A stretch of 64,000 nt of DNA from Leeia oryzae DSM 17879 (GTDB lineage Bacteria > Pseudomonadota > Gammaproteobacteria > Burkholderiales > Leeiaceae), in contig NZ_AQXU01000014.1 of the NCBI RefSeq assembly GCF_000376945.1, positions 62,001-126,000 of the forward strand, written 5' to 3'. A model generated the notes under the pieces. It ran no database searches. It saw nothing but the letters and a program-made list of their open reading frames with translations, and was not told the origin of the DNA. Positions 1-64,000 of this stretch are shown here, piece by piece. The first letter of the stretch is position 1. Each line of letters starts with the position of its first letter. Made by a program: the position numbers and the translations under genes.

Positions 1-585
1 TGTACTTTGCCAGGGTTTAGAACTGATGTGGTTGATGCTCTTTGTTTGATGGTTAAAGATGGTATATATTTGACATTTATTCACACTTCTATACAAGAGT
101 TTTTTTGTGCCTTTTTTATATCGCATTCAAAAAATGAAGATTTTGTTATGAGGTTTTATCAATCTTTTGATAGTTTGGATCGGTTTGCTAAGTTTGATCA
201 GGTTTTGAGGTTTTTGGAGTCTATTGATTCTGAGAGGTATTATAAGTATTATATTTCTTATTGGTTTGATCGGCTTTCAGAAGAATTTAATTTGGATGAT
301 CCTGATAATGTTTTTGATGGTTTTATTGCTAAAGATTTTCTTAATATACATAAAAAAATTGACAATCCTTTGAAGTTTAAAATGCTTGTTGCAGTATTGG
401 CTTATGCAAAGCATGTGGAGAATAATGGGGTTTATTCTTATGAGTTCGACAAGAAGTTGTCGGTAAGATATATTCAAGATTATATAAATGAGTTAAATGC
501 TAGTATAAAGGAAAATGCTCGTTTAAATGGTAAGCGAAACATGGCACTTCTTGAGATGTTAAATGGGGGGGGGAGAGATAGATAG
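1..585 (+). CDS. C-terminal end of a NACHT-family NTPase-like protein (5' end outside window)
   Basis: The reading frame is open from the first base, so the gene starts outside the window; a TTG at 7 is not a convincing start. Near the N-terminus of the visible part, FIHTSIQEFFCAFF matches the F-x-H-x-S-x-QEF-x-A signature of the winged-helix region that follows NACHT NTPase domains. About 150 residues follow, rich in aromatic and acidic residues, and resemble a short C-terminal sensor region. Bacterial NACHT proteins of this architecture are known anti-phage defence proteins; that role is inferred here because the NTPase core is not visible. The DNA is far more AT-rich than the rest of the window, which points to horizontal transfer. 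A run of nine G (565-573) sits eight codons before the stop. Confidence 0.6.
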   Translation, partial: CTLPGFRTDVVDALCLMVKDGIYLTFIHTSIQEFFCAFFISHSKNEDFVMRFYQSFDSLDRFAKFDQVLRFLESIDSERYYKYYISYWFDRLSEEFNLDDPDNVFDGFIAKDFLNIHKKIDNPLKFKMLVAVLAYAKHVENNGVYSYEFDKKLSVRYIQDYINELNASIKENARLNGKRNMALLEMLNGGGRDR

Positions 586-658
586 ATTGTAATTTTTCTC
601 AATACTTGATATGTGATTGTGTCATGTTTTTCAGTTAAAGCTGAATATTTACAAATAT

Positions 659-695
659 AAATCTGGTTTGCTACCTTGCTTAGTAAACCAGATTT
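659..695 (+). terminator. Inverted repeat after the NACHT-like gene
   Basis: An 11-bp perfect stem (AAATCTGGTTT / AAACCAGATTT) encloses a 15-nt loop about 75 bases after the stop codon. The 3' arm ends in TTT but no long T-run follows, so it is a candidate rather than a strong intrinsic terminator. Confidence 0.45.
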
Positions 696-778
696 GGAAG
701 TGAACATCCTTATAAACCCCTGTCTGGGGCCACCTATTGCTGTGGTGGCTATTGAACATGCTCAGGGGTATACCATTG

Positions 779-893
779 GTGGTTTTACTACATTTGCGAT
801 CTTGATCCAAATGTCGTTGAACTCGTCACATTGTCAGTGAATGAGACTCATCTTTTCCCCGATTTGTGAATAGTTGTTAACCTTTTGGGCTGC
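779..893 (-). pseudogene. Remnant of a third effector C-terminal domain (XVIPCD-like)
   Basis: Translated on the minus strand, this stretch aligns without gaps to the C-terminal domain of the effector at 2293-3420. It keeps QCDEF and KIA-x-x-VKP, but a TGA replaces the glycine codon just before QCDEF. The + strand block AACTCGTCACATTGTC is shared exactly with the effector gene. No start or open frame remains, so it is a decayed fragment. It shows that this locus once held at least three effector copies. Confidence 0.7.
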
Positions 894-937
894 CTATTTC
901 GACGAGGTGCGCATTTGAACAAACCGCAGGTAGAACG

Positions 938-1951
938 TCAAGTGGTCTGATCCGTCACCGGTAGCGGCTTGCCATAATGCTGCTGGTACCAGGCCAGGGC
1001 ATCGGCGAGCGCGCCCGTCGGAGCTGCGGTGTCTCCGGTCCCGAACTCGGCAGCGAGGTCCGTCTGGTGGTCATCAATGTACTGGATAGCTCGGTTGAGA
1101 TTATCCATTCGATTGGACAGGAAGTTATGATCGGCGGTGAGCCGGTCCGATACCTTGTCAAACCGTTCGCTAAATGCCTGTAGCGCATCAACGGTCCCCT
1201 GCTTGTTGTTGGTCAACGTTGCATCCAGCTTGGTCGTATCCAGGCTGGCGTGGCCGGTCTGCGGGTCGATGGTCAGCCCGAGATCGCTCAGCCCATGCAG
1301 TCCATCGGAAGCACCGTAGAAGCGGTCTTTCAATGTGTGGTTCAGCCCGTTCAGTGCCACTTCAGCCGCCTGGACATTGGCCAGTACGCCACCTTTCTTC
1401 ACATCTGGGCCAAACCGGTCCACCCAGTTGTTGTACTGGTCGACGCATGCCTGCAGATTGCTCTTGATAGTGGCGTTGTCGGTACTGGTAGTTATGCCGC
1501 TCAGGCCCGCAACCTGCTGCTGCAACTGGCCAATGGCGGTCTTCATCTGGTCCAGCTCGGCAAACTGAGCTTTGTATTGAACAGAAGCCTGGTTGATGAT
1601 GCTCATCATCTGGTAACCAGATTCCGGATCTTTGAGTGTCTTGATGCGACCTGGTGCCAGCAGACCATGCACGTTGTTGACGTGGTTGAGCATAGATAGC
1701 AAGTTGGTCGCGCTGGTCTGTGTGGTGGAGGTTTGGGCTCCGGTGATCGCATCGATGCCACTGCTGTCGGCGGAGGACGAGCCGGTGAGCTGCCCCATGA
1801 CCTGAGACTGGATGCCGGCCATGTAAGCGGCAAAGCTCACCTGTGGGTTGGTGCTTGCCGCCCCGGCGGTGAGGCTCGAAAGCTTCTCGTTGTTAAGACG
1901 ATTAAGCAGGAACCGGGTGATGCCGGAATCCGTGATGTTGTTGTTCGACAT
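938..1951 (-). CDS. Orphan FliD C-terminal-domain-like protein
   Basis: The 337-residue product has a low-complexity Ser/Thr/Ala N-terminal third. Residues about 165-300 look like the C-terminal domain of the flagellar filament cap FliD: YNNWVDRFG, then GLHGLSDLGLTIDPQTG and LDTTKLDATL, echoing the G-L-x-x-LGI...G...LD-x-x-KL pattern. The N-terminal FliD domain is not recognisable and the protein is shorter than usual FliD (about 400-500 aa). The start at 1951 has a clear AGGAG site (TCAGGAGACCATC before ATG). No other flagellar gene is adjacent; the window's flagellar genes lie near 51-54 kb. It could be a specialised cap paralogue or a secreted coiled-coil protein. Confidence 0.5.
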   Translation of the reverse strand: MSNNNITDSGITRFLLNRLNNEKLSSLTAGAASTNPQVSFAAYMAGIQSQVMGQLTGSSSADSSGIDAITGAQTSTTQTSATNLLSMLNHVNNVHGLLAPGRIKTLKDPESGYQMMSIINQASVQYKAQFAELDQMKTAIGQLQQQVAGLSGITTSTDNATIKSNLQACVDQYNNWVDRFGPDVKKGGVLANVQAAEVALNGLNHTLKDRFYGASDGLHGLSDLGLTIDPQTGHASLDTTKLDATLTNNKQGTVDALQAFSERFDKVSDRLTADHNFLSNRMDNLNRAIQYIDDHQTDLAAEFGTGDTAAPTGALADALAWYQQHYGKPLPVTDQTT

Positions 1952-2244
1952 GATGGTCTCCTGAGGGAGAGGGAATGTTCGTCCCGACCGTATTGCCTAA
2001 GTGACGGTGTGTGGACGTTCTTGGTACTGTTGATCTAAGCAAGAATTGCACCAGTACCGCACTACGGGATTGCATTCAAGGCAGGACGGCGCTTCCGGAT
2101 GGCCTTACACGCTTGTTGTTTGGTTATAACCAACCCGCTACCCGGCAACCGGCAAAAACTGCCGGTCTGGCTCATCCCCCTACATGTTTTTTATCGATGA
2201 GACGGCGTAAATTCTGTCGTTACACTGCGAATTTTGGGGCAAGC

Positions 2245-2275
2245 ACCGGTTTGCCATGCACCATGGCAAACCGGT
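2245..2275 (-). terminator. Perfect 14-bp hairpin after the effector gene
   Basis: ACCGGTTTGCCATG and its exact complement flank a 3-nt loop, 18 bases beyond the stop of the minus-strand effector gene. No T-run follows on either strand, so it is a terminator-like or mRNA-stabilising hairpin. Confidence 0.5.
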
Positions 2276-2292
2276 TTGGGCGAAGAGCCGAC

Positions 2293-3420
2293 TTACAGGC
2301 TCCGGTGAGGGGTAGGTTGCTGCTGTAATGATGGCGGCTGGGCGTGCATGTGCGCCTGATCCGGGTGGTTGTTTGTCATGGGCGGTTTGACCGCATCAGC
2401 AATTTTGATCTGAATATCCTTGAACTCGTCACATTGTCCGTGGATGAGGCCTTTTTCCTGGTTGGTAAACAGGTAGTCGACCTTCTTGGCGCCCATGTCG
2501 TGCGCTTGCTGGGTGATATTGATCATAAGATTGTGCTTTTCTGCCGGATGCAGCGTTGGCAGGTCTTTGTGCATCAAATCATGCACTTGCTGGTACAGGT
2601 GCTGGAGACCTTCGGGCACCGGCGGCAAGTGCGGGGTCTTCTCGCTGGCATGCGCCAGTGCAGTGGGATGGCGCTGCAGGCTGGTAGCGGATGCCTGTTT
2701 GGCCGCGGGTTCTGAATGCGGTTTCTCTTGGTGCGGGGGGGTATTCTCTGCGTGGATGAGGTCCTGAGCGTTAAACACTTGCTTGATGTTGTGGATGCGT
2801 CTGTCGCTATCATCCCGATGTTTAACACCATATTTGGTATGGTCGCGAAAATGCTTGATGTCATCAATATCCAGTGTATCGCTTGCGGAGATGGTTTTAC
2901 CGGTGGTGCTGCTGTGGTAACTCTCGCCTGACACATAGGCGGTAAAACCGGGGCCAAAGGAGCCATATTGGTTTTTATAGTCGATCAGAGCCATAGCCAG
3001 CATGTTGTCCTGGCGGATGGTGCTTGCATGCACCGGATTTTTCTTATCTACGTTACCAATCAACTGTTCCAGGCTATGCATCTGTTTGTCGAATTGCTGT
3101 CTGGAAAAGGTTTCCATCTCTGCCTGCGGGATCTGGCTGAGTTTATGGTTGAGTGCTGAAAGCTGGTGTTTGTCCAGACCGCCATGCTGCGAGAGTGCCT
3201 TGATATCGTGGTCGGTAAAGTCATGTGTTTTCAGAAATTTGCGAGCGTCTGCATGCGCGCCAACATCATATTGTGCCATACCAAAGCTGTAAGTGCTGTT
3301 GGCCTTCTGTGCATAGCTGAACCGGGCGGCCTGCTGCGGGTTAGCTTCATTCAGGGACATCACCTGTTTATAGTCTTCCCAGAGCTTGTCTTGTTGTGCT
3401 TCCGTAAAGTGTTTGCTCAT
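2293..3420 (-). CDS. Putative T4SS-type antibacterial effector: lysozyme-like domain plus XVIPCD-like C-terminus
   Basis: The protein has 375 residues. Residues about 20-60 look like a lysozyme/transglycosylase fold: a candidate catalytic Glu25 (SLNEAN) followed by YSFGMAQYDVG (44-54), resembling the S-x-G-x-x-Q step of lytic enzymes. A Pro/His/Gln-rich linker runs from 222 to 268. Residues 270-347 (GAKKVDYLF, EKGLIHGQCDEF, KIADAVKPP) follow the layout of the XVIPCD secretion signal of Xanthomonadales-type killing T4SS effectors (G-L-x-x-ID-x-V ... F-A-VQG ... AV), and the tail is Gln-rich, also typical. The gene starts 5 bases after an LprI-type periplasmic protein, the expected effector/immunity arrangement. 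No T4SS genes are in the window. Assignment rests on pattern similarity, not on a profile search. Confidence 0.55.
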   Translation of the reverse strand: MSKHFTEAQQDKLWEDYKQVMSLNEANPQQAARFSYAQKANSTYSFGMAQYDVGAHADARKFLKTHDFTDHDIKALSQHGGLDKHQLSALNHKLSQIPQAEMETFSRQQFDKQMHSLEQLIGNVDKKNPVHASTIRQDNMLAMALIDYKNQYGSFGPGFTAYVSGESYHSSTTGKTISASDTLDIDDIKHFRDHTKYGVKHRDDSDRRIHNIKQVFNAQDLIHAENTPPHQEKPHSEPAAKQASATSLQRHPTALAHASEKTPHLPPVPEGLQHLYQQVHDLMHKDLPTLHPAEKHNLMINITQQAHDMGAKKVDYLFTNQEKGLIHGQCDEFKDIQIKIADAVKPPMTNNHPDQAHMHAQPPSLQQQPTPHRSL

Positions 3421-3425
3421 GGGGC

Positions 3426-3836
3426 TTAATCCTGGGTGAAGTAGTCATACAGGTCTTGCAGGTCATGGGCACGCAGGATACTGCGATCCAGTTGGCAGAA
3501 TGCATACTGGATACCTTGATTAAACCCGCTACCAAATGCCTCTGCATTGGCGGAGCAATCTGCCTGCACATAAGCCACCCAGCTGGCTTGCCCGTTGCGA
3601 ACGCCTTTGAGCGCTGTCGGGTTATTTTTTACGACCTTGTTCAGCTTGTTGATGGTGTTCTGCATTTTGCTTTGGTAACGGTTTATTTGCTGCTCAAGGC
3701 AGTTGGCCTGATCATTGCGTCCGCCGCATAGTTTGTCGGCTGTGGGCAGGTTCTGATACGGGGTGTACTCCGCGAAGGACATGGTGGTGGTAGCAAGGCA
3801 AAAGATGCCTGCCAGGATGTGTTTTGAAGTCAGCAT
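3426..3836 (-). CDS. LprI/DUF1311-type periplasmic lysozyme inhibitor, candidate immunity protein
   Basis: A signal peptide covers residues 1-22 (cleavage near SFA-EY). The mature part carries four Cys in the LprI/DUF1311 pattern: two near the start (LCGG, NCLEQQ), one after Q-x-x-W (QASWVAYVQADC) and one near FCQLDRS. LprI-like proteins inhibit lysozyme-type peptidoglycan hydrolases in the periplasm. The gene lies directly upstream of the lysozyme-like effector gene on the same strand with a 5-bp gap, so it is probably co-transcribed and protects against that effector; this pairing is inferred. The ribosome-binding site is weak, and ATGTCA repeats lie 40-70 bases upstream. Confidence 0.65.
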   Translation of the reverse strand: MLTSKHILAGIFCLATTTMSFAEYTPYQNLPTADKLCGGRNDQANCLEQQINRYQSKMQNTINKLNKVVKNNPTALKGVRNGQASWVAYVQADCSANAEAFGSGFNQGIQYAFCQLDRSILRAHDLQDLYDYFTQD

Positions 3837-3876
3837 GGTAAAAGTGAGTCCGGATATAAAATAGGAACCGGATTCT

Positions 3877-3907
3877 AAATGTCATAAGCATAAAATGTCA
3901 ATGTCAT
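3877..3907 (-). promoter_or_regulatory. Three ATGTCA repeats upstream of the immunity/effector operon
   Basis: ATGTCA occurs at 3879, 3895 and 3901, the first and third extended to ATGTCAT. Similar sequences lie upstream of both Mrr-like genes and the second immunity-like gene. The region also serves the divergent radical SAM gene at 3997. Binding protein unknown. Confidence 0.3.
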
Positions 3908-3996
3908 TGATATGGGAAGCGGCCGTGTAGCGAGCTGATTCATCAAATCAGCCGCTTGCGGTACCATACGTTTCTGACTGTCTTTAGAAGTTGCAT

Positions 3997-5052
3997 ATGC
4001 GTATTCAGGAACTCCATCAATCCCTTGCTGATATCGGCGCACGTCCCTGCCATATCGGACGCATTAACCGGGCATGGCTCAAAGGCCTGCCACTGGATAC
4101 TGGAACCCGGTACCAGAAGGGTGAGGACTATTTCCCGCTGTCAGTACGCCATGGCTTGCCGCCGATCGTGGCGCAAGTGGAGGGCTTGGCGCGCATTCAT
4201 TCGCAGCATACGGCGGTGGATGGATCGCTACGCTTGCTGGTTGCCTTAGGGGATGGGCAGATGGTAGAGAGCGTACTCTTGCCGCGCGATGGCTTGTGTG
4301 TTTCCAGTCAGGTCGGTTGTGCCGTTGGTTGCACCTTCTGCATGACCGGAAAATCCGGCCTGCTGCGGCAGTTGGGAAGTGCGGAGATTGCTGCGCAAGT
4401 CGTGCTTGCCCGGCGGATTCGTCCGGTCAAGAAAGTGGTGTTCATGGGTATGGGTGAGCCTGCTCACAATCTGGACAATGTGCTGGATGCAATCAATCTG
4501 CTGGGGACGGATGGCAATATCGGCCACAAAAATCTGGTGTTTTCTAGCGTAGGCGACCCGCGCGTGTTCGAGCGTCTGCCACAGCAACGGGTTAAACCTG
4601 CGCTGGCATTGTCGCTGCATACCACTCGTGCAGATCTGCGTGCCCAGTTGTTGCCGCGTGCACCGCGCATAGACCCTGTCGACTTGATAGAGCAGGGGGA
4701 TGCCAATGCCCGGCAAGTCGGTTATCCCATTCAATACCAATGGACGCTACTGGCAGGCATTAACGATACCCAGGAAGAAATGGATGCCATCATCCGTTTG
4801 CTGAAAGGGCGCTATGGCATCCTGAACCTGATTCCTTATAACAGCCAGGAAGAAGACAGCTTCCAGCGCCCGTCCAGCGAGCGCATTGATGCCATGAAGC
4901 GCTACTTGCACGATAGTGGCGTGTTGACCAAAATCCGTGATTCAGCCGGTCAGGACATTGACGGCGGTTGTGGCCAGTTGCGTGCCAGAGCGGCTGGTGT
5001 GGTAGATACGAGTAGGCTGCGGAAACGAGTGAGTGCTCAGCCTCCGGAGTAA
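3997..5052 (+). CDS. RlmN/Cfr-family radical SAM RNA methyltransferase
   Basis: This enzyme family methylates C2 (RlmN) or C8 (Cfr) of A2503 in 23S rRNA using a 4Fe-4S cluster and a methylated cysteine. Visible are LCVSSQVGCAVGCTFCMTG, which contains the conserved family Cys and the CxxxCxxC cluster motif, VVFMGMGEPAHNLDNV, and C-terminal DIDGGCGQL with the second catalytic Cys. At 351 residues it is slightly short. The start is ATG 3997, with AGAAG six bases upstream; an in-frame TTG at 3991 is less likely. It may be the sole rlmN or a second paralogue; its place among accessory genes favours a paralogue. Confidence 0.75.
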   Translation: MRIQELHQSLADIGARPCHIGRINRAWLKGLPLDTGTRYQKGEDYFPLSVRHGLPPIVAQVEGLARIHSQHTAVDGSLRLLVALGDGQMVESVLLPRDGLCVSSQVGCAVGCTFCMTGKSGLLRQLGSAEIAAQVVLARRIRPVKKVVFMGMGEPAHNLDNVLDAINLLGTDGNIGHKNLVFSSVGDPRVFERLPQQRVKPALALSLHTTRADLRAQLLPRAPRIDPVDLIEQGDANARQVGYPIQYQWTLLAGINDTQEEMDAIIRLLKGRYGILNLIPYNSQEEDSFQRPSSERIDAMKRYLHDSGVLTKIRDSAGQDIDGGCGQLRARAAGVVDTSRLRKRVSAQPPE

Positions 5053-5204
5053 ACCGTACCGAAAGGCTTGCCAGACTGACGGTGCTTGGTGGGTATTGGG
5101 CTGTTTCTTTCGCCATGCACTCGCGATTTTGCGCCAGTGGATCCATCCCGTTGGGCCTGCTTCTTCGGTTCTGCACGTTACAGCTTCTGACGCACATGCC
5201 AGAG

Positions 5205-5858
5205 CTATTGCGGGTCTTTCGGGATGGGATGCTGGTCGATATAGTTGGCCAGTTCGTCTGTTACATCCAGTATCTGCATGTCGGCATTAAAGAGAATGCT
5301 GTCATTGTTTTTGGACAAAATGAGTCTGTAGCCTTTTTCTTTGGCAAATGCTTCCATGACCTTATCCATGGCATTTTTGGAGATGGTTCTCAAATCCATG
5401 TCGAAGCGGCTTTTCTTTTCTGACAATTTGTTAAGCGCCATCATTTTCTCGCGCATTTGCATTACCAGCGGATCATTGTTGGCTTGTTGCATGCACAATT
5501 GCATGTCACGGTATTTTTGCATGGAGGCTTGCCCCGCGTTTTCATCCAGAGACAGGGTGGATGAGGTTGAGCGGTTGATTTCTGGCGTACATTTGCTTCT
5601 GGCCACCGACTCTGCCTGAGACTGAATGCGCTGAAGTTCCATACGCTGACGCATCAGTTCTTCATCATCTCCAATTTCTGCAGGGTAAGGGTTGTTCTTC
5701 TTGATCGCGGTGTTAATCAGATTGTCGATTTTGTATCTGTCGACAACTACCCACGGGTGTGCGGGTTCAGTGGCGGTCAGTTTATCCAGTTTGCAGCCCG
5801 AGAGGCCAAGCAACAAGGTTGAAATCAGAAGGCTGGTTTTAAAAGTGGCGTGATTCAT
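5205..5858 (-). CDS. Skp/OmpH-like lipoprotein
   Basis: A lipoprotein signal ends in LSGC (residues 19-22). The mature part is strongly helical and charged (residues 60-180), and the C-terminus KEKGYRLIL...DVTDELANYID matches the end of Skp/OmpH periplasmic chaperones. A lipid anchor is unusual for Skp. The gene is monocistronic, convergent with the radical SAM gene. Its role in outer-membrane protein handling is inferred from the family only. Confidence 0.5.
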   Translation of the reverse strand: MNHATFKTSLLISTLLLGLSGCKLDKLTATEPAHPWVVVDRYKIDNLINTAIKKNNPYPAEIGDDEELMRQRMELQRIQSQAESVARSKCTPEINRSTSSTLSLDENAGQASMQKYRDMQLCMQQANNDPLVMQMREKMMALNKLSEKKSRFDMDLRTISKNAMDKVMEAFAKEKGYRLILSKNNDSILFNADMQILDVTDELANYIDQHPIPKDPQ

Positions 5859-5936
5859 CTTTGTGTACTCATGGTGATAGAGGATGAAGGTAATAACAAA
5901 AGGGTAAGGGTCAATGCAGGAAGATACCGGGACACG

Positions 5937-6815
5937 TTACCCCAGCTTTCGCACCCCTTTGCAACCCGGAAACAGGCTGCAACCCCAAAACTGTTTACCG
6001 GCTTGGGCACCCTTGCTGGCGGTGCGTAATACCATCTTGTTATTACAGACCGGGCAGGCTGGCGATTCATCTGTGTTGGCTTGTATTTGCGGAACCACAA
6101 TCTTGGGCATTGGTTTGCCGGCCATAGCCAATACCTTATCCGCCGGGACGAGCTTGATTGATCTGCCTTCCGCAAAATCATGTGCATCTTGTGTGAAACC
6201 ACCTGAGGCAACGACAAACCCTCCAACGGCTCCTTGCGAAGTCATCACGCCAAAGAGCTCACGTACGGTTGCGACACCTACTTTTCTGGTTTTCCAGTGT
6301 TTACACTGAACCAGATAAAGGTCTTTACCCATAGAGAGCCTTAGGTCAACCCCGCCGTCGGGTTGATTGCCACCTTGCAGATCCACCTTATAACCTTGCT
6401 CCCGAAAGAGCGCTGCACAGAGGTGCTCAAATTCTCGCCATGACATGTTGTCCAGCGTCTCTTTGGTTGGGGCACCTTTTAAATGGGTAGAGAGGCTGCT
6501 TTGTTTTTTGCGCTGTATGAGAGACAACAGAGCACCAAGTCCGAATACTGCCGGGATCAGGTATTGTCCGATAGAAACGAAGATGCTGAGTAGCGAGTGG
6601 GTTAGCATGCCGGAAATATCAGGCAGCCCTTTTGCATTGGTTGCCACTGGCGTAGGTATTGCGAGCGTACCTGCATAGTGATGCAGGATAAAGTAGCTCA
6701 ATAGGGTGATGAGCAGGCTGACTTGCCAGGGCAGTTTGATGGCGACAGATAGCAACTCATCCAGTAAGGCGTGGTTTCTTCTTGGCATAAGCAGGGGATA
6801 CGCATGTTTAAACAT
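5937..6815 (-). CDS. Membrane-anchored Mrr-type restriction endonuclease with C-terminal zinc finger
   Basis: Two membrane segments lie at about 28-46 and 70-100. An Mrr-type PD-(D/E)xK domain follows at about 120-235: WREFEHLCAALFREQGY, then GGVDLRL with Asp157 and LVQCKHWK with Gln170/Lys172 as the catalytic D...QxK set. A topoisomerase-type C4 zinc finger ends the protein (C254, C257, C279, C285). Mrr proteins cut modified DNA; a membrane-tethered form could act on incoming DNA, but the substrate is unknown. A degenerate paralogue lies just upstream on the same strand. An in-frame Met at 6787 lacks a better ribosome-binding site, so 6815 is kept. Confidence 0.7.
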   Translation of the reverse strand: MFKHAYPLLMPRRNHALLDELLSVAIKLPWQVSLLITLLSYFILHHYAGTLAIPTPVATNAKGLPDISGMLTHSLLSIFVSIGQYLIPAVFGLGALLSLIQRKKQSSLSTHLKGAPTKETLDNMSWREFEHLCAALFREQGYKVDLQGGNQPDGGVDLRLSMGKDLYLVQCKHWKTRKVGVATVRELFGVMTSQGAVGGFVVASGGFTQDAHDFAEGRSIKLVPADKVLAMAGKPMPKIVVPQIQANTDESPACPVCNNKMVLRTASKGAQAGKQFWGCSLFPGCKGVRKLG

Positions 6816-6847
6816 TCATTCTGGCTTATGACTGTAAAAAATGCCAA

Positions 6848-6866
6848 TGACAATTATCAATTGTCA
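6848..6866 (-). promoter_or_regulatory. Palindrome upstream of Mrr-like gene 1
   Basis: TGACAATT-ATC-AATTGTCA is a perfect 8-bp inverted repeat 33 bases upstream of the start. The surrounding block, 6836-6870, is nearly repeated at 7926-7960 in front of the paralogue, so promoter and gene were duplicated together. Confidence 0.4.
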
Positions 6867-7022
6867 TGAAAGGATGCTGATGTACTTCTTGCGCGATCTG
6901 GTTTTTTTGATCTGGAAGGAAGCTGAATTAGTACGTTTCTGGTGGCTATCACGTTGTGCCATCCACCAGAAACTGTGACAAAGCGAATGTTATTGTGTAA
7001 TTGGCCTGGTTTAACGTGCGTG

Positions 7023-7874
7023 TCACGGTTGCTTTTGGCCAGTAACCAGCATCAGTTTTCGTGTGTCTGGTGCTGCATCTTCTGTACCGTTGCAGGTAGA
7101 GAACTTGCCACATTGCCAGCATGATCCCGCCACGTGGGTGGCATTGCTGTTTGTTTCGGTAGAAATTGGCGGGATATAGGCAGGGCATATATAAGGGGTA
7201 GAGACCATGGCTGACTGGTTGGGATCTGGTACACGCTTTCCGACCATGCCAAACACTTCGCTGACAGGCGTCAGCTCGATATGTCGGCTTCTGGCCAGGG
7301 TTTTGGCCAGCGGCGTAAATTGCCCCAGCGTGACAATAAACCCGCCAATAGCGCCCGCTGCGGTCATGGCGTCTGAAAGTTCGTTAACTTCAGCCAGATC
7401 AATCTGGCGGGTTTTCCAGTGCTTGCTTTGCGCAAGATACACATTTGTCCCTTTTTTTAACCTGAGTGTGGTTCCTTCATTTGTATTGGTTTCTTCTGGT
7501 GCACAGACCTGATAGCCCCGGCTGTTGTAAAGCGAGGTACACATGTGCTCGAAAACCCACCAGGATAATTTACTCAGCGCCTCCTTGTCTGGCGATCTGG
7601 TCGCCATTGGCAGGGAAACCGCCTTGGCTGGCTCCTTTGCCCGCAGGAGCAAAGCGACTGCCTGAATGACAAAGAAGGCAGGTACCAGGTACTGGCCCAT
7701 ATAGGCCGTTTGTTGCCAGAACGTGGCAGGCGTCGTATCTGATGGTACTACTGCCAGATAATAGCGATGCAGCATGAAGTAGCTGACCATTGCAATGATG
7801 AGGCTGGATAGCCAAGCTTGTCTGGCGAGATACCGGATTACCGCGTAAAGACGTGAATGAGACGTTATGATCAT
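7023..7874 (-). CDS. Degenerate paralogue of the membrane-anchored Mrr-type endonuclease
   Basis: The 283-residue product aligns along its length with the neighbour at 5937-6815. It has two membrane segments (about 20-38 and 55-77) and the Mrr core (WWVFEHMCTSLYNSRGY, AQSKHWKTR, GAIGGFIVT). The catalytic Asp is replaced (EGTTLRL instead of GGVDLRL, Thr136) and QCK has become QSK, so nuclease activity is doubtful. The C-terminal zinc finger is reduced to a few scattered Cys. It could be a regulatory or decoy partner of the active copy, or a gene in decay; the intact frame favours retained function. Confidence 0.6.
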   Translation of the reverse strand: MIITSHSRLYAVIRYLARQAWLSSLIIAMVSYFMLHRYYLAVVPSDTTPATFWQQTAYMGQYLVPAFFVIQAVALLLRAKEPAKAVSLPMATRSPDKEALSKLSWWVFEHMCTSLYNSRGYQVCAPEETNTNEGTTLRLKKGTNVYLAQSKHWKTRQIDLAEVNELSDAMTAAGAIGGFIVTLGQFTPLAKTLARSRHIELTPVSEVFGMVGKRVPDPNQSAMVSTPYICPAYIPPISTETNSNATHVAGSCWQCGKFSTCNGTEDAAPDTRKLMLVTGQKQP

Positions 7875-7895
7875 GTCAGAAAATAAAATAGGTTA

Positions 7896-7956
7896 ATGAC
7901 ATTTTCATTTTGGTACATGTTTTGAAAAAATGCCAATAGCAATTTTCAAATGTCAT
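7896..7956 (-). promoter_or_regulatory. ATGTCAT-type sites upstream of Mrr-like gene 2
   Basis: ATGACATTTT at 7896-7905 and AAATGTCAT at 7948-7956 are oppositely oriented copies of the element also seen at 3877-3907, 6859-6867 and 10101-10107. The second lies inside the block shared with the promoter of the Mrr paralogue. Confidence 0.3.
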
Positions 7957-8010
7957 AAAAAAATGATACATGCGGTGCTATCGAATGACAGATCTGGTGT
8001 GTGGGTGAAA

Positions 8011-9429
8011 TTACATATTGCGAACTGGTGCTGCATGCGCAGGGGAGGATGGCTTCTGCTGAGGTTCTACAGGTTGCACTGGCTCTGTGACGGGTTTAAT
8101 CGCATCTTCCACTTTTAGCCGAATATCCTTGAACTCATCACACTGGCCTAAAATGAGCCCCTTTTCAGGATTGAGAATCAGGTAGTCAATTTTGTTGGCT
8201 CTCAGGTCGTACGCCTGTTGAGCAACATGGGTGATCAGATTATGTTTTTCAGCCTCGGATAATACAGTCAGGGATTTGCCTATCTGAGTATCTACTTGTT
8301 TATAAAGGGGTTTCAAATAGTCAGGGACATCCGACTCAAACTGTTTTTTGTCACGAGTCAGTATCTGTTCCACATCAAGTGCAGAAGTATTGGTTTTTAA
8401 ACCGAATGTGGTAAAGCTATCTTGTGTTGTTTTGTCCCAACCTTGATATTTGCTCAGAGTGGAAAAATCGGTGACAACTGCAGTGATTTGGTTTTCTGAG
8501 TGGAGGATTCTGCCTGCATCGGGGCCATGTTGTGGATCAGGATGCACACCCAATGCCCGTTTCTGGAATTCAAGATTACCGGCTTCGATAGCTTTGTCAG
8601 GGTCATTGCGGTAATCGGCAAAACCTGTGCGATGGATGAATTTGTTGGCCAGATAATTGCCTGTTAGTGAGCCAGATAGGCTTTCAAGGGGGGTGTTGGT
8701 AATCACCTCTTTGAGTGGTGCCAGCTTTGGGTCCTGCATAATCTCGATAAGATGATATACACCGGTTTTTGTGTTGGCATACGCATCATGAAAGTAATGT
8801 GGCTGTTGCTGAACCCAACTATCTAATTGTGAAATTGTCTGCACATGACCATGGTTGATATCCTGGATTAGATGATGGGCAACAGCAGGATTTTGGTTGT
8901 ATACCTTCATAACTGCAGATTCAAATATCATTCTGTCTTCAACTGTTGCGTGTTGCAACGCTGGGCTGTTGTGAATGGCTTGAGCTTGATATGTCAATTT
9001 ATCAATATGTGTAATGGCTCCATTATTGATGTATTGTTGGCCGCTATCTGATTTGAGAAATGAATCCAATTTTAAATGGGTATCGTGATTCAAGGGTTTT
9101 CCATGCTGTGCTCTTATTTCGTTACCGTTTCGTTTTAGGTCTGTGATGGCTTGATGTTCTGCCTGAGATGATAAGGGTATTGCATGCCCGTTACGTGCCC
9201 ACGTTTGATATGCGGCAATCAACGGGGCTACCTCGTCATTTCTCTGCCCAAGATCGACTTGTAACAATCCTACCGAATAGCCACTGTTGTCGGCAGGGTG
9301 CAAGCTATGTCCTGCCAAGAGCTGTGAAGGCATCATGCCTGCTAGTGCAAGCGAGTAGGAGGCGTATCAACCTTCTGTGCCATATCCGATAGCAAGTAGT
9401 GCTTGTAGTAGTTCTTTGGATGAGTTCAT
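8011..9429 (-). pseudogene. Second lysozyme-like / XVIPCD-like effector, interrupted by an in-frame TGA
   Basis: The natural start appears to be ATG 9429, which overlaps the upstream stop codon as ATGA. Twenty codons later a TGA (9369-9367) breaks the frame, which then stays open to 8011. The next in-frame ATG is 9336 (441 residues). The lost N-terminus holds GYGTEG, whose Glu19 aligns with the presumed catalytic Glu of the first effector; after the stop come YSVGLLQVDLGQR and a long helical region. The last 100 residues (KIDYLILNPEKG, LGQCDEF, KVEDAIKP, then a Pro/Gln-rich tail) match the secretion-signal-like domain of effector 1. Internal initiation at 9336 would give a protein without that Glu. 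A sequencing error remains possible. Confidence 0.6.
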
Positions 9430-10049
9430 GGGCTTACCAATTGCAAGTGGTTGCAGTTAATAAGATCATCGATGCGGACCTTGATGACACTATTGAGACT
9501 AGCGTCAATCAGATAGGTAACGCCAGATGCTGAATTGAGGGTTGAGCCAGTGATTTCTAGTGGGCCTCTGGAGGACAAGATGGGGTGGAGCTCAATTCCG
9601 TTTGTTGAGTTCTGCTCTGTATCATGCTTGATCAGACAGCTGTAATGGTCGTGGCTGCAGACGTCGATTATGTATGAAATGACTTTTCCGAATGTATTTT
9701 TCTCGAAACCGCCCGGGGCTTTATAAAACAGATGCCCCTGGTTGACGATGTGTTTCCCGTGAGGACCTATCAGGTAGCGTATCGTGCTATCTGTCGTAAA
9801 GCGGGAGATCTTTAGCTTGTGTACGGTATTTGTATCTGTAAACCAGGCGGAATTGTCATTTTTGACCAGGATGGCCAAATCTTTTTGTTGATTGGGGATA
9901 ACGACTTCGTTGGCTTCGAACGGATAAATGATTGCCTCGCAGGCCTTAGGGGCTGCGCTGAGCGTAGTTGATAGTATTGCCAGTGTTGCGAGAGCCAGAA
10001 GCTGTAAATGAGGCTTGGTATGTTGTGTGGCGAAGGCGGTTTTGTACAT
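9426..10049 (-). CDS. Secreted periplasmic protein, candidate immunity partner of effector 2
   Basis: An extended N-terminus and hydrophobic core (LQLLALATLAILSTTLSAAP) form a signal peptide of about 33 residues. The mature 170-residue protein has several Cys (KACEA, DVCSHDHYSCL, NCNHL) that could form disulfides, and no family was recognised. Its stop overlaps the ATG of the effector gene (ATGA), so translation is coupled. By analogy with the LprI-type gene in front of effector 1, it is a likely immunity protein; this is inference from position only. Confidence 0.5.
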   Translation of the reverse strand: MYKTAFATQHTKPHLQLLALATLAILSTTLSAAPKACEAIIYPFEANEVVIPNQQKDLAILVKNDNSAWFTDTNTVHKLKISRFTTDSTIRYLIGPHGKHIVNQGHLFYKAPGGFEKNTFGKVISYIIDVCSHDHYSCLIKHDTEQNSTNGIELHPILSSRGPLEITGSTLNSASGVTYLIDASLNSVIKVRIDDLINCNHLQLVSP

Positions 10050-10402
10050 TTTATGATATTTTCATATTGGGTGTGCGGATATTACATGCGGGGTAATGTG
10101 AATGTCAAAGACATATTTTGAGGGTGTTTTACGTCATGTTTGATGGATGTTGCTACGCTCCATCTACCCTAAGGGTTACATTTGGATTGCAAATGATGTG
10201 TAGAAAATGGGGACCATTGATCCAATTGGTAGTTGTTCAGCTTCAGTTTTAGTTTTTGTTTCAACATGGCGTGCGCTGAGGCAGGGGGGCGTAGCCATAT
10301 CCACCAGACGGTAGTGGAAGGGCAGGTATATTGCGCGGGCAATGCGAATGAGATGGTGGTTACGTCAGTTTCTGCTTTGACGTAACCATCCGGAGAGCCT
10401 GA
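10050..10402. other. Intergenic region at the right edge of the accessory segment
   Basis: No gene is supported. It contains AATGTCA at 10101-10107, related to the motif upstream of neighbouring accessory genes, a small dyad GATGGA/TCCATC at 10142-10164, and the hairpin after mdtH. Confidence 0.5.
10357..10388 (-). terminator. Hairpin downstream of mdtH
   Basis: TGGTTACGTCA and its complement TGACGTAACCA are separated by 10 bases, 15 bases after the mdtH stop on the minus strand. No strong T-run is visible. Confidence 0.45.
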
Positions 10403-11623
10403 TCAGGCTTGAGAGCGGAGCATGCGCGGGGCGGGCGGGTTGATGGCGCGATTGAGGTAGGCGAGGCAGACAATCCCCATGCTGGCGATGCCGATCCACC
10501 CGAGGGATGGATGCCCCCAGGCGAGCGTTGTCTGGTATAGCCAGCCGCTGATCATGTAACCAAGCCCGCCGGAAATGGCCATGCCGATGCTGTTAAAGCC
10601 GAGGTAGGCGCCGCGCAGGCGCGGGTCCAGGCGTCTGGCGGTGGATTCCTGCAGGGCGGGGTCGCCGATAACCACACCAACGGTAAAGATGGCGAGGGAT
10701 GTCCACAATAGGGCTGGCGTGCTGGCCATGCTGGTCAGCAACAGGCCGAGGATCATGGCGGACATGGCTGTTTGCAGACGGGATTCGCTGGACCATCTGC
10801 CGACACTCCAGTGGGCAATCGGGTATTGCAGACTGAGCGTGAGGATGGCTTCGAGCGTGTACATCCAGGCGACGGATGACTGGTGCCCGGTAATGCGTGT
10901 GACCAGCAGCGGCAGGGTGGACATCATTTGCAGCCACAGTAGCCAAAAGCCGGACCCGGCCAGCGAGAACATCACGAAATTCTTGTCTTTCCAGACCTGA
11001 CGCAAACCGGCCAGCAGGTCGTCTTGCCGGACACCGACACGGAAGGGTGGCAACAGCCACAGTGTCAGGATCGAAGCAATAAAGAAACTGCATGCACCGG
11101 CGTAAGCGACCCAGCGGAAATCGAAGGCGAGCAGCCATCCGCCCAGTGCTGCGCCACTACAGGTACCTACGGTACCAAGTGTGCCCAGCAGGGCATAGAA
11201 ATGCGCACGTTCTTTAGAACGGGTCAGCTTGACGATGACTGCACTCTTGGGCGAATCAAACAAGGCGCCACCCAGCCCGGCGACCAGGCAGGAGAGCATG
11301 AGCAGGGAGATGGAGTCTGCATGGGCAAAAATCAGGAAAGAAATACCACGTAGCGCCAGCCCGGCCGTAATCAGCGGTTTGGCGCCGATCCGGTCTGCAT
11401 AGGCCCCTGCCAGCACGGTGAGCCCTTGCTGGGTGAAGGTGCGCAAGGCCAGGCCCGCTGTGACCAGCGCGGCGGACCAGCCCAGATTATCGACATAATG
11501 GACGGTGATCATCGGGAACAGCAGATAGAAACCGATGATGACCAAGAGGTTATCGATCAGGACCAGCCATTGGGCGCGCTTGCGGACCAGGTTGGGTAGG
11601 TTGGTATTGGGTTCTTGCTTCAT
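10403..11623 (-). CDS. mdtH: MdtH-type MFS multidrug exporter
   Basis: This 406-residue inner-membrane protein has the 12-helix MFS pattern. Helix 1 (LIDNLLVIIGFYLLFP), GAYADRIGAKP at the helix 2-3 loop and GLGGALFDSPKSAVIVKL are close to E. coli MdtH, which exports fluoroquinolones by proton antiport. A LysR gene is divergently transcribed 98 bases away and probably controls it. Confidence 0.8.
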   Translation of the reverse strand: MKQEPNTNLPNLVRKRAQWLVLIDNLLVIIGFYLLFPMITVHYVDNLGWSAALVTAGLALRTFTQQGLTVLAGAYADRIGAKPLITAGLALRGISFLIFAHADSISLLMLSCLVAGLGGALFDSPKSAVIVKLTRSKERAHFYALLGTLGTVGTCSGAALGGWLLAFDFRWVAYAGACSFFIASILTLWLLPPFRVGVRQDDLLAGLRQVWKDKNFVMFSLAGSGFWLLWLQMMSTLPLLVTRITGHQSSVAWMYTLEAILTLSLQYPIAHWSVGRWSSESRLQTAMSAMILGLLLTSMASTPALLWTSLAIFTVGVVIGDPALQESTARRLDPRLRGAYLGFNSIGMAISGGLGYMISGWLYQTTLAWGHPSLGWIGIASMGIVCLAYLNRAINPPAPRMLRSQA

Positions 11624-11721
11624 GAGCTTAACAACATGCTGATTAATTAAGTTGTCAGTGTAGGGAGGAGTTAAGATATTATCTATACGGATTACTGTTA
11701 TATCTTCTATAAAGAAATCGT

Positions 11722-12624
11722 ATGACTATTTCGCTGGATGATTTGCGTCTGCTGCAAGAGGTGGCAAGCACGGGCAGCTTTAGCAAGGCCGCAGCCAACA
11801 TGAGTTGTTCGCAACCTCAGATCAGCATACGCATTGCGCAGCTGGAAGCCTATTTTGCGGCAACCCTGTTTGAACGGCACCGGCGCGGGGTAACGGCGAC
11901 ATCTGCCTGCCAGGTCCTGCTGCCCTACGCGCAACGGGCGTTAGAGCAAGTCGAAAACGGACGTCTGGCCTTGCGTGGTGCACCGACCACACCCAAGGTC
12001 ACCATCGGCAGCTTGCCGTCGCTGGCGCACACCATGTTTTCTCCCTTGCTGGCCAAACTGGCCGATGCCCCCATCGAAATTTCCTGTACTACCGGGCATT
12101 CCAATGAAATCATGCGCCAGATTCTGGATGACAGTGTGCAGGTGGGGTTTGTGCTGGATGCACCGGCCATTGCCGGTTTGCAGCTGGAAATGCTGTGGAA
12201 AAGCCCGATTATCTGTGTGGCAGCAGCAGGGCACCCGCTGGCGGGCCGCAAGTCATTAAAGCTGGCAGAGGTGGCGGGGTATCGTCTGGCGCCGCAGGAC
12301 TGGGGCGATGATGAATGCGATGCCTTGCTGGCATCCATCCGCAGTTTAAGAACGGCAGCCATGCCCCTGCACCGCGTTGCACCGGCCAGTGCGGCCCGTG
12401 CGCTGGTGCTGGAGCAGGGTTTTATCTCGTTCATGCCGGAGGTCACGGTGGTACGCGAACTCCGTGCCGGGACGGTGGTACGGTTGCCGGTAACGGATTT
12501 GCCCCGCTGGTACTGGCAAATCATGATGGCGTACCGCCCGGGCAAAACCATGCTGCCTGCAAAAACCTTGTTGATTGAAGCGGCACGCGAGCTGGCCAGA
12601 ACCCTGAGGCCGGATGTTGCTTAA
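11722..12624 (+). CDS. LysR-family regulator divergent from mdtH
   Basis: The N-terminal helix-turn-helix is clear (LRLLQEVASTGSFSKAAANM, then QPQISIRIAQLE), followed by a substrate-binding domain from about residue 90. LysR proteins usually regulate the divergent gene, here mdtH. The shared 98-bp promoter region has ACAAC/GTTGT arms (11629-11653). The effector molecule cannot be read from the sequence. Confidence 0.8.
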   Translation: MTISLDDLRLLQEVASTGSFSKAAANMSCSQPQISIRIAQLEAYFAATLFERHRRGVTATSACQVLLPYAQRALEQVENGRLALRGAPTTPKVTIGSLPSLAHTMFSPLLAKLADAPIEISCTTGHSNEIMRQILDDSVQVGFVLDAPAIAGLQLEMLWKSPIICVAAAGHPLAGRKSLKLAEVAGYRLAPQDWGDDECDALLASIRSLRTAAMPLHRVAPASAARALVLEQGFISFMPEVTVVRELRAGTVVRLPVTDLPRWYWQIMMAYRPGKTMLPAKTLLIEAARELARTLRPDVA

Positions 12625-12780
12625 ACCGGGGACTTATGGCGAGTATCGATATCAGCCGGGGCAGGGGGATCGCAGCGTACAGGCGGGTTTAGCACTATAT
12701 TGTCATAGATACCCCGGTAATGATTCGTCATTATGCTAGAGTTTGAATCTGAAGGCATAAAACCAACAGGAGCAGAAACG

Positions 12781-13188
12781 ATGGCGACCCTGCATGCATC
12801 CGGGCTATTTGACGTAAAACTTCAGCCGGAACCCTTGAGCGTGGCGGCCGTGCATACCGGTATAGGACGGATGTCGCTCGACAAGGTGTTTCATGGCGAG
12901 CTGGAGGCGGTAAGCCATGGCGAAATGCTGGCATTCAAAACCCATGTGCAAGGCTCGGCGGGGTATGTGGCGCTAGAAAAGGTGACCGGTAAACTGGGTG
13001 GCCTGACGGGTAGTTTTGTGCTGCAGCACAGTTCCACCATGGATCATGGCATCCCGACGCAATCCATTACGGTGGTGCCGGATTCTGGCACCGACCGGCT
13101 GACGGGGCTGACAGGTGCCATGGTGATCAGCATCACTGATGGTCAGCACAGTTACCAGTTTGACTACGTGCTGCCGACTAAAGGGTGA
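12781..13188 (+). CDS. DUF3224 family protein
   Basis: The 135-residue product has the small beta-barrel pattern of DUF3224: G-x-F-x-V, a central KTHVQGSAGYVALEKVTGKLGGLTGSF and a terminal YQFDYVLP. AGGAG lies 7-11 bases before ATG 12781; an earlier in-frame ATG at 12733 lacks a comparable site. Family function is unknown. It is followed after 34 bases by a GST gene. Confidence 0.7.
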   Translation: MATLHASGLFDVKLQPEPLSVAAVHTGIGRMSLDKVFHGELEAVSHGEMLAFKTHVQGSAGYVALEKVTGKLGGLTGSFVLQHSSTMDHGIPTQSITVVPDSGTDRLTGLTGAMVISITDGQHSYQFDYVLPTKG

Positions 13189-13222
13189 TTCGGTTTGTGC
13201 AGTCATCTTCCGGGAGGGAAGC

Positions 13223-13831
13223 ATGCAACTCTATGGTGGCACAGGTTCGGGACATTCGTTCAAGGTAAGGTCCTTTTTATTGCTGGCGGATATCCCCCAT
13301 GTATATCACTGGGTTGATCTTGATCTGCCCCGGCATGCGCGACGGCCGGACTTTTTGATGGCCAGCAAGTTTGGCGAGGTGCCGGTACTGATGGATGATG
13401 GTCATGCCATGTGCCAGTCCAATGCCATTTTGATGTATCTGGCACGTAAAACCGGGCAATACGGTGGCCATGCTGATGAGTGGCAAACGGTGCTGGAATG
13501 GCTTTGCTGGGAGTCTAACCGGATCGGGTTCAGCGTGCCGAATCTCCGGTATGCCAAACGGTGGGAGCCTCAGCCTGTCGATGTTGAAACCTATTTGCAG
13601 AACAGAGCACAGGCGGACTTGAGCGCGCTGGACAAAGCACTGTCACAACAGGCGTTTCTGCTCCCGTCCGGTCTGACCATTGCTGATCTCAGTTGTTCCG
13701 CATATTTGTTCTGGTTGCATGAAGCTGGTTTGACGCTTGCCGATTATCCGCATGTTGAACGCTGGTTACATGCAATCCGGCAATTGCCGGGCTGGGCGCA
13801 TCCGGATGAGGCACTATTGCCTACCGCCTGA
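13223..13831 (+). CDS. Glutathione S-transferase
   Basis: Residues 1-75 form the thioredoxin-like N-domain with FGEVPVLMDDG and the glutathione-binding QSNAIL. A helical C-domain with LTIADLSCSAYLFW follows. AGGGA precedes ATG 13223 with proper spacing. The substrate cannot be predicted. Confidence 0.75.
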   Translation: MQLYGGTGSGHSFKVRSFLLLADIPHVYHWVDLDLPRHARRPDFLMASKFGEVPVLMDDGHAMCQSNAILMYLARKTGQYGGHADEWQTVLEWLCWESNRIGFSVPNLRYAKRWEPQPVDVETYLQNRAQADLSALDKALSQQAFLLPSGLTIADLSCSAYLFWLHEAGLTLADYPHVERWLHAIRQLPGWAHPDEALLPTA

Positions 13832-13867
13832 CCCGGCTTTACCCTTTCATGATGAAAGTCCAACCTC

Positions 13868-14680
13868 ATGGTGCATGCAGTCACTGAGTTTGCCATTGAA
13901 ACCAAGGGTCTTACCCGGAATTTTGGCAGTTTTTGTGCGCTGGATCATTTGAATTTGCAAATCCCGTCGCAGTGCATCTTTGGTTTGTTGGGGCCAAATG
14001 GCGCAGGCAAAACCACGCTGATCAAAATGCTGACGACGTTGCTTGCACCAAGTAGTGGCGCTGCAACTGTTGCCGGTTTTGATGTGGTGTCCCAGCCTGT
14101 CGAGGTGCGCCGCCGTATTGGCTACGTCCCCCAGATGCTGTCGGCAGATGGCGCACTGACGGCGATTGAGAATCTGACGCTGTCTGCCAGTCTGTATGGT
14201 TTGCGTGGCGCCGTGCGCAAACAGCGTATTGACGATGCCTTGCAGTTTTCAGGGCTGATGGCCGCGGCGGATCATCTGGTAAAGACGTATTCTGGCGGGA
14301 TGATACGCCGGCTGGAGATTGCGCAGGCGACCTTGCACCAGCCAGAGATTCTGGTCCTGGATGAACCTACCATTGGTCTGGACCCTGTGGCCCGCAGGAC
14401 AGTCTGGGACCGGCTGAAAGCCCTGAAGGCATCGACCGGCATGACGATCCTGATCACGACACATGACATGGAAGAGGCAGATTTTCTGTGCGATGAACTG
14501 GCGATTTTGCACCAGGGGCAGCTGGGGGTGATCGGGGCACCCGCAATGCTCAAACAGCAGATCGGGCCGGAGGCAACGCTGAGCGATGTATTTGTTGCGC
14601 ACAGCGGTGTTACGCTGGAGGAGGGTGGCCATTACAGTGATATCCGGCTGACGCGCGGCACAGCCAAAAGGTTAGGGTAA
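13868..14680 (+). CDS. ABC-2 exporter ATPase (DrrA/NodI type)
   Basis: Walker A GPNGAGKTTL (about 40-49), signature YSGGMIRRLEIA, Walker B ILVLDEPTIGLDP and the H-loop TTHD are all present. The protein has the length and C-terminal extension of drug/polysaccharide exporter ATPases. Its stop overlaps the start of the permease by one base (TAATG), so the two form one transporter. The substrate is unknown. Confidence 0.85.
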   Translation: MVHAVTEFAIETKGLTRNFGSFCALDHLNLQIPSQCIFGLLGPNGAGKTTLIKMLTTLLAPSSGAATVAGFDVVSQPVEVRRRIGYVPQMLSADGALTAIENLTLSASLYGLRGAVRKQRIDDALQFSGLMAAADHLVKTYSGGMIRRLEIAQATLHQPEILVLDEPTIGLDPVARRTVWDRLKALKASTGMTILITTHDMEEADFLCDELAILHQGQLGVIGAPAMLKQQIGPEATLSDVFVAHSGVTLEEGGHYSDIRLTRGTAKRLG

Positions 14681-15453
14681 TGCAGAATCGTTATGTGTAT
14701 TCGACCCTGGCTATTGCCAATACCGAAATCCGCAAACTGATGCGCGACCCGACCGAGCTATTTTCGCGGGCCGTACAACCCGTCTTGTGGCTGGCGATAT
14801 TCGGGCAGGTATTTAGCCGGGTAAAGGGCATCCCGATTGGCGGATTGGCGTATCTGGACTTCATGGCCCCGGGCATTCTGGCACAAAGCATCTTGTTTAC
14901 CTCTATCTTCTATGGCATCGCGATCATCTGGGAACGCGACATGGGCATTGTCCATAAGCTGTTGGTGACCCCGGCGCCCAGAGTGACATTGGTGCTGGGC
15001 AAGGCGCTGGCAGCGGGCGCCCGGGGGCTGGTGCAGGCCATTGTGGTGTATCTGGTCGCCATTGCACTGCATATTGGCATTCGCTGGGATCTGGACGCCA
15101 TGCTGTGCGTCGCGGCGGCGGTTTTCCTGGGCGCATGCATATTTTCGACGTTTTCGCTGATGATCGCCTGTCTGGTGAAAACCCGTGAAAAATTCATGGG
15201 CATCGGGCAGGTGCTGACCATGCCGCTGTTTTTTGCCTCCAATGCCATATATCCGATCGAGATCATGCCGCACTGGCTGAAACTGATTGCCATCATGAAC
15301 CCGCTGACGTATCTGGTCGATGTGCTTCGGCATTTCATGATTACGGGCGGGCATAGCAATTACCCGGTGGTCATCAGCTTTGGCGTGATGGTGACGGTAT
15401 TTCTGGTGTTGCTGGGCGTGGCATCCCGGTTGTATCCGGGGCTGGTACGTTAA
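14680..15453 (+). CDS. ABC-2 type permease (DrrB/NodJ type)
   Basis: Six predicted membrane helices and the ABC-2 family stretch FASNAIYPIEIMPHWLK near helix 5 identify the membrane partner of the preceding ATPase. The N-terminal cytoplasmic segment (EIRKLMRDPTELFSRAVQP) is typical of the DrrB/NodJ group. Confidence 0.85.
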   Translation: MQNRYVYSTLAIANTEIRKLMRDPTELFSRAVQPVLWLAIFGQVFSRVKGIPIGGLAYLDFMAPGILAQSILFTSIFYGIAIIWERDMGIVHKLLVTPAPRVTLVLGKALAAGARGLVQAIVVYLVAIALHIGIRWDLDAMLCVAAAVFLGACIFSTFSLMIACLVKTREKFMGIGQVLTMPLFFASNAIYPIEIMPHWLKLIAIMNPLTYLVDVLRHFMITGGHSNYPVVISFGVMVTVFLVLLGVASRLYPGLVR

Positions 15454-15490
15454 GGCATATCGGCCGGTTTCCCAGTCACTACCACCACGC

Positions 15491-15531
15491 AAAAAGACGA
15501 CCCCGGCACGTGCATGCCGGGATCGTCTTTT
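15491..15531. terminator. Bidirectional intrinsic terminator
   Basis: AAAAGACGA-C-CCCGGCA pairs with TGCCGGG-A-TCGTCTTTT around a short loop, flanked by A-run and T-run. It serves the ABC operon from the left and the decarboxylase gene from the right. Confidence 0.85.
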
Positions 15532-15561
15532 GATTCATGACACTAGTGGGGCCACGGCTGA

Positions 15562-16698
15562 TCAAACAACCAGGACATCCGGTAACGGAAAGCCGTTGAA
15601 GGTGCCGGCACAGGCATTGCTGTAGGCGCCTGCATTGCGGACATATACCATATCCCCCTCGACCAGATCTTCCGGCAGTTGTTGCGAACGGGTGCAGATG
15701 TCCATTGAATCACAGGTGGGGCCTGCGACCGTCCATTCGGTCATGGCACCGGTTTTATCGGTGCGGAAGTCGTATTCGATGCCGGTAATGCTTTCCAGCA
15801 GGCCATTGAAGACGCCGCAGTCCAGATACGCCCAGCGGCTACCCTGACGCGAGGTAATGCCGATGACCTTGCAGACCAGATAGCCGGCGTCAGAAACCAG
15901 AAACCGGCCAGGTTCGGCGATGATCTGGATGTCTGCCGGTACTTGTGCCAGAGAGGATTCGATTTCTTTGGCAATGGCCCAGATGGACGGAATGGCTTCG
16001 GTATGCTCTACCGGGAAACCGCCCCCCAGGTTAAGCAGACGGGGTGTCAGCCCGGCGGCGCGCATTTGGGCAAAGGTTTCCAGCGCGGCGTTGATGCCAA
16101 TGTTCCAGTTGTCCGGGTTCAGACACTGTGAACCCGCGTGAAAGGTGGCGCCGGCCAGATCGGCCCCCAGTTTGACGGCCTCGGTAATGATGCGGGTGAC
16201 GTCTTCCGGAAACGCACCGAACTTGCCAGACAGCTTGACGGTCGAGCCTTCATTGCTGGTATGCAGACGCAGGTAATAAGAGGCATTGGGTGCCAGTTGA
16301 TGAATCTTGCGCAGTTCTTCTACCGAATCAATCACATACCATTGCACGCCAGCCGCGACGGCGGCCTGGATGGCTTCTTGTGCCTTGACCGGGTTGCTGT
16401 AAAACAGTTCGCGGGCGGGGACGCCCAGGTCTAGCATTTGCCGGAGCTCTGCCGGGGAGGCAAATTCAAAACCTGCACCTTCATCCCGCAGGATGGTGAG
16501 TACTTCCGGATGCGGGTTGGATTTGATGGCAAAGTGCGGACGCACGCGCGGTAGCGCATCCTTAAAGCGGCGCACTTTTTCTCGGAGTACGCTGCTGTCG
16601 ATGAACAGGAACGGGTTCTGGTAGCCATTGCGCAGGGCGTCTTTCACCAGTGCAAAATCCGCTTGAACTTCTTTGGTTGGATCAAATACCCGGCCCAT
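15562..16698 (-). CDS. Ornithine/lysine decarboxylase, eukaryotic-type (fold III PLP)
   Basis: It makes putrescine (or cadaverine) by PLP-dependent decarboxylation. Visible are HFAIKSNP with the PLP lysine, HAGSQC, the phosphate-binding GGG of LNLGGGFPVEH, AEPGRFLV, and GPTCDSMD near the C-terminus with the catalytic Cys shared with the other subunit. The length of 378 residues fits alanine-racemase-fold ornithine decarboxylases rather than the large SpeC type. Whether ornithine or lysine is preferred cannot be read. A dyad at 16737-16760 matches one in front of the XRE-cupin regulator at 31304-31882. Confidence 0.8.
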   Translation of the reverse strand: MGRVFDPTKEVQADFALVKDALRNGYQNPFLFIDSSVLREKVRRFKDALPRVRPHFAIKSNPHPEVLTILRDEGAGFEFASPAELRQMLDLGVPARELFYSNPVKAQEAIQAAVAAGVQWYVIDSVEELRKIHQLAPNASYYLRLHTSNEGSTVKLSGKFGAFPEDVTRIITEAVKLGADLAGATFHAGSQCLNPDNWNIGINAALETFAQMRAAGLTPRLLNLGGGFPVEHTEAIPSIWAIAKEIESSLAQVPADIQIIAEPGRFLVSDAGYLVCKVIGITSRQGSRWAYLDCGVFNGLLESITGIEYDFRTDKTGAMTEWTVAGPTCDSMDICTRSQQLPEDLVEGDMVYVRNAGAYSNACAGTFNGFPLPDVLVV

Positions 16699-16736
16699 GA
16701 TTACTCCTGTCTGATGAGCAAATGCAAGTTAGTTTG

Positions 16737-16760
16737 TGAAAAAATTTATAACAATTTTCA
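16737..16760 (-). promoter_or_regulatory. TGAAAA-N12-TTTTCA dyad upstream of the decarboxylase
   Basis: The 24-bp dyad begins 39 bases upstream of the start codon. The same arms with the same 12-base spacing occur at 31931-31954, before a polyamine-linked XRE-cupin gene. It is a candidate operator for that regulator. Confidence 0.5.
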
Positions 16761-16832
16761 TGAAAAAAAGCAATGATTTTTTCAATTCAGGGTTCGTCTG
16801 CACTTGATATGCGATGGTTAGTGTGCAAAACC

Positions 16833-17546
16833 CTAGATCAGACCGGAAGCAATATTGATGGTTAATGCCAGCAAGGTCGTATTAAAAAAGAAGGCCAGAA
16901 CACAGTGGAGCAGGCCAATGCGGCGCATGCGGGCAGAAGTGAAACTGATATCTGCTGTTTGGCCGCTGGTGCCGATCACACAGGCAAAATACAAAAAATC
17001 TCCGTAATCCGGGGTGTCTGTATCGGGGAAAGATAATCCGCCAGATTCACCTTTGCCAATGGCTATGTAGTAATCGTGCGCGTAATGCAGTGCAAACATC
17101 AGGTGGGTAAATGCCCACGAGGTTGCAATGGTCAGCGCGGTCAGCAGCACGTGACTAACGCGCAATGTGCCATGCATGTCTTTGACGACACCCAGCTCGG
17201 CAACAATGGCCCCCAGCGTGGCCAATGCAGCAATCATCACCAGAATCAGGATGGCCCAGCGGCCTTCATCCTGCTGTCTTGCCCGGCTGCGCATTTTTTC
17301 ATGCGATGAGTAAAACATCATCCTGCCAGCCAGCAGCAGGTACAGTATGGCGCCACTGTTCCAGCCAATAATCATACGGGTAACGTCGTGCAGGGCCAGC
17401 GCTCTGGGTAGCAGCAGGGTGACCATCGTGCCGGCAAGGACGGATATCCACAATCTGGGGCGGGCGCGCAGTTGTCGCCACAGCAATAAACGGTGAGGGC
17501 GGTTTGTATGGTTGATAGTGGTCATCAAGGCGTAACCTGTCATCAA
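16833..17546 (-). CDS. DUF1345 membrane protein
   Basis: The product is predicted to have five membrane segments, with [13 protein letters not shown] and [24 protein letters not shown], the hallmarks of DUF1345. Function is unknown. The start is uncertain: ATG 17546 lacks a clear ribosome-binding site, and ATG 17525 is an alternative. Confidence 0.7.
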
Positions 17547-17643
17547 AGGGCGAACCTTGCCAGTCTATCAAGCAGATGAGCATCCTGCATGCAAATACGT
17601 GTACTGCCGGATGGTGCAAGTCCTGGTTGTATATGGGTGCAAT

Positions 17644-17683
17644 ATAACTTAACATATGAACATATATTCATATGTTAAGTTAT
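17644..17683. promoter_or_regulatory. Perfect 17-bp-arm ArsR-type operator
   Basis: ATAACTTAACATATGAA and its exact complement flank CATATA. The core ATATGAAC...TTCATAT resembles operators of CzrA/SmtB-type ArsR repressors. The right arm overlaps the first two bases of the arsR start codon, so the repressor would block its own gene and czcD-like expression. Confidence 0.8.
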
Positions 17684-17990
17684 GACCATGACCTCAGAAA
17701 ATCACATCATGCTGCTGGCAGACCTGTTCCGCTTGCTGGGCGATACGACCCGCCTGCGTATCGTGCTGGCATGTCTGGATGCCCCCATTGCCGTCAATGA
17801 CATTGCGACCCGGTTGGCGTTGAGCAGTTCGCTGGTGAGCCATCATTTGCGCTTATTGCGCGCAGCCAGAATCCTGAAGGCGGACCGACAGGGCAAACAG
17901 GTCTTTTACAGTGCGGCAGACCAGCATATTTCGGGCGTACTAGCAGATATGCTGGCGCATATTGCCGAACCGGCAGGGGAGGAAGTCTGA
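17682..17990 (+). CDS. ArsR/SmtB-family metal-responsive repressor
   Basis: The 102-residue winged-helix protein has RLLGDTTRLRIVLACL and the recognition helix LSSSLVSHHLRLLRAARILK, then a beta-wing (DRQGKQVFYSA). The C-terminal helix has DQHISGVLADMLAHIAE, compatible with the alpha-5 metal site (D-x-H...H) of zinc sensors. It overlaps the efflux gene by one base. No Shine-Dalgarno precedes ATG 17682 (or 17688), so the message may be leaderless. Confidence 0.8.
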   Translation: MTMTSENHIMLLADLFRLLGDTTRLRIVLACLDAPIAVNDIATRLALSSSLVSHHLRLLRAARILKADRQGKQVFYSAADQHISGVLADMLAHIAEPAGEEV

Positions 17991-18979
17991 TGGCACATCA
18001 CCATGATCATCATGCGCATGACCACCAACATGACCATGCGCACCATGGGCATGCACATCATCATCACCATGCAGGCCCCGGGCAGTTTGGCAGGGCATTT
18101 GCGCTAGCCATTACGCTCAATACATTATTTGTGGCGGTAGAGTTTGCTTATGGTGTACTGGCCAACTCGACCGCGCTGATGGCCGACGCGGGCCATAACC
18201 TGTCTGATGTCTTGGGGCTGGTGCTGGCATGGGGGGCAGACCGCTTGTCGCAGAAAGTGCCTAATCACCGTTATACCTATGGCTTGCGCAGTTCGTCCAT
18301 TCTGGCCGCGCTGGCAAATGCGCTGTTTCTGCTATTTGCCTGTGGCGCCATTGCCTGGGAGGCGGCACAGCGGTTTTATGCACCCCCTGCCGTGGCGGGG
18401 GGGACGGTGATGCTGGTTGCCGGGGTCGGGATTGTCATTAACGGCCTGTCTGCCTGGCTGTTTGTGAAAGGCAGCAAGGGTGACCTGAACATTCGCGGCG
18501 CGTACCTGCACATGCTGGCGGATGCCGCTGTCTCGCTCGGCGTGGTCATTGCCGGGCTGGTGATCCTGCAAACCGGTTGGTTCTGGCTAGACCCGGCCAT
18601 TAGTCTGGTCATTGTACTGGTAATCATTGCAGGCACATGGGGGCTGCTAAAAGAATCCATGCGCCTCGCCTTGCATGCCGTGCCGGATCATCTGCAGATT
18701 GCGGATGTCGAGACCTTTTTGCTGCAATATCCGGGTGTTACCGGGGTGCATGACCTGCATGTGTGGGGGATGAGTACGACGGAGACGGCCTTGACGGCTC
18801 ATCTGGTAATGGCCGACCCGCAGCTGAATGATGACCGGCTGGATGATATTGCCGCGGCGTTGAAACAGCGTTTTACGATTCATCATGCCACCCTGCAAAT
18901 CGAACAGGGCACACGCCAGCATGAATGCTCCCTGTTAGCCCATGCGGCTAGTCATGCCAAAGTGGATCACCTTCACTAG
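17990..18979 (+). CDS. Cation diffusion facilitator, Zn2+ (Co/Cd) efflux
   Basis: The N-terminus is extremely His/Asp-rich (residues 2-29). Six helices follow, with the metal-site motif ADAGHNLSD in helix 2 and MLADAAVSLG in helix 5, then a cytoplasmic ferredoxin-like domain (GVTGVHDLHVWGMS). This is the CzcD/ZitB type of proton-coupled zinc exporter in the inner membrane. It is co-transcribed with the upstream ArsR repressor, so induction by zinc or a similar metal is likely. Confidence 0.85.
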   Translation: MAHHHDHHAHDHQHDHAHHGHAHHHHHAGPGQFGRAFALAITLNTLFVAVEFAYGVLANSTALMADAGHNLSDVLGLVLAWGADRLSQKVPNHRYTYGLRSSSILAALANALFLLFACGAIAWEAAQRFYAPPAVAGGTVMLVAGVGIVINGLSAWLFVKGSKGDLNIRGAYLHMLADAAVSLGVVIAGLVILQTGWFWLDPAISLVIVLVIIAGTWGLLKESMRLALHAVPDHLQIADVETFLLQYPGVTGVHDLHVWGMSTTETALTAHLVMADPQLNDDRLDDIAAALKQRFTIHHATLQIEQGTRQHECSLLAHAASHAKVDHLH

Positions 18980-19001
18980 ATGCCCTGCTGATCACAGACG
19001 C

Positions 19002-19037
19002 AAAACAGCCCCGACTATACGACTTCGGGGCTGTTTT
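19002..19037. terminator. Bidirectional intrinsic terminator
   Basis: AAAACAGCCCCGA pairs with TCGGGGCTGTTTT around a 10-nt loop, between the convergent CDF and MCP genes. Confidence 0.85.
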
Positions 19038-19074
19038 ACCGGGGGTAACGGGGCAGGGTGCCTTTATCGTTTCT

Positions 19075-20691
19075 TTATAGCTTATATTGCTGCAGGATGC
19101 TGATTTGCCGGTTGGCCAGTTCGTCCAGGGTAGACGCCGTGGCGGCGGTCTGGCTCGCGGCGGCGCTGGCTTCTTCGGTCATCTGGGCGATACGCTCTAT
19201 CTGCACGGCGATATTGTTACTGGCCACGCTTTGTTCGCTGATGGCGTTAGAAATATCCTGTACCTTGCCGGCCGTATTGCCGGCTGACTGGCCGATTTGC
19301 TGAATCGCCTGGTCGGCATCATCCGCGCGGACAACACTGGTATTCACAATATTGACGGCGGATTCCATCTGCTGTTTGGCCTCTTGCGAGAACTGGCGCA
19401 TGGCTGCAATCGTCGTGGCAATTTCTTGCGTGGAACTGGCAGTACGTTCTGCCAGTTTGCGGACTTCATCGGCCACCACGGCAAAACCGCGCCCCTGCTC
19501 ACCGGCCCGCGCCGCTTCAATGGCGGCATTCAGTGCCAGCAGGTTGGTCTGATCGGCCACTTCCTTGATCACGGCCACCACATTGCTGATCTGTGTACTC
19601 TGGTTATCCAGTTCTTCGATTTTGCTGGCCGTCGACGTCACGGAACTGGCAATTTGCCGGATATCGGCCACGGTACTACTGATGGTGCGCGAGCCGCTGT
19701 CTGCCAGCTCGCCGGAGTTTTGTGCCAATAGCAGCGTTTCACCCGCTTGCTCGGCAACATGATTAATGCTGACCGTCATTTCCTCGACCGTCGCCGCCAC
19801 GTTGGCCGATGCTTCGCTCTGGGCATTGGAAGCAGTAGATACCTGTCTGGCGTTATCCGCCATCTGACGGGCATTCTCGGCGACATCCCTGGCGCCCTGC
19901 ATGATGCTGTTCAGGTTGCCTTGCATCCGTTCAAGCAGGCGGTTAAGCGCCGTGATGGTATCGCCCACTTCGTCGTTGCTTTCCACTTTGGCGCGTTGGG
20001 TAAAGTCGAGCGACTGGCTGACCGTGTCCACCGTGGTGCGGAGCGAGTTCAGGCCATTGCGGATGATGCTATAGAGGCGCCAGGCAAAAAAGCTGGTCAG
20101 TAGCAGGGCGGCAACAATCAGGCTAAGCGTGAGGATGGTGGCAAACCGTTGGGCATTGTCTGCATCGACCATATCCTTTTTGGCCAATTCATTGTTGTAT
20201 TCAATATGGGCTTTAAAAGCGTCTATCACCGCCTTGATTTTGGGTGGTGCTTCTGTAGAGGCTATCTTTTGCGCGGTAGCATTATCCCCGGCTTTGGAGG
20301 CATCCAGCACACGGCGCATGACCGTCCGGTATGCGGCGACGGTGGCAATATCTGCTTCCACCATCTCCTTATCCTTCGGGTCCGTTACCATGGTGTCACG
20401 ATAAACGCTGAGGTTTTTATCCAGCTCATCATTGAAGCCTGTTATGGCATTTTCATATTGCTGCTTGCTTGCGGGGTCAGTAGAAATGATATGGTTGAGT
20501 ACATTGGTACGTACTTGTAACAAGTCTGCTTTGGCATCGTTGATCAGCGTGATGCTGGGAATGGTGTTTTCAAAGGTATTATCCAGTTCACCGCTGATCC
20601 GATGGATTTGAGTCAGCCCGGTAACACCGACAGCCACCATGCCGCCCAAGGCAATGGCAAACGAAATGACGGTTCTTTTGGCGATATTCAT
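19075..20691 (-). CDS. Methyl-accepting chemotaxis protein
   Basis: A first membrane helix (about 8-28) precedes a four-helix-bundle periplasmic sensor (30-185), a second helix (about 190-210), a HAMP region and the signalling domain with the invariant hairpin tip [23 protein letters not shown] 20691 has an AGGGG site at proper distance, so an upstream in-frame ATG at 20715 is not used. The C-terminus ends soon after the coiled coil, without a CheR-binding pentapeptide. Ligand unknown. Confidence 0.85.
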
Positions 20692-20982
20692 GAGACAACC
20701 CCTGATGTAATACAAGTTTCGACACGATGATGTGTTTTGTGACTTGTTTATAGCGGTTAAAATCCGGAATTACAACTAACCGGCCAGTCAGATATCTGAT
20801 TTAACACTATTTAAACATTTGCCCAAGCAGGTAATTCCTATGCATATCAAGGGTGCCTGGATGAAACCGTCTGTGTTTACTATGCTTGAGCATCAGTACA
20901 AACGCTGATCAAACACAAATGATCGCCGGTTGAGTGTGCGTATCATCTAAAATACGATTGACCACCTTCATGGATAAGCCTG

Positions 20983-21627
20983 ATGACCGTTACCCTCTAC
21001 CAGCTCCCCTACAGCCATTACAGTTCCAAAGTCAAAATCGTACTTGCGGAAAAGGGCATCCCGTTTGAAGCGCCAGCCATTACCTTTGCCTGGCCAAGCT
21101 CCCCTGAGGGGCTGGCCGTGAATCCGCTCGGTAAAGTGCCGTTTCTGGTGGATGGTGATGTCAGGCTAGGGGAGTCGGAAGTCATTGCCGAGTATCTGGA
21201 AGACGCCTATCCCGAACCGGCTCTGCTGCCTGTGGATGTCAGGCAGCGGGCAAAATCCCGCTGGTTGTCGCGGTTTCATGATTTGTACCTCGGGCCGCAA
21301 CTGACGACATTATATGTTGCCTTGTCGGATGGCCGGGCGCAGCAGCCCGGTTTCGGACAAGAAGTAGACCGTTTGTATGAACTGCTGGCGTTGCTGGAAA
21401 GCCAGATTGAGCCCGCACCGTATTTTCTTGGCGAGCAGTTTACGCTGGCCGATGCCAGCTTTGCCCTGTCTTATGTGTACATCGTGATGCTGTCCGGTGC
21501 GCATGGACGGCCGGTTGACGAAGCCCGCGACATGCCAAAACTGAGCCGCTGGTATGCCGCGGTCAGCCAGCGGCCGTCGGTCGCCAAGGTCATCGACGCT
21601 GCAAAAGCGGCTTTGTCAGGGTCCTGA
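20983..21627 (+). CDS. Glutathione S-transferase
   Basis: The N-domain has PYSHYSSKVKIVLAEKGI and NPLGKVPFLVDGD, with the glutathione-binding LGESEVIAEYLED; the helical C-domain has FTLADASFALSY. The gene lies two bases before the hybrid kinase gene and may be co-transcribed. Substrate unknown. Confidence 0.8.
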   Translation: MTVTLYQLPYSHYSSKVKIVLAEKGIPFEAPAITFAWPSSPEGLAVNPLGKVPFLVDGDVRLGESEVIAEYLEDAYPEPALLPVDVRQRAKSRWLSRFHDLYLGPQLTTLYVALSDGRAQQPGFGQEVDRLYELLALLESQIEPAPYFLGEQFTLADASFALSYVYIVMLSGAHGRPVDEARDMPKLSRWYAAVSQRPSVAKVIDAAKAALSGS

Positions 21628-21629
21628 TC

Positions 21630-23543
21630 GTGTCCGGATTAATCCCGTTTTCTGCCCTGTCGGCCTATGAGTGGCTGGATACCCCCATGTGGTGTTTTGA
21701 TCTGGGGCAGCGAAAAATGTTCTGGGCCAATGCTGCCGCTATCAGCGCCTGGAATGCGAGTTCTTTGCAGGAGCTGCAAAAGCGGGATTATTCTGATATT
21801 TCCGAGACTACCGAGACACGGCTAAAAGCCGACATGACGACCCATGCCAACGGGCAAACCACCCGGGAGCAATGGACGCTGTACCCCAAGGGCAAGCCGA
21901 TGACCATCACGGCCCATGGATTTGGGGTGTTATTGCCGGATGGGCGTGCCGGTATTCTGTACGAGGGCATTCCGGTACCGGATACCTATGAACCTAGCGT
22001 ACTGCGCGGCATCGAGGCTATCCAGTACACCAACGTCCGGATATGCCTGTATGACCTGCAAGGACGTTGCCTGATGCGTAACCCGGCGGCCGTCAGTGCT
22101 TTCGGGGTGGTCGGACACAATAACGCCAATGACGCCTTCGAGCGTCTGTTTGCGCCGCCTGCCATCGCACGGGATATCCTGAACGCATTGCAGGCAGGCA
22201 AGGACTTCAGCGCCGAGGTAGAGCTCAATACGCTGCAAGGCATTGTCTGGCATGGTCTGGATGCGAGGCAAGTCACAGACCCGGTGACCGGCCAACCGGT
22301 CATCCTGATCAATGCGCGGGACATTTCCGACCTGAAACAGGTTGAATACGAACTTCGCCTGGCCAAAGAGGCGGCCGAAACCGCCAGTCTGGCAAAAAGC
22401 CGTTTTCTGGCCACCATGTCGCATGAAATCCGTACTCCGATGAACGGGGTGCTCGGCATGGCGCAACTGCTGCTGGATGACAATACGTCTGCTGAAGAGC
22501 GCAAAGACTACGCAAGGGTCATTCTCAGTTCTGGTCAGACCCTCTTGACCTTGCTGAACGAGATTCTGGACCTTTCCAAGGTAGAAGCAGGCAAACTGGA
22601 GCTGGAAGACGCTCCGTTTGAAATTCACGCCTTGCTGGATGATACCTCCCGGATTTTCCGCGAAAGCATCAAGAAAAAAGCCTTGCAGTACGAGTGTCAC
22701 TGGGCAGGCGCTGCATCTGCCCGCTACCGGGGGGATGCAAACCGGATCCGGCAGATGCTCTCTAACCTGGTCGGGAATGCGGTCAAATTTACCGATCAGG
22801 GTTTTATCCGGGTGAACGTGCAGGAAGTCGAGTCCGATGGCCAGACGGCCTTGCTTGAGTTTTCCGTGACAGACAGTGGCATTGGCCTGTCAGATGCACA
22901 GACCCGCATGCTGTTTAAACCGTTTACTCAAGGCGACAGTTCTACCACACGCAAATATGGCGGGACCGGACTTGGCTTGTCTATCGTCAAGAGCTTGTCA
23001 GAGCTGATGCAAGGCAGTGTCGGCGTGAAAAGTGCATTTGGACAAGGGGCGTGTTTCTGGTTCCGCATCCGGGTGGGCTGCATGCTTGAAGGGGAGAATA
23101 TGATTTCTGGTGCACAACCAGGTAGTAGTGCCAGCGTGATGCCGGCCTTGGCATCCGCGATCCGGGTATTGCTGGTCGACGATAACCTGATTAACCGTAC
23201 GGTTATCGAAGCCATGCTGCGCAAGCACGGCATGGAGATTCAATCGGTTGAAAATGGCCAGGAGGCGGTTGAGCGGATTCAGTCCGGTGCTCTGCCGGAT
23301 ATTATCCTGATGGATTGTCAGATGCCGGTCATGGATGGTTTTGAAGCTACCCGGGCCATTCGTCACTGGGAAGCAGAGGCTGGAGATGGTCGGCACTTGC
23401 CGATTGTGGCATTGACGGCCGATGCGTTTCAGGAAGACCGTGATCGCTGCCTTCAGTCCGGCATGGACGACTATCTGGCCAAGCCGGTCAAGATACAAGA
23501 CCTGATGACGGTGATTCGTGGCTGGTGTCCGGCATCAACCTGA
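21630..23543 (+). CDS. Hybrid sensor histidine kinase/response regulator
   Basis: The soluble protein begins with two PAS-like regions (about 5-115 and 130-245). A HisKA domain follows with the phospho-accepting MSHEIRTPMNGVLGM, then HATPase motifs NLVGNAVKFTD, DSGIGLSD and GGTGLGLSIVK. It ends with a receiver domain containing LLVDDNLINR and the acceptor Asp in ILMDCQMPVMDG. The start is GTG, two bases after the GST stop. With no membrane segment, it probably senses a cytoplasmic signal; the Hpt partner is not in the window. Confidence 0.85.
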   Translation: MSGLIPFSALSAYEWLDTPMWCFDLGQRKMFWANAAAISAWNASSLQELQKRDYSDISETTETRLKADMTTHANGQTTREQWTLYPKGKPMTITAHGFGVLLPDGRAGILYEGIPVPDTYEPSVLRGIEAIQYTNVRICLYDLQGRCLMRNPAAVSAFGVVGHNNANDAFERLFAPPAIARDILNALQAGKDFSAEVELNTLQGIVWHGLDARQVTDPVTGQPVILINARDISDLKQVEYELRLAKEAAETASLAKSRFLATMSHEIRTPMNGVLGMAQLLLDDNTSAEERKDYARVILSSGQTLLTLLNEILDLSKVEAGKLELEDAPFEIHALLDDTSRIFRESIKKKALQYECHWAGAASARYRGDANRIRQMLSNLVGNAVKFTDQGFIRVNVQEVESDGQTALLEFSVTDSGIGLSDAQTRMLFKPFTQGDSSTTRKYGGTGLGLSIVKSLSELMQGSVGVKSAFGQGACFWFRIRVGCMLEGENMISGAQPGSSASVMPALASAIRVLLVDDNLINRTVIEAMLRKHGMEIQSVENGQEAVERIQSGALPDIILMDCQMPVMDGFEATRAIRHWEAEAGDGRHLPIVALTADAFQEDRDRCLQSGMDDYLAKPVKIQDLMTVIRGWCPAST

Positions 23544-23586
23544 TGCCGGGGGGCATTTGGGAAGTGCCGAGTGCAGCTTGCCTGAT

Positions 23587-24249
23587 TCATGCCGCCAGCG
23601 GGCGGGTAAAACGGAGAATGCGGCCTTTGTAGTGGGTGCCATTTTCCAGCGTACCGGGGGCGCGCTGCATGGTGAACTGGTAGCCTAACCCGGCCATGGC
23701 CCGGCAAAAGCCAACGCGGTTGCCTCTGTCCGGATCAATGATGATGATCTGGGCCACGGGGGCAGCATGCGTATCAATAAAGTGCGCCAACTGTTCTGGT
23801 TGCTGGCGTTCGTACAAGACATCGCTGCCGATGATCAGGTCAAACAGTCCCAGCTCGGGGTTTTCGCCTGCCCAGTTGCCGCGCTGGTATTTCATGGGGG
23901 ATAACTGGTTGAGCAGCAGGTTTTCTTTCAGGAACACCGGGCTAAGGGGGTGCCAGTCCGTTGCGGTGGCATCACCTTCCCGGCGATGAACCACCATGCT
24001 GGCCAAGGCCAGACCCGCACCGATTTCCAGTACCCGCTTGCCTGCCAGGTCAAAGGTATCCATCAATTGCGCCAGTACCCGCGCCGAGGGCCATAACAAG
24101 CCAAACAGGGGCCAGGTCGCTGATGAAATCCCCGCACGCTCAGCCTCGCCATCCGGGTCGGCAAACTGCATCTGGTCCAGCAAGGAACGTATCTGATAGT
24201 CTTTACCGCCAACCGTGACGGTTTCGCATTTGGTCTGATAGCCGGGCAT
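23587..24249 (-). CDS. Class I SAM-dependent methyltransferase (METTL21/NNT1-like)
   Basis: The SAM-binding motif VLEIGAGLALASMV and the post-motif LIIGSDVLYE resemble lysine methyltransferases of the METTL21 group. ATG 24249 has GAGAAG eight bases upstream; a much longer frame to 24495 lacks coding character. The substrate is unknown. Confidence 0.65.
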   Translation of the reverse strand: MPGYQTKCETVTVGGKDYQIRSLLDQMQFADPDGEAERAGISSATWPLFGLLWPSARVLAQLMDTFDLAGKRVLEIGAGLALASMVVHRREGDATATDWHPLSPVFLKENLLLNQLSPMKYQRGNWAGENPELGLFDLIIGSDVLYERQQPEQLAHFIDTHAAPVAQIIIIDPDRGNRVGFCRAMAGLGYQFTMQRAPGTLENGTHYKGRILRFTRPLAA

Positions 24250-24565
24250 GGCATGTCTTCTCAAGAAGATGTTTGCAAACATCGTGGGTGTTGTAAGAAA
24301 TGTTCTAATCGAACGGGCACAACACTTCTGGAGAAGGGAGATGCAGGCAGGAAAAGGGCACTTGCGTGGCAGGAAGGCTGGATAAAACATCCGCCATCTG
24401 ATGACTCCAAGAGTATCACCTGGGGCTCGAAGGCAGCCAGTGCTTTTGTCATTGCTGCCATAATTAATGGAGACTTGGGTGGGTATATGCCACACTTCGC
24501 TTTATAATGCCCTGTTTTCCGGCCATCTTGCCGGAGAAGCCGTTCTCACTGTCAGGTAAAGTCCC
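24250..24565. other. Divergent promoter region between methyltransferase and rlmF
   Basis: No gene is supported. TATAAT at 24503-24508 is a plausible -10 for rlmF, and TCCGGC/GCCGGA (24518-24535) forms a small hairpin in its leader. Confidence 0.4.
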
Positions 24566-25540
24566 ATGCAAAAACCCCAAGGCAATCGCCGCAAAGGAAA
24601 AGAAAACCCCGGTATCAAGCGGGTTGTTTTCGATGTTCACCCCCGTAACCGTCATCAGGGGCGCTACGACTTTGCCGTACTGACAGCCGCTTGCCCGGAA
24701 CTGGCACCGCTGGTGATCCAGAACCCCAATGGCGAGCCAACCATCGACTTTTCCAATCCGGTGGCAGTCAAATGGCTGAACCGGGCCTTGCTAATGACCC
24801 AATACGGTATTACCTACTGGGATATTCCGCCAGGGTACTTATGTCCGCCCATTCCCGGGCGTGCGGATTATCTGCATTATGTGGCCGACCTGCTGGCAAG
24901 CGAAAACCAGGGCATAGTGCCGACAGGTACATCGGTTCGGGTGCTGGATGTCGGGGTCGGTGCCAATGCCATTTATCCGATCCTGGGCAACAAGGAGTAC
25001 GGCTGGCGTTTTGTGGGGACGGATATCGACAAGACGGCGTTAAAGAATGCCAAGTTCATTCTGGAAGCCAATCCCGGGTTGGATAAAGCCGTGGACCTGC
25101 GCCAGCAGAAACACGCTGATCATATCTTCCAGGGCGTGATTCGTGCGGGTGACCGTTTTGATGTGACCATCTGTAATCCACCGTTTCATGCGTCGATTGA
25201 AGACGCCACTGCGGGAACGCAGCGCAAATGGTCCAATCTGGGCAAACCGCAAAAAGGCAAGGCAGAAACCCCTGTCTTGAATTTTGGCGGGCAAGGTGCC
25301 GAGTTATGGTGCCCGGGCGGTGAAGTGGCCTTTCTGCAGAAAATGGCCAAAGAAAGCGTGCATTTTGCTACGCATTGCCGCTGGTTTACCTCGTTGTTGT
25401 CTCGTTCCGAGAACCTGCCTGCCGTCGAGTACGCTTTGCAGCAGGCGGGGGCGGCAGAAATCCGGGTGATCGACATGGCACAAGGCCAAAAACGAAGCCG
25501 CATTGTGGCTTGGCGGTTCGAAGTCGTGTTTGAGGACTAA
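24566..25540 (+). CDS. rlmF: 23S rRNA (adenine1618-N6)-methyltransferase
   Basis: RlmF methylates A1618 of 23S rRNA. The basic N-terminus, [31 protein letters not shown], the SAM motif [13 protein letters not shown] and the catalytic NPPFH are characteristic. The length of 324 residues fits the family. Confidence 0.9.
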
Positions 25541-25727
25541 TCCAATCCGGTATCCGGGGTACGTACATCAGATGTGTATCCCGGCTTATGCCGTTAGATT
25601 ATTCTGGGCTGCTATCACCAGATTCAGGGTTGATCTATCTCAGATGTCAGCATCATCTGGCTTGTTTCCATGGTTAAATGACGTATCATTCATTTGATGA
25701 GATAGCTTTTTAACCACTGGGACAAGC

Positions 25728-27479
25728 ATGGATGACATGAGCCAGACAGAACAAAGCATCAATTCTGCGCTGACCAGCAGGCTGCGCAGGCTTTTCCGTT
25801 TTCCCAAAACCATCCGTGCCTCTCTGTATTTGCTGATTGTGGTGTCGCTATTGCCGGTCGCCATTGGCATTCCGCTGTTCGCCAGTTATCTGTACAAGGA
25901 TCAAACACTGCAAGAGCAGCGTTCGCTGGCCCATCTGGTAAATGGCATCGCTCAGGTGCTCGACCGGGATTTGCTGATCCACCAACGTTCAGCTGAGTCC
26001 TATGCCGGTTCTCGTTCATTGGCTGCTGGCGACTTTGTCCATACCTACAAGCGGGCAAAAGATCTGGAAAAGATCAACCCGGATACATACCTGTACATTG
26101 CGGATGCCACCGGACAAGAGCTGATCTCTACCCTGAAACCCTTTGGCAGTTCGTTGCCGCAGGTGGATAACCCGGCGCAGCTGCATCTGGTCTTCAAGAC
26201 CGGCCGCTCCTTTATTTCCGGACTTTATTATTCCAGCCAGCTAGGCAAAAATATTGTCAGTATCGATGTGCCGGTCATGGATGGCGACAAGGTCAAGTTC
26301 AACCTGGGTATTGGCATCAAGCCAGACCATTTCAATCATCTGTTTAATGCCATGAAGGTGCCGGAAGGTTATATCGGTGCCATTCTCGATCAGCAGGGTT
26401 TCATTATTTCTCGCTCTGTCTCCCCCGACAAATTCATTGGCAAGCGCGCCGTCCTGCCTTTGTTGCAGCAAATGCAGAAAAGCCCCAATGGTGATCTGAC
26501 CACGACCACGCTGGAAGGTATCTCCAGCTATGGGGTGTATCAGCAAACCACACTGGCAGGCTGGACGGTGATTGTCGGGGCACCCGTGTCCGTTTTACAT
26601 GCCAATCTCTGGTCGCTGATCAGGTTCTTCTGCCTGGGCTATGCCGTATTGTTGCTGATCGGGTTTTTGCTGAGCCGCTTGATTGGCGGACGTATTTCCC
26701 GTGAGGTGCAGTCTCTGGTACCCATGGCAGTGACGTTAGGCGAGGGGAAACCCGTAATGCAGCCCGAACTGGCCATATCGGAGGTCAAGGATGTTGCCTG
26801 TGCCATGCAAACGGCTGCCAGCCTGATCCATCAGCGGACCGAAGAACGTGACCGTGCCAAACAGAAAGAAAAAGAAGCAGAGCGCCTGCGCCATCTGGCC
26901 GTGGATGCCAGTCTGAAAGATGCGCTTACCGGGCTGGCCAACCGGCGTTTATTTGACGAGTCCCTGCTGCAGGCCTGGAACCAATGTCTGCAAAATCATG
27001 AGCCCCTGTCCATCATCATGGTGGATGTGGATCATTTTAAAGCATTTAACGATTACTACGGCCACCAGGCCGGGGATGAATGTCTCAAGGCACTGGCCAA
27101 GGCGCTGCTGACGGGGGCTGTACGTCAGGATGACGTAGTCGCCCGCTACGGTGGCGAGGAGTTTGTGGTGATTCTGCCTCAGGTAGATTTGCCAGGGGCG
27201 CTGCGGATTGCCCAGCGGATGCAGTCCCATGTGAACCATCTGGCCATTCCGCATGCGGCCTCCAGCGTTGCATCTCATGTCACGATCAGTGCCGGCGTAA
27301 CGACTGCCATCCCGGTCCCCGGTGAAAACCCGTTACGACTGGTCACCGAGTCTGATGCATACCTTTATATGGCCAAGGGCAAGGGGCGTAACAGCATTTT
27401 CTCCAAAGACGGCCGGTTTCCAGCTGCAGATTTGCAAGCATCAGTCGAACCTCACTTCTATGACGGGATGGACATCTGA
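25728..27479 (+). CDS. Cache-domain diguanylate cyclase
   Basis: A membrane helix (about 29-50) and a second one (about 295-320) bracket a periplasmic Cache-type sensor domain. A HAMP-like linker and coiled coil lead to a GGDEF domain starting at DALTGLANRRLF. The active site is RYGGEEF, and an RQDD inhibitory site lies five residues before it, so it should make c-di-GMP with product feedback. The periplasmic signal is unknown. Confidence 0.85.
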   Translation: MDDMSQTEQSINSALTSRLRRLFRFPKTIRASLYLLIVVSLLPVAIGIPLFASYLYKDQTLQEQRSLAHLVNGIAQVLDRDLLIHQRSAESYAGSRSLAAGDFVHTYKRAKDLEKINPDTYLYIADATGQELISTLKPFGSSLPQVDNPAQLHLVFKTGRSFISGLYYSSQLGKNIVSIDVPVMDGDKVKFNLGIGIKPDHFNHLFNAMKVPEGYIGAILDQQGFIISRSVSPDKFIGKRAVLPLLQQMQKSPNGDLTTTTLEGISSYGVYQQTTLAGWTVIVGAPVSVLHANLWSLIRFFCLGYAVLLLIGFLLSRLIGGRISREVQSLVPMAVTLGEGKPVMQPELAISEVKDVACAMQTAASLIHQRTEERDRAKQKEKEAERLRHLAVDASLKDALTGLANRRLFDESLLQAWNQCLQNHEPLSIIMVDVDHFKAFNDYYGHQAGDECLKALAKALLTGAVRQDDVVARYGGEEFVVILPQVDLPGALRIAQRMQSHVNHLAIPHAASSVASHVTISAGVTTAIPVPGENPLRLVTESDAYLYMAKGKGRNSIFSKDGRFPAADLQASVEPHFYDGMDI

Positions 27480-27501
27480 GCTTTCATGCGGTTTCAGGCA
27501 C

Positions 27502-27535
27502 TCTTAAGTCTCGCTTAAGAATCGCCCCCTATACT
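27502..27535 (+). promoter_or_regulatory. PmrA/BasR-type box and -10 element upstream of cytochrome b562
   Basis: CTTAAG-TCTCG-CTTAAG (27503-27519) matches the direct-repeat PmrA/BasR consensus CTTAAG-N5-CTTAAG exactly. TATACT (27530-27535) follows after 10 bases, placing the box over the -35 region as in activated promoters of this class. Confidence 0.6.
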
Positions 27536-27596
27536 GGCCACGTGAATAAGTTTTGCAGGTTCTGAACCCCAACCCCCCTGTCTAATGGAGACGTAA

Positions 27597-27977
27597 ATGA
27601 AAAAAGGTTTGGCAATTTTATCTTCGATCACCCTGTCACTGGCCTTGCTGGGCTCTGCTGCGCATGCAAATGACCTTGGCCGTGCCATGAAAGACATGAA
27701 ACGCAGTTACAAGAGTGCAGTGGCTGATACCGATGCAGCTGCCATGGCGAAAGACCTGAAAGATTTCCGCGCATCTGCAGAAAAAGCCAAAACCGTGGTA
27801 CCTGCCAAGATGAGCGCTGCAGACAAGCAGACCTTTGAAGAAGGTATGAAAAAGCTGTTTACCCAGCTGGACGCCATTGACCAGCTGGTTGCCGCCAAAA
27901 AGCTGCCAGAAGCAAAAGCCGAGCTGGACAAGCTGAAACCGCTGATGAAGGAATATCACAAAAAGCTGAAGGTTTAA
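27597..27977 (+). CDS. cybC: Periplasmic cytochrome b562
   Basis: A signal peptide (1-24, AHA-ND) precedes a 102-residue four-helix bundle. The expected heme ligands are visible: Met in the first helix (LGRAMKDMKR) and His near the end (KEYHKKLKV), as in E. coli cytochrome b562. It is a soluble electron carrier of unknown partner. The gene stands alone, with a PmrA-type box in its promoter. Confidence 0.8.
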   Translation: MKKGLAILSSITLSLALLGSAAHANDLGRAMKDMKRSYKSAVADTDAAAMAKDLKDFRASAEKAKTVVPAKMSAADKQTFEEGMKKLFTQLDAIDQLVAAKKLPEAKAELDKLKPLMKEYHKKLKV

Positions 27978-28031
27978 CCCTCAGCGATTGCGTGAAATAG
28001 CGGCATGCATGGGCTGTCTTGCGAATTTACC

Positions 28032-28061
28032 TTGACGTCCATGCACAAACCCCGATATGAT
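28032..28061 (+). promoter_or_regulatory. Sigma-70 promoter of tRNA-Tyr
   Basis: TTGACG and TATGAT are separated by 18 bases, followed by a GC-rich discriminator (GCGCC) as in stringently controlled stable-RNA promoters. Confidence 0.6.
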
Positions 28062-28074
28062 GCGCCTCTCTTAT

Positions 28075-28159
<85 letters not shown>

Positions 28160-28164
28160 GTATT

Positions 28165-28202
28165 AAAAAAGCCGGCTTGTCGCAAGACTCGCCGGCTTTT
28201 TG
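28165..28202. terminator. Intrinsic terminator between tRNA-Tyr and the LysE gene
   Basis: AAAAAGCCGGC pairs with GCCGGCTTTT around a short internal stem-loop; A- and T-runs on both sides make it bidirectional. Confidence 0.85.
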
Positions 28203-28227
28203 TTTATATCGACTCTCCGCCTGTCTG

Positions 28228-28851
28228 CTACATGAAAAACAGCCTGCTACCCAGCGTGATCAGGACCAGTCCCATCAGCCCTGTCAGCGGGCGTTTCAGT
28301 TTTTGCATGCCATCGCCCTTAGGCAGATGGTTCAGTACCACGACGACCAGCATGAACCAGGCAATATCCAGTATCGGTGGCGTCAGTACCAGTTCTGCCT
28401 TGACCAGCTGGCTGGCGCCCGGATGAATGAACTGGCTAAAGAGCGACAGAAAAAACAGGATCAGGTTCGGGTTAAGCAACCCCACCATCAACCCGTCCAG
28501 AAACGAATGGTAGCTGGTGCGTTGTGTTGCCCGCTGATCGGTGTGCCCGGCACTGTGCGCCGCGGGTTTCAGACTGCGCAAGATCTGGCTGCCGGTCCAG
28601 ATCAAATACAGGGCGCCGGCCCATGACATCATCTGGAAAACCAGCGGATAAGTTTGCAATAGCAGAGCAATACCCAATACGCACGCCAATGCATGCACAA
28701 AAATGCCGCAACCATGCCCAAAGGCAGTTGCGAACCCATTGCGCTTGCCGCCGTCGCTGGCATGCCGCACGACAATGGCAAGACTCAAGCCCGGTGTCAT
28801 TGCCCCAAGAAGGCATGTGCCCGCCAATAACAGCCACTGATGCAGTTCCAT
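28228..28851 (-). CDS. LysE/RhtB-family amino-acid exporter
   Basis: The 207-residue protein has about six membrane segments and the family signature GAMTPGLSLAIV near the N-terminus, then GLLNPNLILFFLSLF. It probably exports an amino acid or homoserine-like compound. A LysR gene lies 138 bases upstream on the same strand. Confidence 0.8.
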   Translation of the reverse strand: MELHQWLLLAGTCLLGAMTPGLSLAIVVRHASDGGKRNGFATAFGHGCGIFVHALACVLGIALLLQTYPLVFQMMSWAGALYLIWTGSQILRSLKPAAHSAGHTDQRATQRTSYHSFLDGLMVGLLNPNLILFFLSLFSQFIHPGASQLVKAELVLTPPILDIAWFMLVVVVLNHLPKGDGMQKLKRPLTGLMGLVLITLGSRLFFM

Positions 28852-28989
28852 GATGTCCCTTTCTGTCGTGCTGGAGAAGAATGGAACCAGTGTAGGGGAG
28901 ATGGGTTATGCGGTGAATGCATGCTTTGACATACTGGCTATGCAAAATTGCATGGTCAGCGGTAGGTCGTAGTCTCTGAAGCAAAGAGG

Positions 28990-29934
28990 TCAATGACCGG
29001 GCTGGGTTTCCAGATAATGACCAATACCATGAATCGAATAATTGATGATGACAAAAACCTGGTTACGAAACCATTGATGGCCTGCATCGTGATGATTCTT
29101 TTCATGCCACAACAGCCAGTACTGGTAGTTGGGGAGTCCTTGCAGCGGAATGGGCTGCCAGATGACCGGGTGATGTCTGGCAAAGTTGATCGCAATATGC
29201 TGAGGCACCGTCAGCAGCATGTCTGACTGGGCTGCAATATTCAGCGCAGCGGTATAGAAGGGGACTTGGACCTGGAAATGTCGCTGTAATCCCTGGCGCT
29301 GCAGCTGGGCATCGATACGCCCATCCTTGTCACTACCACCAGTAATGCGGACGTGCGGCGTTTTGACATAGTCGTCCAGCGTTAACGCTTGGCTCGCCAG
29401 CGGGTGATCTGCACGCATCAGGCAGACGGGCTGGTCTTCCCCCAGTTTTTTGCCATGCAAATTGGCCGGAATGGTATCAGAAATGGTGGTAATGACATCA
29501 ACCTGATCCTGATACAGCACCTGATATTGCCCGGGTTGCCATAGCAGGTAGTTGATTTTCAGCAAAGGGGCCTGCGGCGTGATGGCGGCAACCAGCTCTG
29601 GCAACATGTACTCGGCTATATAGTCCGAGCTGGCAAAGACAAATTCTCGCTGGCAGCTGGCCGGGTTAAACAGATCCGGCTCCAGCAGGTTTTCCAGCTG
29701 CGGCAGCATGTCTTTCAGACGGGACTGCAGCTGTTGCGCCCGGGGCGTCAGCAGGTAGGTGTGGCCTTCGCGTACCAGCAGCGGGTCGCCAATACTGATA
29801 CGGGCCTTGGCCAGGTGCCGGCTGACGGCAGACTGGGTGGTTCCCAGCATTTCTGCCGTCCGGGTCATATTGCGGGTATCCAGCAGCACATGCAGCATGC
29901 GGAGCAGATTCAGGTCAAAATGCTGTTCAGACAT
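28990..29934 (-). CDS. LysR-family regulator (NodD/LeuO-like)
   Basis: The helix-turn-helix is LNLLRMLHVLLDTRNMTRTAEMLG then TQSAVSRHLAKAR. The wording D-x-NLLR and the C-terminal WHEKNHHDAGHQWFR place it near the NodD/NahR/LeuO branch. It sits between the LysE exporter and the PuuB-like oxidase, either of which could be its target. Confidence 0.8.
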   Translation of the reverse strand: MSEQHFDLNLLRMLHVLLDTRNMTRTAEMLGTTQSAVSRHLAKARISIGDPLLVREGHTYLLTPRAQQLQSRLKDMLPQLENLLEPDLFNPASCQREFVFASSDYIAEYMLPELVAAITPQAPLLKINYLLWQPGQYQVLYQDQVDVITTISDTIPANLHGKKLGEDQPVCLMRADHPLASQALTLDDYVKTPHVRITGGSDKDGRIDAQLQRQGLQRHFQVQVPFYTAALNIAAQSDMLLTVPQHIAINFARHHPVIWQPIPLQGLPNYQYWLLWHEKNHHDAGHQWFRNQVFVIINYSIHGIGHYLETQPGH

Positions 29935-29966
29935 GCTGTGGCTTCCGGCGGGGTAAAGCCGTCAGT

Positions 29967-31274
29967 TTAATAGCTTAAGCCCGGAATTGCATAATCCCGC
30001 AGACGGTAGTAGGCCATACCGGCCGCCTGCAATGGTACGCGGAACATCTCGCCACCCGGGAACGGCGGGGTTTTCAGTTCCATGAACATATCCATCAGGT
30101 GGGTATCACCCAGTACGGCATTGGCAACCACCCGGCCGGCGGCGCAGGTCGGTACCACGCCATGACCCGAGAATCCCTGGGCCCAAAAGAGATTGCCGTC
30201 CCGGCCAAAATCCGGTGTACGGTGGACAGTAATGTCAATGTGTCCACCCCATGTATGGGTAATTTTCACGTCTTTCAACTGCGGGAGGACACGCAACATG
30301 TCTTGGCGCATCCCTTCCGTCAGGTTGGCAGGCGTTTTACCCGAATAGGTACATTTGCCCCCAAACAGCAGGCTTCGGTTCTGGGTCAGGCGGAAGTAAT
30401 CCAGTACAAACTGGTTGTCGGAGACCGCCGCATTGGTCGGCAGAATCTGGCTGGCCTGTGCTTCTGTCAGTGGCTCGGTGGCAATCATGTAGGTGCCCAC
30501 CGGCATGACCCGGCGCGACAGGCGGGTATCCAGTTTGTCGATGTAGGCATTGGTGGCGAATACCAGCTTTTTACAGCGTACCTGCCCCTTGGGGGTGCTG
30601 ACCAGATAGCCGTCAGATGTTTTCTGGTAAGACAGGGCTTTGGTCTGCTCGAAAATCCGTACCCCTTTCTGCTCTGCAGCAGCGGCCAGTCCCAGCACAT
30701 ATTTCAGCGGGTTCAGATGCCCCCCTTCGCGGTCATATAGCGCCGCCACATACCGGTCGGAGCCGACATACCCCGGCAGGTCTTTACGGTTAATCATCTC
30801 CAGATGTTCATAGCCCCATTTATGGGCTGCTTCTTCCTGCCAGTCAGCCAGAATCTTGATACGCTGCCATAAGACCGAGGTCCACAGGTGGCCTTCTGCC
30901 AGTTCGCAATCAATCTGGTGCTGGCTGATTTTACGGCGGATTTCCTGTGCAGAATCGCGCAGCAAATCCCAGATGAGTCGGGCGCGTTCAGTACCCAACT
31001 GTGCCTCAATTGGTGGCATGTCGCAGGAAAAGCCCAGAATGATCTGGCCACCATTACGCCCGCTGGCTGCCCAGCCGACCCGGCTGGCTTCAATCATCGC
31101 GACATTCACCTGTTTGTCGGCCAGATTGTGGGCAGTATACAAACCGGTGTAACCGGCCCCGATAACCAGGACGTCAATATCCAGATCGCCTTCCAGCGCC
31201 GGCCGGTGGATTTGTCTTTCACGGCATGAGTCTGCGTACCAGGTGGCAGGATACTGGCTGTCGGATTCAAACAT
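29967..31274 (-). CDS. puuB: FAD-dependent gamma-glutamylputrescine oxidase-like (PuuB type)
   Basis: PuuB oxidises gamma-glutamylputrescine to the aldehyde. The N-terminal FAD-binding motif is VLVIGAGYTGLYTAHNL, followed by GWAASGRNGGQI and, near the C-terminus, THTWGGHIDITVHRTPDFG and GFSGHGVV, all typical of PuuB-type DAO oxidoreductases. ATG 31274 has AAAGGA upstream and is preferred over a longer frame. An XRE-cupin regulator lies 29 bases upstream on the same strand, so they probably form one operon. PuuA and PuuD are encoded at 58-60 kb. Confidence 0.75.
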   Translation of the reverse strand: MFESDSQYPATWYADSCRERQIHRPALEGDLDIDVLVIGAGYTGLYTAHNLADKQVNVAMIEASRVGWAASGRNGGQIILGFSCDMPPIEAQLGTERARLIWDLLRDSAQEIRRKISQHQIDCELAEGHLWTSVLWQRIKILADWQEEAAHKWGYEHLEMINRKDLPGYVGSDRYVAALYDREGGHLNPLKYVLGLAAAAEQKGVRIFEQTKALSYQKTSDGYLVSTPKGQVRCKKLVFATNAYIDKLDTRLSRRVMPVGTYMIATEPLTEAQASQILPTNAAVSDNQFVLDYFRLTQNRSLLFGGKCTYSGKTPANLTEGMRQDMLRVLPQLKDVKITHTWGGHIDITVHRTPDFGRDGNLFWAQGFSGHGVVPTCAAGRVVANAVLGDTHLMDMFMELKTPPFPGGEMFRVPLQAAGMAYYRLRDYAIPGLSY

Positions 31275-31303
31275 GGGCTGTCCTTTCGATGCCTGTCGGG
31301 GGG

Positions 31304-31882
31304 TTAATTGCTGACGGTATAAGCCCAGATGACCTGGGTATCTGTGCTGCCAGGGTTGCAATAGCGGTGGGGCTGGTCACTGGCATAACTGAAACTGTCT
31401 CCGGCTGACAGCAGGTAGCATTTATCGCCAATCCAGAGTTCCAGCTGACCTTTGATAACCATGCCGGACTCGTCTCCGCCGTGCTCGAAGGGCTGTGCAC
31501 CAGAGCTCGCACCGGGGGCAAATGTTGTCAGCATCAGCTGCAGGCCACCATCAAAACCGGGGGACAACAGTTCATCTGTTACGCCGTTGGCGTACTGTAA
31601 TTGGGGACGCTGGTGCTGGCGGACCACCACACCACGCTCATGCGCGGGTGCCTGGCTGAAAAACACGCTGAAAGGGACGTTCAGCACAGATGCGATCTTG
31701 CTCAGGTCGGTTACGGTCGCCTGCGACTTGCCACGTTCCAGCTGTGACAAGAACCCCACAGAGCGCCCCGTGAGCTGTTGCATGTCTTCCAGAGACAGCT
31801 TGCGCATTTTGCGCAGGTCGCGAATCTGCTTGCCTAGCCAGACCGGGTCTTGCGGGGTGTTTTCATGGATTTCGGAATGCAT
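31304..31882 (-). CDS. XRE-cupin regulator of polyamine type
   Basis: The N-terminal helix-turn-helix (IRDLRKMRKLSLEDMQQLTG, RSVGFLSQLERGKS) is joined to a C-terminal cupin (GGDESGMVIKGQLELWIG, DQPHRYCN). This matches PuuR-like regulators. ATG 31882 has GGTGA upstream; GTG 31894 is a weaker alternative. A TGAAAA-N12-TTTTCA dyad upstream suggests autoregulation. A closer PuuR orthologue is at 55790-56341. Confidence 0.75.
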   Translation of the reverse strand: MHSEIHENTPQDPVWLGKQIRDLRKMRKLSLEDMQQLTGRSVGFLSQLERGKSQATVTDLSKIASVLNVPFSVFFSQAPAHERGVVVRQHQRPQLQYANGVTDELLSPGFDGGLQLMLTTFAPGASSGAQPFEHGGDESGMVIKGQLELWIGDKCYLLSAGDSFSYASDQPHRYCNPGSTDTQVIWAYTVSN

Positions 31883-31930
31883 GATGGCCGTCACCTGTAT
31901 CAGTCTTGCTAAACATGGTGACGCACCAAA

Positions 31931-31954
31931 TGAAAAAAATCAACTAAATTTTCA
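31931..31954 (-). promoter_or_regulatory. TGAAAA-N12-TTTTCA dyad upstream of the XRE-cupin gene
   Basis: The arms extend outward to CAAATGAAAA/TTTTCATTTG (31927-31958). The same dyad with identical spacing lies before the decarboxylase gene (16737-16760). Confidence 0.5.
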
Positions 31955-32000
31955 TTTGCGTGAAAGTGAGTGAAAGGGTAATCCTAAAAACCCTGTGTAA

Positions 32001-32216
32001 TCAACGCTGTTTTCGAAGCGGTTCCAGCAAATGTCCAAGGCCATTATGGTCCAGCTCCTGCATCAACGCCAGCAGCTTGCCGAGTTCCCCGGGCGGAAAT
32101 CCTTCACGCGCAAACCAGTTCAGATAATGGCCCGGCAGGTCGGCAATCAGGCGTCCTTTGTATTTGCCAAAAGGCATGGTCCAGGTCAGGAGTTTTTCGA
32201 GGTGTTCTAATTGCAT
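32001..32216 (-). CDS. DUF3820 family protein
   Basis: A 71-residue protein with the DUF3820 pattern TMPFGKYKGRLIADLP and HYLNWFAREGFPPGELG. The family is small, often annotated as quorum-sensing-regulated virulence factor; function here unknown. ATG 32216 gives the usual family length. Confidence 0.7.
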   Translation of the reverse strand: MQLEHLEKLLTWTMPFGKYKGRLIADLPGHYLNWFAREGFPPGELGKLLALMQELDHNGLGHLLEPLRKQR

Positions 32217-32297
32217 GCAGACATCATCCGGGGCGGATACAAGACGATATCTTAACGGGTTCGGCAAGCCGGTTCCAGCACAGAGGCTCCGGTGTAG

Positions 32298-32319
32298 CGG
32301 GAGGAGGGGGCTCCTCCCG
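32298..32319 (-). terminator. Hairpin after the Hsp20 gene
   Basis: CGGGAGGAG and CTCCTCCCG flank GGGG, 10 bases past the hsp20 stop. No T-run follows. Confidence 0.45.
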
Positions 32320-32328
32320 GACAAGGCA

Positions 32329-32754
32329 TCAGTCTATTCGCAGTTTTGTGTTGGTCGCATTGGCGGTGCGTTTTGGCAGGGTCAGTTTTAATACCCCGTT
32401 TTCAAATTTGGCTTGGGCCTTGCTTTCATCAATATCGACAGGCAACTGGAAGCTGCGCGAGACGGCACCGTAATAGCGCTCACTGCGCAAGATTTTTTCA
32501 TCCTTGTTTTCACTGTCGTGCTGTTTGACTTCCGCCTTGATGGTAACGGTGGAGCCGTCAATCGTGGCGTGAATGTCATCCCGAGCGACACCGGGCAATT
32601 CTGCCAGCACGGTATAGCTGTCTGCGGCTTCCTTGATATCTACCGTGATACTGGCAGGCAGTGCATCACCATGCAGGGGCTTGATCGAAAAGCCAGACGA
32701 AAAATCGCGAAACAGATCATCAAACAGGCTTTGGCGGGCGGGAAACGTACTCAT
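32329..32754 (-). CDS. Hsp20/alpha-crystallin small heat-shock protein
   Basis: The alpha-crystallin domain runs from about residue 36 to 130, with VLAELPGVARDDIHATIDG, the SERYYGAVSRSFQLP strand and FENGVLKLTLPK. It holds unfolding proteins in the cytoplasm. AAAGGAG precedes the start. No clear sigma-32 promoter was found. Confidence 0.85.
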   Translation of the reverse strand: MSTFPARQSLFDDLFRDFSSGFSIKPLHGDALPASITVDIKEAADSYTVLAELPGVARDDIHATIDGSTVTIKAEVKQHDSENKDEKILRSERYYGAVSRSFQLPVDIDESKAQAKFENGVLKLTLPKRTANATNTKLRID

Positions 32755-33191
32755 TTACATGCTCCTTTTGTATGGTTATTTACTGTACTGCCACGTGCAA
32801 TACAGACATAAAGGATGCTCGAACAAAGTAAATGCAACGGAAAATCCGGGAAGAGCGTCCTTGACAATGTATGGCCATCAGATGTCCATACCTGATGAAA
32901 ATAATGAGATCAGTCAACCCGGTTTTCAAGAGGGATATGACCTTGCTTTGACATGTATCAATCATATTTGGTCAATGATGCTGTGCGTCCGTCAACCGGG
33001 CGAGCAGGGCATTTTCTGCCAGCCAGACAGCAGGCAGGCCGCTGCTTTTACCAGCAGTCCGGTCAAAATGTACTATAACGAGAATGCTGATCTGGCCGGG
33101 GATCCAACCCATGCCCAAGCGGGATGCAGGACGTGTAATTTAATCGGTAATCAGATGCGTATGCGGGCCTGTTGCCCGATTATCAGGGGCC
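32755..33191. other. Intergenic region between hsp20 and a membrane protein gene
   Basis: No gene is supported; the long + frame through it has no recognisable content. It has an inverted repeat GTATGG/CCATAC (around 32870-32892) just after TTGACA, and TTGAC/GTCAA arms near 32948-32976. Confidence 0.4.
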
Positions 33192-33833
33192 ATGATTGTC
33201 ATGTTGACTTATAACGCTGTTTCCAGTGCGCCTCATAAAAATGGCTGGCTAGGGCCATTGCTGCTCATTCTGGCCTTACTGCTGGCCATTGGCATCGGTT
33301 TTGTCCTGAAGACGACACAGAAAAACCGTGCCCAGATTTATATGCCGGAAGACCTGGCCAGAATGCGACGTATGGCGGCAGCCTCCGCACCATTACCTGC
33401 CCGTGTGCATATGTCACCACAAGTCAAAAAACCGGTGGCCGTACCAGAAACCTACAAACTGGATACCCGGCTGGATAACAATCCGCCGGACGTCGTGGCC
33501 AGCAGCCCGGATGTGCTGTTGCAAAAAGAAACGCCACCTATCGCCAGTCAACCCGCTGCCTCAACCGCACCGGATGTCACGCCACTTGTGACGCCGGCAC
33601 CTGATAAGGCGGTTGCTTCTGCGGCGCCTGTCGCTGACCCTGCCTCAGCGCCAGCTAATGTGCAGGACCATAAGCCCAAAGAAAAACCAGCAGATGCAAA
33701 ACTGCCTGCAGACCAATGGCTCAGTGACATTCAGGCCTTGAAACAAGCCGGACACATGGAGGAAGTCGCCAGTAGCCTGCAACGTTTCAAGTCAGCCTAT
33801 CCGGATTACCCCTTGCCCGACGATCTGCAATAA
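33192..33833 (+). CDS. Single-pass membrane protein with Pro/Ala linker
   Basis: A membrane helix (about 20-38, LGPLLLILALLLAIGIGFVL) is followed by a long Pro/Ala/Val-rich linker and a conserved C-terminus, QWLSDIQALKQAGHMEEVASSLQRFKSAYPDYPLP. That C-terminal pattern is found in many uncharacterised and anti-sigma-like proteins, but no N-terminal anti-sigma domain is visible. Function unknown. Confidence 0.55.
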   Translation: MIVMLTYNAVSSAPHKNGWLGPLLLILALLLAIGIGFVLKTTQKNRAQIYMPEDLARMRRMAAASAPLPARVHMSPQVKKPVAVPETYKLDTRLDNNPPDVVASSPDVLLQKETPPIASQPAASTAPDVTPLVTPAPDKAVASAAPVADPASAPANVQDHKPKEKPADAKLPADQWLSDIQALKQAGHMEEVASSLQRFKSAYPDYPLPDDLQ

Positions 33834-33970
33834 GCGAAAGCGTTAGCCAGAGGCATGCGCTTTCGAAAGACGACATGCTTTGACGACATCGCGCCATTCC
33901 ATGTGCATCTCTGCCACCTTGAACGGGTTTTGTGGCACGATCATGTCTTTCCGTCAACGTTGGAGCTTGT

Positions 33971-34735
33971 ATGTCCCTGATTTTTACCCGCCAGCCCGCA
34001 AAAGAGTTAAGTGGCTTTGAAGTGACCTTTGTCGACAGGGACAGCCCGGATCCGGTTCAGGCAGAAAAACAGCACCAAGCCTATGGCGAGCTGCTGGCCA
34101 GCCTGGGGCATGAGGTCAAGGTCTTGCCGACGGCCGATCATTTGCCCGACAGTATTTTTGTGGAAGACGTAGCCGTCTTGTTTCCGGAAGTTTCTGTCCT
34201 GACACGCCCGGGGGCCATCTCGCGCCAGCCAGAAGTCGCGTTGATCGAGCAGGAACTGCAGGCACTGGGCAATGTCGCCCGTATTGAAGCACCAGCCACG
34301 CTGGAAGGTGGTGATGTACTGCGTGTCGACAAACTGGTGTTTGTCGGACTGACTACCCGGACCAACCAGGCCGGTATTGAGCAGCTGGCTGCCATTTTGT
34401 CAGAGTACGGTTATACCGTGATTCCAGTCGAGGTCACCGGGTGCCTGCATCTGAAAACCGGCATTACGGCGCTGGATGATGAAACCGTGCTGGTAAACCC
34501 GGCCTGGCTGGATGTCTCTGCTTTTGCAGGTTTTACGCATATCATGGCAGAGCCGGATGAGCCATGGGCTGCCAATGTCCTGCGGTTGGGCCAGCAAATC
34601 GTGATGAATGCTGCCAGCCAGAAAACCCAGGCAAAAGTGCGCGCGGCCGGGTTTGACGTCCACAGTGCCGATATCAGCGAATTCATGAAAATGGAAGCCG
34701 GACTGACTTGCATGAGCCTGGTCGTTCCCCGCTAA
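33971..34735 (+). CDS. Dimethylarginine dimethylaminohydrolase (DDAH)
   Basis: DDAH hydrolyses methylated arginines to citrulline and methylamines. Seen are the substrate loop SIFVEDVAVLFPE, TLEGGDVLRVD, the catalytic His in GCLHLKT and the nucleophile Cys in MEAGLTCMSLVV near the end. The length of 254 residues fits. ATG 33971 has TGGAG upstream. It stands alone. Confidence 0.85.
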   Translation: MSLIFTRQPAKELSGFEVTFVDRDSPDPVQAEKQHQAYGELLASLGHEVKVLPTADHLPDSIFVEDVAVLFPEVSVLTRPGAISRQPEVALIEQELQALGNVARIEAPATLEGGDVLRVDKLVFVGLTTRTNQAGIEQLAAILSEYGYTVIPVEVTGCLHLKTGITALDDETVLVNPAWLDVSAFAGFTHIMAEPDEPWAANVLRLGQQIVMNAASQKTQAKVRAAGFDVHSADISEFMKMEAGLTCMSLVVPR

Positions 34736-34986
34736 TCTCCCCCCGCGCCCGGTCTCAGTGGCCGGGCGACAGTATGCCGTACGCCTAAAATTATTCATGC
34801 AATCGCATGATTTTCATAAAATCTCAAAATAAATAGGCTATGCTGTTGATATAGTCTTTCAATTCATGGCTTGCCAAAGGGCCGCAGCGTACAGGCCAAT
34901 CTCAGGCAAGACATGTACTTTATCTTAATATTCCCAAGGGGCAAGGCCGGTGACTGGGCCTTGGTGATCAGGCAGACTGGATAAGC

Positions 34987-36474
34987 ATGTCAAAGGACGC
35001 TAGCGACAGGATTATGCGCGTATCTCAGGCGCCAGGCTGGCAGGCCTATCTCTTGTTGCCCATTTTGTATTTTGTCGCCGCAAAATTCGGCGGAGCCTTC
35101 ACCACCTCACCCGAAGGCATGGCGGTCATCTGGGCACCCAATGCCATCGTGCTGGGCATGTTGCTGATTTATCAGGGGAAAGGGTACTGGCGGTTTGCCT
35201 TGCTGGCGATTGCAGCAGAGGCGGTCGGTGACTGGCCCTACTATAACTGGTGGCAAGGTGCCATCTTCGGCATGGTCGATGTCGCCGAGGCAACCATTGC
35301 CTATCTGCTCATCCGGCGCATGCAAATTAAACTGCCACTGGTTACCCTGAATGATCTGTCCAGATACATCCTGGCTGGCCCGGTATTGGCCACCTTGCTG
35401 GGCGGGTTGATGGGGGGCGCCGCACTGACCTTGCTGGATCTCGCACACGAACCATATCAGGCGCTGGTGCGCATCTGGTGGTTTGGCGATGCATTGGGCA
35501 TGATGCTGGTAACTCCGCTGATGCTCCTCCTTGTGATGCAGGACGAGCGTGAGATGTTGCCTAATGTCTGGTTTAGCCGAACACCGACCATCATGATGGG
35601 GCTCTATACCTGTGCCGTGCTTGTGCTACTGGCCTTCGCACATGCTGGCAGTATCTATCATGTGTCTGTCACGCCCACGCTACTGTTACCTCCCCTGTTG
35701 TATGTTGCCGTCCGGTACCGGCCGGTTTTTTCAGCGATCGCAACCTGCTTTGCTGCCATTATTGTTGCGATTCTGATTGCCAAAGGCCATAAACCTTTTG
35801 GCGGATTGGCTTCCTCTGAGGAATTGATGCTAGGCCAAGAGTTCATCCTGATGATCAGCATTCTGACACTGGTGTTCTCTGCGCTGATGAGCCAGATTCG
35901 CGAAAATGCCTATAAGCTCGAATCCAGAGTGGCAGATCGCACCCATGCCCTGAATCAGGCTAACGACGAGTTATCCAGGCTTGTCAAAACCGATGCACTG
36001 ACCGGCCTATACAACCGGCGTGCGTTTTATGAAATTGCGCTCGGGGAGTGCGAACGGAGCGGACGCTATCCGCATCCGATGGTCATGCTGCTCCTCGATC
36101 TGGATCATTTCAAGTCCATCAACGACTTGTATGGCCATCTTGCCGGAGATCAGGTGCTGTGCCACTTTGCCCAGCTACTGAATACGGCGGCACGGTCCAG
36201 TGATACGATTGCCCGTTACGGTGGCGAAGAGTTCGTCATTCTGGCGCCGGAAACCACCATCGAAGAAGGGGTTATCCTGGCTGAACGTATCCGTATTTTG
36301 CTGGCAGAGAATCCGGCCGTCGTACTGTATCGCTTTATACCGATCACCGCCAGTATCGGCGTGGCCGCGTTGCAACCCGGAGAGAGTCTGGATAAGTTAT
36401 TGCACCGTGCCGATATGGCCATGTACCAGGCCAAATCCGAAGGGCGCAACCGGGTTCATAAAGCTTCCTGCTAA
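34987..36474 (+). CDS. MASE1-domain diguanylate cyclase
   Basis: About eight membrane helices (residues 15-310) form a MASE1-type sensor, with AKFGGAFTTSPEGMAVIWAP and WWFGDALGMMLVTPL. A coiled coil leads to GGDEF starting DALTGLYNRRAFY. The active site is RYGGEEF, preceded by an RSSD inhibitory site at the canonical distance. The signal is unknown. The 251-bp leader shows no recognised riboswitch. Confidence 0.85.
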   Translation: MSKDASDRIMRVSQAPGWQAYLLLPILYFVAAKFGGAFTTSPEGMAVIWAPNAIVLGMLLIYQGKGYWRFALLAIAAEAVGDWPYYNWWQGAIFGMVDVAEATIAYLLIRRMQIKLPLVTLNDLSRYILAGPVLATLLGGLMGGAALTLLDLAHEPYQALVRIWWFGDALGMMLVTPLMLLLVMQDEREMLPNVWFSRTPTIMMGLYTCAVLVLLAFAHAGSIYHVSVTPTLLLPPLLYVAVRYRPVFSAIATCFAAIIVAILIAKGHKPFGGLASSEELMLGQEFILMISILTLVFSALMSQIRENAYKLESRVADRTHALNQANDELSRLVKTDALTGLYNRRAFYEIALGECERSGRYPHPMVMLLLDLDHFKSINDLYGHLAGDQVLCHFAQLLNTAARSSDTIARYGGEEFVILAPETTIEEGVILAERIRILLAENPAVVLYRFIPITASIGVAALQPGESLDKLLHRADMAMYQAKSEGRNRVHKASC

Positions 36475-36558
36475 ATTGGCGTACAATACGACTGGGCCGG
36501 AGCATCTCCGGCAGTAAGTTACCACCCATACGCCAATAACAACCAGATCATCCCCATT

Positions 36559-37551
36559 ATGCTTATTCTGCGCAAATGGCCATTTGATGGCTTTATCTCC
36601 TCCATGCTGGGGGCTATCCTGCTCGCTGCCGTGTTTCCTTCGCTGGGGGCCAGCCATGGCATTTTGTACATGGATCAGGTAACGACCTGGGGGGTAGGGC
36701 TGGTTTTTTTCCTCAATGGTGCATTGTTGCCCACAGACAAACTGAAAGCCGGCGCACTTAACTGGCGTTTGCATGCGTTTGTACAACTGAGTACTTATGG
36801 CCTGTTTCCGCTACTAGGGGTGTTGATTGCCTGGCTATTGGGCCGCTGGATACCGTCAGACCTGATGCTGGGTGTCATCTATCTGTGTGCCCTGTCTTCC
36901 ACGGTTTCGTCATCTGTCACCATGACCACCATTGCCAGAGGCAATATTACCGGTGCTGTCTTCAATGCCACGCTCTCCACGTTGCTTGGTATGCTGCTGA
37001 CGCCGGTGATTGTCAGCTTTTATGTGCAAACCGGTGCTACGCATTTCTCGATCAGTCATGCTTTTTTCGCCATCGCCACCAACTTGCTGTTACCGTTTGT
37101 GGTCGGGCATGTGTTGCGCCCATTGCTGCTGCCTTATCTCAAGCCATGGATGAAGTGGATCAACAAAATCGACAAGACCGTCATTGTGCTGATTGTCTTT
37201 AATGCCTTTTGTGATTCCACCCTCTCTGGCCTGTGGCAGGCACAAGGGTTTTATCTGGTCGGACAGGCTGCACTGCTTGCCAGCATCATGCTGGCACTGG
37301 TGATCTCGCTCACAACCTGGTTATCCCGGCGCTTGCAGTTCAATAAAGAAGATGAAATTACCGCTGTTTTTTGTGGCTCCAAAAAGAGTGTTGCCAATGG
37401 TGTGCCCATGGCCAAAATGCTGTTTGGCAGTGCCATGCCGCTTGGCCCGATCGTGCTGCCAATCATGATCTACCACCAGCTTCAGCTGATTCTCTGCGCC
37501 ATGCTGGCCAGAAAATACGCGCAGCGGCCAGCTGCACAAGACGCAGAGTAG
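36559..37551 (+). CDS. SBF-like (bile acid:Na+ symporter superfamily) transporter, YfeH type
   Basis: The ten-helix protein has LCALSSTVSSSVTMTTIARGN and the discontinuous-helix signature FCGSKKSVANGVPMAK of the SBF-like family (E. coli YfeH). The substrate is unknown. A GC-rich terminator follows. Confidence 0.75.
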   Translation: MLILRKWPFDGFISSMLGAILLAAVFPSLGASHGILYMDQVTTWGVGLVFFLNGALLPTDKLKAGALNWRLHAFVQLSTYGLFPLLGVLIAWLLGRWIPSDLMLGVIYLCALSSTVSSSVTMTTIARGNITGAVFNATLSTLLGMLLTPVIVSFYVQTGATHFSISHAFFAIATNLLLPFVVGHVLRPLLLPYLKPWMKWINKIDKTVIVLIVFNAFCDSTLSGLWQAQGFYLVGQAALLASIMLALVISLTTWLSRRLQFNKEDEITAVFCGSKKSVANGVPMAKMLFGSAMPLGPIVLPIMIYHQLQLILCAMLARKYAQRPAAQDAE

Positions 37552-37562
37552 ACGCGGAATAT

Positions 37563-37590
37563 GGGGCAGGGGACTAGACCGTCCTGCCCC
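37563..37590 (+). terminator. Terminator after the SBF-like gene
   Basis: GGGGCAGG pairs with CCTGCCCC across 12 bases, followed by TTT. Confidence 0.65.
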
Positions 37591-37615
37591 TTTCTGCCAT
37601 AATCCGCGGTCTTGG

Positions 37616-37700
37616 GCGTCTGTGGCGAAATAGGTAGACGCAAGGGACTTAAAATCCCTCGGCTTCGGCCGTGCCGGTTCGATTCCGGCCAGACGCACCA
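37616..37700 (+). tRNA. tRNA-Leu (TAA)
   Basis: An 85-nt class II tRNA: acceptor GCGTCTG/CAGACGC, anticodon TAA in ACTTAAAATC, long variable arm CGGCTTCGGCCG, T arm GGTTCGATTCC and encoded CCA. Confidence 0.95.
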
Positions 37701-38087
37701 AGGATTCACGCCTGTTTCAATAAGCTCCTCTGCTTGTCTTTCTACCCTGTTCTGTCATTACGCCTGGTTTACTTTTGTGCTTCGATGGTGCCGTTCCTGA
37801 CATGTGTCATCTGATGTCATGTTTCCGCTAACTAGCCCCCATAAAAAGTCTTGTACCTGCATTTCTCATTTGCCTGGCTTGGCAAGGGCGAGCATGGCCT
37901 TGCCAAGGTACGGATTTGCAGCCAATCACTAGCCCAGACTGCCGATATGCTCAATGTTTGAGCGAGCGCATACTCCCTCCAAAAATATCCGGTAATCTTG
38001 ATTGGGTGTGCTATATCTAATAGGGCTTTGGTGTGTGAGATTGCGCGCCTTGTGTATTTATTGGATATCCTCAGAGGATAATTAGGC
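37701..38087. other. Intergenic region after tRNA-Leu with a strong inverted repeat
   Basis: No gene is supported. CTTGGCAAGG (37878-37887) and its complement CCTTGCCAAG (37898-37907) flank 10 bases. An AGAGGAT ribosome-binding site for the PAS gene lies near the right end. Confidence 0.5.
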
Positions 38088-39500
38088 GTGTATATGACTC
38101 AGGTTGAACCGGTAATGACGTACCCTGACAGTTGCAAAGAAATGTTTGATAGTGGAGACAAGCTGGGCCTTGGGATGATTCTGCAGGACGCACATGGTGC
38201 CGCGTATGCCTGGAATCAGTTAGCCACTGCATGGTTCGGCAATCATGTTTCTGCCATTGTGGGGTCAGCAGATTTCCCGCCCAATACCTTCCTGACAGAT
38301 GAAGTAGGTCGAGCCCTGAGCAAAGAGCTATTGCCTGGCAACTTGTGCGTCAAGCATAAGCAAAACCAGCCCACCCGGCTGATCTCGTGCATGACAGAAG
38401 GTCAGGCTGCGCGCTGGTATGAAATGTATGCCGAGCTGCATACATCCGATTCGGTAGCAGAACCCTTATCCTTTTTAACCGTGATTCGCCCTGTGGAGCG
38501 AAGCGTAGCCGATCAGGCGCGCATGCAAGGCAGTCATTTGCTGGCCTCGGCCTCTACAGATGCGGTCATGTTGCTGGATAAAGAACAAAAGATTTGTCTT
38601 GCCAACCGGGCATGTGATCGTATGTTCTGGCAACCTAGCCAGTTAATTATCGGTTTGCCATTGCAAGACATATGGCTGGACAAGCATGCCTGGCAACAGA
38701 TTCAGGCTGCGCTGACCAAAGTTTATGCCGGGAGTTCGCAGCACGTGGTCAGCTGGAATGAAATCAACCGTTTGGGCTCACGTTGTCTGGATATCCGGTT
38801 TACCCCTTCATTCAGCATGAACGGCGAGATGGACGGAGTGGTGATTTCCATTCGTGACATCACCGAATCGACACAACGTCTGCGGATGATGGGGCAGATT
38901 CAGAAATTAACCAAAATAGGTTCATGGCTGCTGTTCCCCAGCCTGGAAAACGGTTTCTGGGATGACATGACGTATCAGCTACATGGATTGGCAAGCAACA
39001 GCATCATTCCTTCGCTCGCATGTGCCGAACTGTTCTATGAACCCCGGCATGCAAGGCAATTTACCGATCTAGTCAACCGGTGCATGACCGAGGGTACTCC
39101 GTTCGAGATGGACCTGAAACTGGTCAAGGAACAGGTAGAAGGAAACTGGTTACATGTAACCGGTGCGCCTGAGTGGCGTGACAACCGCATTGTCAAAGTC
39201 ATAGGTACATTTCAGGAGGTTACCAAGCAGCGCGCCTTGAATGAGCAGCTGTCACTCGCCGCGTTATTGTTCGAGACCACCAGTGATCCGGTTGCAATTG
39301 CCGACGCAGACAAGATTGTCGTTGCCGTTAACCCCCGTTTTGAGCAGCTTGTGAACATCGATATCGGCAGGGTGCTGGGTGCGAGTGTGTCCAGTGTGGC
39401 AAACCTGTTGGCCAAAGAGGAACACATCGTCAGGGAGCCTGCCATCCGGGTAATTTCGGACGCAAACGGTATGCCGCTGCATCATGTTGTTATCTGGTAA
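38088..39500 (+). CDS. Multi-PAS protein without output domain
   Basis: At least three PAS-like modules are visible (about 155-265 with DKEQKICLANRACDRMF and GVVISIRDITE; 275-375 with TGAPEWRDNRIVKVIGTFQEVT; 385-470 starting LFETTSDPVAIADADKIVVAVNPRFEQL). The last one ends abruptly and no GGDEF, EAL or kinase domain follows, which suggests loss of an output domain or a stand-alone sensor partner. The start may be GTG 38088 or ATG 38094. Confidence 0.65.
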   Translation: MYMTQVEPVMTYPDSCKEMFDSGDKLGLGMILQDAHGAAYAWNQLATAWFGNHVSAIVGSADFPPNTFLTDEVGRALSKELLPGNLCVKHKQNQPTRLISCMTEGQAARWYEMYAELHTSDSVAEPLSFLTVIRPVERSVADQARMQGSHLLASASTDAVMLLDKEQKICLANRACDRMFWQPSQLIIGLPLQDIWLDKHAWQQIQAALTKVYAGSSQHVVSWNEINRLGSRCLDIRFTPSFSMNGEMDGVVISIRDITESTQRLRMMGQIQKLTKIGSWLLFPSLENGFWDDMTYQLHGLASNSIIPSLACAELFYEPRHARQFTDLVNRCMTEGTPFEMDLKLVKEQVEGNWLHVTGAPEWRDNRIVKVIGTFQEVTKQRALNEQLSLAALLFETTSDPVAIADADKIVVAVNPRFEQLVNIDIGRVLGASVSSVANLLAKEEHIVREPAIRVISDANGMPLHHVVIW

Positions 39501-39544
39501 TAGCAGATAAACCTGCCGCTACACGCTGTTGAAGTAAGCCCTAA

Positions 39545-39580
39545 AACAAAGGCCTCCCGGATATCCGGGAGGCCTTTGTT
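39545..39580. terminator. 36-bp perfect palindromic terminator
   Basis: AACAAAGGCCTCCCGGAT and its exact complement abut without a spacer, ending in TTTGTT; it lies between the convergent PAS and rne genes. Confidence 0.75.
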
Positions 39581-39662
39581 CATGCTCGGTATTGTCTGTG
39601 CCAATTGACCAAGATCAGCCAAGGGGGCAAACCCCCAGTGGCAAATCTGGTGCTCTTAGCAA

Positions 39663-42548
39663 TCAGGCATCATCACCGGCTTGAGTTTCAACTTGCTGCA
39701 GTGTCGTATCCTGTTCGGCTTTAGGCTGGCGAGGGCGACGACGTGGTGTTTTAGGTTTGGCAACCGGCACCACCACAACTTCTTCAACCACTTCAACTTT
39801 CTTCGCCGTATCGGTTTCCACCAGTTGCAGGCTTTCTGCTACCGGTTCAGCCGGTTTCTGTGGGCGACGGCGGGTTGTGGTGCGACGAGGTTTGGCAGGC
39901 GCTTCTTCTGCAACCACTGCTTCAGCTGCCACGGTAGATGCTACTGTCACGACTTCTTCAGCAACTGGTGCAGCCGCTTCCGTTACCGCCGGTGTTTCTG
40001 CCACAACCTCTGCAACAGGTACAGCCACAGCGACAGGTACTTCGGTAACCACCGGGGTTTCATCCACCACGACTGGTGCAGGCATTGCCACTGGCTCGGC
40101 TTTTACAACTACAGGTGCAGGGGCTTCTGCAGGCACGGCAACCACCTCGGCAGTTACCTCGGACACAACCACTTCAGCGGCTTTGGCCGGTTCTGCGGCG
40201 ACAGTTTCTGTCACTGCTTTTACCACTGGCGCGGCGACAACGGGCGCAGGGGCTTCTGCTGCTTGCACTTCAGGTGCTTCATTGCCAGATGCTTGTACAT
40301 TGGCTGTCGTACCTTCTGCCGGGCGATCCTTGCGATCTCCACGACGGTTACGGCGGCGACGGCTTCCGGTACGGCCTTCCTGATCCTGCTGGGCCTGACC
40401 GGCTTCATTACCTTGGGCAATGGCCGTTTCGTCTATTGCCACTTTGGCATTAGCGGCTTCTTGCTGCTGTTGTTGCTGTTTTTGATCCCGGTTTTCGCGA
40501 TCCTGGCGATTATTGCGGTTACGGTTATTACCGCTACCCGCATTTTCGCGGTCAGTGTTTTGTTCTGCACGAGGTTCGCGGCGACGGTTATTGCCTTCTT
40601 CGCCTTTATTGGCACGATTCTCATCGTTCTGACGATTGCGGTTCTCATCCTGACGGTTGTTACGCCCACCCGCATTCTGGTTTTCACGTTCACCACGCTC
40701 ACCGCGTTCGCCACGGTTGTTGCGGTCACCACGTTCACCACGACCATTGCGGTTGTTACGTTCGCCATTATTGCGGCCACGACGGGCTGGTTCAGCCTGT
40801 TTGGCGACGGGTTTGGTTTCCTGAATGGCAGCCGTTTCGCCTTTCAGCCAGTTAATGATACGTGCAAAGAAGCCTGGTTTCTGAGGCGTGGCAGCAGCAC
40901 TGGCAGTTGCACGTGGAGCACGGTCAGCCATTACAGGGGCCGGCTGGTCTGGTGCAAAGTGCTGTACCGCAGCTTGTTGGCGAGCTTCCACTTTCTGTTT
41001 CTGGCTCACTGGCGCTTCTACGTCTTCAGATGGGCGTTCCATCAGTTTGTAGCTTGGCAGATCATCGTCTGTATGGTTCAGGTCATCATGACGCAGACGG
41101 TTGATCTTGTAGTTTGGCGTTTCCAGGTGCGTATTCGGAATCAGCACCACATTGACCTTCAAACGGGCTTCAATCGCATAGATCTCGGCGCGTTTTTCAT
41201 TCAGCAGGAAGGTAGCCACATCAACGGGTACTTGTGCATGCACGGCACCAGTGTTTTCCTTCATGGCCTCTTCTTGCAGAATACGCAAGATGTGCAGTGC
41301 GGAAGACTCGGTACCACGGATAAAGCCGGTACCATGACAGCGCGGACAAGGCATGTGTGCAGACTCACCCAAGCTTGGCTGCAAACGCTGACGAGACAGT
41401 TCCAGCAGGCCAAAACGGGAAATTTTGCCGTATTGCACACGGGCACGGTCATGATGCAGCGCATCTTTCAGGCGGTTTTCGACTTCGCGCTGGTTCTTCG
41501 GGTTTTCCATGTCGATAAAATCGATCACGATCAAACCGCCCAAATCGCGCAGACGCAGCTGACGGGCAATCTCGTCTGCCGCTTCCAGGTTTGTGTTAAG
41601 CGCGGTGGTTTCAATGTCACCACCACGGGTTGCACGTGCAGAGTTCACGTCAATCGATACCAGTGCTTCGGTATGGTCGATCACGATGGCGCCGCCAGAC
41701 GGCAGGCTCACTTCACGGCGATACGCGGTTTCAATCTGGTGTTCGATCTGGAAACGGGAGAACAGTGGGACGTCGTCCTTGTACAGTTTGACGCGGTTCA
41801 CATTGCCAGGCATGACATGGCTCATGAACTGGCGCGCCTGTTCGTACAGGGTTTCGGTATCAATCAGGATTTCGCCGATTTCAGGCTGGAAGTAATCACG
41901 AATCGCACGGATAACCAGGCTGGATTCCTGATAAATCAGGAATGCGCCGCTCTGGGCATGGGCGGCACCTTCAACGGCGCTCCACAATTGCAGCAGGTAG
42001 TTCAAGTCCCATTGCAGTTCTTCCAGATTGCGGCCAATGGCAGCAGTGCGGCCAATGACGCTCATGCCGTTTGGTGATTCCAGCTGATCCAGCAAGGCGC
42101 GCAACTCGTTGCGCTCTTCACCTTCGATACGACGGGAAACACCACCACCACGCGGGTTGTTAGGCATCAAGACCAGATAACGGCCGGCCAGGCTGATAAA
42201 GGTCGTCAGTGCGGCACCTTTGTTGCCACGCTCGTCCTTATCCACCTGGACAATGACTTCCATGCCTTCTTTCAAGGCATCCTGAATGCGGGCGCGGTGA
42301 TCTGTACCTGGCAGGAAATACGAACGGGCCACTTCCTTGAATGGCAGGAAGCCATGGCGTTCCTGACCGTAGTCTACAAATGCAGCTTCCAGACTAGGCT
42401 CGATGCGGGTGATAACACCCTTGTAGATATTGCTTTTGCGTTGTTCTTTGCCAACGGTTTCAATATCAAGATCGATCAGTTTCTGACCGTCAACGATGGC
42501 AACGCGCAGCTCTTCAGCTTGCGTTGCGTTAAATAACATTCTTTTCAT
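39663..42548 (-). CDS. rne: Ribonuclease E
   Basis: RNase E is the essential endonuclease that drives mRNA decay and rRNA/tRNA processing. The catalytic half is intact: S1 domain after KSNIYKGVITRIEPSLEAAFV, metal-binding Asp residues in SIDVNSARATRGGDIE and GGLIVIDFIDM, and the Zn-link CPRCHGTG. The C-terminal 430 residues are disordered: an Arg/Asn/Gly-rich RNA-binding stretch with a Q-run, then an Ala/Val/Glu/Pro-rich segment and a basic tail (RRTTTRRRPQ, TPRRRPRQPK). GGGGAAA precedes ATG 42548. Confidence 0.95.
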   Translation of the reverse strand: MKRMLFNATQAEELRVAIVDGQKLIDLDIETVGKEQRKSNIYKGVITRIEPSLEAAFVDYGQERHGFLPFKEVARSYFLPGTDHRARIQDALKEGMEVIVQVDKDERGNKGAALTTFISLAGRYLVLMPNNPRGGGVSRRIEGEERNELRALLDQLESPNGMSVIGRTAAIGRNLEELQWDLNYLLQLWSAVEGAAHAQSGAFLIYQESSLVIRAIRDYFQPEIGEILIDTETLYEQARQFMSHVMPGNVNRVKLYKDDVPLFSRFQIEHQIETAYRREVSLPSGGAIVIDHTEALVSIDVNSARATRGGDIETTALNTNLEAADEIARQLRLRDLGGLIVIDFIDMENPKNQREVENRLKDALHHDRARVQYGKISRFGLLELSRQRLQPSLGESAHMPCPRCHGTGFIRGTESSALHILRILQEEAMKENTGAVHAQVPVDVATFLLNEKRAEIYAIEARLKVNVVLIPNTHLETPNYKINRLRHDDLNHTDDDLPSYKLMERPSEDVEAPVSQKQKVEARQQAAVQHFAPDQPAPVMADRAPRATASAAATPQKPGFFARIINWLKGETAAIQETKPVAKQAEPARRGRNNGERNNRNGRGERGDRNNRGERGERGERENQNAGGRNNRQDENRNRQNDENRANKGEEGNNRRREPRAEQNTDRENAGSGNNRNRNNRQDRENRDQKQQQQQQEAANAKVAIDETAIAQGNEAGQAQQDQEGRTGSRRRRNRRGDRKDRPAEGTTANVQASGNEAPEVQAAEAPAPVVAAPVVKAVTETVAAEPAKAAEVVVSEVTAEVVAVPAEAPAPVVVKAEPVAMPAPVVVDETPVVTEVPVAVAVPVAEVVAETPAVTEAAAPVAEEVVTVASTVAAEAVVAEEAPAKPRRTTTRRRPQKPAEPVAESLQLVETDTAKKVEVVEEVVVVPVAKPKTPRRRPRQPKAEQDTTLQQVETQAGDDA

Positions 42549-43650
42549 GTGTTTCCCCGCGCGCTAATCTTGCACGGGCGGATTGCTACCGACTGTTCTG
42601 GCCGTTGCAGAGGCAACTGGCACTACCGACAACCAGACTCGGTGCCACGTATCGCGGCACGACAATCAAATAAAACGTGATAACAATCCTGGTATCTGTC
42701 ATTCCCTACACAACAATCCGGCAGCGATGCCGTATCAGGCTGATGCATGTACGCGAAGGCAGGACAATCACCAAAGTGATGTTGCGCAGCGGTCTTGTCA
42801 TTCAGGTGTAGCGAAGCAGCAATGCATGACTGATGGACAGGTTGAGTTGCATCAGTCTTGCGGTTGTCAGTCTTTAACGAGAACACATCATGTACCGGTT
42901 TTTCCAGAGACTGGAACAACCGGCAATTGAAACATGATCAAGCCGTTCTGGCGGCAAAAGGACATCGCCAGAGCTGCAGGGGCCAGTTTCGGAGTGTATC
43001 TTTCTCTTTGTTCTTTCACAGGGCGCTATACCACAGCAATCAACCTGTATCCGTCACCACAGTGTGGCCGTTTGTTCGAGCCATGCTCGATTTACCTGCA
43101 AGAGGGCAGGGCCTGACATCATTGCTTGTCTTTTTCCGGCGCAGAGCAACACGGAGATGAACAAACAGGTCTTGAAATCAAGATCGGATCAGGCCGGTAA
43201 ACCGGCTGGTCTCTATTTAGTAGAGAAAAATTTAAACAACTCTAAACCATAGGCCAAACATGCCCATGATGCGCTTGGTGTCTCAACCAGACCATCAACC
43301 GCGCAATGAATTATCGCGGGTGCGTTAGCGCGCAAAATATTACGATCACTACTTCAATCAGTGCAGGCGAGTGACGTTAGCCTTGCATGCGTATTCCCCG
43401 GTTGGGGTCGTCTCTGAAAACTTCTGGTCTTCGAGACGATGCTCGTTTAGCAGCGTGCGAGCTACTGGCCTAGCGAATTTAAAATTCCTGATTTCCAAGC
43501 TATAAGAACCTGAGCTGCAGGGGGATGAACCGACAAATCGCGAAAATCATCAGCCTGTTATTTGCAAAATGGCAAATTTTACCTAAGGCACTACATGGGT
43601 TCAGTTGTATACTGTCCCCAATTTTACAGCAGACATTTCAAGAAATATAA
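42549..43650. other. 1.1-kb gene-free region between divergent rne and rluC
   Basis: No coding region is convincing. Hairpins include GACTGATG/CATCAGTC (42828-42857, 14-nt loop), TCGTCTC/GAGACGA (43408-43439) and CTCTA/TAGAG (43211-43225). In other bacteria rne has a long 5' leader that RNase E uses to control its own message, and rne/rluC share the divergent spacer; the same is inferred here. A small RNA inside cannot be excluded. Confidence 0.6.
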
Positions 43651-44706
43651 ATGGCTAATACCAGTCGAGAAATCAAAGAGCGTCGCAAACAGGCGGATAA
43701 ACCGAAAACTGTTGCGAACCATAGTATAAGCAATAAGTCATTACCGCGTAAAGAAAACCTTGTGGTCTCCCATGTGGTGGTCGACGAGGAAGAAGCTGGC
43801 CAGCGTCTGGACAACTTTTTGATGAAGCGTTTGAAGGGCGTGCCCAAGAGCCGTATCTATCGGATTATCCGGGGTGGCGAGGTGCGGATTAACGGTAAGC
43901 GCTCGGATGTGAGTTACCACATTGCCAAGGGAGACGAGGTACGGATTCCGCCTGTGCGCGTAGCAGAACCTGGCCAGAAACCGGCCGAGCATACCGGGGC
44001 AACGGTGGATTTTGATATCCTCTATGAAGACGAGGCGCTGCTGGTGATCAATAAACCGGCTGGCCTGGCCGTGCATGGTGGCAGTGGTATTTCCCGCGGC
44101 GTGATCGAACAACTGCGCCAGCAACGCCCGACGGCGAAATTCCTTGAGCTAGTGCATCGTTTGGACCGAGAGACATCCGGTATCTTGCTGGTTGCCAAAA
44201 AGCGGTCTGCGCTGGTCAAGCTGCACGAGATGATTCGCCAGGGCGAAACCGACAAGCGATATTTTGCACTGGCGATCGGCCAGTGGCAAAAGCAGACCGT
44301 CCATGTCAAAGCACCTTTGCATAAGTTCCTGTTACCGAACGGTGAACGAAGGGTTCGGGTGGAGGCTGGCGCCCAGGCGTCCCATACTGTGTTTCGCTTG
44401 CAAAAGAAGTGGGCCGATTTTGCATTGCTGGAGGCCGAGTTGAAAACCGGCCGTACGCACCAGATCCGGGTGCATTTGCAGCACGAAGGGCATCCCATCG
44501 CCGGGGATGACAAATATGGCGATTTCACCCTGAACAAGCAATTGCAAAAACAGGGGCTGAAACGCATGTTCCTGCATGCATGGCAAATGAAGCTGAAGCA
44601 TCCGGTCACCGGAGAGCCGATGGTGTTCCAGGCTGCCTTGCCGCCTGAGTTACAAAGTTTTGTCGATAAACTCGACCGTGCAAAAGAGGAGCATCATGCC
44701 GGCTGA
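43651..44706 (+). CDS. rluC: 23S rRNA pseudouridine synthase RluC
   Basis: RluC makes pseudouridines 955, 2504 and 2580 in 23S rRNA. An S4 domain (about 55-105, GQRLDNFLMKRLKGVPKSRIY) precedes the catalytic domain with HRLDRETSGILLVAKK (catalytic Asp) and LKTGRTHQIRVH. It overlaps the next gene by 11 bases. Confidence 0.9.
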   Translation: MANTSREIKERRKQADKPKTVANHSISNKSLPRKENLVVSHVVVDEEEAGQRLDNFLMKRLKGVPKSRIYRIIRGGEVRINGKRSDVSYHIAKGDEVRIPPVRVAEPGQKPAEHTGATVDFDILYEDEALLVINKPAGLAVHGGSGISRGVIEQLRQQRPTAKFLELVHRLDRETSGILLVAKKRSALVKLHEMIRQGETDKRYFALAIGQWQKQTVHVKAPLHKFLLPNGERRVRVEAGAQASHTVFRLQKKWADFALLEAELKTGRTHQIRVHLQHEGHPIAGDDKYGDFTLNKQLQKQGLKRMFLHAWQMKLKHPVTGEPMVFQAALPPELQSFVDKLDRAKEEHHAG

Positions 44707-45370
44707 TACGCATCGTCCTTTTGATCTGGTCGTTTTTGACTGGGATGGCACGCTGATGGACTCTACAGCCGCCATTGTGCAGGCATTGCAGCTTGCGTTT
44801 GAGCGCATGGGGCTGCCAGTACCGGAGAAGAAAGCATGCCAGCATGTGATCGGACTGGGGCTGATTGATGCCATGGCTTATCTGGCACCTGCCCTGGCCG
44901 AGACAGACCACAAGCAGATTGCGGTGCATTATCGGGAAGCCTATTTTGCAACCTCGCAAACTCTGGTGTTGTACGATGGGGCTAACGCACTATTAGATGA
45001 GCTGGAGCAACAGGGCTATTATCTGGCGGTTGCTACCGGGAAGTCCCGTCGCGGGCTGAATGAAGCACTTGAGGTGAGCGGGCTGCAGAACCGGTTTCAT
45101 GCCACGCGATGTGCAGATGAAAGCTTTTCCAAACCCAACCCGGCCATGCTGTTTGATGTCATGGACCGGGTGGGTGTGTCATCTGCCAGAACGATCATGA
45201 TTGGGGATACGACCCACGATTTGCGCATGGCAGAAGCTGCGGGAACCGCTGCACTTGGATTAACGCATGGTGCGCATGATCTGGCGGCATTGCAAGCTGT
45301 GCCACATCTGGCCATACTGGATGATCTGCCTGCCATTCAACAGTGGCTGAAGGCTTACCGCCCGGGTTGA
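44696..45370 (+). CDS. HAD-family phosphatase, phosphoglycolate phosphatase-like
   Basis: HAD motif I is FDWDGTLMDS with the nucleophile Asp; motif II is VATGKS; motif IV is IGDTTHDLRMAEAAG. The helical cap after motif I fits the Gph/PpaX group. ATG 44696 follows GAGGAG inside the end of rluC, so translation is probably coupled. Confidence 0.8.
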   Translation: MPADTHRPFDLVVFDWDGTLMDSTAAIVQALQLAFERMGLPVPEKKACQHVIGLGLIDAMAYLAPALAETDHKQIAVHYREAYFATSQTLVLYDGANALLDELEQQGYYLAVATGKSRRGLNEALEVSGLQNRFHATRCADESFSKPNPAMLFDVMDRVGVSSARTIMIGDTTHDLRMAEAAGTAALGLTHGAHDLAALQAVPHLAILDDLPAIQQWLKAYRPG

Positions 45371-45406
45371 ACAGCGCAGCTTAACCATATTCAAAGGAGG
45401 CGTGCC

Positions 45407-45793
45407 ATGATTGATCATACCGGTGTTGTTGTCAGCGATCTGCAGCGCAGCAAACTGTTTTATCAGGAGGCGCTAGCTCCGATTCACTACCGTTTGCTGA
45501 TGGAGTTTCCAAAGTCGGTGACTGGTCATACAGATGTGGCCGGTTTTGGCGAACCGCCCAAACCCGACTTCTGGATCAGCCAAGGGACGCCGAATTCACC
45601 AAGAATCCATATTGCCTTTACCGCAGCAACGCGGTTGCAAGTGGATTCGTTTTACGCTGCTGCGTTGGCTGCTGGTGGCGAAGATAACGGTGCGCCTGGT
45701 TTAAGGCCCCATTATCATCCAGACTATTATGGTGCTTTTGTACTGGATCCGGACGGCCACAATATCGAAGTGGTTTGCCATCATCCTGAGTAA
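45407..45793 (+). CDS. VOC/glyoxalase-family protein
   Basis: The beta-alpha-beta-beta-beta fold pattern is clear: MIDHTGVVVSDLQRSKLFYQ at the start and YYGAFVLDPDGHNIEVVCH at the end, with candidate metal ligands His4 and the final Glu. GGAGG precedes the start. The reaction is unknown. Its stop overlaps the next start (TAATG). Confidence 0.8.
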   Translation: MIDHTGVVVSDLQRSKLFYQEALAPIHYRLLMEFPKSVTGHTDVAGFGEPPKPDFWISQGTPNSPRIHIAFTAATRLQVDSFYAAALAAGGEDNGAPGLRPHYHPDYYGAFVLDPDGHNIEVVCHHPE

Positions 45794-46179
45794 TGCGTAT
45801 GTCGGAATCTTTTTTGCACGTTGTGTGTCTGTCGGAAGACGTCAAGGAAAAGGGTAAGGCCGTCCGGTTTATGGTGGCTTACCAGGGGAAAATCAAGCCT
45901 GCTTTTGTGATTCGCTACCATGGGCAAGTGTACGGCTACCTGAACCAGTGCGCCCATCAGCCTGTGGAGATGGACTGGCAGTTGGGCGAGTTCTGGGGAC
46001 TGGATCACGCGACGCTGGTGTGCTCCATGCATGGTGCCGGTTATTTGCCCGATAGCGGCATGTGCATCATGGGGCCTTGCAAAGGCGCACGTTTGATACA
46101 GGTGCCGGTGCTGCAAAAAGAAGACGGCCAGATTTATTGTGAGTGGGAAGTGACGGAAGACCATGCAACTGCCTGCTGA
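45793..46179 (+). CDS. Rieske-type [2Fe-2S] protein
   Basis: The cluster motifs C-x-H (NQCAHQPVEMDW) and C-x2-H (LVCSMHGAGY) are intact, in a 128-residue stand-alone ferredoxin-like protein. The gene starts on the stop of the VOC gene and is followed by sppA, an arrangement also seen in related betaproteobacteria. ATG 45799 is an alternative start. Confidence 0.8.
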   Translation: MRMSESFLHVVCLSEDVKEKGKAVRFMVAYQGKIKPAFVIRYHGQVYGYLNQCAHQPVEMDWQLGEFWGLDHATLVCSMHGAGYLPDSGMCIMGPCKGARLIQVPVLQKEDGQIYCEWEVTEDHATAC

Positions 46180-46254
46180 TCAGCGGTTGGCATGACATGA
46201 CCAAGATCATCGCTGTTAAAACAACCTATTTGGATATCGGGAAAAACAGACGCA

Positions 46255-47220
46255 ATGTTGAATGAACAAACACCTGAGCAAGGTCAGCCATCGTCATGGG
46301 AGCGTAAAGTCCTGGAAAATCTGGTTCAGGACCTGGTCAGAGAGCAAAAAGCCAAACGGCGCTGGTCGATTTTCTTTCGGCTGGTTTGGTTGGGGTTTCT
46401 GGGGCTGATTGCGTTAATGGTGTTTGGTGCCATGTCAGACTCGGATGCGCCGGTGACATATAAGGCACATACTGCGGTTGTCCGGCTGGATGGGGTGATC
46501 GCCGCCAATGAAGAGGCCAATGCAGAGTCTATTGGCAAGGCACTGCAAAAAGCATTTGATGCACCCAATACCAAAGGGGTGATTCTCAAGATCAACAGCC
46601 CAGGCGGCAGCCCGGTACAGGCGGGAATGATTCATGATGAAATCCTGCGCTTGCGCAAATTGCATCCGGCGATTCCGCTCTATGCTGTCATCGAAGATAT
46701 CTGCGCGTCGGGCGGATATTATGTGGCAGTGGCTGCAGACCGGATTTATGTCGACAAGGCCAGTCTGGTCGGGTCCATCGGCGTGCTCATGGACGGTTTT
46801 GGCTTCACGGGCACGATGGATAAGCTGGGCGTAGAGCGTCGTCTGATTACGGCAGGTGAAAACAAAGGGTTCATGGATCCGTTTTCGCCCTTGAGTGCCA
46901 AACAGCAGACGTATGCCAAAGAGATGCTGGCGGAAATTCATCAGCAGTTTATCGGGGTTGTGAAAGAAGGACGAGGGAATCGCCTCAAGAACGACCCTCA
47001 GCTTTTCAGTGGCCTTGTCTGGAATGGTGCCAAGAGTATCGAGCTTGGGCTGGCTGACGGATTGGGGAATGTGGGATCGGTATCGCGCGATGTGATCAAG
47101 GCGGCTGATCTGGTGGATTACACGCCAAAGGACTCTCTGGCTGCGCGCCTGGCCAAACAGGCTGGGGTAAGGTTCAGTCAAGGGGTACAGAGTTTATCCG
47201 ACCAACGGACTTTGCGTTAA
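46255..47220 (+). CDS. sppA: Signal peptide peptidase SppA (S49 family)
   Basis: A membrane helix at about 43-63 anchors a periplasmic S49 domain. The nucleophile Ser lies in ICASGGYYVA, after KINSPGGSPVQ, and the general-base Lys is expected in AGENKGFMDPF. The 321-residue form is the short, single-domain type. It degrades cleaved signal peptides. Confidence 0.85.
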   Translation: MLNEQTPEQGQPSSWERKVLENLVQDLVREQKAKRRWSIFFRLVWLGFLGLIALMVFGAMSDSDAPVTYKAHTAVVRLDGVIAANEEANAESIGKALQKAFDAPNTKGVILKINSPGGSPVQAGMIHDEILRLRKLHPAIPLYAVIEDICASGGYYVAVAADRIYVDKASLVGSIGVLMDGFGFTGTMDKLGVERRLITAGENKGFMDPFSPLSAKQQTYAKEMLAEIHQQFIGVVKEGRGNRLKNDPQLFSGLVWNGAKSIELGLADGLGNVGSVSRDVIKAADLVDYTPKDSLAARLAKQAGVRFSQGVQSLSDQRTLR

Positions 47221-47277
47221 TATTGTCTTTGAGCTAGACTAAAGGCAAGAACTGTTATACCCGATGGAGTTACGGCT

Positions 47278-47487
47278 ATGAGTACAATTACTGCTGACTT
47301 GGGCACTGTCCAAAGCGCAGCCCAGATTTATGCGTTCAAGCAGGCTGAAGCCGCATCGGCCAGCCAGGTTAAGACGCTGCTGGAAAGCTTGCCATCTTCA
47401 TCTGGCTCGACACAGACGCAAGCGCAAGAAGCGCCACAGTATGTCAACCCGGATAATCTGGGTCAGAATATTGATATCAAAATATAA
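47278..47487 (+). CDS. YjfB-like putative motility protein
   Basis: The 69-residue protein fits the YjfB family (small proteins linked to motility): an Ala/Gln-rich helix, then QYVNPDNLGQNIDIKI at the end. GGAG precedes ATG 47278. Function unknown. Confidence 0.55.
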   Translation: MSTITADLGTVQSAAQIYAFKQAEAASASQVKTLLESLPSSSGSTQTQAQEAPQYVNPDNLGQNIDIKI

Positions 47488-47536
47488 TTGACGAGCGGTA
47501 GGGTCAGACCAAAGGTCGCCTGCTTGTTTATCCAAT

Positions 47537-47568
47537 AAAAAAACCACTCGCGTTCGAGTGGTTTTTTT
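47537..47568. terminator. Bidirectional intrinsic terminator
   Basis: AAAAAAACCACTCG pairs with CGAGTGGTTTTTTT around a 4-nt loop, between the convergent yjfB-like and DUF4936 genes. Confidence 0.9.
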
Positions 47569-47574
47569 ATTGCG

Positions 47575-47886
47575 TCAATCCGTTACGCTTGGCGTCTCGC
47601 AAGGCATCAGCTGAAACCATTCTTCCATTCTGGCTGCCTTGCCCGGTATGGTTACAAGGCAGGACTCCAGATTCATGGTTTGAAGGCAACTGGCCATGAT
47701 TCGGCTAAATTCTGCTCTATCCCCGATGTTTTCGTACACTTCCATCCAGGTGTCCGGGTCATCCACCCGGTGTGCCAGTTGCATTCGCTCACAATAAGGT
47801 GCCATCTGCTGCAACAATTGCGCTACCATCTGCCGCCCGTCTGCATGCATTGCCGGTTGTATCCGGTAATACACATAGAGGTTCAC
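47575..47886 (-). CDS. DUF4936 family protein
   Basis: A 103-residue protein starting YVYYRIQPAMHADGRQMV and containing DDPDTWMEVYENI, the DUF4936 pattern of betaproteobacteria. It starts with GTG overlapping the ygfZ stop (GTGA), so it is translationally coupled to ygfZ. Function unknown. Confidence 0.7.
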   Translation of the reverse strand: MNLYVYYRIQPAMHADGRQMVAQLLQQMAPYCERMQLAHRVDDPDTWMEVYENIGDRAEFSRIMASCLQTMNLESCLVTIPGKAARMEEWFQLMPCETPSVTD

Positions 47887-48914
47887 GCGGCAGTTTCCAG
47901 CGAGTAGGGCAGGTCAAGCACGCTGACGACGGGGCCATTGGCATCTGCCAAATGCAGACCAAGCGGTACGCTGCTGCTTTGCACGACAGCGAGTGCCTCC
48001 CAGCCTGTCGCTGTCTGGACGGCATTCACTACGGTTCCGCTGGCCTGACCATGCATTTCCGGGCTGAATACCGAGTCACCGGCTTGCATGGCCTGATCGG
48101 CGTGCAGGCGATAGGTGCGGCGTTTCAGTTTGCCCAGATACTGGGTTCTGGCAATGATTTCCTGACCGGTATAGCAGCCTTTGGTAAAGCTGATGCCCCC
48201 TGCCAATTTGTCCAGATTCAGCATCTGGGCCACAAAGGCATCTTGTGTCGGCGTGGTGATCCATGGTGTGCCATGCGTGATCTCACTGAGTTGCCAGGTT
48301 GCAAATCCGGCAGGCGTGGCTGTTTTTGCCAGCGCATCCCAAAGGGCGGGCGCCTGTTCTGCATTAACCACCAGTTGGTAACGGTTTGCGGTGGTCCGGA
48401 GGATGGTGAGTCCGTCATGGTGCAGCGTACTGTGTTCTTGCATGGTTTGACCGTTGGTCAGCGAAGCAATCAGCTCTGCTGCCTGGGGGCCGGTCAGGCC
48501 CAGCATGACCAGTGAGGCGGGCAAATCGGTTGCTTTGGACTTTGAACGCAAGATATACATCGAGAGCCGCTTCTGGGCGCCTGCTGTCAGGTCAGCACTC
48601 AATTGCAGCATGTAGCCATCCTGTTGCCGCCAGACAAGAAAGTTGGCCAGTACACGGCCTTTGGGCGTGGACTGACTGCTGTACTGGTTGGCGTCTGGGG
48701 ATAGGTTATTGATATCGCTGGATAATTGCCCATGCAGAAACGTTGCGGTATCGTCGCCTGTAAAATGAATCAGTCCAAATCCGGACAAGTCGCACAGGTA
48801 GGTTGTGTTTTCATCAAGGGAGGCTAGGGTAGGCGATGCGCCAAAGTGATTCACGACATCGTTTTCGATAACAGCACCTTGACTTGCTAGAAATGATTGC
48901 CAGTTTGGATTCAT
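47883..48914 (-). CDS. ygfZ: Folate-binding iron-sulfur repair protein YgfZ
   Basis: YgfZ uses tetrahydrofolate to support iron-sulfur enzymes such as MiaB. The hallmark KGCYTGQEIIART with its conserved Cys is present, as are the GcvT-like fold elements (LCDLSGFGLIHFTGDD). Length 343 residues. Confidence 0.9.
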   Translation of the reverse strand: MNPNWQSFLASQGAVIENDVVNHFGASPTLASLDENTTYLCDLSGFGLIHFTGDDTATFLHGQLSSDINNLSPDANQYSSQSTPKGRVLANFLVWRQQDGYMLQLSADLTAGAQKRLSMYILRSKSKATDLPASLVMLGLTGPQAAELIASLTNGQTMQEHSTLHHDGLTILRTTANRYQLVVNAEQAPALWDALAKTATPAGFATWQLSEITHGTPWITTPTQDAFVAQMLNLDKLAGGISFTKGCYTGQEIIARTQYLGKLKRRTYRLHADQAMQAGDSVFSPEMHGQASGTVVNAVQTATGWEALAVVQSSSVPLGLHLADANGPVVSVLDLPYSLETAA

Positions 48915-49012
48915 GCTTTGACCTTTATAGCAAAGTGATATGGCGGCGAATAGTTTAATATAGCTTAACTATACGCATAATCCTTGATTAAATTAGTAGG
49001 GTATTGTACCGG

Positions 49013-49459
49013 ATGCCATCTGTTTTGTTATCTATTTTTCCACATCGCATGTGGCGCTGGTTGGCCCTATTGCAGGGGTTACTGGCGGGTACCGCCATTG
49101 CCCTGTTACCCTTTTGGCCATGGTATGGCGCGCTGTCGGTCTTGTTTGTGATTACTGCTGCCAGTGCTTATTGGGGGTATCGGAAGGCCATCTGGCGGGA
49201 AAGTGCGTTGCCCGTGTCGATTGTCCTGAATGAAACAATGCTAACCGCGATTGACCATACGGGTGGCGCTTCCCGCTGGTTAGTATTGCCTGACAGCGTA
49301 TGCTGGAGCTGGCTGGTTATCCTGCACCTGGAAAACGAAGACGGTGTGCGTGGCAGTCTGTATTTCAGTGTGCTGGAATGTGCCCGGGCAGAATGGTCTG
49401 CATTACTGTGCGCCTTGAAAGCAGGCTGGGGACGGGGTGGGGAAGCGGTGCCCCAATAA
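49013..49459 (+). CDS. YgfX/CptA-like small membrane protein
   Basis: Two adjacent membrane helices (about 13-55) are followed by a soluble part with SVCWSWLVILHLENEDG, as in the YgfX family. In E. coli ygfX lies next to sdhE and divergent from ygfZ; here it is divergent from ygfZ but sdhE is absent. An in-frame TTG at 49004 is less likely than ATG 49013. Confidence 0.55.
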   Translation: MPSVLLSIFPHRMWRWLALLQGLLAGTAIALLPFWPWYGALSVLFVITAASAYWGYRKAIWRESALPVSIVLNETMLTAIDHTGGASRWLVLPDSVCWSWLVILHLENEDGVRGSLYFSVLECARAEWSALLCALKAGWGRGGEAVPQ

Positions 49460-49467
49460 TATTGGCG

Positions 49468-50043
49468 TCAGATAGCGCGTTTTAACAGTACTTTGACGGC
49501 ACCACTGCCACCTTCTGCGGCTTTGGTTTCACAATAAGCAAGTACATGAGGTAGTTGTGTGAGCCAATGGCGGACCTGATGCTTCAGGATGGATTGGCCG
49601 TTGGGCGAGCGATACCCTTTGCCGTGGATAATCCGGATACAGCGGATGCCACGCTGTCCGGCCTCAACCACAAAGGCATGCAATACCAGGCGCGCTTCAT
49701 CGCGGGTAATGCCGTGCAAGTCGATTTCTGCACCGATAGACCAGTTCCCGCGGCGTAACTCTGCCAGCAAACGTTGGCTCACCCCTTGCTGACGATAATT
49801 GATCAGACCTTCAAGGCTGTCAACATCCAGCCATTCCGGCGCACTGAGGCCATGCATGGGGAAGTCCGGTTCGTCTGGTAGTACGTGGGGCGGAATGATT
49901 TTTCGCGCAGGCTTGCGCTGGAGGTTGTGTCTGGCTTCGGTTGCCAGCGGGGCGACATCTGATACCGTATGGCGGAAAAGCTCGATTTCTTCCTCAGTCA
50001 ATGCACGTCTGACTGTATGCGGAAGAAATCGAGGCTTGGCCAT
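49468..50043 (-). CDS. Smr-domain protein
   Basis: The C-terminal Smr domain (about 105-185) has EIDLHGITRDEARLVL and IRIIHGKGYRS; such domains nick or bind DNA or RNA. The N-terminal half is charged and not recognised. It lies 12 bases downstream of trxB on the same strand. Confidence 0.85.
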   Translation of the reverse strand: MAKPRFLPHTVRRALTEEEIELFRHTVSDVAPLATEARHNLQRKPARKIIPPHVLPDEPDFPMHGLSAPEWLDVDSLEGLINYRQQGVSQRLLAELRRGNWSIGAEIDLHGITRDEARLVLHAFVVEAGQRGIRCIRIIHGKGYRSPNGQSILKHQVRHWLTQLPHVLAYCETKAAEGGSGAVKVLLKRAI

Positions 50044-50055
50044 CCTTGCTAGGGA

Positions 50056-51105
<1,050 letters not shown>

Positions 51106-51345
51106 TTATCTGGCCTGTCACATACGGGTCATATTTTAACAGTCTTGGGGCAATTTCTTTAGCACTTTAGCTTAGTTTGTTTGCGGTATTGTTGCAATCG
51201 ATTGTGTTAATGCATGCGATAGCTTTTTACTAATTAGATGTGGTGTATTGCATGTTTCCTGCGCATAAAACACTGACAATACTGCCTGAGCATCCTTAAC
51301 CACATTATAATGGGGCCATAAAAATACGTTCTGGAGAGAGCTGCC

Positions 51346-52125
51346 ATGCCTCGTCGTCGCAGAGAAGAAGAGCACGAAAACCACGAAAGATGGCTGGTGT
51401 CCTATGCAGACTTTATTACGCTTTTATTTGCTTTCTTTGTCGTCATGTATGCGATTTCCCAAGTGAATGAAGGGAAGTACCGGGTGCTTTCAGACTCACT
51501 GGTTCAGGCATTTCAGAACGATGGTGGTCCGATGCGGATTATCACGATAGAAAAACCGGGAGGCCAGTCGGCAAAAGGAGTGGAAGGCAAGGTCAAGATT
51601 GTTCCGGTGCCAGCGTCAGAGACGCCGCAGGCGAAGGCCGTGAAACAGCATATGAGTGGCTTGGCGGGTAATTTGCAGGATATTCTGAAACCCTTGGTGG
51701 ATGAAGGTCAGGTCAGGGTAAATCAGACGGCGCGGGGGATTGCCGTGGAGATCAATGCCAGTGTGTTGTTTGCTCCAGCGGATGCCAAGCTGGCAGACAG
51801 TTCTACCAAGGCACTTGGGGCTGTAGCGGATTTGCTCGCCAAAGAGAAAAATTCGGTCCAGATTGAAGGGTATACCGATAACGTACCGATCAAGTCCAGT
51901 CAGTACCCGTCCAACTGGGAGTTGTCGTCAGCCCGTGCAAGCAGTGTGGTCAGGTTATTCATGGAGCATGGTGTAGACCAGTCACGTCTGTCTGCCATTG
52001 GTTATGGAGAAAACCGGCCGCTGACCGATAACACGACAGAAGCAGGTCGTGCCAGAAACCGCCGTGTTCAGGTGACTATTCTGGCAGAAACTCCGGAGCA
52101 GACGGCATCCATGCCGGCATTCTGA
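51346..52125 (+). CDS. motD: MotB/MotD-type flagellar stator protein
   Basis: A basic N-terminus leads to the single membrane helix with the proton-carrying Asp (RWLVSYADFITLLFAFFVVMY), then a plug/linker and an OmpA peptidoglycan-binding domain (QIEGYTDNVPIKS, NWELSSARASSVVRL, GYGENRPL). MotD acts with MotC; no MotA/MotC gene is adjacent. Convergent with flgN. Confidence 0.8.
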   Translation: MPRRRREEEHENHERWLVSYADFITLLFAFFVVMYAISQVNEGKYRVLSDSLVQAFQNDGGPMRIITIEKPGGQSAKGVEGKVKIVPVPASETPQAKAVKQHMSGLAGNLQDILKPLVDEGQVRVNQTARGIAVEINASVLFAPADAKLADSSTKALGAVADLLAKEKNSVQIEGYTDNVPIKSSQYPSNWELSSARASSVVRLFMEHGVDQSRLSAIGYGENRPLTDNTTEAGRARNRRVQVTILAETPEQTASMPAF

Positions 52126-52167
52126 TCTGGCCAGTCAATCAGCGGGTGTGTAGCCCGCTGACAGGCG

Positions 52168-52638
52168 TTAGACGATGTCTCTTTTGCGGGTCAGGGTTGG
52201 TTTGAAGTCTGCAAACCCGGTGGCGTTATAAAGCTTGTTTTCTTCCTGGGGAACAAGCACCGCCAGTTGGCGTGCCTGAAACTGAAGGCTTTGCTCAATC
52301 AGTTTGCCGTTTTGCTCATTCAGCTGCTGGCTCTGGCGGGCAAGCTGGTTCCATGTTTGCCAGTCAGGATCATCCGACAAGTTCGATGCCAGCCAAGCCT
52401 TTTGCGCATCAATATCCTGGCTGCCACAGAGGTTGCAAAGCTGTTGTCTGAAGGCTTCGCTCAGCGACTGCAAGGCGTTGATCTGTGCGGACTTGCCAGC
52501 AGAAATGGCTTCCAGGCCGGTGCCATCGTGTGTCACCAGCATGTGCTGTTCTTGCTGCAAGGTAGATACAAGCTGCTGTAGCCCACTGATCTGCTCTTGG
52601 AGCAGGCGGGCTAGCAGTTCTTTTTGATTACCGGTCAT
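52168..52638 (-). CDS. flgN: Flagellar export chaperone FlgN
   Basis: A 156-residue helical protein (LARLLQEQISGLQQLVSTLQ..., NEQNGKLIEQSLQF) of the FlgN type, which chaperones the hook-associated proteins FlgK and FlgL. It begins one base after the flgM stop. Confidence 0.8.
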   Translation of the reverse strand: MTGNQKELLARLLQEQISGLQQLVSTLQQEQHMLVTHDGTGLEAISAGKSAQINALQSLSEAFRQQLCNLCGSQDIDAQKAWLASNLSDDPDWQTWNQLARQSQQLNEQNGKLIEQSLQFQARQLAVLVPQEENKLYNATGFADFKPTLTRKRDIV

Positions 52639-52639
52639 G

Positions 52640-52969
52640 TCAGTAGTTGGCTTTTCTGTCCGCCAACAAGTCGCGAACACTGTCGATCAGACCATCTGCA
52701 ATTGCTTCGGGGTTAACACTGAACTTCCCTTGTGCAATCGCTTCTTTGATCTCTTTTACTTTATCAGCATTCACAACAGGTACATTCGCCAGGTTCTTGT
52801 TGACGGATTGCAACTGCGATGTCTGGGACAAACTGACCGTGTCTTGCGGCACAGAGTTTGTCTTGCTGGTATTCGTTGTTTTGGTGTCGACAGACTCACT
52901 ACGGTCACGAACCGGTGTTGTCTGGTTGCCAATCTGGCCGGTCAGACGCCCCGAGTTATCGATTTTCAT
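52640..52969 (-). CDS. flgM: Anti-sigma-28 factor FlgM
   Basis: A 109-residue protein, disordered at the N-terminus, with DTVSLSQTSQLQ and the sigma-28-binding C-terminus VKEIKEAIAQGKFSVNPEAIADGL. It holds FliA inactive until the hook is complete. A strong FliA-type promoter lies upstream. Confidence 0.9.
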   Translation of the reverse strand: MKIDNSGRLTGQIGNQTTPVRDRSESVDTKTTNTSKTNSVPQDTVSLSQTSQLQSVNKNLANVPVVNADKVKEIKEAIAQGKFSVNPEAIADGLIDSVRDLLADRKANY

Positions 52970-53029
52970 GGTGATTCTCCAAGCTTTGCAGTAGTGCCAT
53001 AATTTCGAAAACACTACTACTCGTAGTCT

Positions 53030-53056
53030 TTATCGACAAAACATGACAAGACTTTA
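53030..53056 (-). promoter_or_regulatory. Sigma-28 (FliA) promoter of flgMN
   Basis: On the minus strand, TAAAGTCT-N11-GTCGATAA differs from the FliA consensus (TAAAGTTT-N11-GCCGATAA) at one base per box, with exact spacing. It lies 61 bases before flgM. Confidence 0.8.
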
Positions 53057-53150
53057 GCTGTTTTTGAAAAAAAAATCATCTATTACGAGGACTTAGGCCT
53101 AAAACCGCATGGATGGGCCGTTTGGGGGGCTTCCCGTTTGAAAGCCATGG

Positions 53151-53885
53151 TCAGGGAATCTCGATCAGGACTATTCCGCCGGGTTGGGCGATGCCTTGAA
53201 TCGTCTGACCGCTACTGGTGCGGATATTGACGACTTGACCAGGCATGGCATTGTTTAGCGCTTTGCCCTGGGTCTCGATACGAAATGCACTGTTTTGGGC
53301 AATGACGCGCACGCTCTGGTTTTGTAGAACGGCAAAGGCCGCGCGGAAATGCTCGTTCTTGAGAATGGCGCCAGCCGGTAACGCAGTGACCAGCGCACGA
53401 CCAACCGCCTGATTGGGGTCTGTCAGCACGGTGGCTGGCATATCGGCAAGGTCCCGGACTTGCGTGGTGACGTCGTCTGGTGTCAGGGTTGTACCTAAGG
53501 CGAGCGGCCGACTGCTAATAGCGACCTCTGTGATGATCGAAATACTGGTTTGCAGGGTCACCGACCATTTGGCCGGATTGGCGCAACGAACGCCGATGCT
53601 GCTTCTTCCCACCAGTCTGGCGCCGGGAGGCATGAATACTTCGGGCGACTTGCACTGAACAAGGTTCAGGCGGGTGTCCAGCGGCATGACATTGACCGTG
53701 ATGTTGCCTGGCCTGTTTTGTAATTGGGACTGGATGTAACCGGTGGCCAACTGTTGCAGCTGGCTGATGTCCTGACGTGTGGCAGCGCCTGCCTGGTTGA
53801 CCGGGAACAAACACATGCAGGCTAGCATGCCCAGCACCTGCAGACCGAGCTGGCGAATAAACCGGTAGTAGATTGACTTATTCAT
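53151..53885 (-). CDS. flgA: Flagellar P-ring assembly chaperone FlgA
   Basis: A signal peptide (ending near AGA-AT) precedes an SAF domain: AISSRPLALGTTLTPDDV, RALVTALPAGAILKNEHF, and the end MPGQVVNIRTSSGQTIQGIA. FlgA aids P-ring assembly in the periplasm. ATG 53885 overlaps the rnfH stop by 8 bases. Confidence 0.9.
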   Translation of the reverse strand: MNKSIYYRFIRQLGLQVLGMLACMCLFPVNQAGAATRQDISQLQQLATGYIQSQLQNRPGNITVNVMPLDTRLNLVQCKSPEVFMPPGARLVGRSSIGVRCANPAKWSVTLQTSISIITEVAISSRPLALGTTLTPDDVTTQVRDLADMPATVLTDPNQAVGRALVTALPAGAILKNEHFRAAFAVLQNQSVRVIAQNSAFRIETQGKALNNAMPGQVVNIRTSSGQTIQGIAQPGGIVLIEIP

Positions 53886-54192
53886 ATTGGCGCTGACGCT
53901 GTTTGCCCATGGTTTCACCGGCCTTTACCCGTCTGCGACGTATTTCTTTGGGGTCGCCGACCAGGGAGCGCAAGATTTCCAATCGGTCTCCTTCCCGCAA
54001 GACATGATCCGGCTTGGCAAGCTTGCCAAAAATGCTGGCTTCTACAGGTGCTTTGAGCTGGTTAGTTTCAACAACGCCAGAGGCGTGAATGGCCGCTGCC
54101 ACCGTGCTCCCTTCCGGCAGCTGGACAATGCTTTCCCATTGCCGATCGGGCAGGGCATAGATCACCGTAATCTCTAATGGGCGGGTCGTCAT
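53878..54192 (-). CDS. rnfH: RnfH/RatB-family ubiquitin-fold protein
   Basis: The short beta-grasp protein has EITVIYALPDRQ, FGKLAKPDHVLREGDRLEILR and DPKEIRRRR, typical of RnfH (RatB). Next to ratA as in E. coli. Start ATG 54192. Confidence 0.85.
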   Translation of the reverse strand: MTTRPLEITVIYALPDRQWESIVQLPEGSTVAAAIHASGVVETNQLKAPVEASIFGKLAKPDHVLREGDRLEILRSLVGDPKEIRRRRVKAGETMGKQRQRQYE

Positions 54193-54228
54193 AAACACTC
54201 AATCATGCTGGGTTAAATGCAGGTCAGG

Positions 54229-54675
54229 CTAAGGTTTGGTCACCGGCTGATAAATTCTGTCGGCCTGGGTGACAAATGCTTCTACAAGGTTGTGGGAAAT
54301 GCGATTGAATACCGGGCCAATGAGCTTTTCCAGCATGCTGCTGGAAAACTGGTAATGCAAGCGGAGTTCGACCTTGCATGCACTATCGCCCAGTGGTGTA
54401 AACAACCAGGAACCTGACAGGGTTTTAAAAGGGCCATCCAGCAGCAGCATGTCGATTTGCTGGTTCTCTGTTTTCTGGTTGCGCGTGGTGAAGTGGCTTT
54501 TCACGCCATGATAATTCATGTGCAATGTGCCTACAGTTTCAATGTCTGTCCTGTGTGTCACATCGCTATTGCTGCACCAGGGCAAAAAGCCGGGATAGTC
54601 TTCTATGCGCTCCACCAGCGCATACATCTGGGCCGGGGTGTATTCCACCAGAACAGATTGTTCTACTTTAATCAT
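54229..54675 (-). CDS. ratA: Ribosome association toxin RatA / CoQ-binding START-like protein
   Basis: A START-like lipid-binding fold with YALVERIEDYPGFLPWC and SSSMLEKLIGPVFNRI, typical of RatA/Coq10-type proteins. Toxin activity was reported for E. coli RatA; a ubiquinone-related role is known for Coq10 homologues. The pairing with rnfH is conserved. Confidence 0.85.
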   Translation of the reverse strand: MIKVEQSVLVEYTPAQMYALVERIEDYPGFLPWCSNSDVTHRTDIETVGTLHMNYHGVKSHFTTRNQKTENQQIDMLLLDGPFKTLSGSWLFTPLGDSACKVELRLHYQFSSSMLEKLIGPVFNRISHNLVEAFVTQADRIYQPVTKP

Positions 54676-54717
54676 ACAGTGCCAAATCAGGGTTGCATTG
54701 GCTGATATTTTATCAGG

Positions 54718-55731
54718 TCACGCTGTGCCTTGCTTCCATAATCCGGCAATCTGTTGCTGAAGATGTTGCTGTACGTCTGCGGAACCGCTGTTTTCCACGA
54801 TGATTTCAAAGAATTGGTGCGTGGCGGGCGGGATGTTTTGCCAGTGACTGTGCCCGCTTGTCCATTGCCATGCATGCCATTGATGCTGCTGATCCTGTAA
54901 AAGGGCCTTACCCCTCAGTAGCATAACGTCGGATGCCGCCAGCAACGCAACCAAGCGTTCTTCCAGTGTGGCATTGTATCTCGGTGGCTGTTGTGGCCAG
55001 CGAATGCCGAAACTGAGCCGCGTGTGTTCCTGATGGGTGTACCAGCGTCCGGTGGCAATCGGTTGTGTGTTGCTGGCACGGGTCGGCGGAAGATCGTCAA
55101 GGCTGTCTTCACCAAAGGCTGTGTGAGGCGCCAGTTGTGCCAAGTGCTTTGCTATCGCGGGCAAGTCATCCAGGGCGGGGGCCAGCAGAATGGTTTTTCC
55201 AGGATATTGCTGTTCAAGCATGTGTTGGTATTGAATGCGTGTGTCTGGTGGCAGTCCTGCCCCTTGGGTCAGGATCAGGATGCTGCTGGTAGCAATCTGA
55301 GCCTTGAATTCCGGGCTTTGCTGGTAGCGCGAGTCTGTCAGTGCCACGCACGGCACAACACAGATAACCGGTTGTATATCAAGATGAGAAGCAAACCCCG
55401 GTTCTTGTAGCAGGGCTAGAATACCCGCCGGATGCCCAAGGCCAGAAGGCTCGATGATCAGCCGGTCCGGGCGTTGCTCTCTGAGTAACCGGATCAGCGC
55501 TGTGCGCATTAAAGGGGCCGTAGTGCAGCAAATGCAACCGCCTGCTACTTGCCGGACGTGAATGCCTTGCGATTTTTGCAGCAGGGCACCATCCACACCC
55601 ACCTGGCCAAATTCATTCACGATGACAGCCCACTGCTCTGAGGCCGGGTGGTCTGCCAGCAACTGATTGATCAGGGATGTCTTGCCAGCCCCGAGAAAAC
55701 CGGTGACTAGATAGGCGGGTATTTTTTTCAT
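54718..55731 (-). CDS. CobW/YjiA-type G3E GTPase, metallochaperone-like
   Basis: Walker A GFLGAGKTSL, the metal-binding GGCICC, and IIEPSGLGHP are present, plus the C-terminal domain (RYNATLEERLVALLAA). The guanine-specificity motif NKxD expected after the central strand is replaced by LTQGAG, so nucleotide preference may be altered. It probably delivers or handles zinc or a similar metal. Confidence 0.8.
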   Translation of the reverse strand: MKKIPAYLVTGFLGAGKTSLINQLLADHPASEQWAVIVNEFGQVGVDGALLQKSQGIHVRQVAGGCICCTTAPLMRTALIRLLREQRPDRLIIEPSGLGHPAGILALLQEPGFASHLDIQPVICVVPCVALTDSRYQQSPEFKAQIATSSILILTQGAGLPPDTRIQYQHMLEQQYPGKTILLAPALDDLPAIAKHLAQLAPHTAFGEDSLDDLPPTRASNTQPIATGRWYTHQEHTRLSFGIRWPQQPPRYNATLEERLVALLAASDVMLLRGKALLQDQQHQWHAWQWTSGHSHWQNIPPATHQFFEIIVENSGSADVQQHLQQQIAGLWKQGTA

Positions 55732-55789
55732 GGCTTACATACTAGCGCGTGCAAGCCATGAAGAGAAAGAAAAAGGAGGAAGAAGTGAG

Positions 55790-56341
55790 TTAAACGGTGG
55801 GCGGCGAGTTGGCAGAAACGACTTCACACACATCATCACTGATATTGCGAAAACGGTGTGGCTGGTTGCTGTCAAAGTAGTAGGCATCTCCCGCCTTGAG
55901 CACTTTGGTTTCGCTACCGACGGTAATCTCGATTTCACCCCGGACAACCACACCACCTTCTTGCCCCTCGTGCTGCAGCATGTCGGCTCCGGTATCTGAG
56001 TGCGGGTGATAATACTCGCGCATGATGCACATGTTACGGTCTTTAATGCCGGAGCCTACCAGCCGGAGCTGGACTTCTTCGTTGCCCAGATTGGGCAATT
56101 CATCTGCATTGAAGAAAGCGGAGGGCTTGGCATCTCCCAGATCGAAGGTAAAAAACTCGGCCAGCGACATAGGAATGCCTTCCAGTACTTTCTTCAGGGA
56201 AGAAACAGAAGGGCTGACGCGGTTTTGCTCAATTAATGAGATGGTGCCGTTGGTAACGCCTGCGCGCTTTGCGAGTTCCCGTTGTGATAAACCGTACTTT
56301 TCCCGGATCACTTTAAGGCGTGAGCTGACCTCAATCGACAT
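55790..56341 (-). CDS. puuR: PuuR, XRE-cupin repressor of putrescine catabolism
   Basis: The N-terminal helix-turn-helix (SRLKVIREKYGLSQRELAKR, VTNGTISLIEQNRVSPS) closely matches E. coli PuuR, followed by a cupin (GQEGGVVVRGEIEITVG, SNQPHRFRN). It represses puu genes until putrescine binds. ATG 56341 is preferred over a longer frame. A near-consensus PuuR site lies 20 bases upstream, implying autoregulation. Confidence 0.85.
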   Translation of the reverse strand: MSIEVSSRLKVIREKYGLSQRELAKRAGVTNGTISLIEQNRVSPSVSSLKKVLEGIPMSLAEFFTFDLGDAKPSAFFNADELPNLGNEEVQLRLVGSGIKDRNMCIMREYYHPHSDTGADMLQHEGQEGGVVVRGEIEITVGSETKVLKAGDAYYFDSNQPHRFRNISDDVCEVVSANSPPTV

Positions 56342-56783
56342 GACACATTCTCCTGAACTGTAAAATATAATAAACAATCGGGCTGGTAAAGTCGAATTTT
56401 TTCCCCTAAGATAAGTTGAATCGCTGGCGAACCGTGGCCGGCAACTTGGCTTGTTGCACTGCAATGGGGCAAGTCTGTGTACATGCAGTAAGCAGGTATG
56501 GATTTTGTAAGTGCTTTTCTTGTTAATAAAGTTAAACGTATTTGTTTTGCAGTTTTCAATTTGAATTTGTAAAAGAATTGATCAGGCTCAATCAGTTTTT
56601 TCAAAACTGGGCGTAGCTTGTTTGATTGCCGCTACCGCGGCATTACGTTGGGTGTGCGCTCTGAAAACTATCAAGTCGCCAATCTGGACATTGGCAACAG
56701 AGTGAACATCTTTTATAAGCTTGTGACGGGCGGTCTGAACATGCTGCCGGTTCACAGGTAACAGACATGGAGAACAACAAATC
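56342..56783. other. Divergent promoter region between puuR and ald
   Basis: No gene is supported. It holds the PuuR-like site and the perfect dyad CAGTTTT-TTC-AAAACTG at 56593-56609, a candidate operator for ald. Confidence 0.5.
56362..56376 (-). promoter_or_regulatory. PuuR-type operator
   Basis: AAAATATAATAAACA differs at one base from the described E. coli PuuR site AAAATATAATGAACA. Confidence 0.65.
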
Positions 56784-57896
56784 ATGCTGATCGGTGTACC
56801 AAAGGAAATCAAGAACCATGAATATCGTGTCGGACTGACCCCCGCAGGCGTACGGGAGCTGGTTCACCACGGTCACCAGGTAATGATTCAAAAGAATGCA
56901 GGCACGGCCATTGGCTTTACTGATGCCAATTACGAAGGCGCCGGTGCCCAGATGATTGACACGGCCAAAGAGATTTTTGCCCGTGCTGACATGATTATCA
57001 AAGTCAAAGAGCCTCAACCCGTTGAATGCGCCATGCTCCGCCCGGGGCAGATTCTATACACCTACCTGCATCTGGCCCCCGATCCAGAGCAAACCAAAGC
57101 ACTGATTGCCAGCGGCTGTATTGCTATCGCTTACGAAACCGTTACTGATGACCGTGGTGGCTTGCCGCTGCTGGCACCGATGTCCGAAGTGGCTGGCCGC
57201 ATGTCCATTCAGGCAGCTGCCCGTGCACTTGAGAAGTCAGCTGGCGGATCTGGTGTGCTGCTGGGTGGCGTGCCGGGTGTTGCACCGGGCAAGGTAACCG
57301 TCGTGGGTGGCGGTGTGGTAGGGATTAACGCGGCACGCATGGCCTTGGGGCTGGGTGCAGACGTGACGATTCTGGATCGTTCGCTGCCACGTCTTAAAGA
57401 AATCGACAACGATTTTGGCGGCCGTATCAAAACCCTGTACTCGACCCGTGATGCCATCGAGCAGGAACTGGCAAGTGCTGATGCCGTCATTGGTGCCGTG
57501 CTGATTCCTGGCGCCGCTGCGCCAAAACTGGTGACGCGTGACATGCTGAAGCTGATGAAGCCAGGTTCAGTGCTGGTGGACGTGGCGATTGACCAGGGTG
57601 GTTGTTTTGAAACCTCGCATGCCACCACGCATCAGGAACCTACTTATGTGGTGGATGGCATTACGCACTATTGCGTGGCCAACATGCCAGGTGGTGTGGC
57701 ACGTACGTCAACACAAGCCTTGACCAATGCAACCCTGGGTCAGGCCGTTGCACTGGCTAACAAAGGCTGGAAGCAGGCCTTGAAGGACGACCGTCATTTG
57801 CAGAACGGTTTGAACGTCTGCGAAGGCAAGGTAACTTATGCCGCGGTTGCCCGTGATCTGGGATATGACTATGTAGCGCCGTCTTCCCTGCTGTAA
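56784..57896 (+). CDS. ald: Alanine dehydrogenase
   Basis: NAD-dependent oxidative deamination of L-alanine to pyruvate. Visible are [17 protein letters not shown], the catalytic region [15 protein letters not shown]-binding [20 protein letters not shown] and the C-terminal [16 protein letters not shown]. Pyruvate is the amino acceptor of SpuC-type putrescine aminotransferases, and alanine is the product, so Ald could recycle pyruvate for that step. Confidence 0.9.
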
Positions 57897-57940
57897 TTGC
57901 CTGATTGCCTGTCATCTGGCAGGGCAGGACTGTTGTAACC

Positions 57941-57966
57941 AACAACCCCGCGGATGCGGGGTTGTT
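57941..57966 (+). terminator. Intrinsic terminator after ald
   Basis: AACAACCCCGC pairs with GCGGGGTTGTT around GGAT, followed by T. Confidence 0.8.
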
Positions 57967-58000
57967 TGCAATAAAAACTCCAATATATGTTCAATTGTTC

Positions 58001-58017
58001 GAATATTTGCAATATTC
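58001..58017 (+). promoter_or_regulatory. Palindrome upstream of puuD
   Basis: GAATATT-TGC-AATATTC is a perfect 7-bp inverted repeat 77 bases before puuD. TGTTCG adjoins on the left, weakly recalling the reverse complement of the PuuR site. Confidence 0.45.
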
Positions 58018-58094
58018 CATTCCCTAAATAGGCTCGCCTTTTCCCCTTTTCTTCAGTACGCTAGGCACATACAAAAACGTGTAAGAGTACTGAA

Positions 58095-58847
58095 ATGCGT
58101 AGCAAACCGATTGTTGGACTGTGTGCAGACCGTAAGATGCTGGGTAAACACCCGTTTCATGCTGTAGGTGAAAAGTACATCACCGCGGTGATTGATGGTG
58201 CAGAAGCCTTTGCCGTGGTATTGCCTTCATTGGGTGATGCCCAGAGCATCGAGCAGACCCTGTCAATGGTGGATGGATTACTGTTTACCGGTAGCCCTTC
58301 GAATGTGGAGCCGCATCATTATGCTGGCGAACCAAGCGAACCGGGTACCTTGCATGATCCGCATCGTGATGCGACAACCTTGCCCCTGATCTGGGCTGCC
58401 ATCGAGAAGGGTATTCCCGTGATGGGCGTTTGTCGCGGTTTTCAGGAAATGAATGTGGTATTTGGCGGGACGCTTTTCCAGAAGGTGCATGACCAGCCTG
58501 GAAAAATGGACCACCGTGAAAAAGATGATGACACGCTGGAAGTGCAATATGGCCCTGTACACGAAGTTCATGTGTCGCCAGAGGGCAAGTTGCATGCATG
58601 GTATGGACGTGAGACCGCAACGGTTAACTCCATTCATAGCCAGGGTGTGGACCGTCTGGGCGAAGGCTTGCAAGTAGAAGCGACCGCACCGGATGGTTTG
58701 ATCGAAGCGTTTAGTGTCAAAGATGCCAAAACCTTTGCGTTTGCCGTGCAGTGGCATCCAGAGTGGAAACACGCTGAAAACCCGCTTTCAATTGCCATCT
58801 TTAAGGCATTTGGAGCGGCATGCAGGCAACGCCAACAGCAACGATAG
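58095..58847 (+). CDS. puuD: Gamma-glutamyl-GABA hydrolase PuuD
   Basis: PuuD releases GABA and glutamate from gamma-glutamyl-GABA. The class I amidotransferase nucleophile lies in MGVCRGFQEMNV, and the His/Glu pair in AVQWHPEW. The substrate loop FTGSPSNVEPHHY is typical. Confidence 0.9.
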   Translation: MRSKPIVGLCADRKMLGKHPFHAVGEKYITAVIDGAEAFAVVLPSLGDAQSIEQTLSMVDGLLFTGSPSNVEPHHYAGEPSEPGTLHDPHRDATTLPLIWAAIEKGIPVMGVCRGFQEMNVVFGGTLFQKVHDQPGKMDHREKDDDTLEVQYGPVHEVHVSPEGKLHAWYGRETATVNSIHSQGVDRLGEGLQVEATAPDGLIEAFSVKDAKTFAFAVQWHPEWKHAENPLSIAIFKAFGAACRQRQQQR

Positions 58848-58954
58848 AACATAAAGATAATTAAAACCGTCGGTATTCGGGCGTTCTCCTGCCATAAAAG
58901 GCAGGTTTGTCGGGAGTGCGATTGAATGCTGCGTGGTTTGAAAGTCGACTAAAC

Positions 58955-58969
58955 AATAGCTATGCTATT
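58955..58969 (+). promoter_or_regulatory. Palindrome upstream of puuA
   Basis: AATAGC-TAT-GCTATT is a perfect 6-bp inverted repeat 48 bases before the puuA start. A weak terminator for puuD, CCTGCC/GGCAGG, lies at 58888-58905. Confidence 0.35.
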
Positions 58970-59016
58970 TAAATGGGACACTTTTCAATCGTTGCATAAA
59001 AAGAGTTGATTTAACC

Positions 59017-60348
59017 ATGGACAGAATTGCCGAATTTCTCAGAGAACATCGCATTACAGAAGTTGAATGCATCATCCCTGACACCACCGGTATTGCACGG
59101 GGCAAGATTATTCCCCGCAGCAAGTTTGAAACCGGAGAAAACATGCGGCTGCCCCAGGTTGTGCTGGTTCAGACCGTCACAGGGGAGTACCCGGAAGATG
59201 CAATCACAGGCGCGACAGACCCGGACATGGTCTGCTTGCCTGACCCAGATACCATTCGCCTGATTCCTTGGGCGACAGATCCAACCGCACAGGTGATTCA
59301 TGACTGTGTGCATTTCGACGGTTCGCCTGTTGAAATTTCACCACGTTATGTTTTGCGCCGCGTGCTGGATCTTTACAAAGAAAAAGGCTGGAAGCCTGTT
59401 ATCGCACCAGAGCTGGAATTTTATCTGGTCGATATGAACAAAGACCCGGATTTGCCACTGCAACCACCAATCGGCCGTACCGGACGTCCTGAAACCGGTC
59501 GTCAGGCTTACTCGATTGATGCCGTGAACGAATTCGACGCCTTGTTCGAAGACATTTACGAATATTGCGAATTGCAGGACCTGGAAATCGACACCCTGAT
59601 TCATGAAGTGGGTGCCGCCCAGATGGAAATCAACTTCCTGCATGGTGATGCGATGGACCTGGCGGACCGCGTGTTCCTGTTCAAGCGGACTGTTCGTGAA
59701 GCCGCGCTGCGTCACAGCATGTACGCAACGTTCATGGCCAAGCCGATGGAAAACGAGCCAGGCAGTGCCATGCACATGCACCAGAGTATTGTGGACGAAA
59801 AAACCGGCAAGAACATTTTCAGCAATGAAGACGGTTCTGCCAGTGGCCTGTTCCTGAACTACATTGCCGGCTTGCAGGCATACATGCCTTCAGTCATGCC
59901 GATCTTTGCACCGTTCGTGAACTCGTATCGTCGTCTGTCACGCTTTACCGCTGCGCCGATCAACGTGCAGTGGGGCTATGACAACCGCACCGTGGGTATC
60001 CGGATTCCGGCATCAAGCCCGGCCGCCCGCCGCGTAGAAAACCGTGTTGCCGGTGTGGATTGCAACCCGTATCTGGCCATGGCAGCAACACTGGCATGTG
60101 GTTATCTGGGTATGGTGCAAGGCTTGCAGCCAACTGCACCACTGGAAACCGATGGTTACGACCTGCCATACGAGTTGCCGCGTAACCTGGAAGAAGCAAT
60201 GACCCGCATGCAAGTGTGCGAGCCGATTGCCGACATCCTGGGTCGCAAGTTTGTGAATGCGTATTTGCAAACCAAAGAACTGGAATACGAGACTTTCTTC
60301 AAGGTCATCAGTTCTTGGGAACGCCGTCACCTGCTGTTGCACGCATAA
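59017..60348 (+). CDS. puuA: Glutamate-putrescine ligase PuuA (glutamine-synthetase family)
   Basis: PuuA couples glutamate to putrescine with ATP, the first step of the Puu pathway. Glutamine-synthetase motifs are seen: PELEFYLVD, HEVGAAQMEINF, GSAMHMHQSI and RRLSRFTAAPINVQWGYDNR. The length of 443 residues and absence of the GlnA adenylylation region fit gamma-glutamylpolyamine synthetases. Confidence 0.85.
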   Translation: MDRIAEFLREHRITEVECIIPDTTGIARGKIIPRSKFETGENMRLPQVVLVQTVTGEYPEDAITGATDPDMVCLPDPDTIRLIPWATDPTAQVIHDCVHFDGSPVEISPRYVLRRVLDLYKEKGWKPVIAPELEFYLVDMNKDPDLPLQPPIGRTGRPETGRQAYSIDAVNEFDALFEDIYEYCELQDLEIDTLIHEVGAAQMEINFLHGDAMDLADRVFLFKRTVREAALRHSMYATFMAKPMENEPGSAMHMHQSIVDEKTGKNIFSNEDGSASGLFLNYIAGLQAYMPSVMPIFAPFVNSYRRLSRFTAAPINVQWGYDNRTVGIRIPASSPAARRVENRVAGVDCNPYLAMAATLACGYLGMVQGLQPTAPLETDGYDLPYELPRNLEEAMTRMQVCEPIADILGRKFVNAYLQTKELEYETFFKVISSWERRHLLLHA

Positions 60349-60449
60349 GATTGAAAAATCTGTGTGTGTATTAAGAAAACAATAATAAATACATACTGTT
60401 ACGCTGGCTTGCGCAGAGGGTAAGCCAGCATTTTCAGGAGCCAAGTTTC

Positions 60450-61877
60450 ATGACCAATATTTTTGAAAACCGCCCAGGCATTCATGCAGAAGCAAGCAAT
60501 GCAGGCAATTTTGCCCGTCGTACCACCCAGGAATGGCAAGCACTGGATGCTGCTCACCATATCCACCCGTTTTCGGATATGGGTTCGCTGAACAAGGCCG
60601 GTAGCCGCGTGATTACCAAGGCTGAAGGCGTGTACCTGTGGGACTCTGAAGGTAACAAGATCATCGACGGTATGGCTGGTCTGTGGTGTGTCAACGTCGG
60701 TTATGGCCGCAAAGAACTGGCAGAAGTTGCATACAAACAGATGCTGGAACTGCCTTACTACAATACCTTCTTCAAAACCACTCACCCGCCTGTCATCGAG
60801 CTGTCAAAACTGTTGGCTGAAGTGGCTCCTGAAGGTTTCGAACATTTCTTCTACTGTAACTCCGGTTCTGAAGGTAACGATACCGTCTTGCGTATTGTTC
60901 ACCAGTACTGGTCTGCCGTAGGCAAACCAGCCAAGAAATACGTGATTTCCCGCAAGAACGGTTATCACGGCTCTACCATCGCCGGCGCATCGCTGGGTGG
61001 CATGGGTTACATGCACGAGCAAATGCCTTCTCAGGTGACCAACATCGTTCACATCAACCAGCCTTACTGGTTTGGTGAAGGCGAAGACATGTCTTCTGAC
61101 GAATTTGGTCTGAAGCGTGCGCAGGAACTGGAAGCCAAGATTCTGGAACTGGGTGCAGAGAACGTTGCTGCCTTCATTGGCGAGCCGTTCCAGGGCGCCG
61201 GTGGCGTGATTTTCCCGCCTGCAACCTACTGGCCAGAAATCCAGCGCATTTGCCGCAAGTACGACATCCTGCTGTGTGCAGATGAAGTGATTGGCGGCTT
61301 TGGTCGTACCGGTGAATGGTTTGCCCATCAGCATTTCGGTTTCGAGCCAGATACGCTGACCATGGCTAAAGGCCTGACCTCTGGTTACATGCCAATGGGT
61401 GCCGTTGGTATCAACAAGAAAGTGGCAGAAGCCCTGATCAATGCAGGTGATTTCAACCACGGTTTGACTTACTCTGGCCACCCAGTTGCTGCCGCCGTTG
61501 CGGTTGCCAACATCAAGATCCTCCGTGAAGGCGGTGTGATCGATAACGTGAAAAACGTGACCGGCCCTTACTTCCAGCAGTCTCTTCGTGAAGCACTGGC
61601 AGACAATCCGCTGGTGGGTGAAGTGGCGGGTGTAGGTCTGGTAGCTGGTATGCAGCTGACCCAGGACAAGGCAACTCGCAAGCGCTTTGCCAACGGTGGT
61701 GAAATTGGTCTGCAGTGCCGTGACCATTGTTTTGCCAGCAACCTGATCATGCGTGCGACAGGCGACCGTATGCTGTTGTCTCCACCATTGGTGATCACCA
61801 AATCTGAAATTGATGAAATGGTGGGTAAGGCCAAGTATTGCCTGGACCTGACCGCTAAAGAATTGGGAATGCTGTAA
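60450..61877 (+). CDS. spuC: Putrescine-pyruvate aminotransferase, SpuC type
   Basis: Class III PLP aminotransferase of 475 residues: NSGSEGNDTVLRIVHQYW, DEVIGGFGRTGEWF, and the PLP lysine in LTMAKGLTSGYMPMGA. The N-terminus WQALDAAHHIHPFSD is characteristic of SpuC-like putrescine/cadaverine aminotransferases. It gives an alternative to the gamma-glutamyl route. Confidence 0.85.
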   Translation: MTNIFENRPGIHAEASNAGNFARRTTQEWQALDAAHHIHPFSDMGSLNKAGSRVITKAEGVYLWDSEGNKIIDGMAGLWCVNVGYGRKELAEVAYKQMLELPYYNTFFKTTHPPVIELSKLLAEVAPEGFEHFFYCNSGSEGNDTVLRIVHQYWSAVGKPAKKYVISRKNGYHGSTIAGASLGGMGYMHEQMPSQVTNIVHINQPYWFGEGEDMSSDEFGLKRAQELEAKILELGAENVAAFIGEPFQGAGGVIFPPATYWPEIQRICRKYDILLCADEVIGGFGRTGEWFAHQHFGFEPDTLTMAKGLTSGYMPMGAVGINKKVAEALINAGDFNHGLTYSGHPVAAAVAVANIKILREGGVIDNVKNVTGPYFQQSLREALADNPLVGEVAGVGLVAGMQLTQDKATRKRFANGGEIGLQCRDHCFASNLIMRATGDRMLLSPPLVITKSEIDEMVGKAKYCLDLTAKELGML

Positions 61878-61887
61878 TCACAGGGGC

Positions 61888-61925
61888 GTATGGGGGCGGA
61901 TACGGACAAAAGTTCGCCCCCGTAC
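61888..61925 (+). terminator. Terminator-like hairpin after spuC
   Basis: GTATGGGGGCG pairs with CGCCCCCGTAC (one mismatch) across 16 bases; a T-run is lacking. Confidence 0.55.
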
Positions 61926-62126
61926 GTGTTCTACGCTTTACGTGTGCATTAAAGCAGCGCAAGATATGCCCGCTGATGTTTTTATATAGCAAATAAGTCA
62001 TAAGTAGTTGGTGTTATGAAGTTGCGTCATTTGAATACTGTGATTTATGTTTTATCTGTAGAAAAACAAAGTACCTATCGTTAAACATTCTTTTTTTGGT
62101 TATGTGTGACTAACAGGAGATTTGCG

Positions 62127-63227
62127 ATGTACCCTCAGAAATGGGCAAAGAAACTTAGTTTGATTACCTTGGCTGTGTTGGCTTCTACTGCATTTGCAGC
62201 AGAAGAAAAAGTGCTTAACGTATATAACTGGAACGATTACGTTGCCAAAGACACGATTGCCAAGTTCGAAAAAGAAACCGGCATCAAGGTCAAATACGAC
62301 GTATACGACAGCAACGAAACTCTGCAGGCCAAATTGCTGACCGGCAAGAGCGGTTACGATGTTGTCGTGCCATCACTGGAGTTTGCAGGCAAACAGATTC
62401 AGACCGGTGTACATAAAAAGCTGGACAAGAAACTGCTGCCAAATTATGGCAATCTGGACAAGGGTATTCTGAGCAAGATGGTAGATGCCGACCCGGGTAA
62501 CCAGTACCTGATTCCGTATATGTGGGGTACCACCGCAATTGGTATCAATGAAGACAAAGTGAAAAAAGCATTGGGTGGCAAGCTGCCTGATGATATGTGG
62601 AAACTGGTTTTTGACCCTGCTTATACCAGCAAACTGAAATCATGCGGTATTTCCTTTATGGATACCCCAAGTGATGTGTATTCCATGGTGAATATCTTCA
62701 TTGGTAAAAACGCCAACGATTTCAGCAAAGCAACCTTGGAAGCGGCTACTGCGCAAATCATCAAGGTTCGCAAGGATGTGAAAGTATTCAATTCATCTCC
62801 TATCGATTTGCTGGCTAACGGTGATATCTGTGTGGGTATTGCGTTCTCTGGTGACGTTTATATGGCACGCAATCGTGCAGTGGAAGCGAAAAACAACCAG
62901 AAGATCAGCTACGTAATTCCTAAAAAAGGCACGATCATGTGGGTGGATAACCTGGCCATTCCAAAGGATGCAAAACATCCAGAGAATGCCCACAAGTTCA
63001 TCAACTATATCTTGCGTCCGGATGTAGCCGCCGGTATTTCTAATGAGGTGTACTACGCCAACCCGAACACCAAGGCAACGCCGTTGGTGAATAAAGAAAT
63101 TTCATCAGATCCAAATATCTATTTGTCTGATGCATTGAAGAAACAGCTGGTAGCCAAAAAGGTTATTCCGGCAGAAGAACAGCGTTTGCTGACACAGTAT
63201 TACAACAAATTCAAGACATCCAAATAA
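62127..63227 (+). CDS. Polyamine ABC transporter substrate-binding protein (PotF/SpuD type)
   Basis: A signal peptide (to AFA-AEE) precedes a 345-residue binding protein with VLNVYNWNDYVAKDTI, the start typical of PotF/SpuD, and the ligand residues of SGYDVVVPS and GDVYMARN. It captures putrescine or spermidine in the periplasm. AGGAG precedes ATG 62127. A closely related copy follows. Confidence 0.9.
   Translation: MYPQKWAKKLSLITLAVLASTAFAAEEKVLNVYNWNDYVAKDTIAKFEKETGIKVKYDVYDSNETLQAKLLTGKSGYDVVVPSLEFAGKQIQTGVHKKLDKKLLPNYGNLDKGILSKMVDADPGNQYLIPYMWGTTAIGINEDKVKKALGGKLPDDMWKLVFDPAYTSKLKSCGISFMDTPSDVYSMVNIFIGKNANDFSKATLEAATAQIIKVRKDVKVFNSSPIDLLANGDICVGIAFSGDVYMARNRAVEAKNNQKISYVIPKKGTIMWVDNLAIPKDAKHPENAHKFINYILRPDVAAGISNEVYYANPNTKATPLVNKEISSDPNIYLSDALKKQLVAKKVIPAEEQRLLTQYYNKFKTSK
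62223..62311 (+). repeat. 89-bp block identical to 63566-63654
   Basis: The two tandem binding-protein genes share 89 consecutive identical bases here, including synonymous sites, while the flanking coding sequence differs. Confidence 0.9.
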
Positions 63228-63236
63228 GTAGGGTTA

Positions 63237-63265
63237 CCCGCCAGCGGGCGATCCCCGCTGGCGGG
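63237..63265 (+). terminator. Strong GC-rich hairpin between the two binding-protein genes
   Basis: CCCGCCAGCGGG and CCCGCTGGCGGG flank 5 bases; followed by GGTTGTTG. It probably ends or attenuates transcription after the first gene. Confidence 0.75.
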
Positions 63266-63475
63266 GGTTGTTGATCAGGATTTGATAAGCAGCTGAATGG
63301 CTTGTTTGTTGACTTCCGACTCTATTTTGAGAGATGTCAAATGCAGGGGAACGGGGGCTGGTTTCTATCTGGCTACAATTTAAAAACATAGTGCAGGTAT
63401 GACATCAGTTTTTGTTTAGCTACCAAGCCCGGTGAATTGACCGGCAAGACTGGTTGGCCATTCAGGAGAGATATT

Positions 63476-64000
63476 TTGAAGTTTTCAACTACATTGGTTG
63501 TTGGTGCATTGTTGTCTGTTTTTGCCGCAGGTGTACAAGCCGCGGAAGAAAAAGTACTCAATATTTATAACTGGAACGATTACGTTGCCAAAGACACGAT
63601 TGCCAAGTTCGAAAAAGAAACCGGCATCAAGGTCAAATACGACGTATACGACAGTAACGAAACCCTGCAAGCCAAATTGCTGACAGGTCACAGTGGTTAC
63701 GATCTGGTAGTTCCATCGGTAGAATTTGCCGGCAAGCAGATTCAGAGCGGTGTACATCGCCCGCTGGACAAGAAACTGCTGACCAACTATGGCAACCTGG
63801 ACACTACGATCCTGCAAAAGCTGACTGCAGCGGATCCAGGTAACAAATATCTGGTGCCTTACATGTGGTTTACCGCAGGTATCGGCATCAACGAAGACAA
63901 GGTCAAGAAAGCCTTGGGTGGCGATTTGCCAACCGATATGTGGCGTCTGGTGTTTGACCCAGCGTACACCAGCAAACTGAAGTCTTGTGGTATTTCTTTC
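63476..64000 (+). CDS. Second PotF/SpuD-type polyamine-binding protein (3' end outside window)
   Basis: The start is TTG 63476, preceded by AGGAGAG at good spacing; no in-frame ATG lies nearby. A signal peptide (FSTTLVVGALLSVFAAGVQA) leads to EEKVLNIYNWNDYVAKDTI and a mature sequence closely related to the preceding protein, with substitutions such as VPYMWFTAG for IPYMWGTTA near the ligand site. That suggests a different polyamine preference, as in the SpuD/SpuE pair. The window ends at residue 175. Confidence 0.85.
   Translation, partial: MKFSTTLVVGALLSVFAAGVQAAEEKVLNIYNWNDYVAKDTIAKFEKETGIKVKYDVYDSNETLQAKLLTGHSGYDLVVPSVEFAGKQIQSGVHRPLDKKLLTNYGNLDTTILQKLTAADPGNKYLVPYMWFTAGIGINEDKVKKALGGDLPTDMWRLVFDPAYTSKLKSCGISF

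Follow-up and report, generated by a model that had tools for sequence, protein, structure and literature searches.

A predicted membrane-anchored Mrr-type nuclease and its adjacent degenerate paralogue in Leeia oryzae

Two adjacent Mrr genes and their surroundings

The window considered here, a stretch of 64,000 nucleotides from Leeia oryzae DSM 17879, contains two adjacent genes, designated A and B, whose frames are both open over their entire length, as claimed in an earlier note on this DNA (Table 1). Also in line with that note, both products carry two N-terminal hydrophobic segments, modelled as helices, ahead of an Mrr domain. In A, these segments span about residues 21-39 and 75-93 and are followed by the Mrr_cat domain (PF04471; E=8.9e-31 in a Pfam scan) and a C4 zinc ribbon, an order that places the protein in a family with 2TM-Mrr-zinc-ribbon architecture. 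A retains the full E/D/QCK catalytic set (E130, D157 and Q170-C171-K172; D157 and QCK as in the earlier note) and the cysteines (C254/C257/C279/C285) of the C4 zinc finger named there, with the match to the topoisomerase-type C4 zinc ribbon (3.3e-7, 30.4 bits) lying slightly below the Pfam cut-off of 32. The gene as called comprises 292 codons. Among 49 aligned sequences, the first methionine is nearly invariant at the position of M10, and translation of A probably starts at this residue (position 6788), yielding a protein of 283 aa, the same length as B. The AlphaFold2 model of A, based on a 49-row alignment, has a mean pLDDT of 87.3. In both proteins, positively charged residues are found before the first and after the second hydrophobic stretch, which suggests that the Mrr domain is cytoplasmic. 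It is very likely that A is a membrane nuclease.

The product of B contains hydrophobic segments at about residues 25-43 and 59-77 and matches Mrr_cat with E=4.4e-14 in the same scan. It keeps E109, Q149 and K151 and lacks the catalytic Asp and QCK expected of an active family member: Thr136 replaces the Asp, and QSK (Q149-S-K151) replaces QCK. The GGN-PDGGVD loop is rewritten (D153 to N, G154 to E and D157 to T in A numbering), and Thr at the Asp position occurs in B alone among 132 aligned ORFs, 102 of which, A included, have the full set of E, D, QCK and four Cys. The zinc finger, too, is lost, as the earlier note had stated along with the Thr and QSK replacements: the four zinc positions read C/Y/C/C, with Tyr in place of the second Cys and three of the four cysteines remaining, the Pfam scan returned no zinc match, and the tail from residue 221 onwards is modelled as disorder (pLDDT 43-46). 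Moreover, B keeps 27 and loses 28 of the 55 columns that are invariant in ten family members. Its AlphaFold2 model, again from a 49-row alignment (mean pLDDT 73.9), is confident for the TM pair and most of the Mrr core, with pLDDT blocks of 77-97 over residues 101-210. From the residue losses, we infer that B is catalytically inactive.

Table 1. Coordinates of the features at the A/B locus, in window positions.
Feature	Position	Strand	Basis or description
Gene A, membrane-anchored Mrr-type nuclease (predicted)	5937..6815	minus	Open reading frame, Pfam, alignment, model
A Q170-C-K172 codons	6300-6308	minus	Computed by hand from frame
Codon of A Asp157 (catalytic carboxylate, predicted)	6345..6347	minus	Computed by hand from frame
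Upstream block of A	6815..6876	minus	Palindrome, then TTGGCA-18-CAGAAT promoter-like site
Perfect 9-3-9 palindrome in the A block	6847-6867	minus	ATGACAATT-GAT-AATTGTCAT
18-nt inverted repeat between B and A	6935..6973	none	Arms 83% complementary, 3 nt apart
Gene B, paralogue of A (2 TM + Mrr fold, 283 codons)	7023..7874	minus	Open frame, Pfam, alignment, model
B Q149-S-K151 codons	7422-7430	minus	Computed by hand from frame
Codon of B Thr136	7467..7469	minus	Computed by hand from frame
Upstream block of B	7904..7965	minus	Imperfect, decayed palindrome; TTGGCA-18-CAAAAT at homologous place

Each gene is preceded by its own copy of a 62-nt upstream block. The two copies are 76% identical and lie 26 bases (A, measured from M10) and 29 bases (B) from the respective start. 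When the regions of A and B were compared in ungapped 32-mers, the 15 best matches all fell within this block (28/32 for the best), which has been retained while the silent sites were randomised. Because each gene has its own block, A and B look separately promoted, and an A-B operon is not favoured. A pattern derived from both blocks, with up to three mismatches allowed, had no third match in the 3.79-Mb genome; the two matches obtained are its source sites and exist by construction. A wide regulon was thus not found in this genome. Promoter-like sites were not in excess (4, compared with 3.8 in shuffles), and neither was a looser half-site pattern within the window (31, compared with 24.6 expected). 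The inverted repeat between the two genes is a possible terminator of B; a terminator scan did not list it.

The window begins (1-585) with the end of a gene for a 584-aa NACHT ATPase (L175:10832-12586, plus strand), which lies about 5.3 kb from A, follows two genes resembling a ribonucleotide reductase pair, matches Pfam NACHT at its cut-off (26.7 bits) and gave no PADLOC match. A minus-strand gene for a FliD C-terminal-like protein (938-1951; PF07195, 2e-11) is situated between the NACHT gene and two effector-like genes. The latter, also on the minus strand (2293-3420 and 8011-9336), encode otherwise different proteins with a common 79-aa C-terminal region (57% identical), and the first of them adjoins the gene of an LprI-like protein (3426-3836). 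This pattern recalls the arrangement of secreted bacterial-killing effectors that have a common C-terminal signal and an immunity protein.

Divergence and maintenance of the second copy

A and B, with 34% identity over 279 aligned columns, form sisters in a tree of 29 selected rows (support 99/92), making B a member of the 2TM-Mrr-zinc-ribbon family by descent. The same relationship was recovered in a quick 88-row tree (support 88). The extreme length of the B branch (3.29 in the quick tree, compared with 0.26 for A) leaves some doubt about the placement in either tree. In addition, the two proteins have 14 family-rare residues in common, with the next best member reaching 9.

Identity between the two genes amounts to 0.53, 0.60 and 0.31 at the first, second and third codon position, respectively, a signal that derives partly from A's own constraint. 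Silent sites are saturated (pS 0.82, pN 0.43), and since this applies to every pair computed, no numerical value is given for dN/dS. When A was mutated neutrally to 36% identity, stop codons arose in 300 of 300 runs, with at least three at the end; B has thus most likely been translated and selected for much of its divergence. Its open frame at saturating divergence, together with these simulations, shows that it is not a fresh pseudogene and disfavours a recent pseudogenization, with partial relaxation still being likely. The codon-usage scores of the two genes (0.057 and 0.046) fall below those of all 34 other window ORFs of at least 250 aa, whose minimum of 0.088 was obtained with a codon table trained on these same ORFs, and may be read as a sign of foreign origin or unusual composition. 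For both genes, the own frame nevertheless scores best of the six. Within B, the core is the strongest part (0.129) and the tail resembles non-coding sequence (-0.078), which we read as a maintained core and a relaxed tail. Considering also the very long branch and the 28 lost invariant columns, partial relaxation of B is real. Still, B is likely to be a retained pseudo-nuclease, and the open frame, the neutral simulations and the shared upstream block jointly suggest that it is old and probably co-regulated.

Distribution of the family and losses in other lineages

The family of A is large, occurs mainly in Beta- and Gammaproteobacteria, on chromosomes as well as plasmids, and is annotated only as 'restriction endonuclease'. 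A query of genome_contigs with the alignment of A yielded at least 561 confirmed related stretches, some of them partial, the best 80 of which were kept. Any match to A was found in 77 of 250 genomes of the order, many of them to the domain alone, and a relative was present in one record of the phage collection. Among the matches listed, the copies from Azospira, Sulfuricystis and Pseudogulbenkiania are 47-54% identical to A, with those of Pseudogulbenkiania being the nearest outside relatives (52-54%). For the relative from Pseudogulbenkiania subflava, the match extends over L077:6001-6844 (plus strand), whereas the ORF begins no earlier than 6185, possibly reflecting a broken start or frame.

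No partner gene was common to 11 plasmid regions containing relatives of A, and no consistent defence setting emerged from them. In two regions with similar neighbours, the gene lies next to a helicase/methyltransferase cassette and a toxin-antitoxin pair, and toxin-antitoxin genes are found in several further ones. An N-6 DNA methylase and an Abi-family gene each occur in one flank, and 4 of the 11 regions include an HU-family gene in the flank. The Azospira and Sulfuricystis plasmids have neighbours in common, including a rhomboid protease. The literature searched contained no account of a membrane-located Mrr nuclease accompanied by a dead paralogue, and as far as these searches show, the family is common but uncharacterised.

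The pairing of A and B is not a general property of this family. No orthologue of B was detected in the 398 other genomes of the order, and B is known from a single genome. Matches to B were obtained in 55 of 399 genomes, its own included; in the remaining genomes, the best of these matches, at 31-32% identity, were to relatives of A whose catalytic set is intact, and viral_contigs contained no relative of B. The two other genomes of the genus, from sister species, have neither gene. One of them contains a distant domain match (37%) and has conserved the radical-SAM, MFS and LysR genes that flank the locus, while the A/B site itself is occupied by unrelated genes; in the other, MFS and LysR are the only flanking genes conserved. 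We also inspected 87 loci, composed of the best 80 of the at least 561 genome_contigs relatives and seven from the search of the order genomes with B, within fetched flanks of at most 6 kb and often less. A second profile match was present at eight of them and represented a clear family copy at two. The second copy at L108 has intact residues and ends at the locus edge. At L130, in a Thiobacillus MAG, a second, partly altered copy (9773-10627, plus strand) is located about 4 kb from the intact one, with His replacing the Gln and Gly in place of the first Asp of DGG. The second match at L133 belongs to a differently built protein of 519 aa. A conserved two-gene system is thus rejected for the genomes seen. 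What holds of the proposed active/inactive membrane pair is the adjacency of an apparently active and an apparently inactive paralogue with a shared upstream block. The note had named single-copy relatives with scattered pseudogenes of the other copy as evidence against its idea; single-copy relatives were found, whereas the scattered pseudogenes were not seen.

Catalytic decay is found in other Mrr lineages as well. In one genus (g21), two genomes contain neighbouring copies, each of them in frame and each damaged: the first keeps the Asp and has lost the Lys and the ribbon, and in the second, which retains the ribbon, a Glu aligns with the Asp and the Lys is lost. One copy without the Lys is present in a third g21 genome. 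Both members of the pair, which is alike in the two species (L014 and L020), contain predicted TM segments, and in G022 the pair lies upstream of a DUF808 gene. In another genus (g38), four genomes each have one copy in which Asn replaces the Asp and His the Gln, and one of these copies also lacks the Lys; the four proteins (L015, L016, L021 and L023) have hydrophobic N-termini and no zinc ribbon. All four damaged g21 and g38 proteins examined still match Mrr_cat strongly. Between species, pN is 0.25 and 0.39 for the g21 copies and 0.26 and 0.40 for g38, at saturated silent sites (pS 0.77-0.81), and these proteins appear to be kept by selection without a full catalytic set. They group apart from A and B in the quick tree, so that the losses look independent. 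Retention of catalytically damaged Mrr proteins in an independent lineage indicates that such decay recurs. New at the present locus is the combination of an apparently active copy with a long-retained, apparently dead one and a duplicated upstream block, within a common family.

Possible roles of the pair and relation to known systems

The best explanation of the locus as a whole, which we put forward tentatively, is a tethered nuclease, A, whose activity is set by a pseudo-nuclease partner, B. A would be an Mrr/type IV-like DNA endonuclease tethered to the inner membrane, whose cytoplasmic domain may cut incoming foreign DNA at the membrane and whose tether may keep it off the chromosome. 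Both of these properties are suggested by analogy with SNIPE (PD-lambda-1), a membrane-bound nuclease that cuts phage DNA during injection, becomes toxic without its TM region and is prevented by the tether from self-cutting (PMC13190303). B would have been born by duplication of A together with its promoter and, deprived of its metal-binding Asp and its zinc ribbon, would have been retained as a pseudo-nuclease, co-expressed with A from the duplicated promoter. Through its TM pair and Mrr fold, it would most likely either join A in mixed oligomers or compete with it for the same DNA or partner, and would in this way set the activity of A. Taken by itself, modulation of A by B is quite possible without being probable. 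It is tempting to speculate that the inner-membrane Mrr family serves as a DNA-entry barrier and has repeatedly spawned dead paralogues as dominant-negative or sensory subunits, which would amount to a pseudo-nuclease switch at the membrane, with A and B and their duplicated putative operator as the clearest case found, but this broader idea is doubtful. Dead peptidases and cyclases are discussed as possible dominant-negative regulators in conflict systems (PMC7159879).

B might instead act independently of A, as a non-catalytic membrane pseudo-nuclease that binds DNA or protein and blocks or senses incoming DNA, for which Kiwa, reported to bind DNA without cleaving it, offers a precedent of non-cutting membrane defence (PMC12904381). 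Apparently dead, in-frame relatives with no intact copy within 1.5-kb flanks are indeed found in the four g38 genomes, in G218 (Lys lost) and in the g21 pair. However, several of these genomes have further Mrr-domain matches elsewhere, and the adjacency of B to A and the shared upstream block fit joint action better, making independence rather unlikely. Less likely again is that B is a duplicate in slow decay, in which a long period of constraint was recently relaxed and the frame is intact by short-term luck. The very long branch, the lost half of the family-invariant positions (28/55), the disordered, non-coding-like tail and the restriction to one genome would suit such a course, whereas neutral drift gave stops in every simulation where B has neither stop nor frameshift, and both the coding signal of its core and its upstream block are retained.

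With regard to the target, A, with or without B, could act on conjugative DNA or in plasmid-borne exclusion rather than against phages. Some match to A was obtained in 409 plasmid records, of which 203 are typed as conjugative and 122 as mobilizable, and one relative, on an Aeromonas plasmid (L183:5947-6741, plus strand), immediately follows traN within a transfer region. This role appears quite improbable, given that only 64 of the 409 records have matches covering at least 80% of A, that relatives are also common outside plasmids and that the copy in the window resides among chromosomal-looking genes, with no transfer gene recognised among the neighbours looked at. PD-(D/E)XK enzymes are known for migrating ligands, and B, which keeps E109, Q149 and K151, could still be a nuclease with a migrated carboxylate (e.g. 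Glu134 or Glu109), reminiscent of the Glu in the second g21 copies, although the Lys is lost there; its rewritten loop, with a Thr seen in no other of the 132 ORFs, renders this highly improbable.

The preferred reading, a tethered nuclease with a modulating partner, can be compared with several known systems. Within the 2TM-Mrr-zinc-ribbon family, A agrees with its relatives in architecture, catalytic set and likely start, and phrog_33422 matches the TM and Mrr part; these relatives are intact and mostly without a second copy in the fetched flanks, whereas B is a degenerate paralogue. MspJI heads the PDB matches of either model, and both lists also contain AspBHI, at low TM-scores (0.2-0.33) that reflect the match of one domain alone. 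Like these modification-dependent endonucleases and E. coli Mrr, A has a D...QxK active site. The three enzymes are soluble and have separate recognition domains, in place of which A carries a membrane anchor and a zinc ribbon. NA-iREase1 (PF22722), a NACHT-associated inactive restriction endonuclease family, scores 33.2 bits for A and 23 for B at a cut-off of 27, but Mrr_cat is far stronger for both, and neither protein is fused to NACHT. Alignments to Zorya ZorD and PDC-S02 (PADLOC) are partial and confined to the Mrr part, and A, with 292 aa, has no helicase part. SNIPE, described only recently (2026), is likewise an inner-membrane nuclease with a cytoplasmic catalytic domain, for which the available text mentions no pseudo-enzyme partner (PMC13190303). 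It is a GIY-YIG nuclease with DUF4041, and neither domain was detected in A or B in a Pfam scan to E 0.1. Should A prove to be an enzyme of this kind with an unrelated catalytic fold, a function could be assigned to a very common 'restriction endonuclease' annotation, and B would provide a natural dead subunit for testing how membrane nucleases are restrained.
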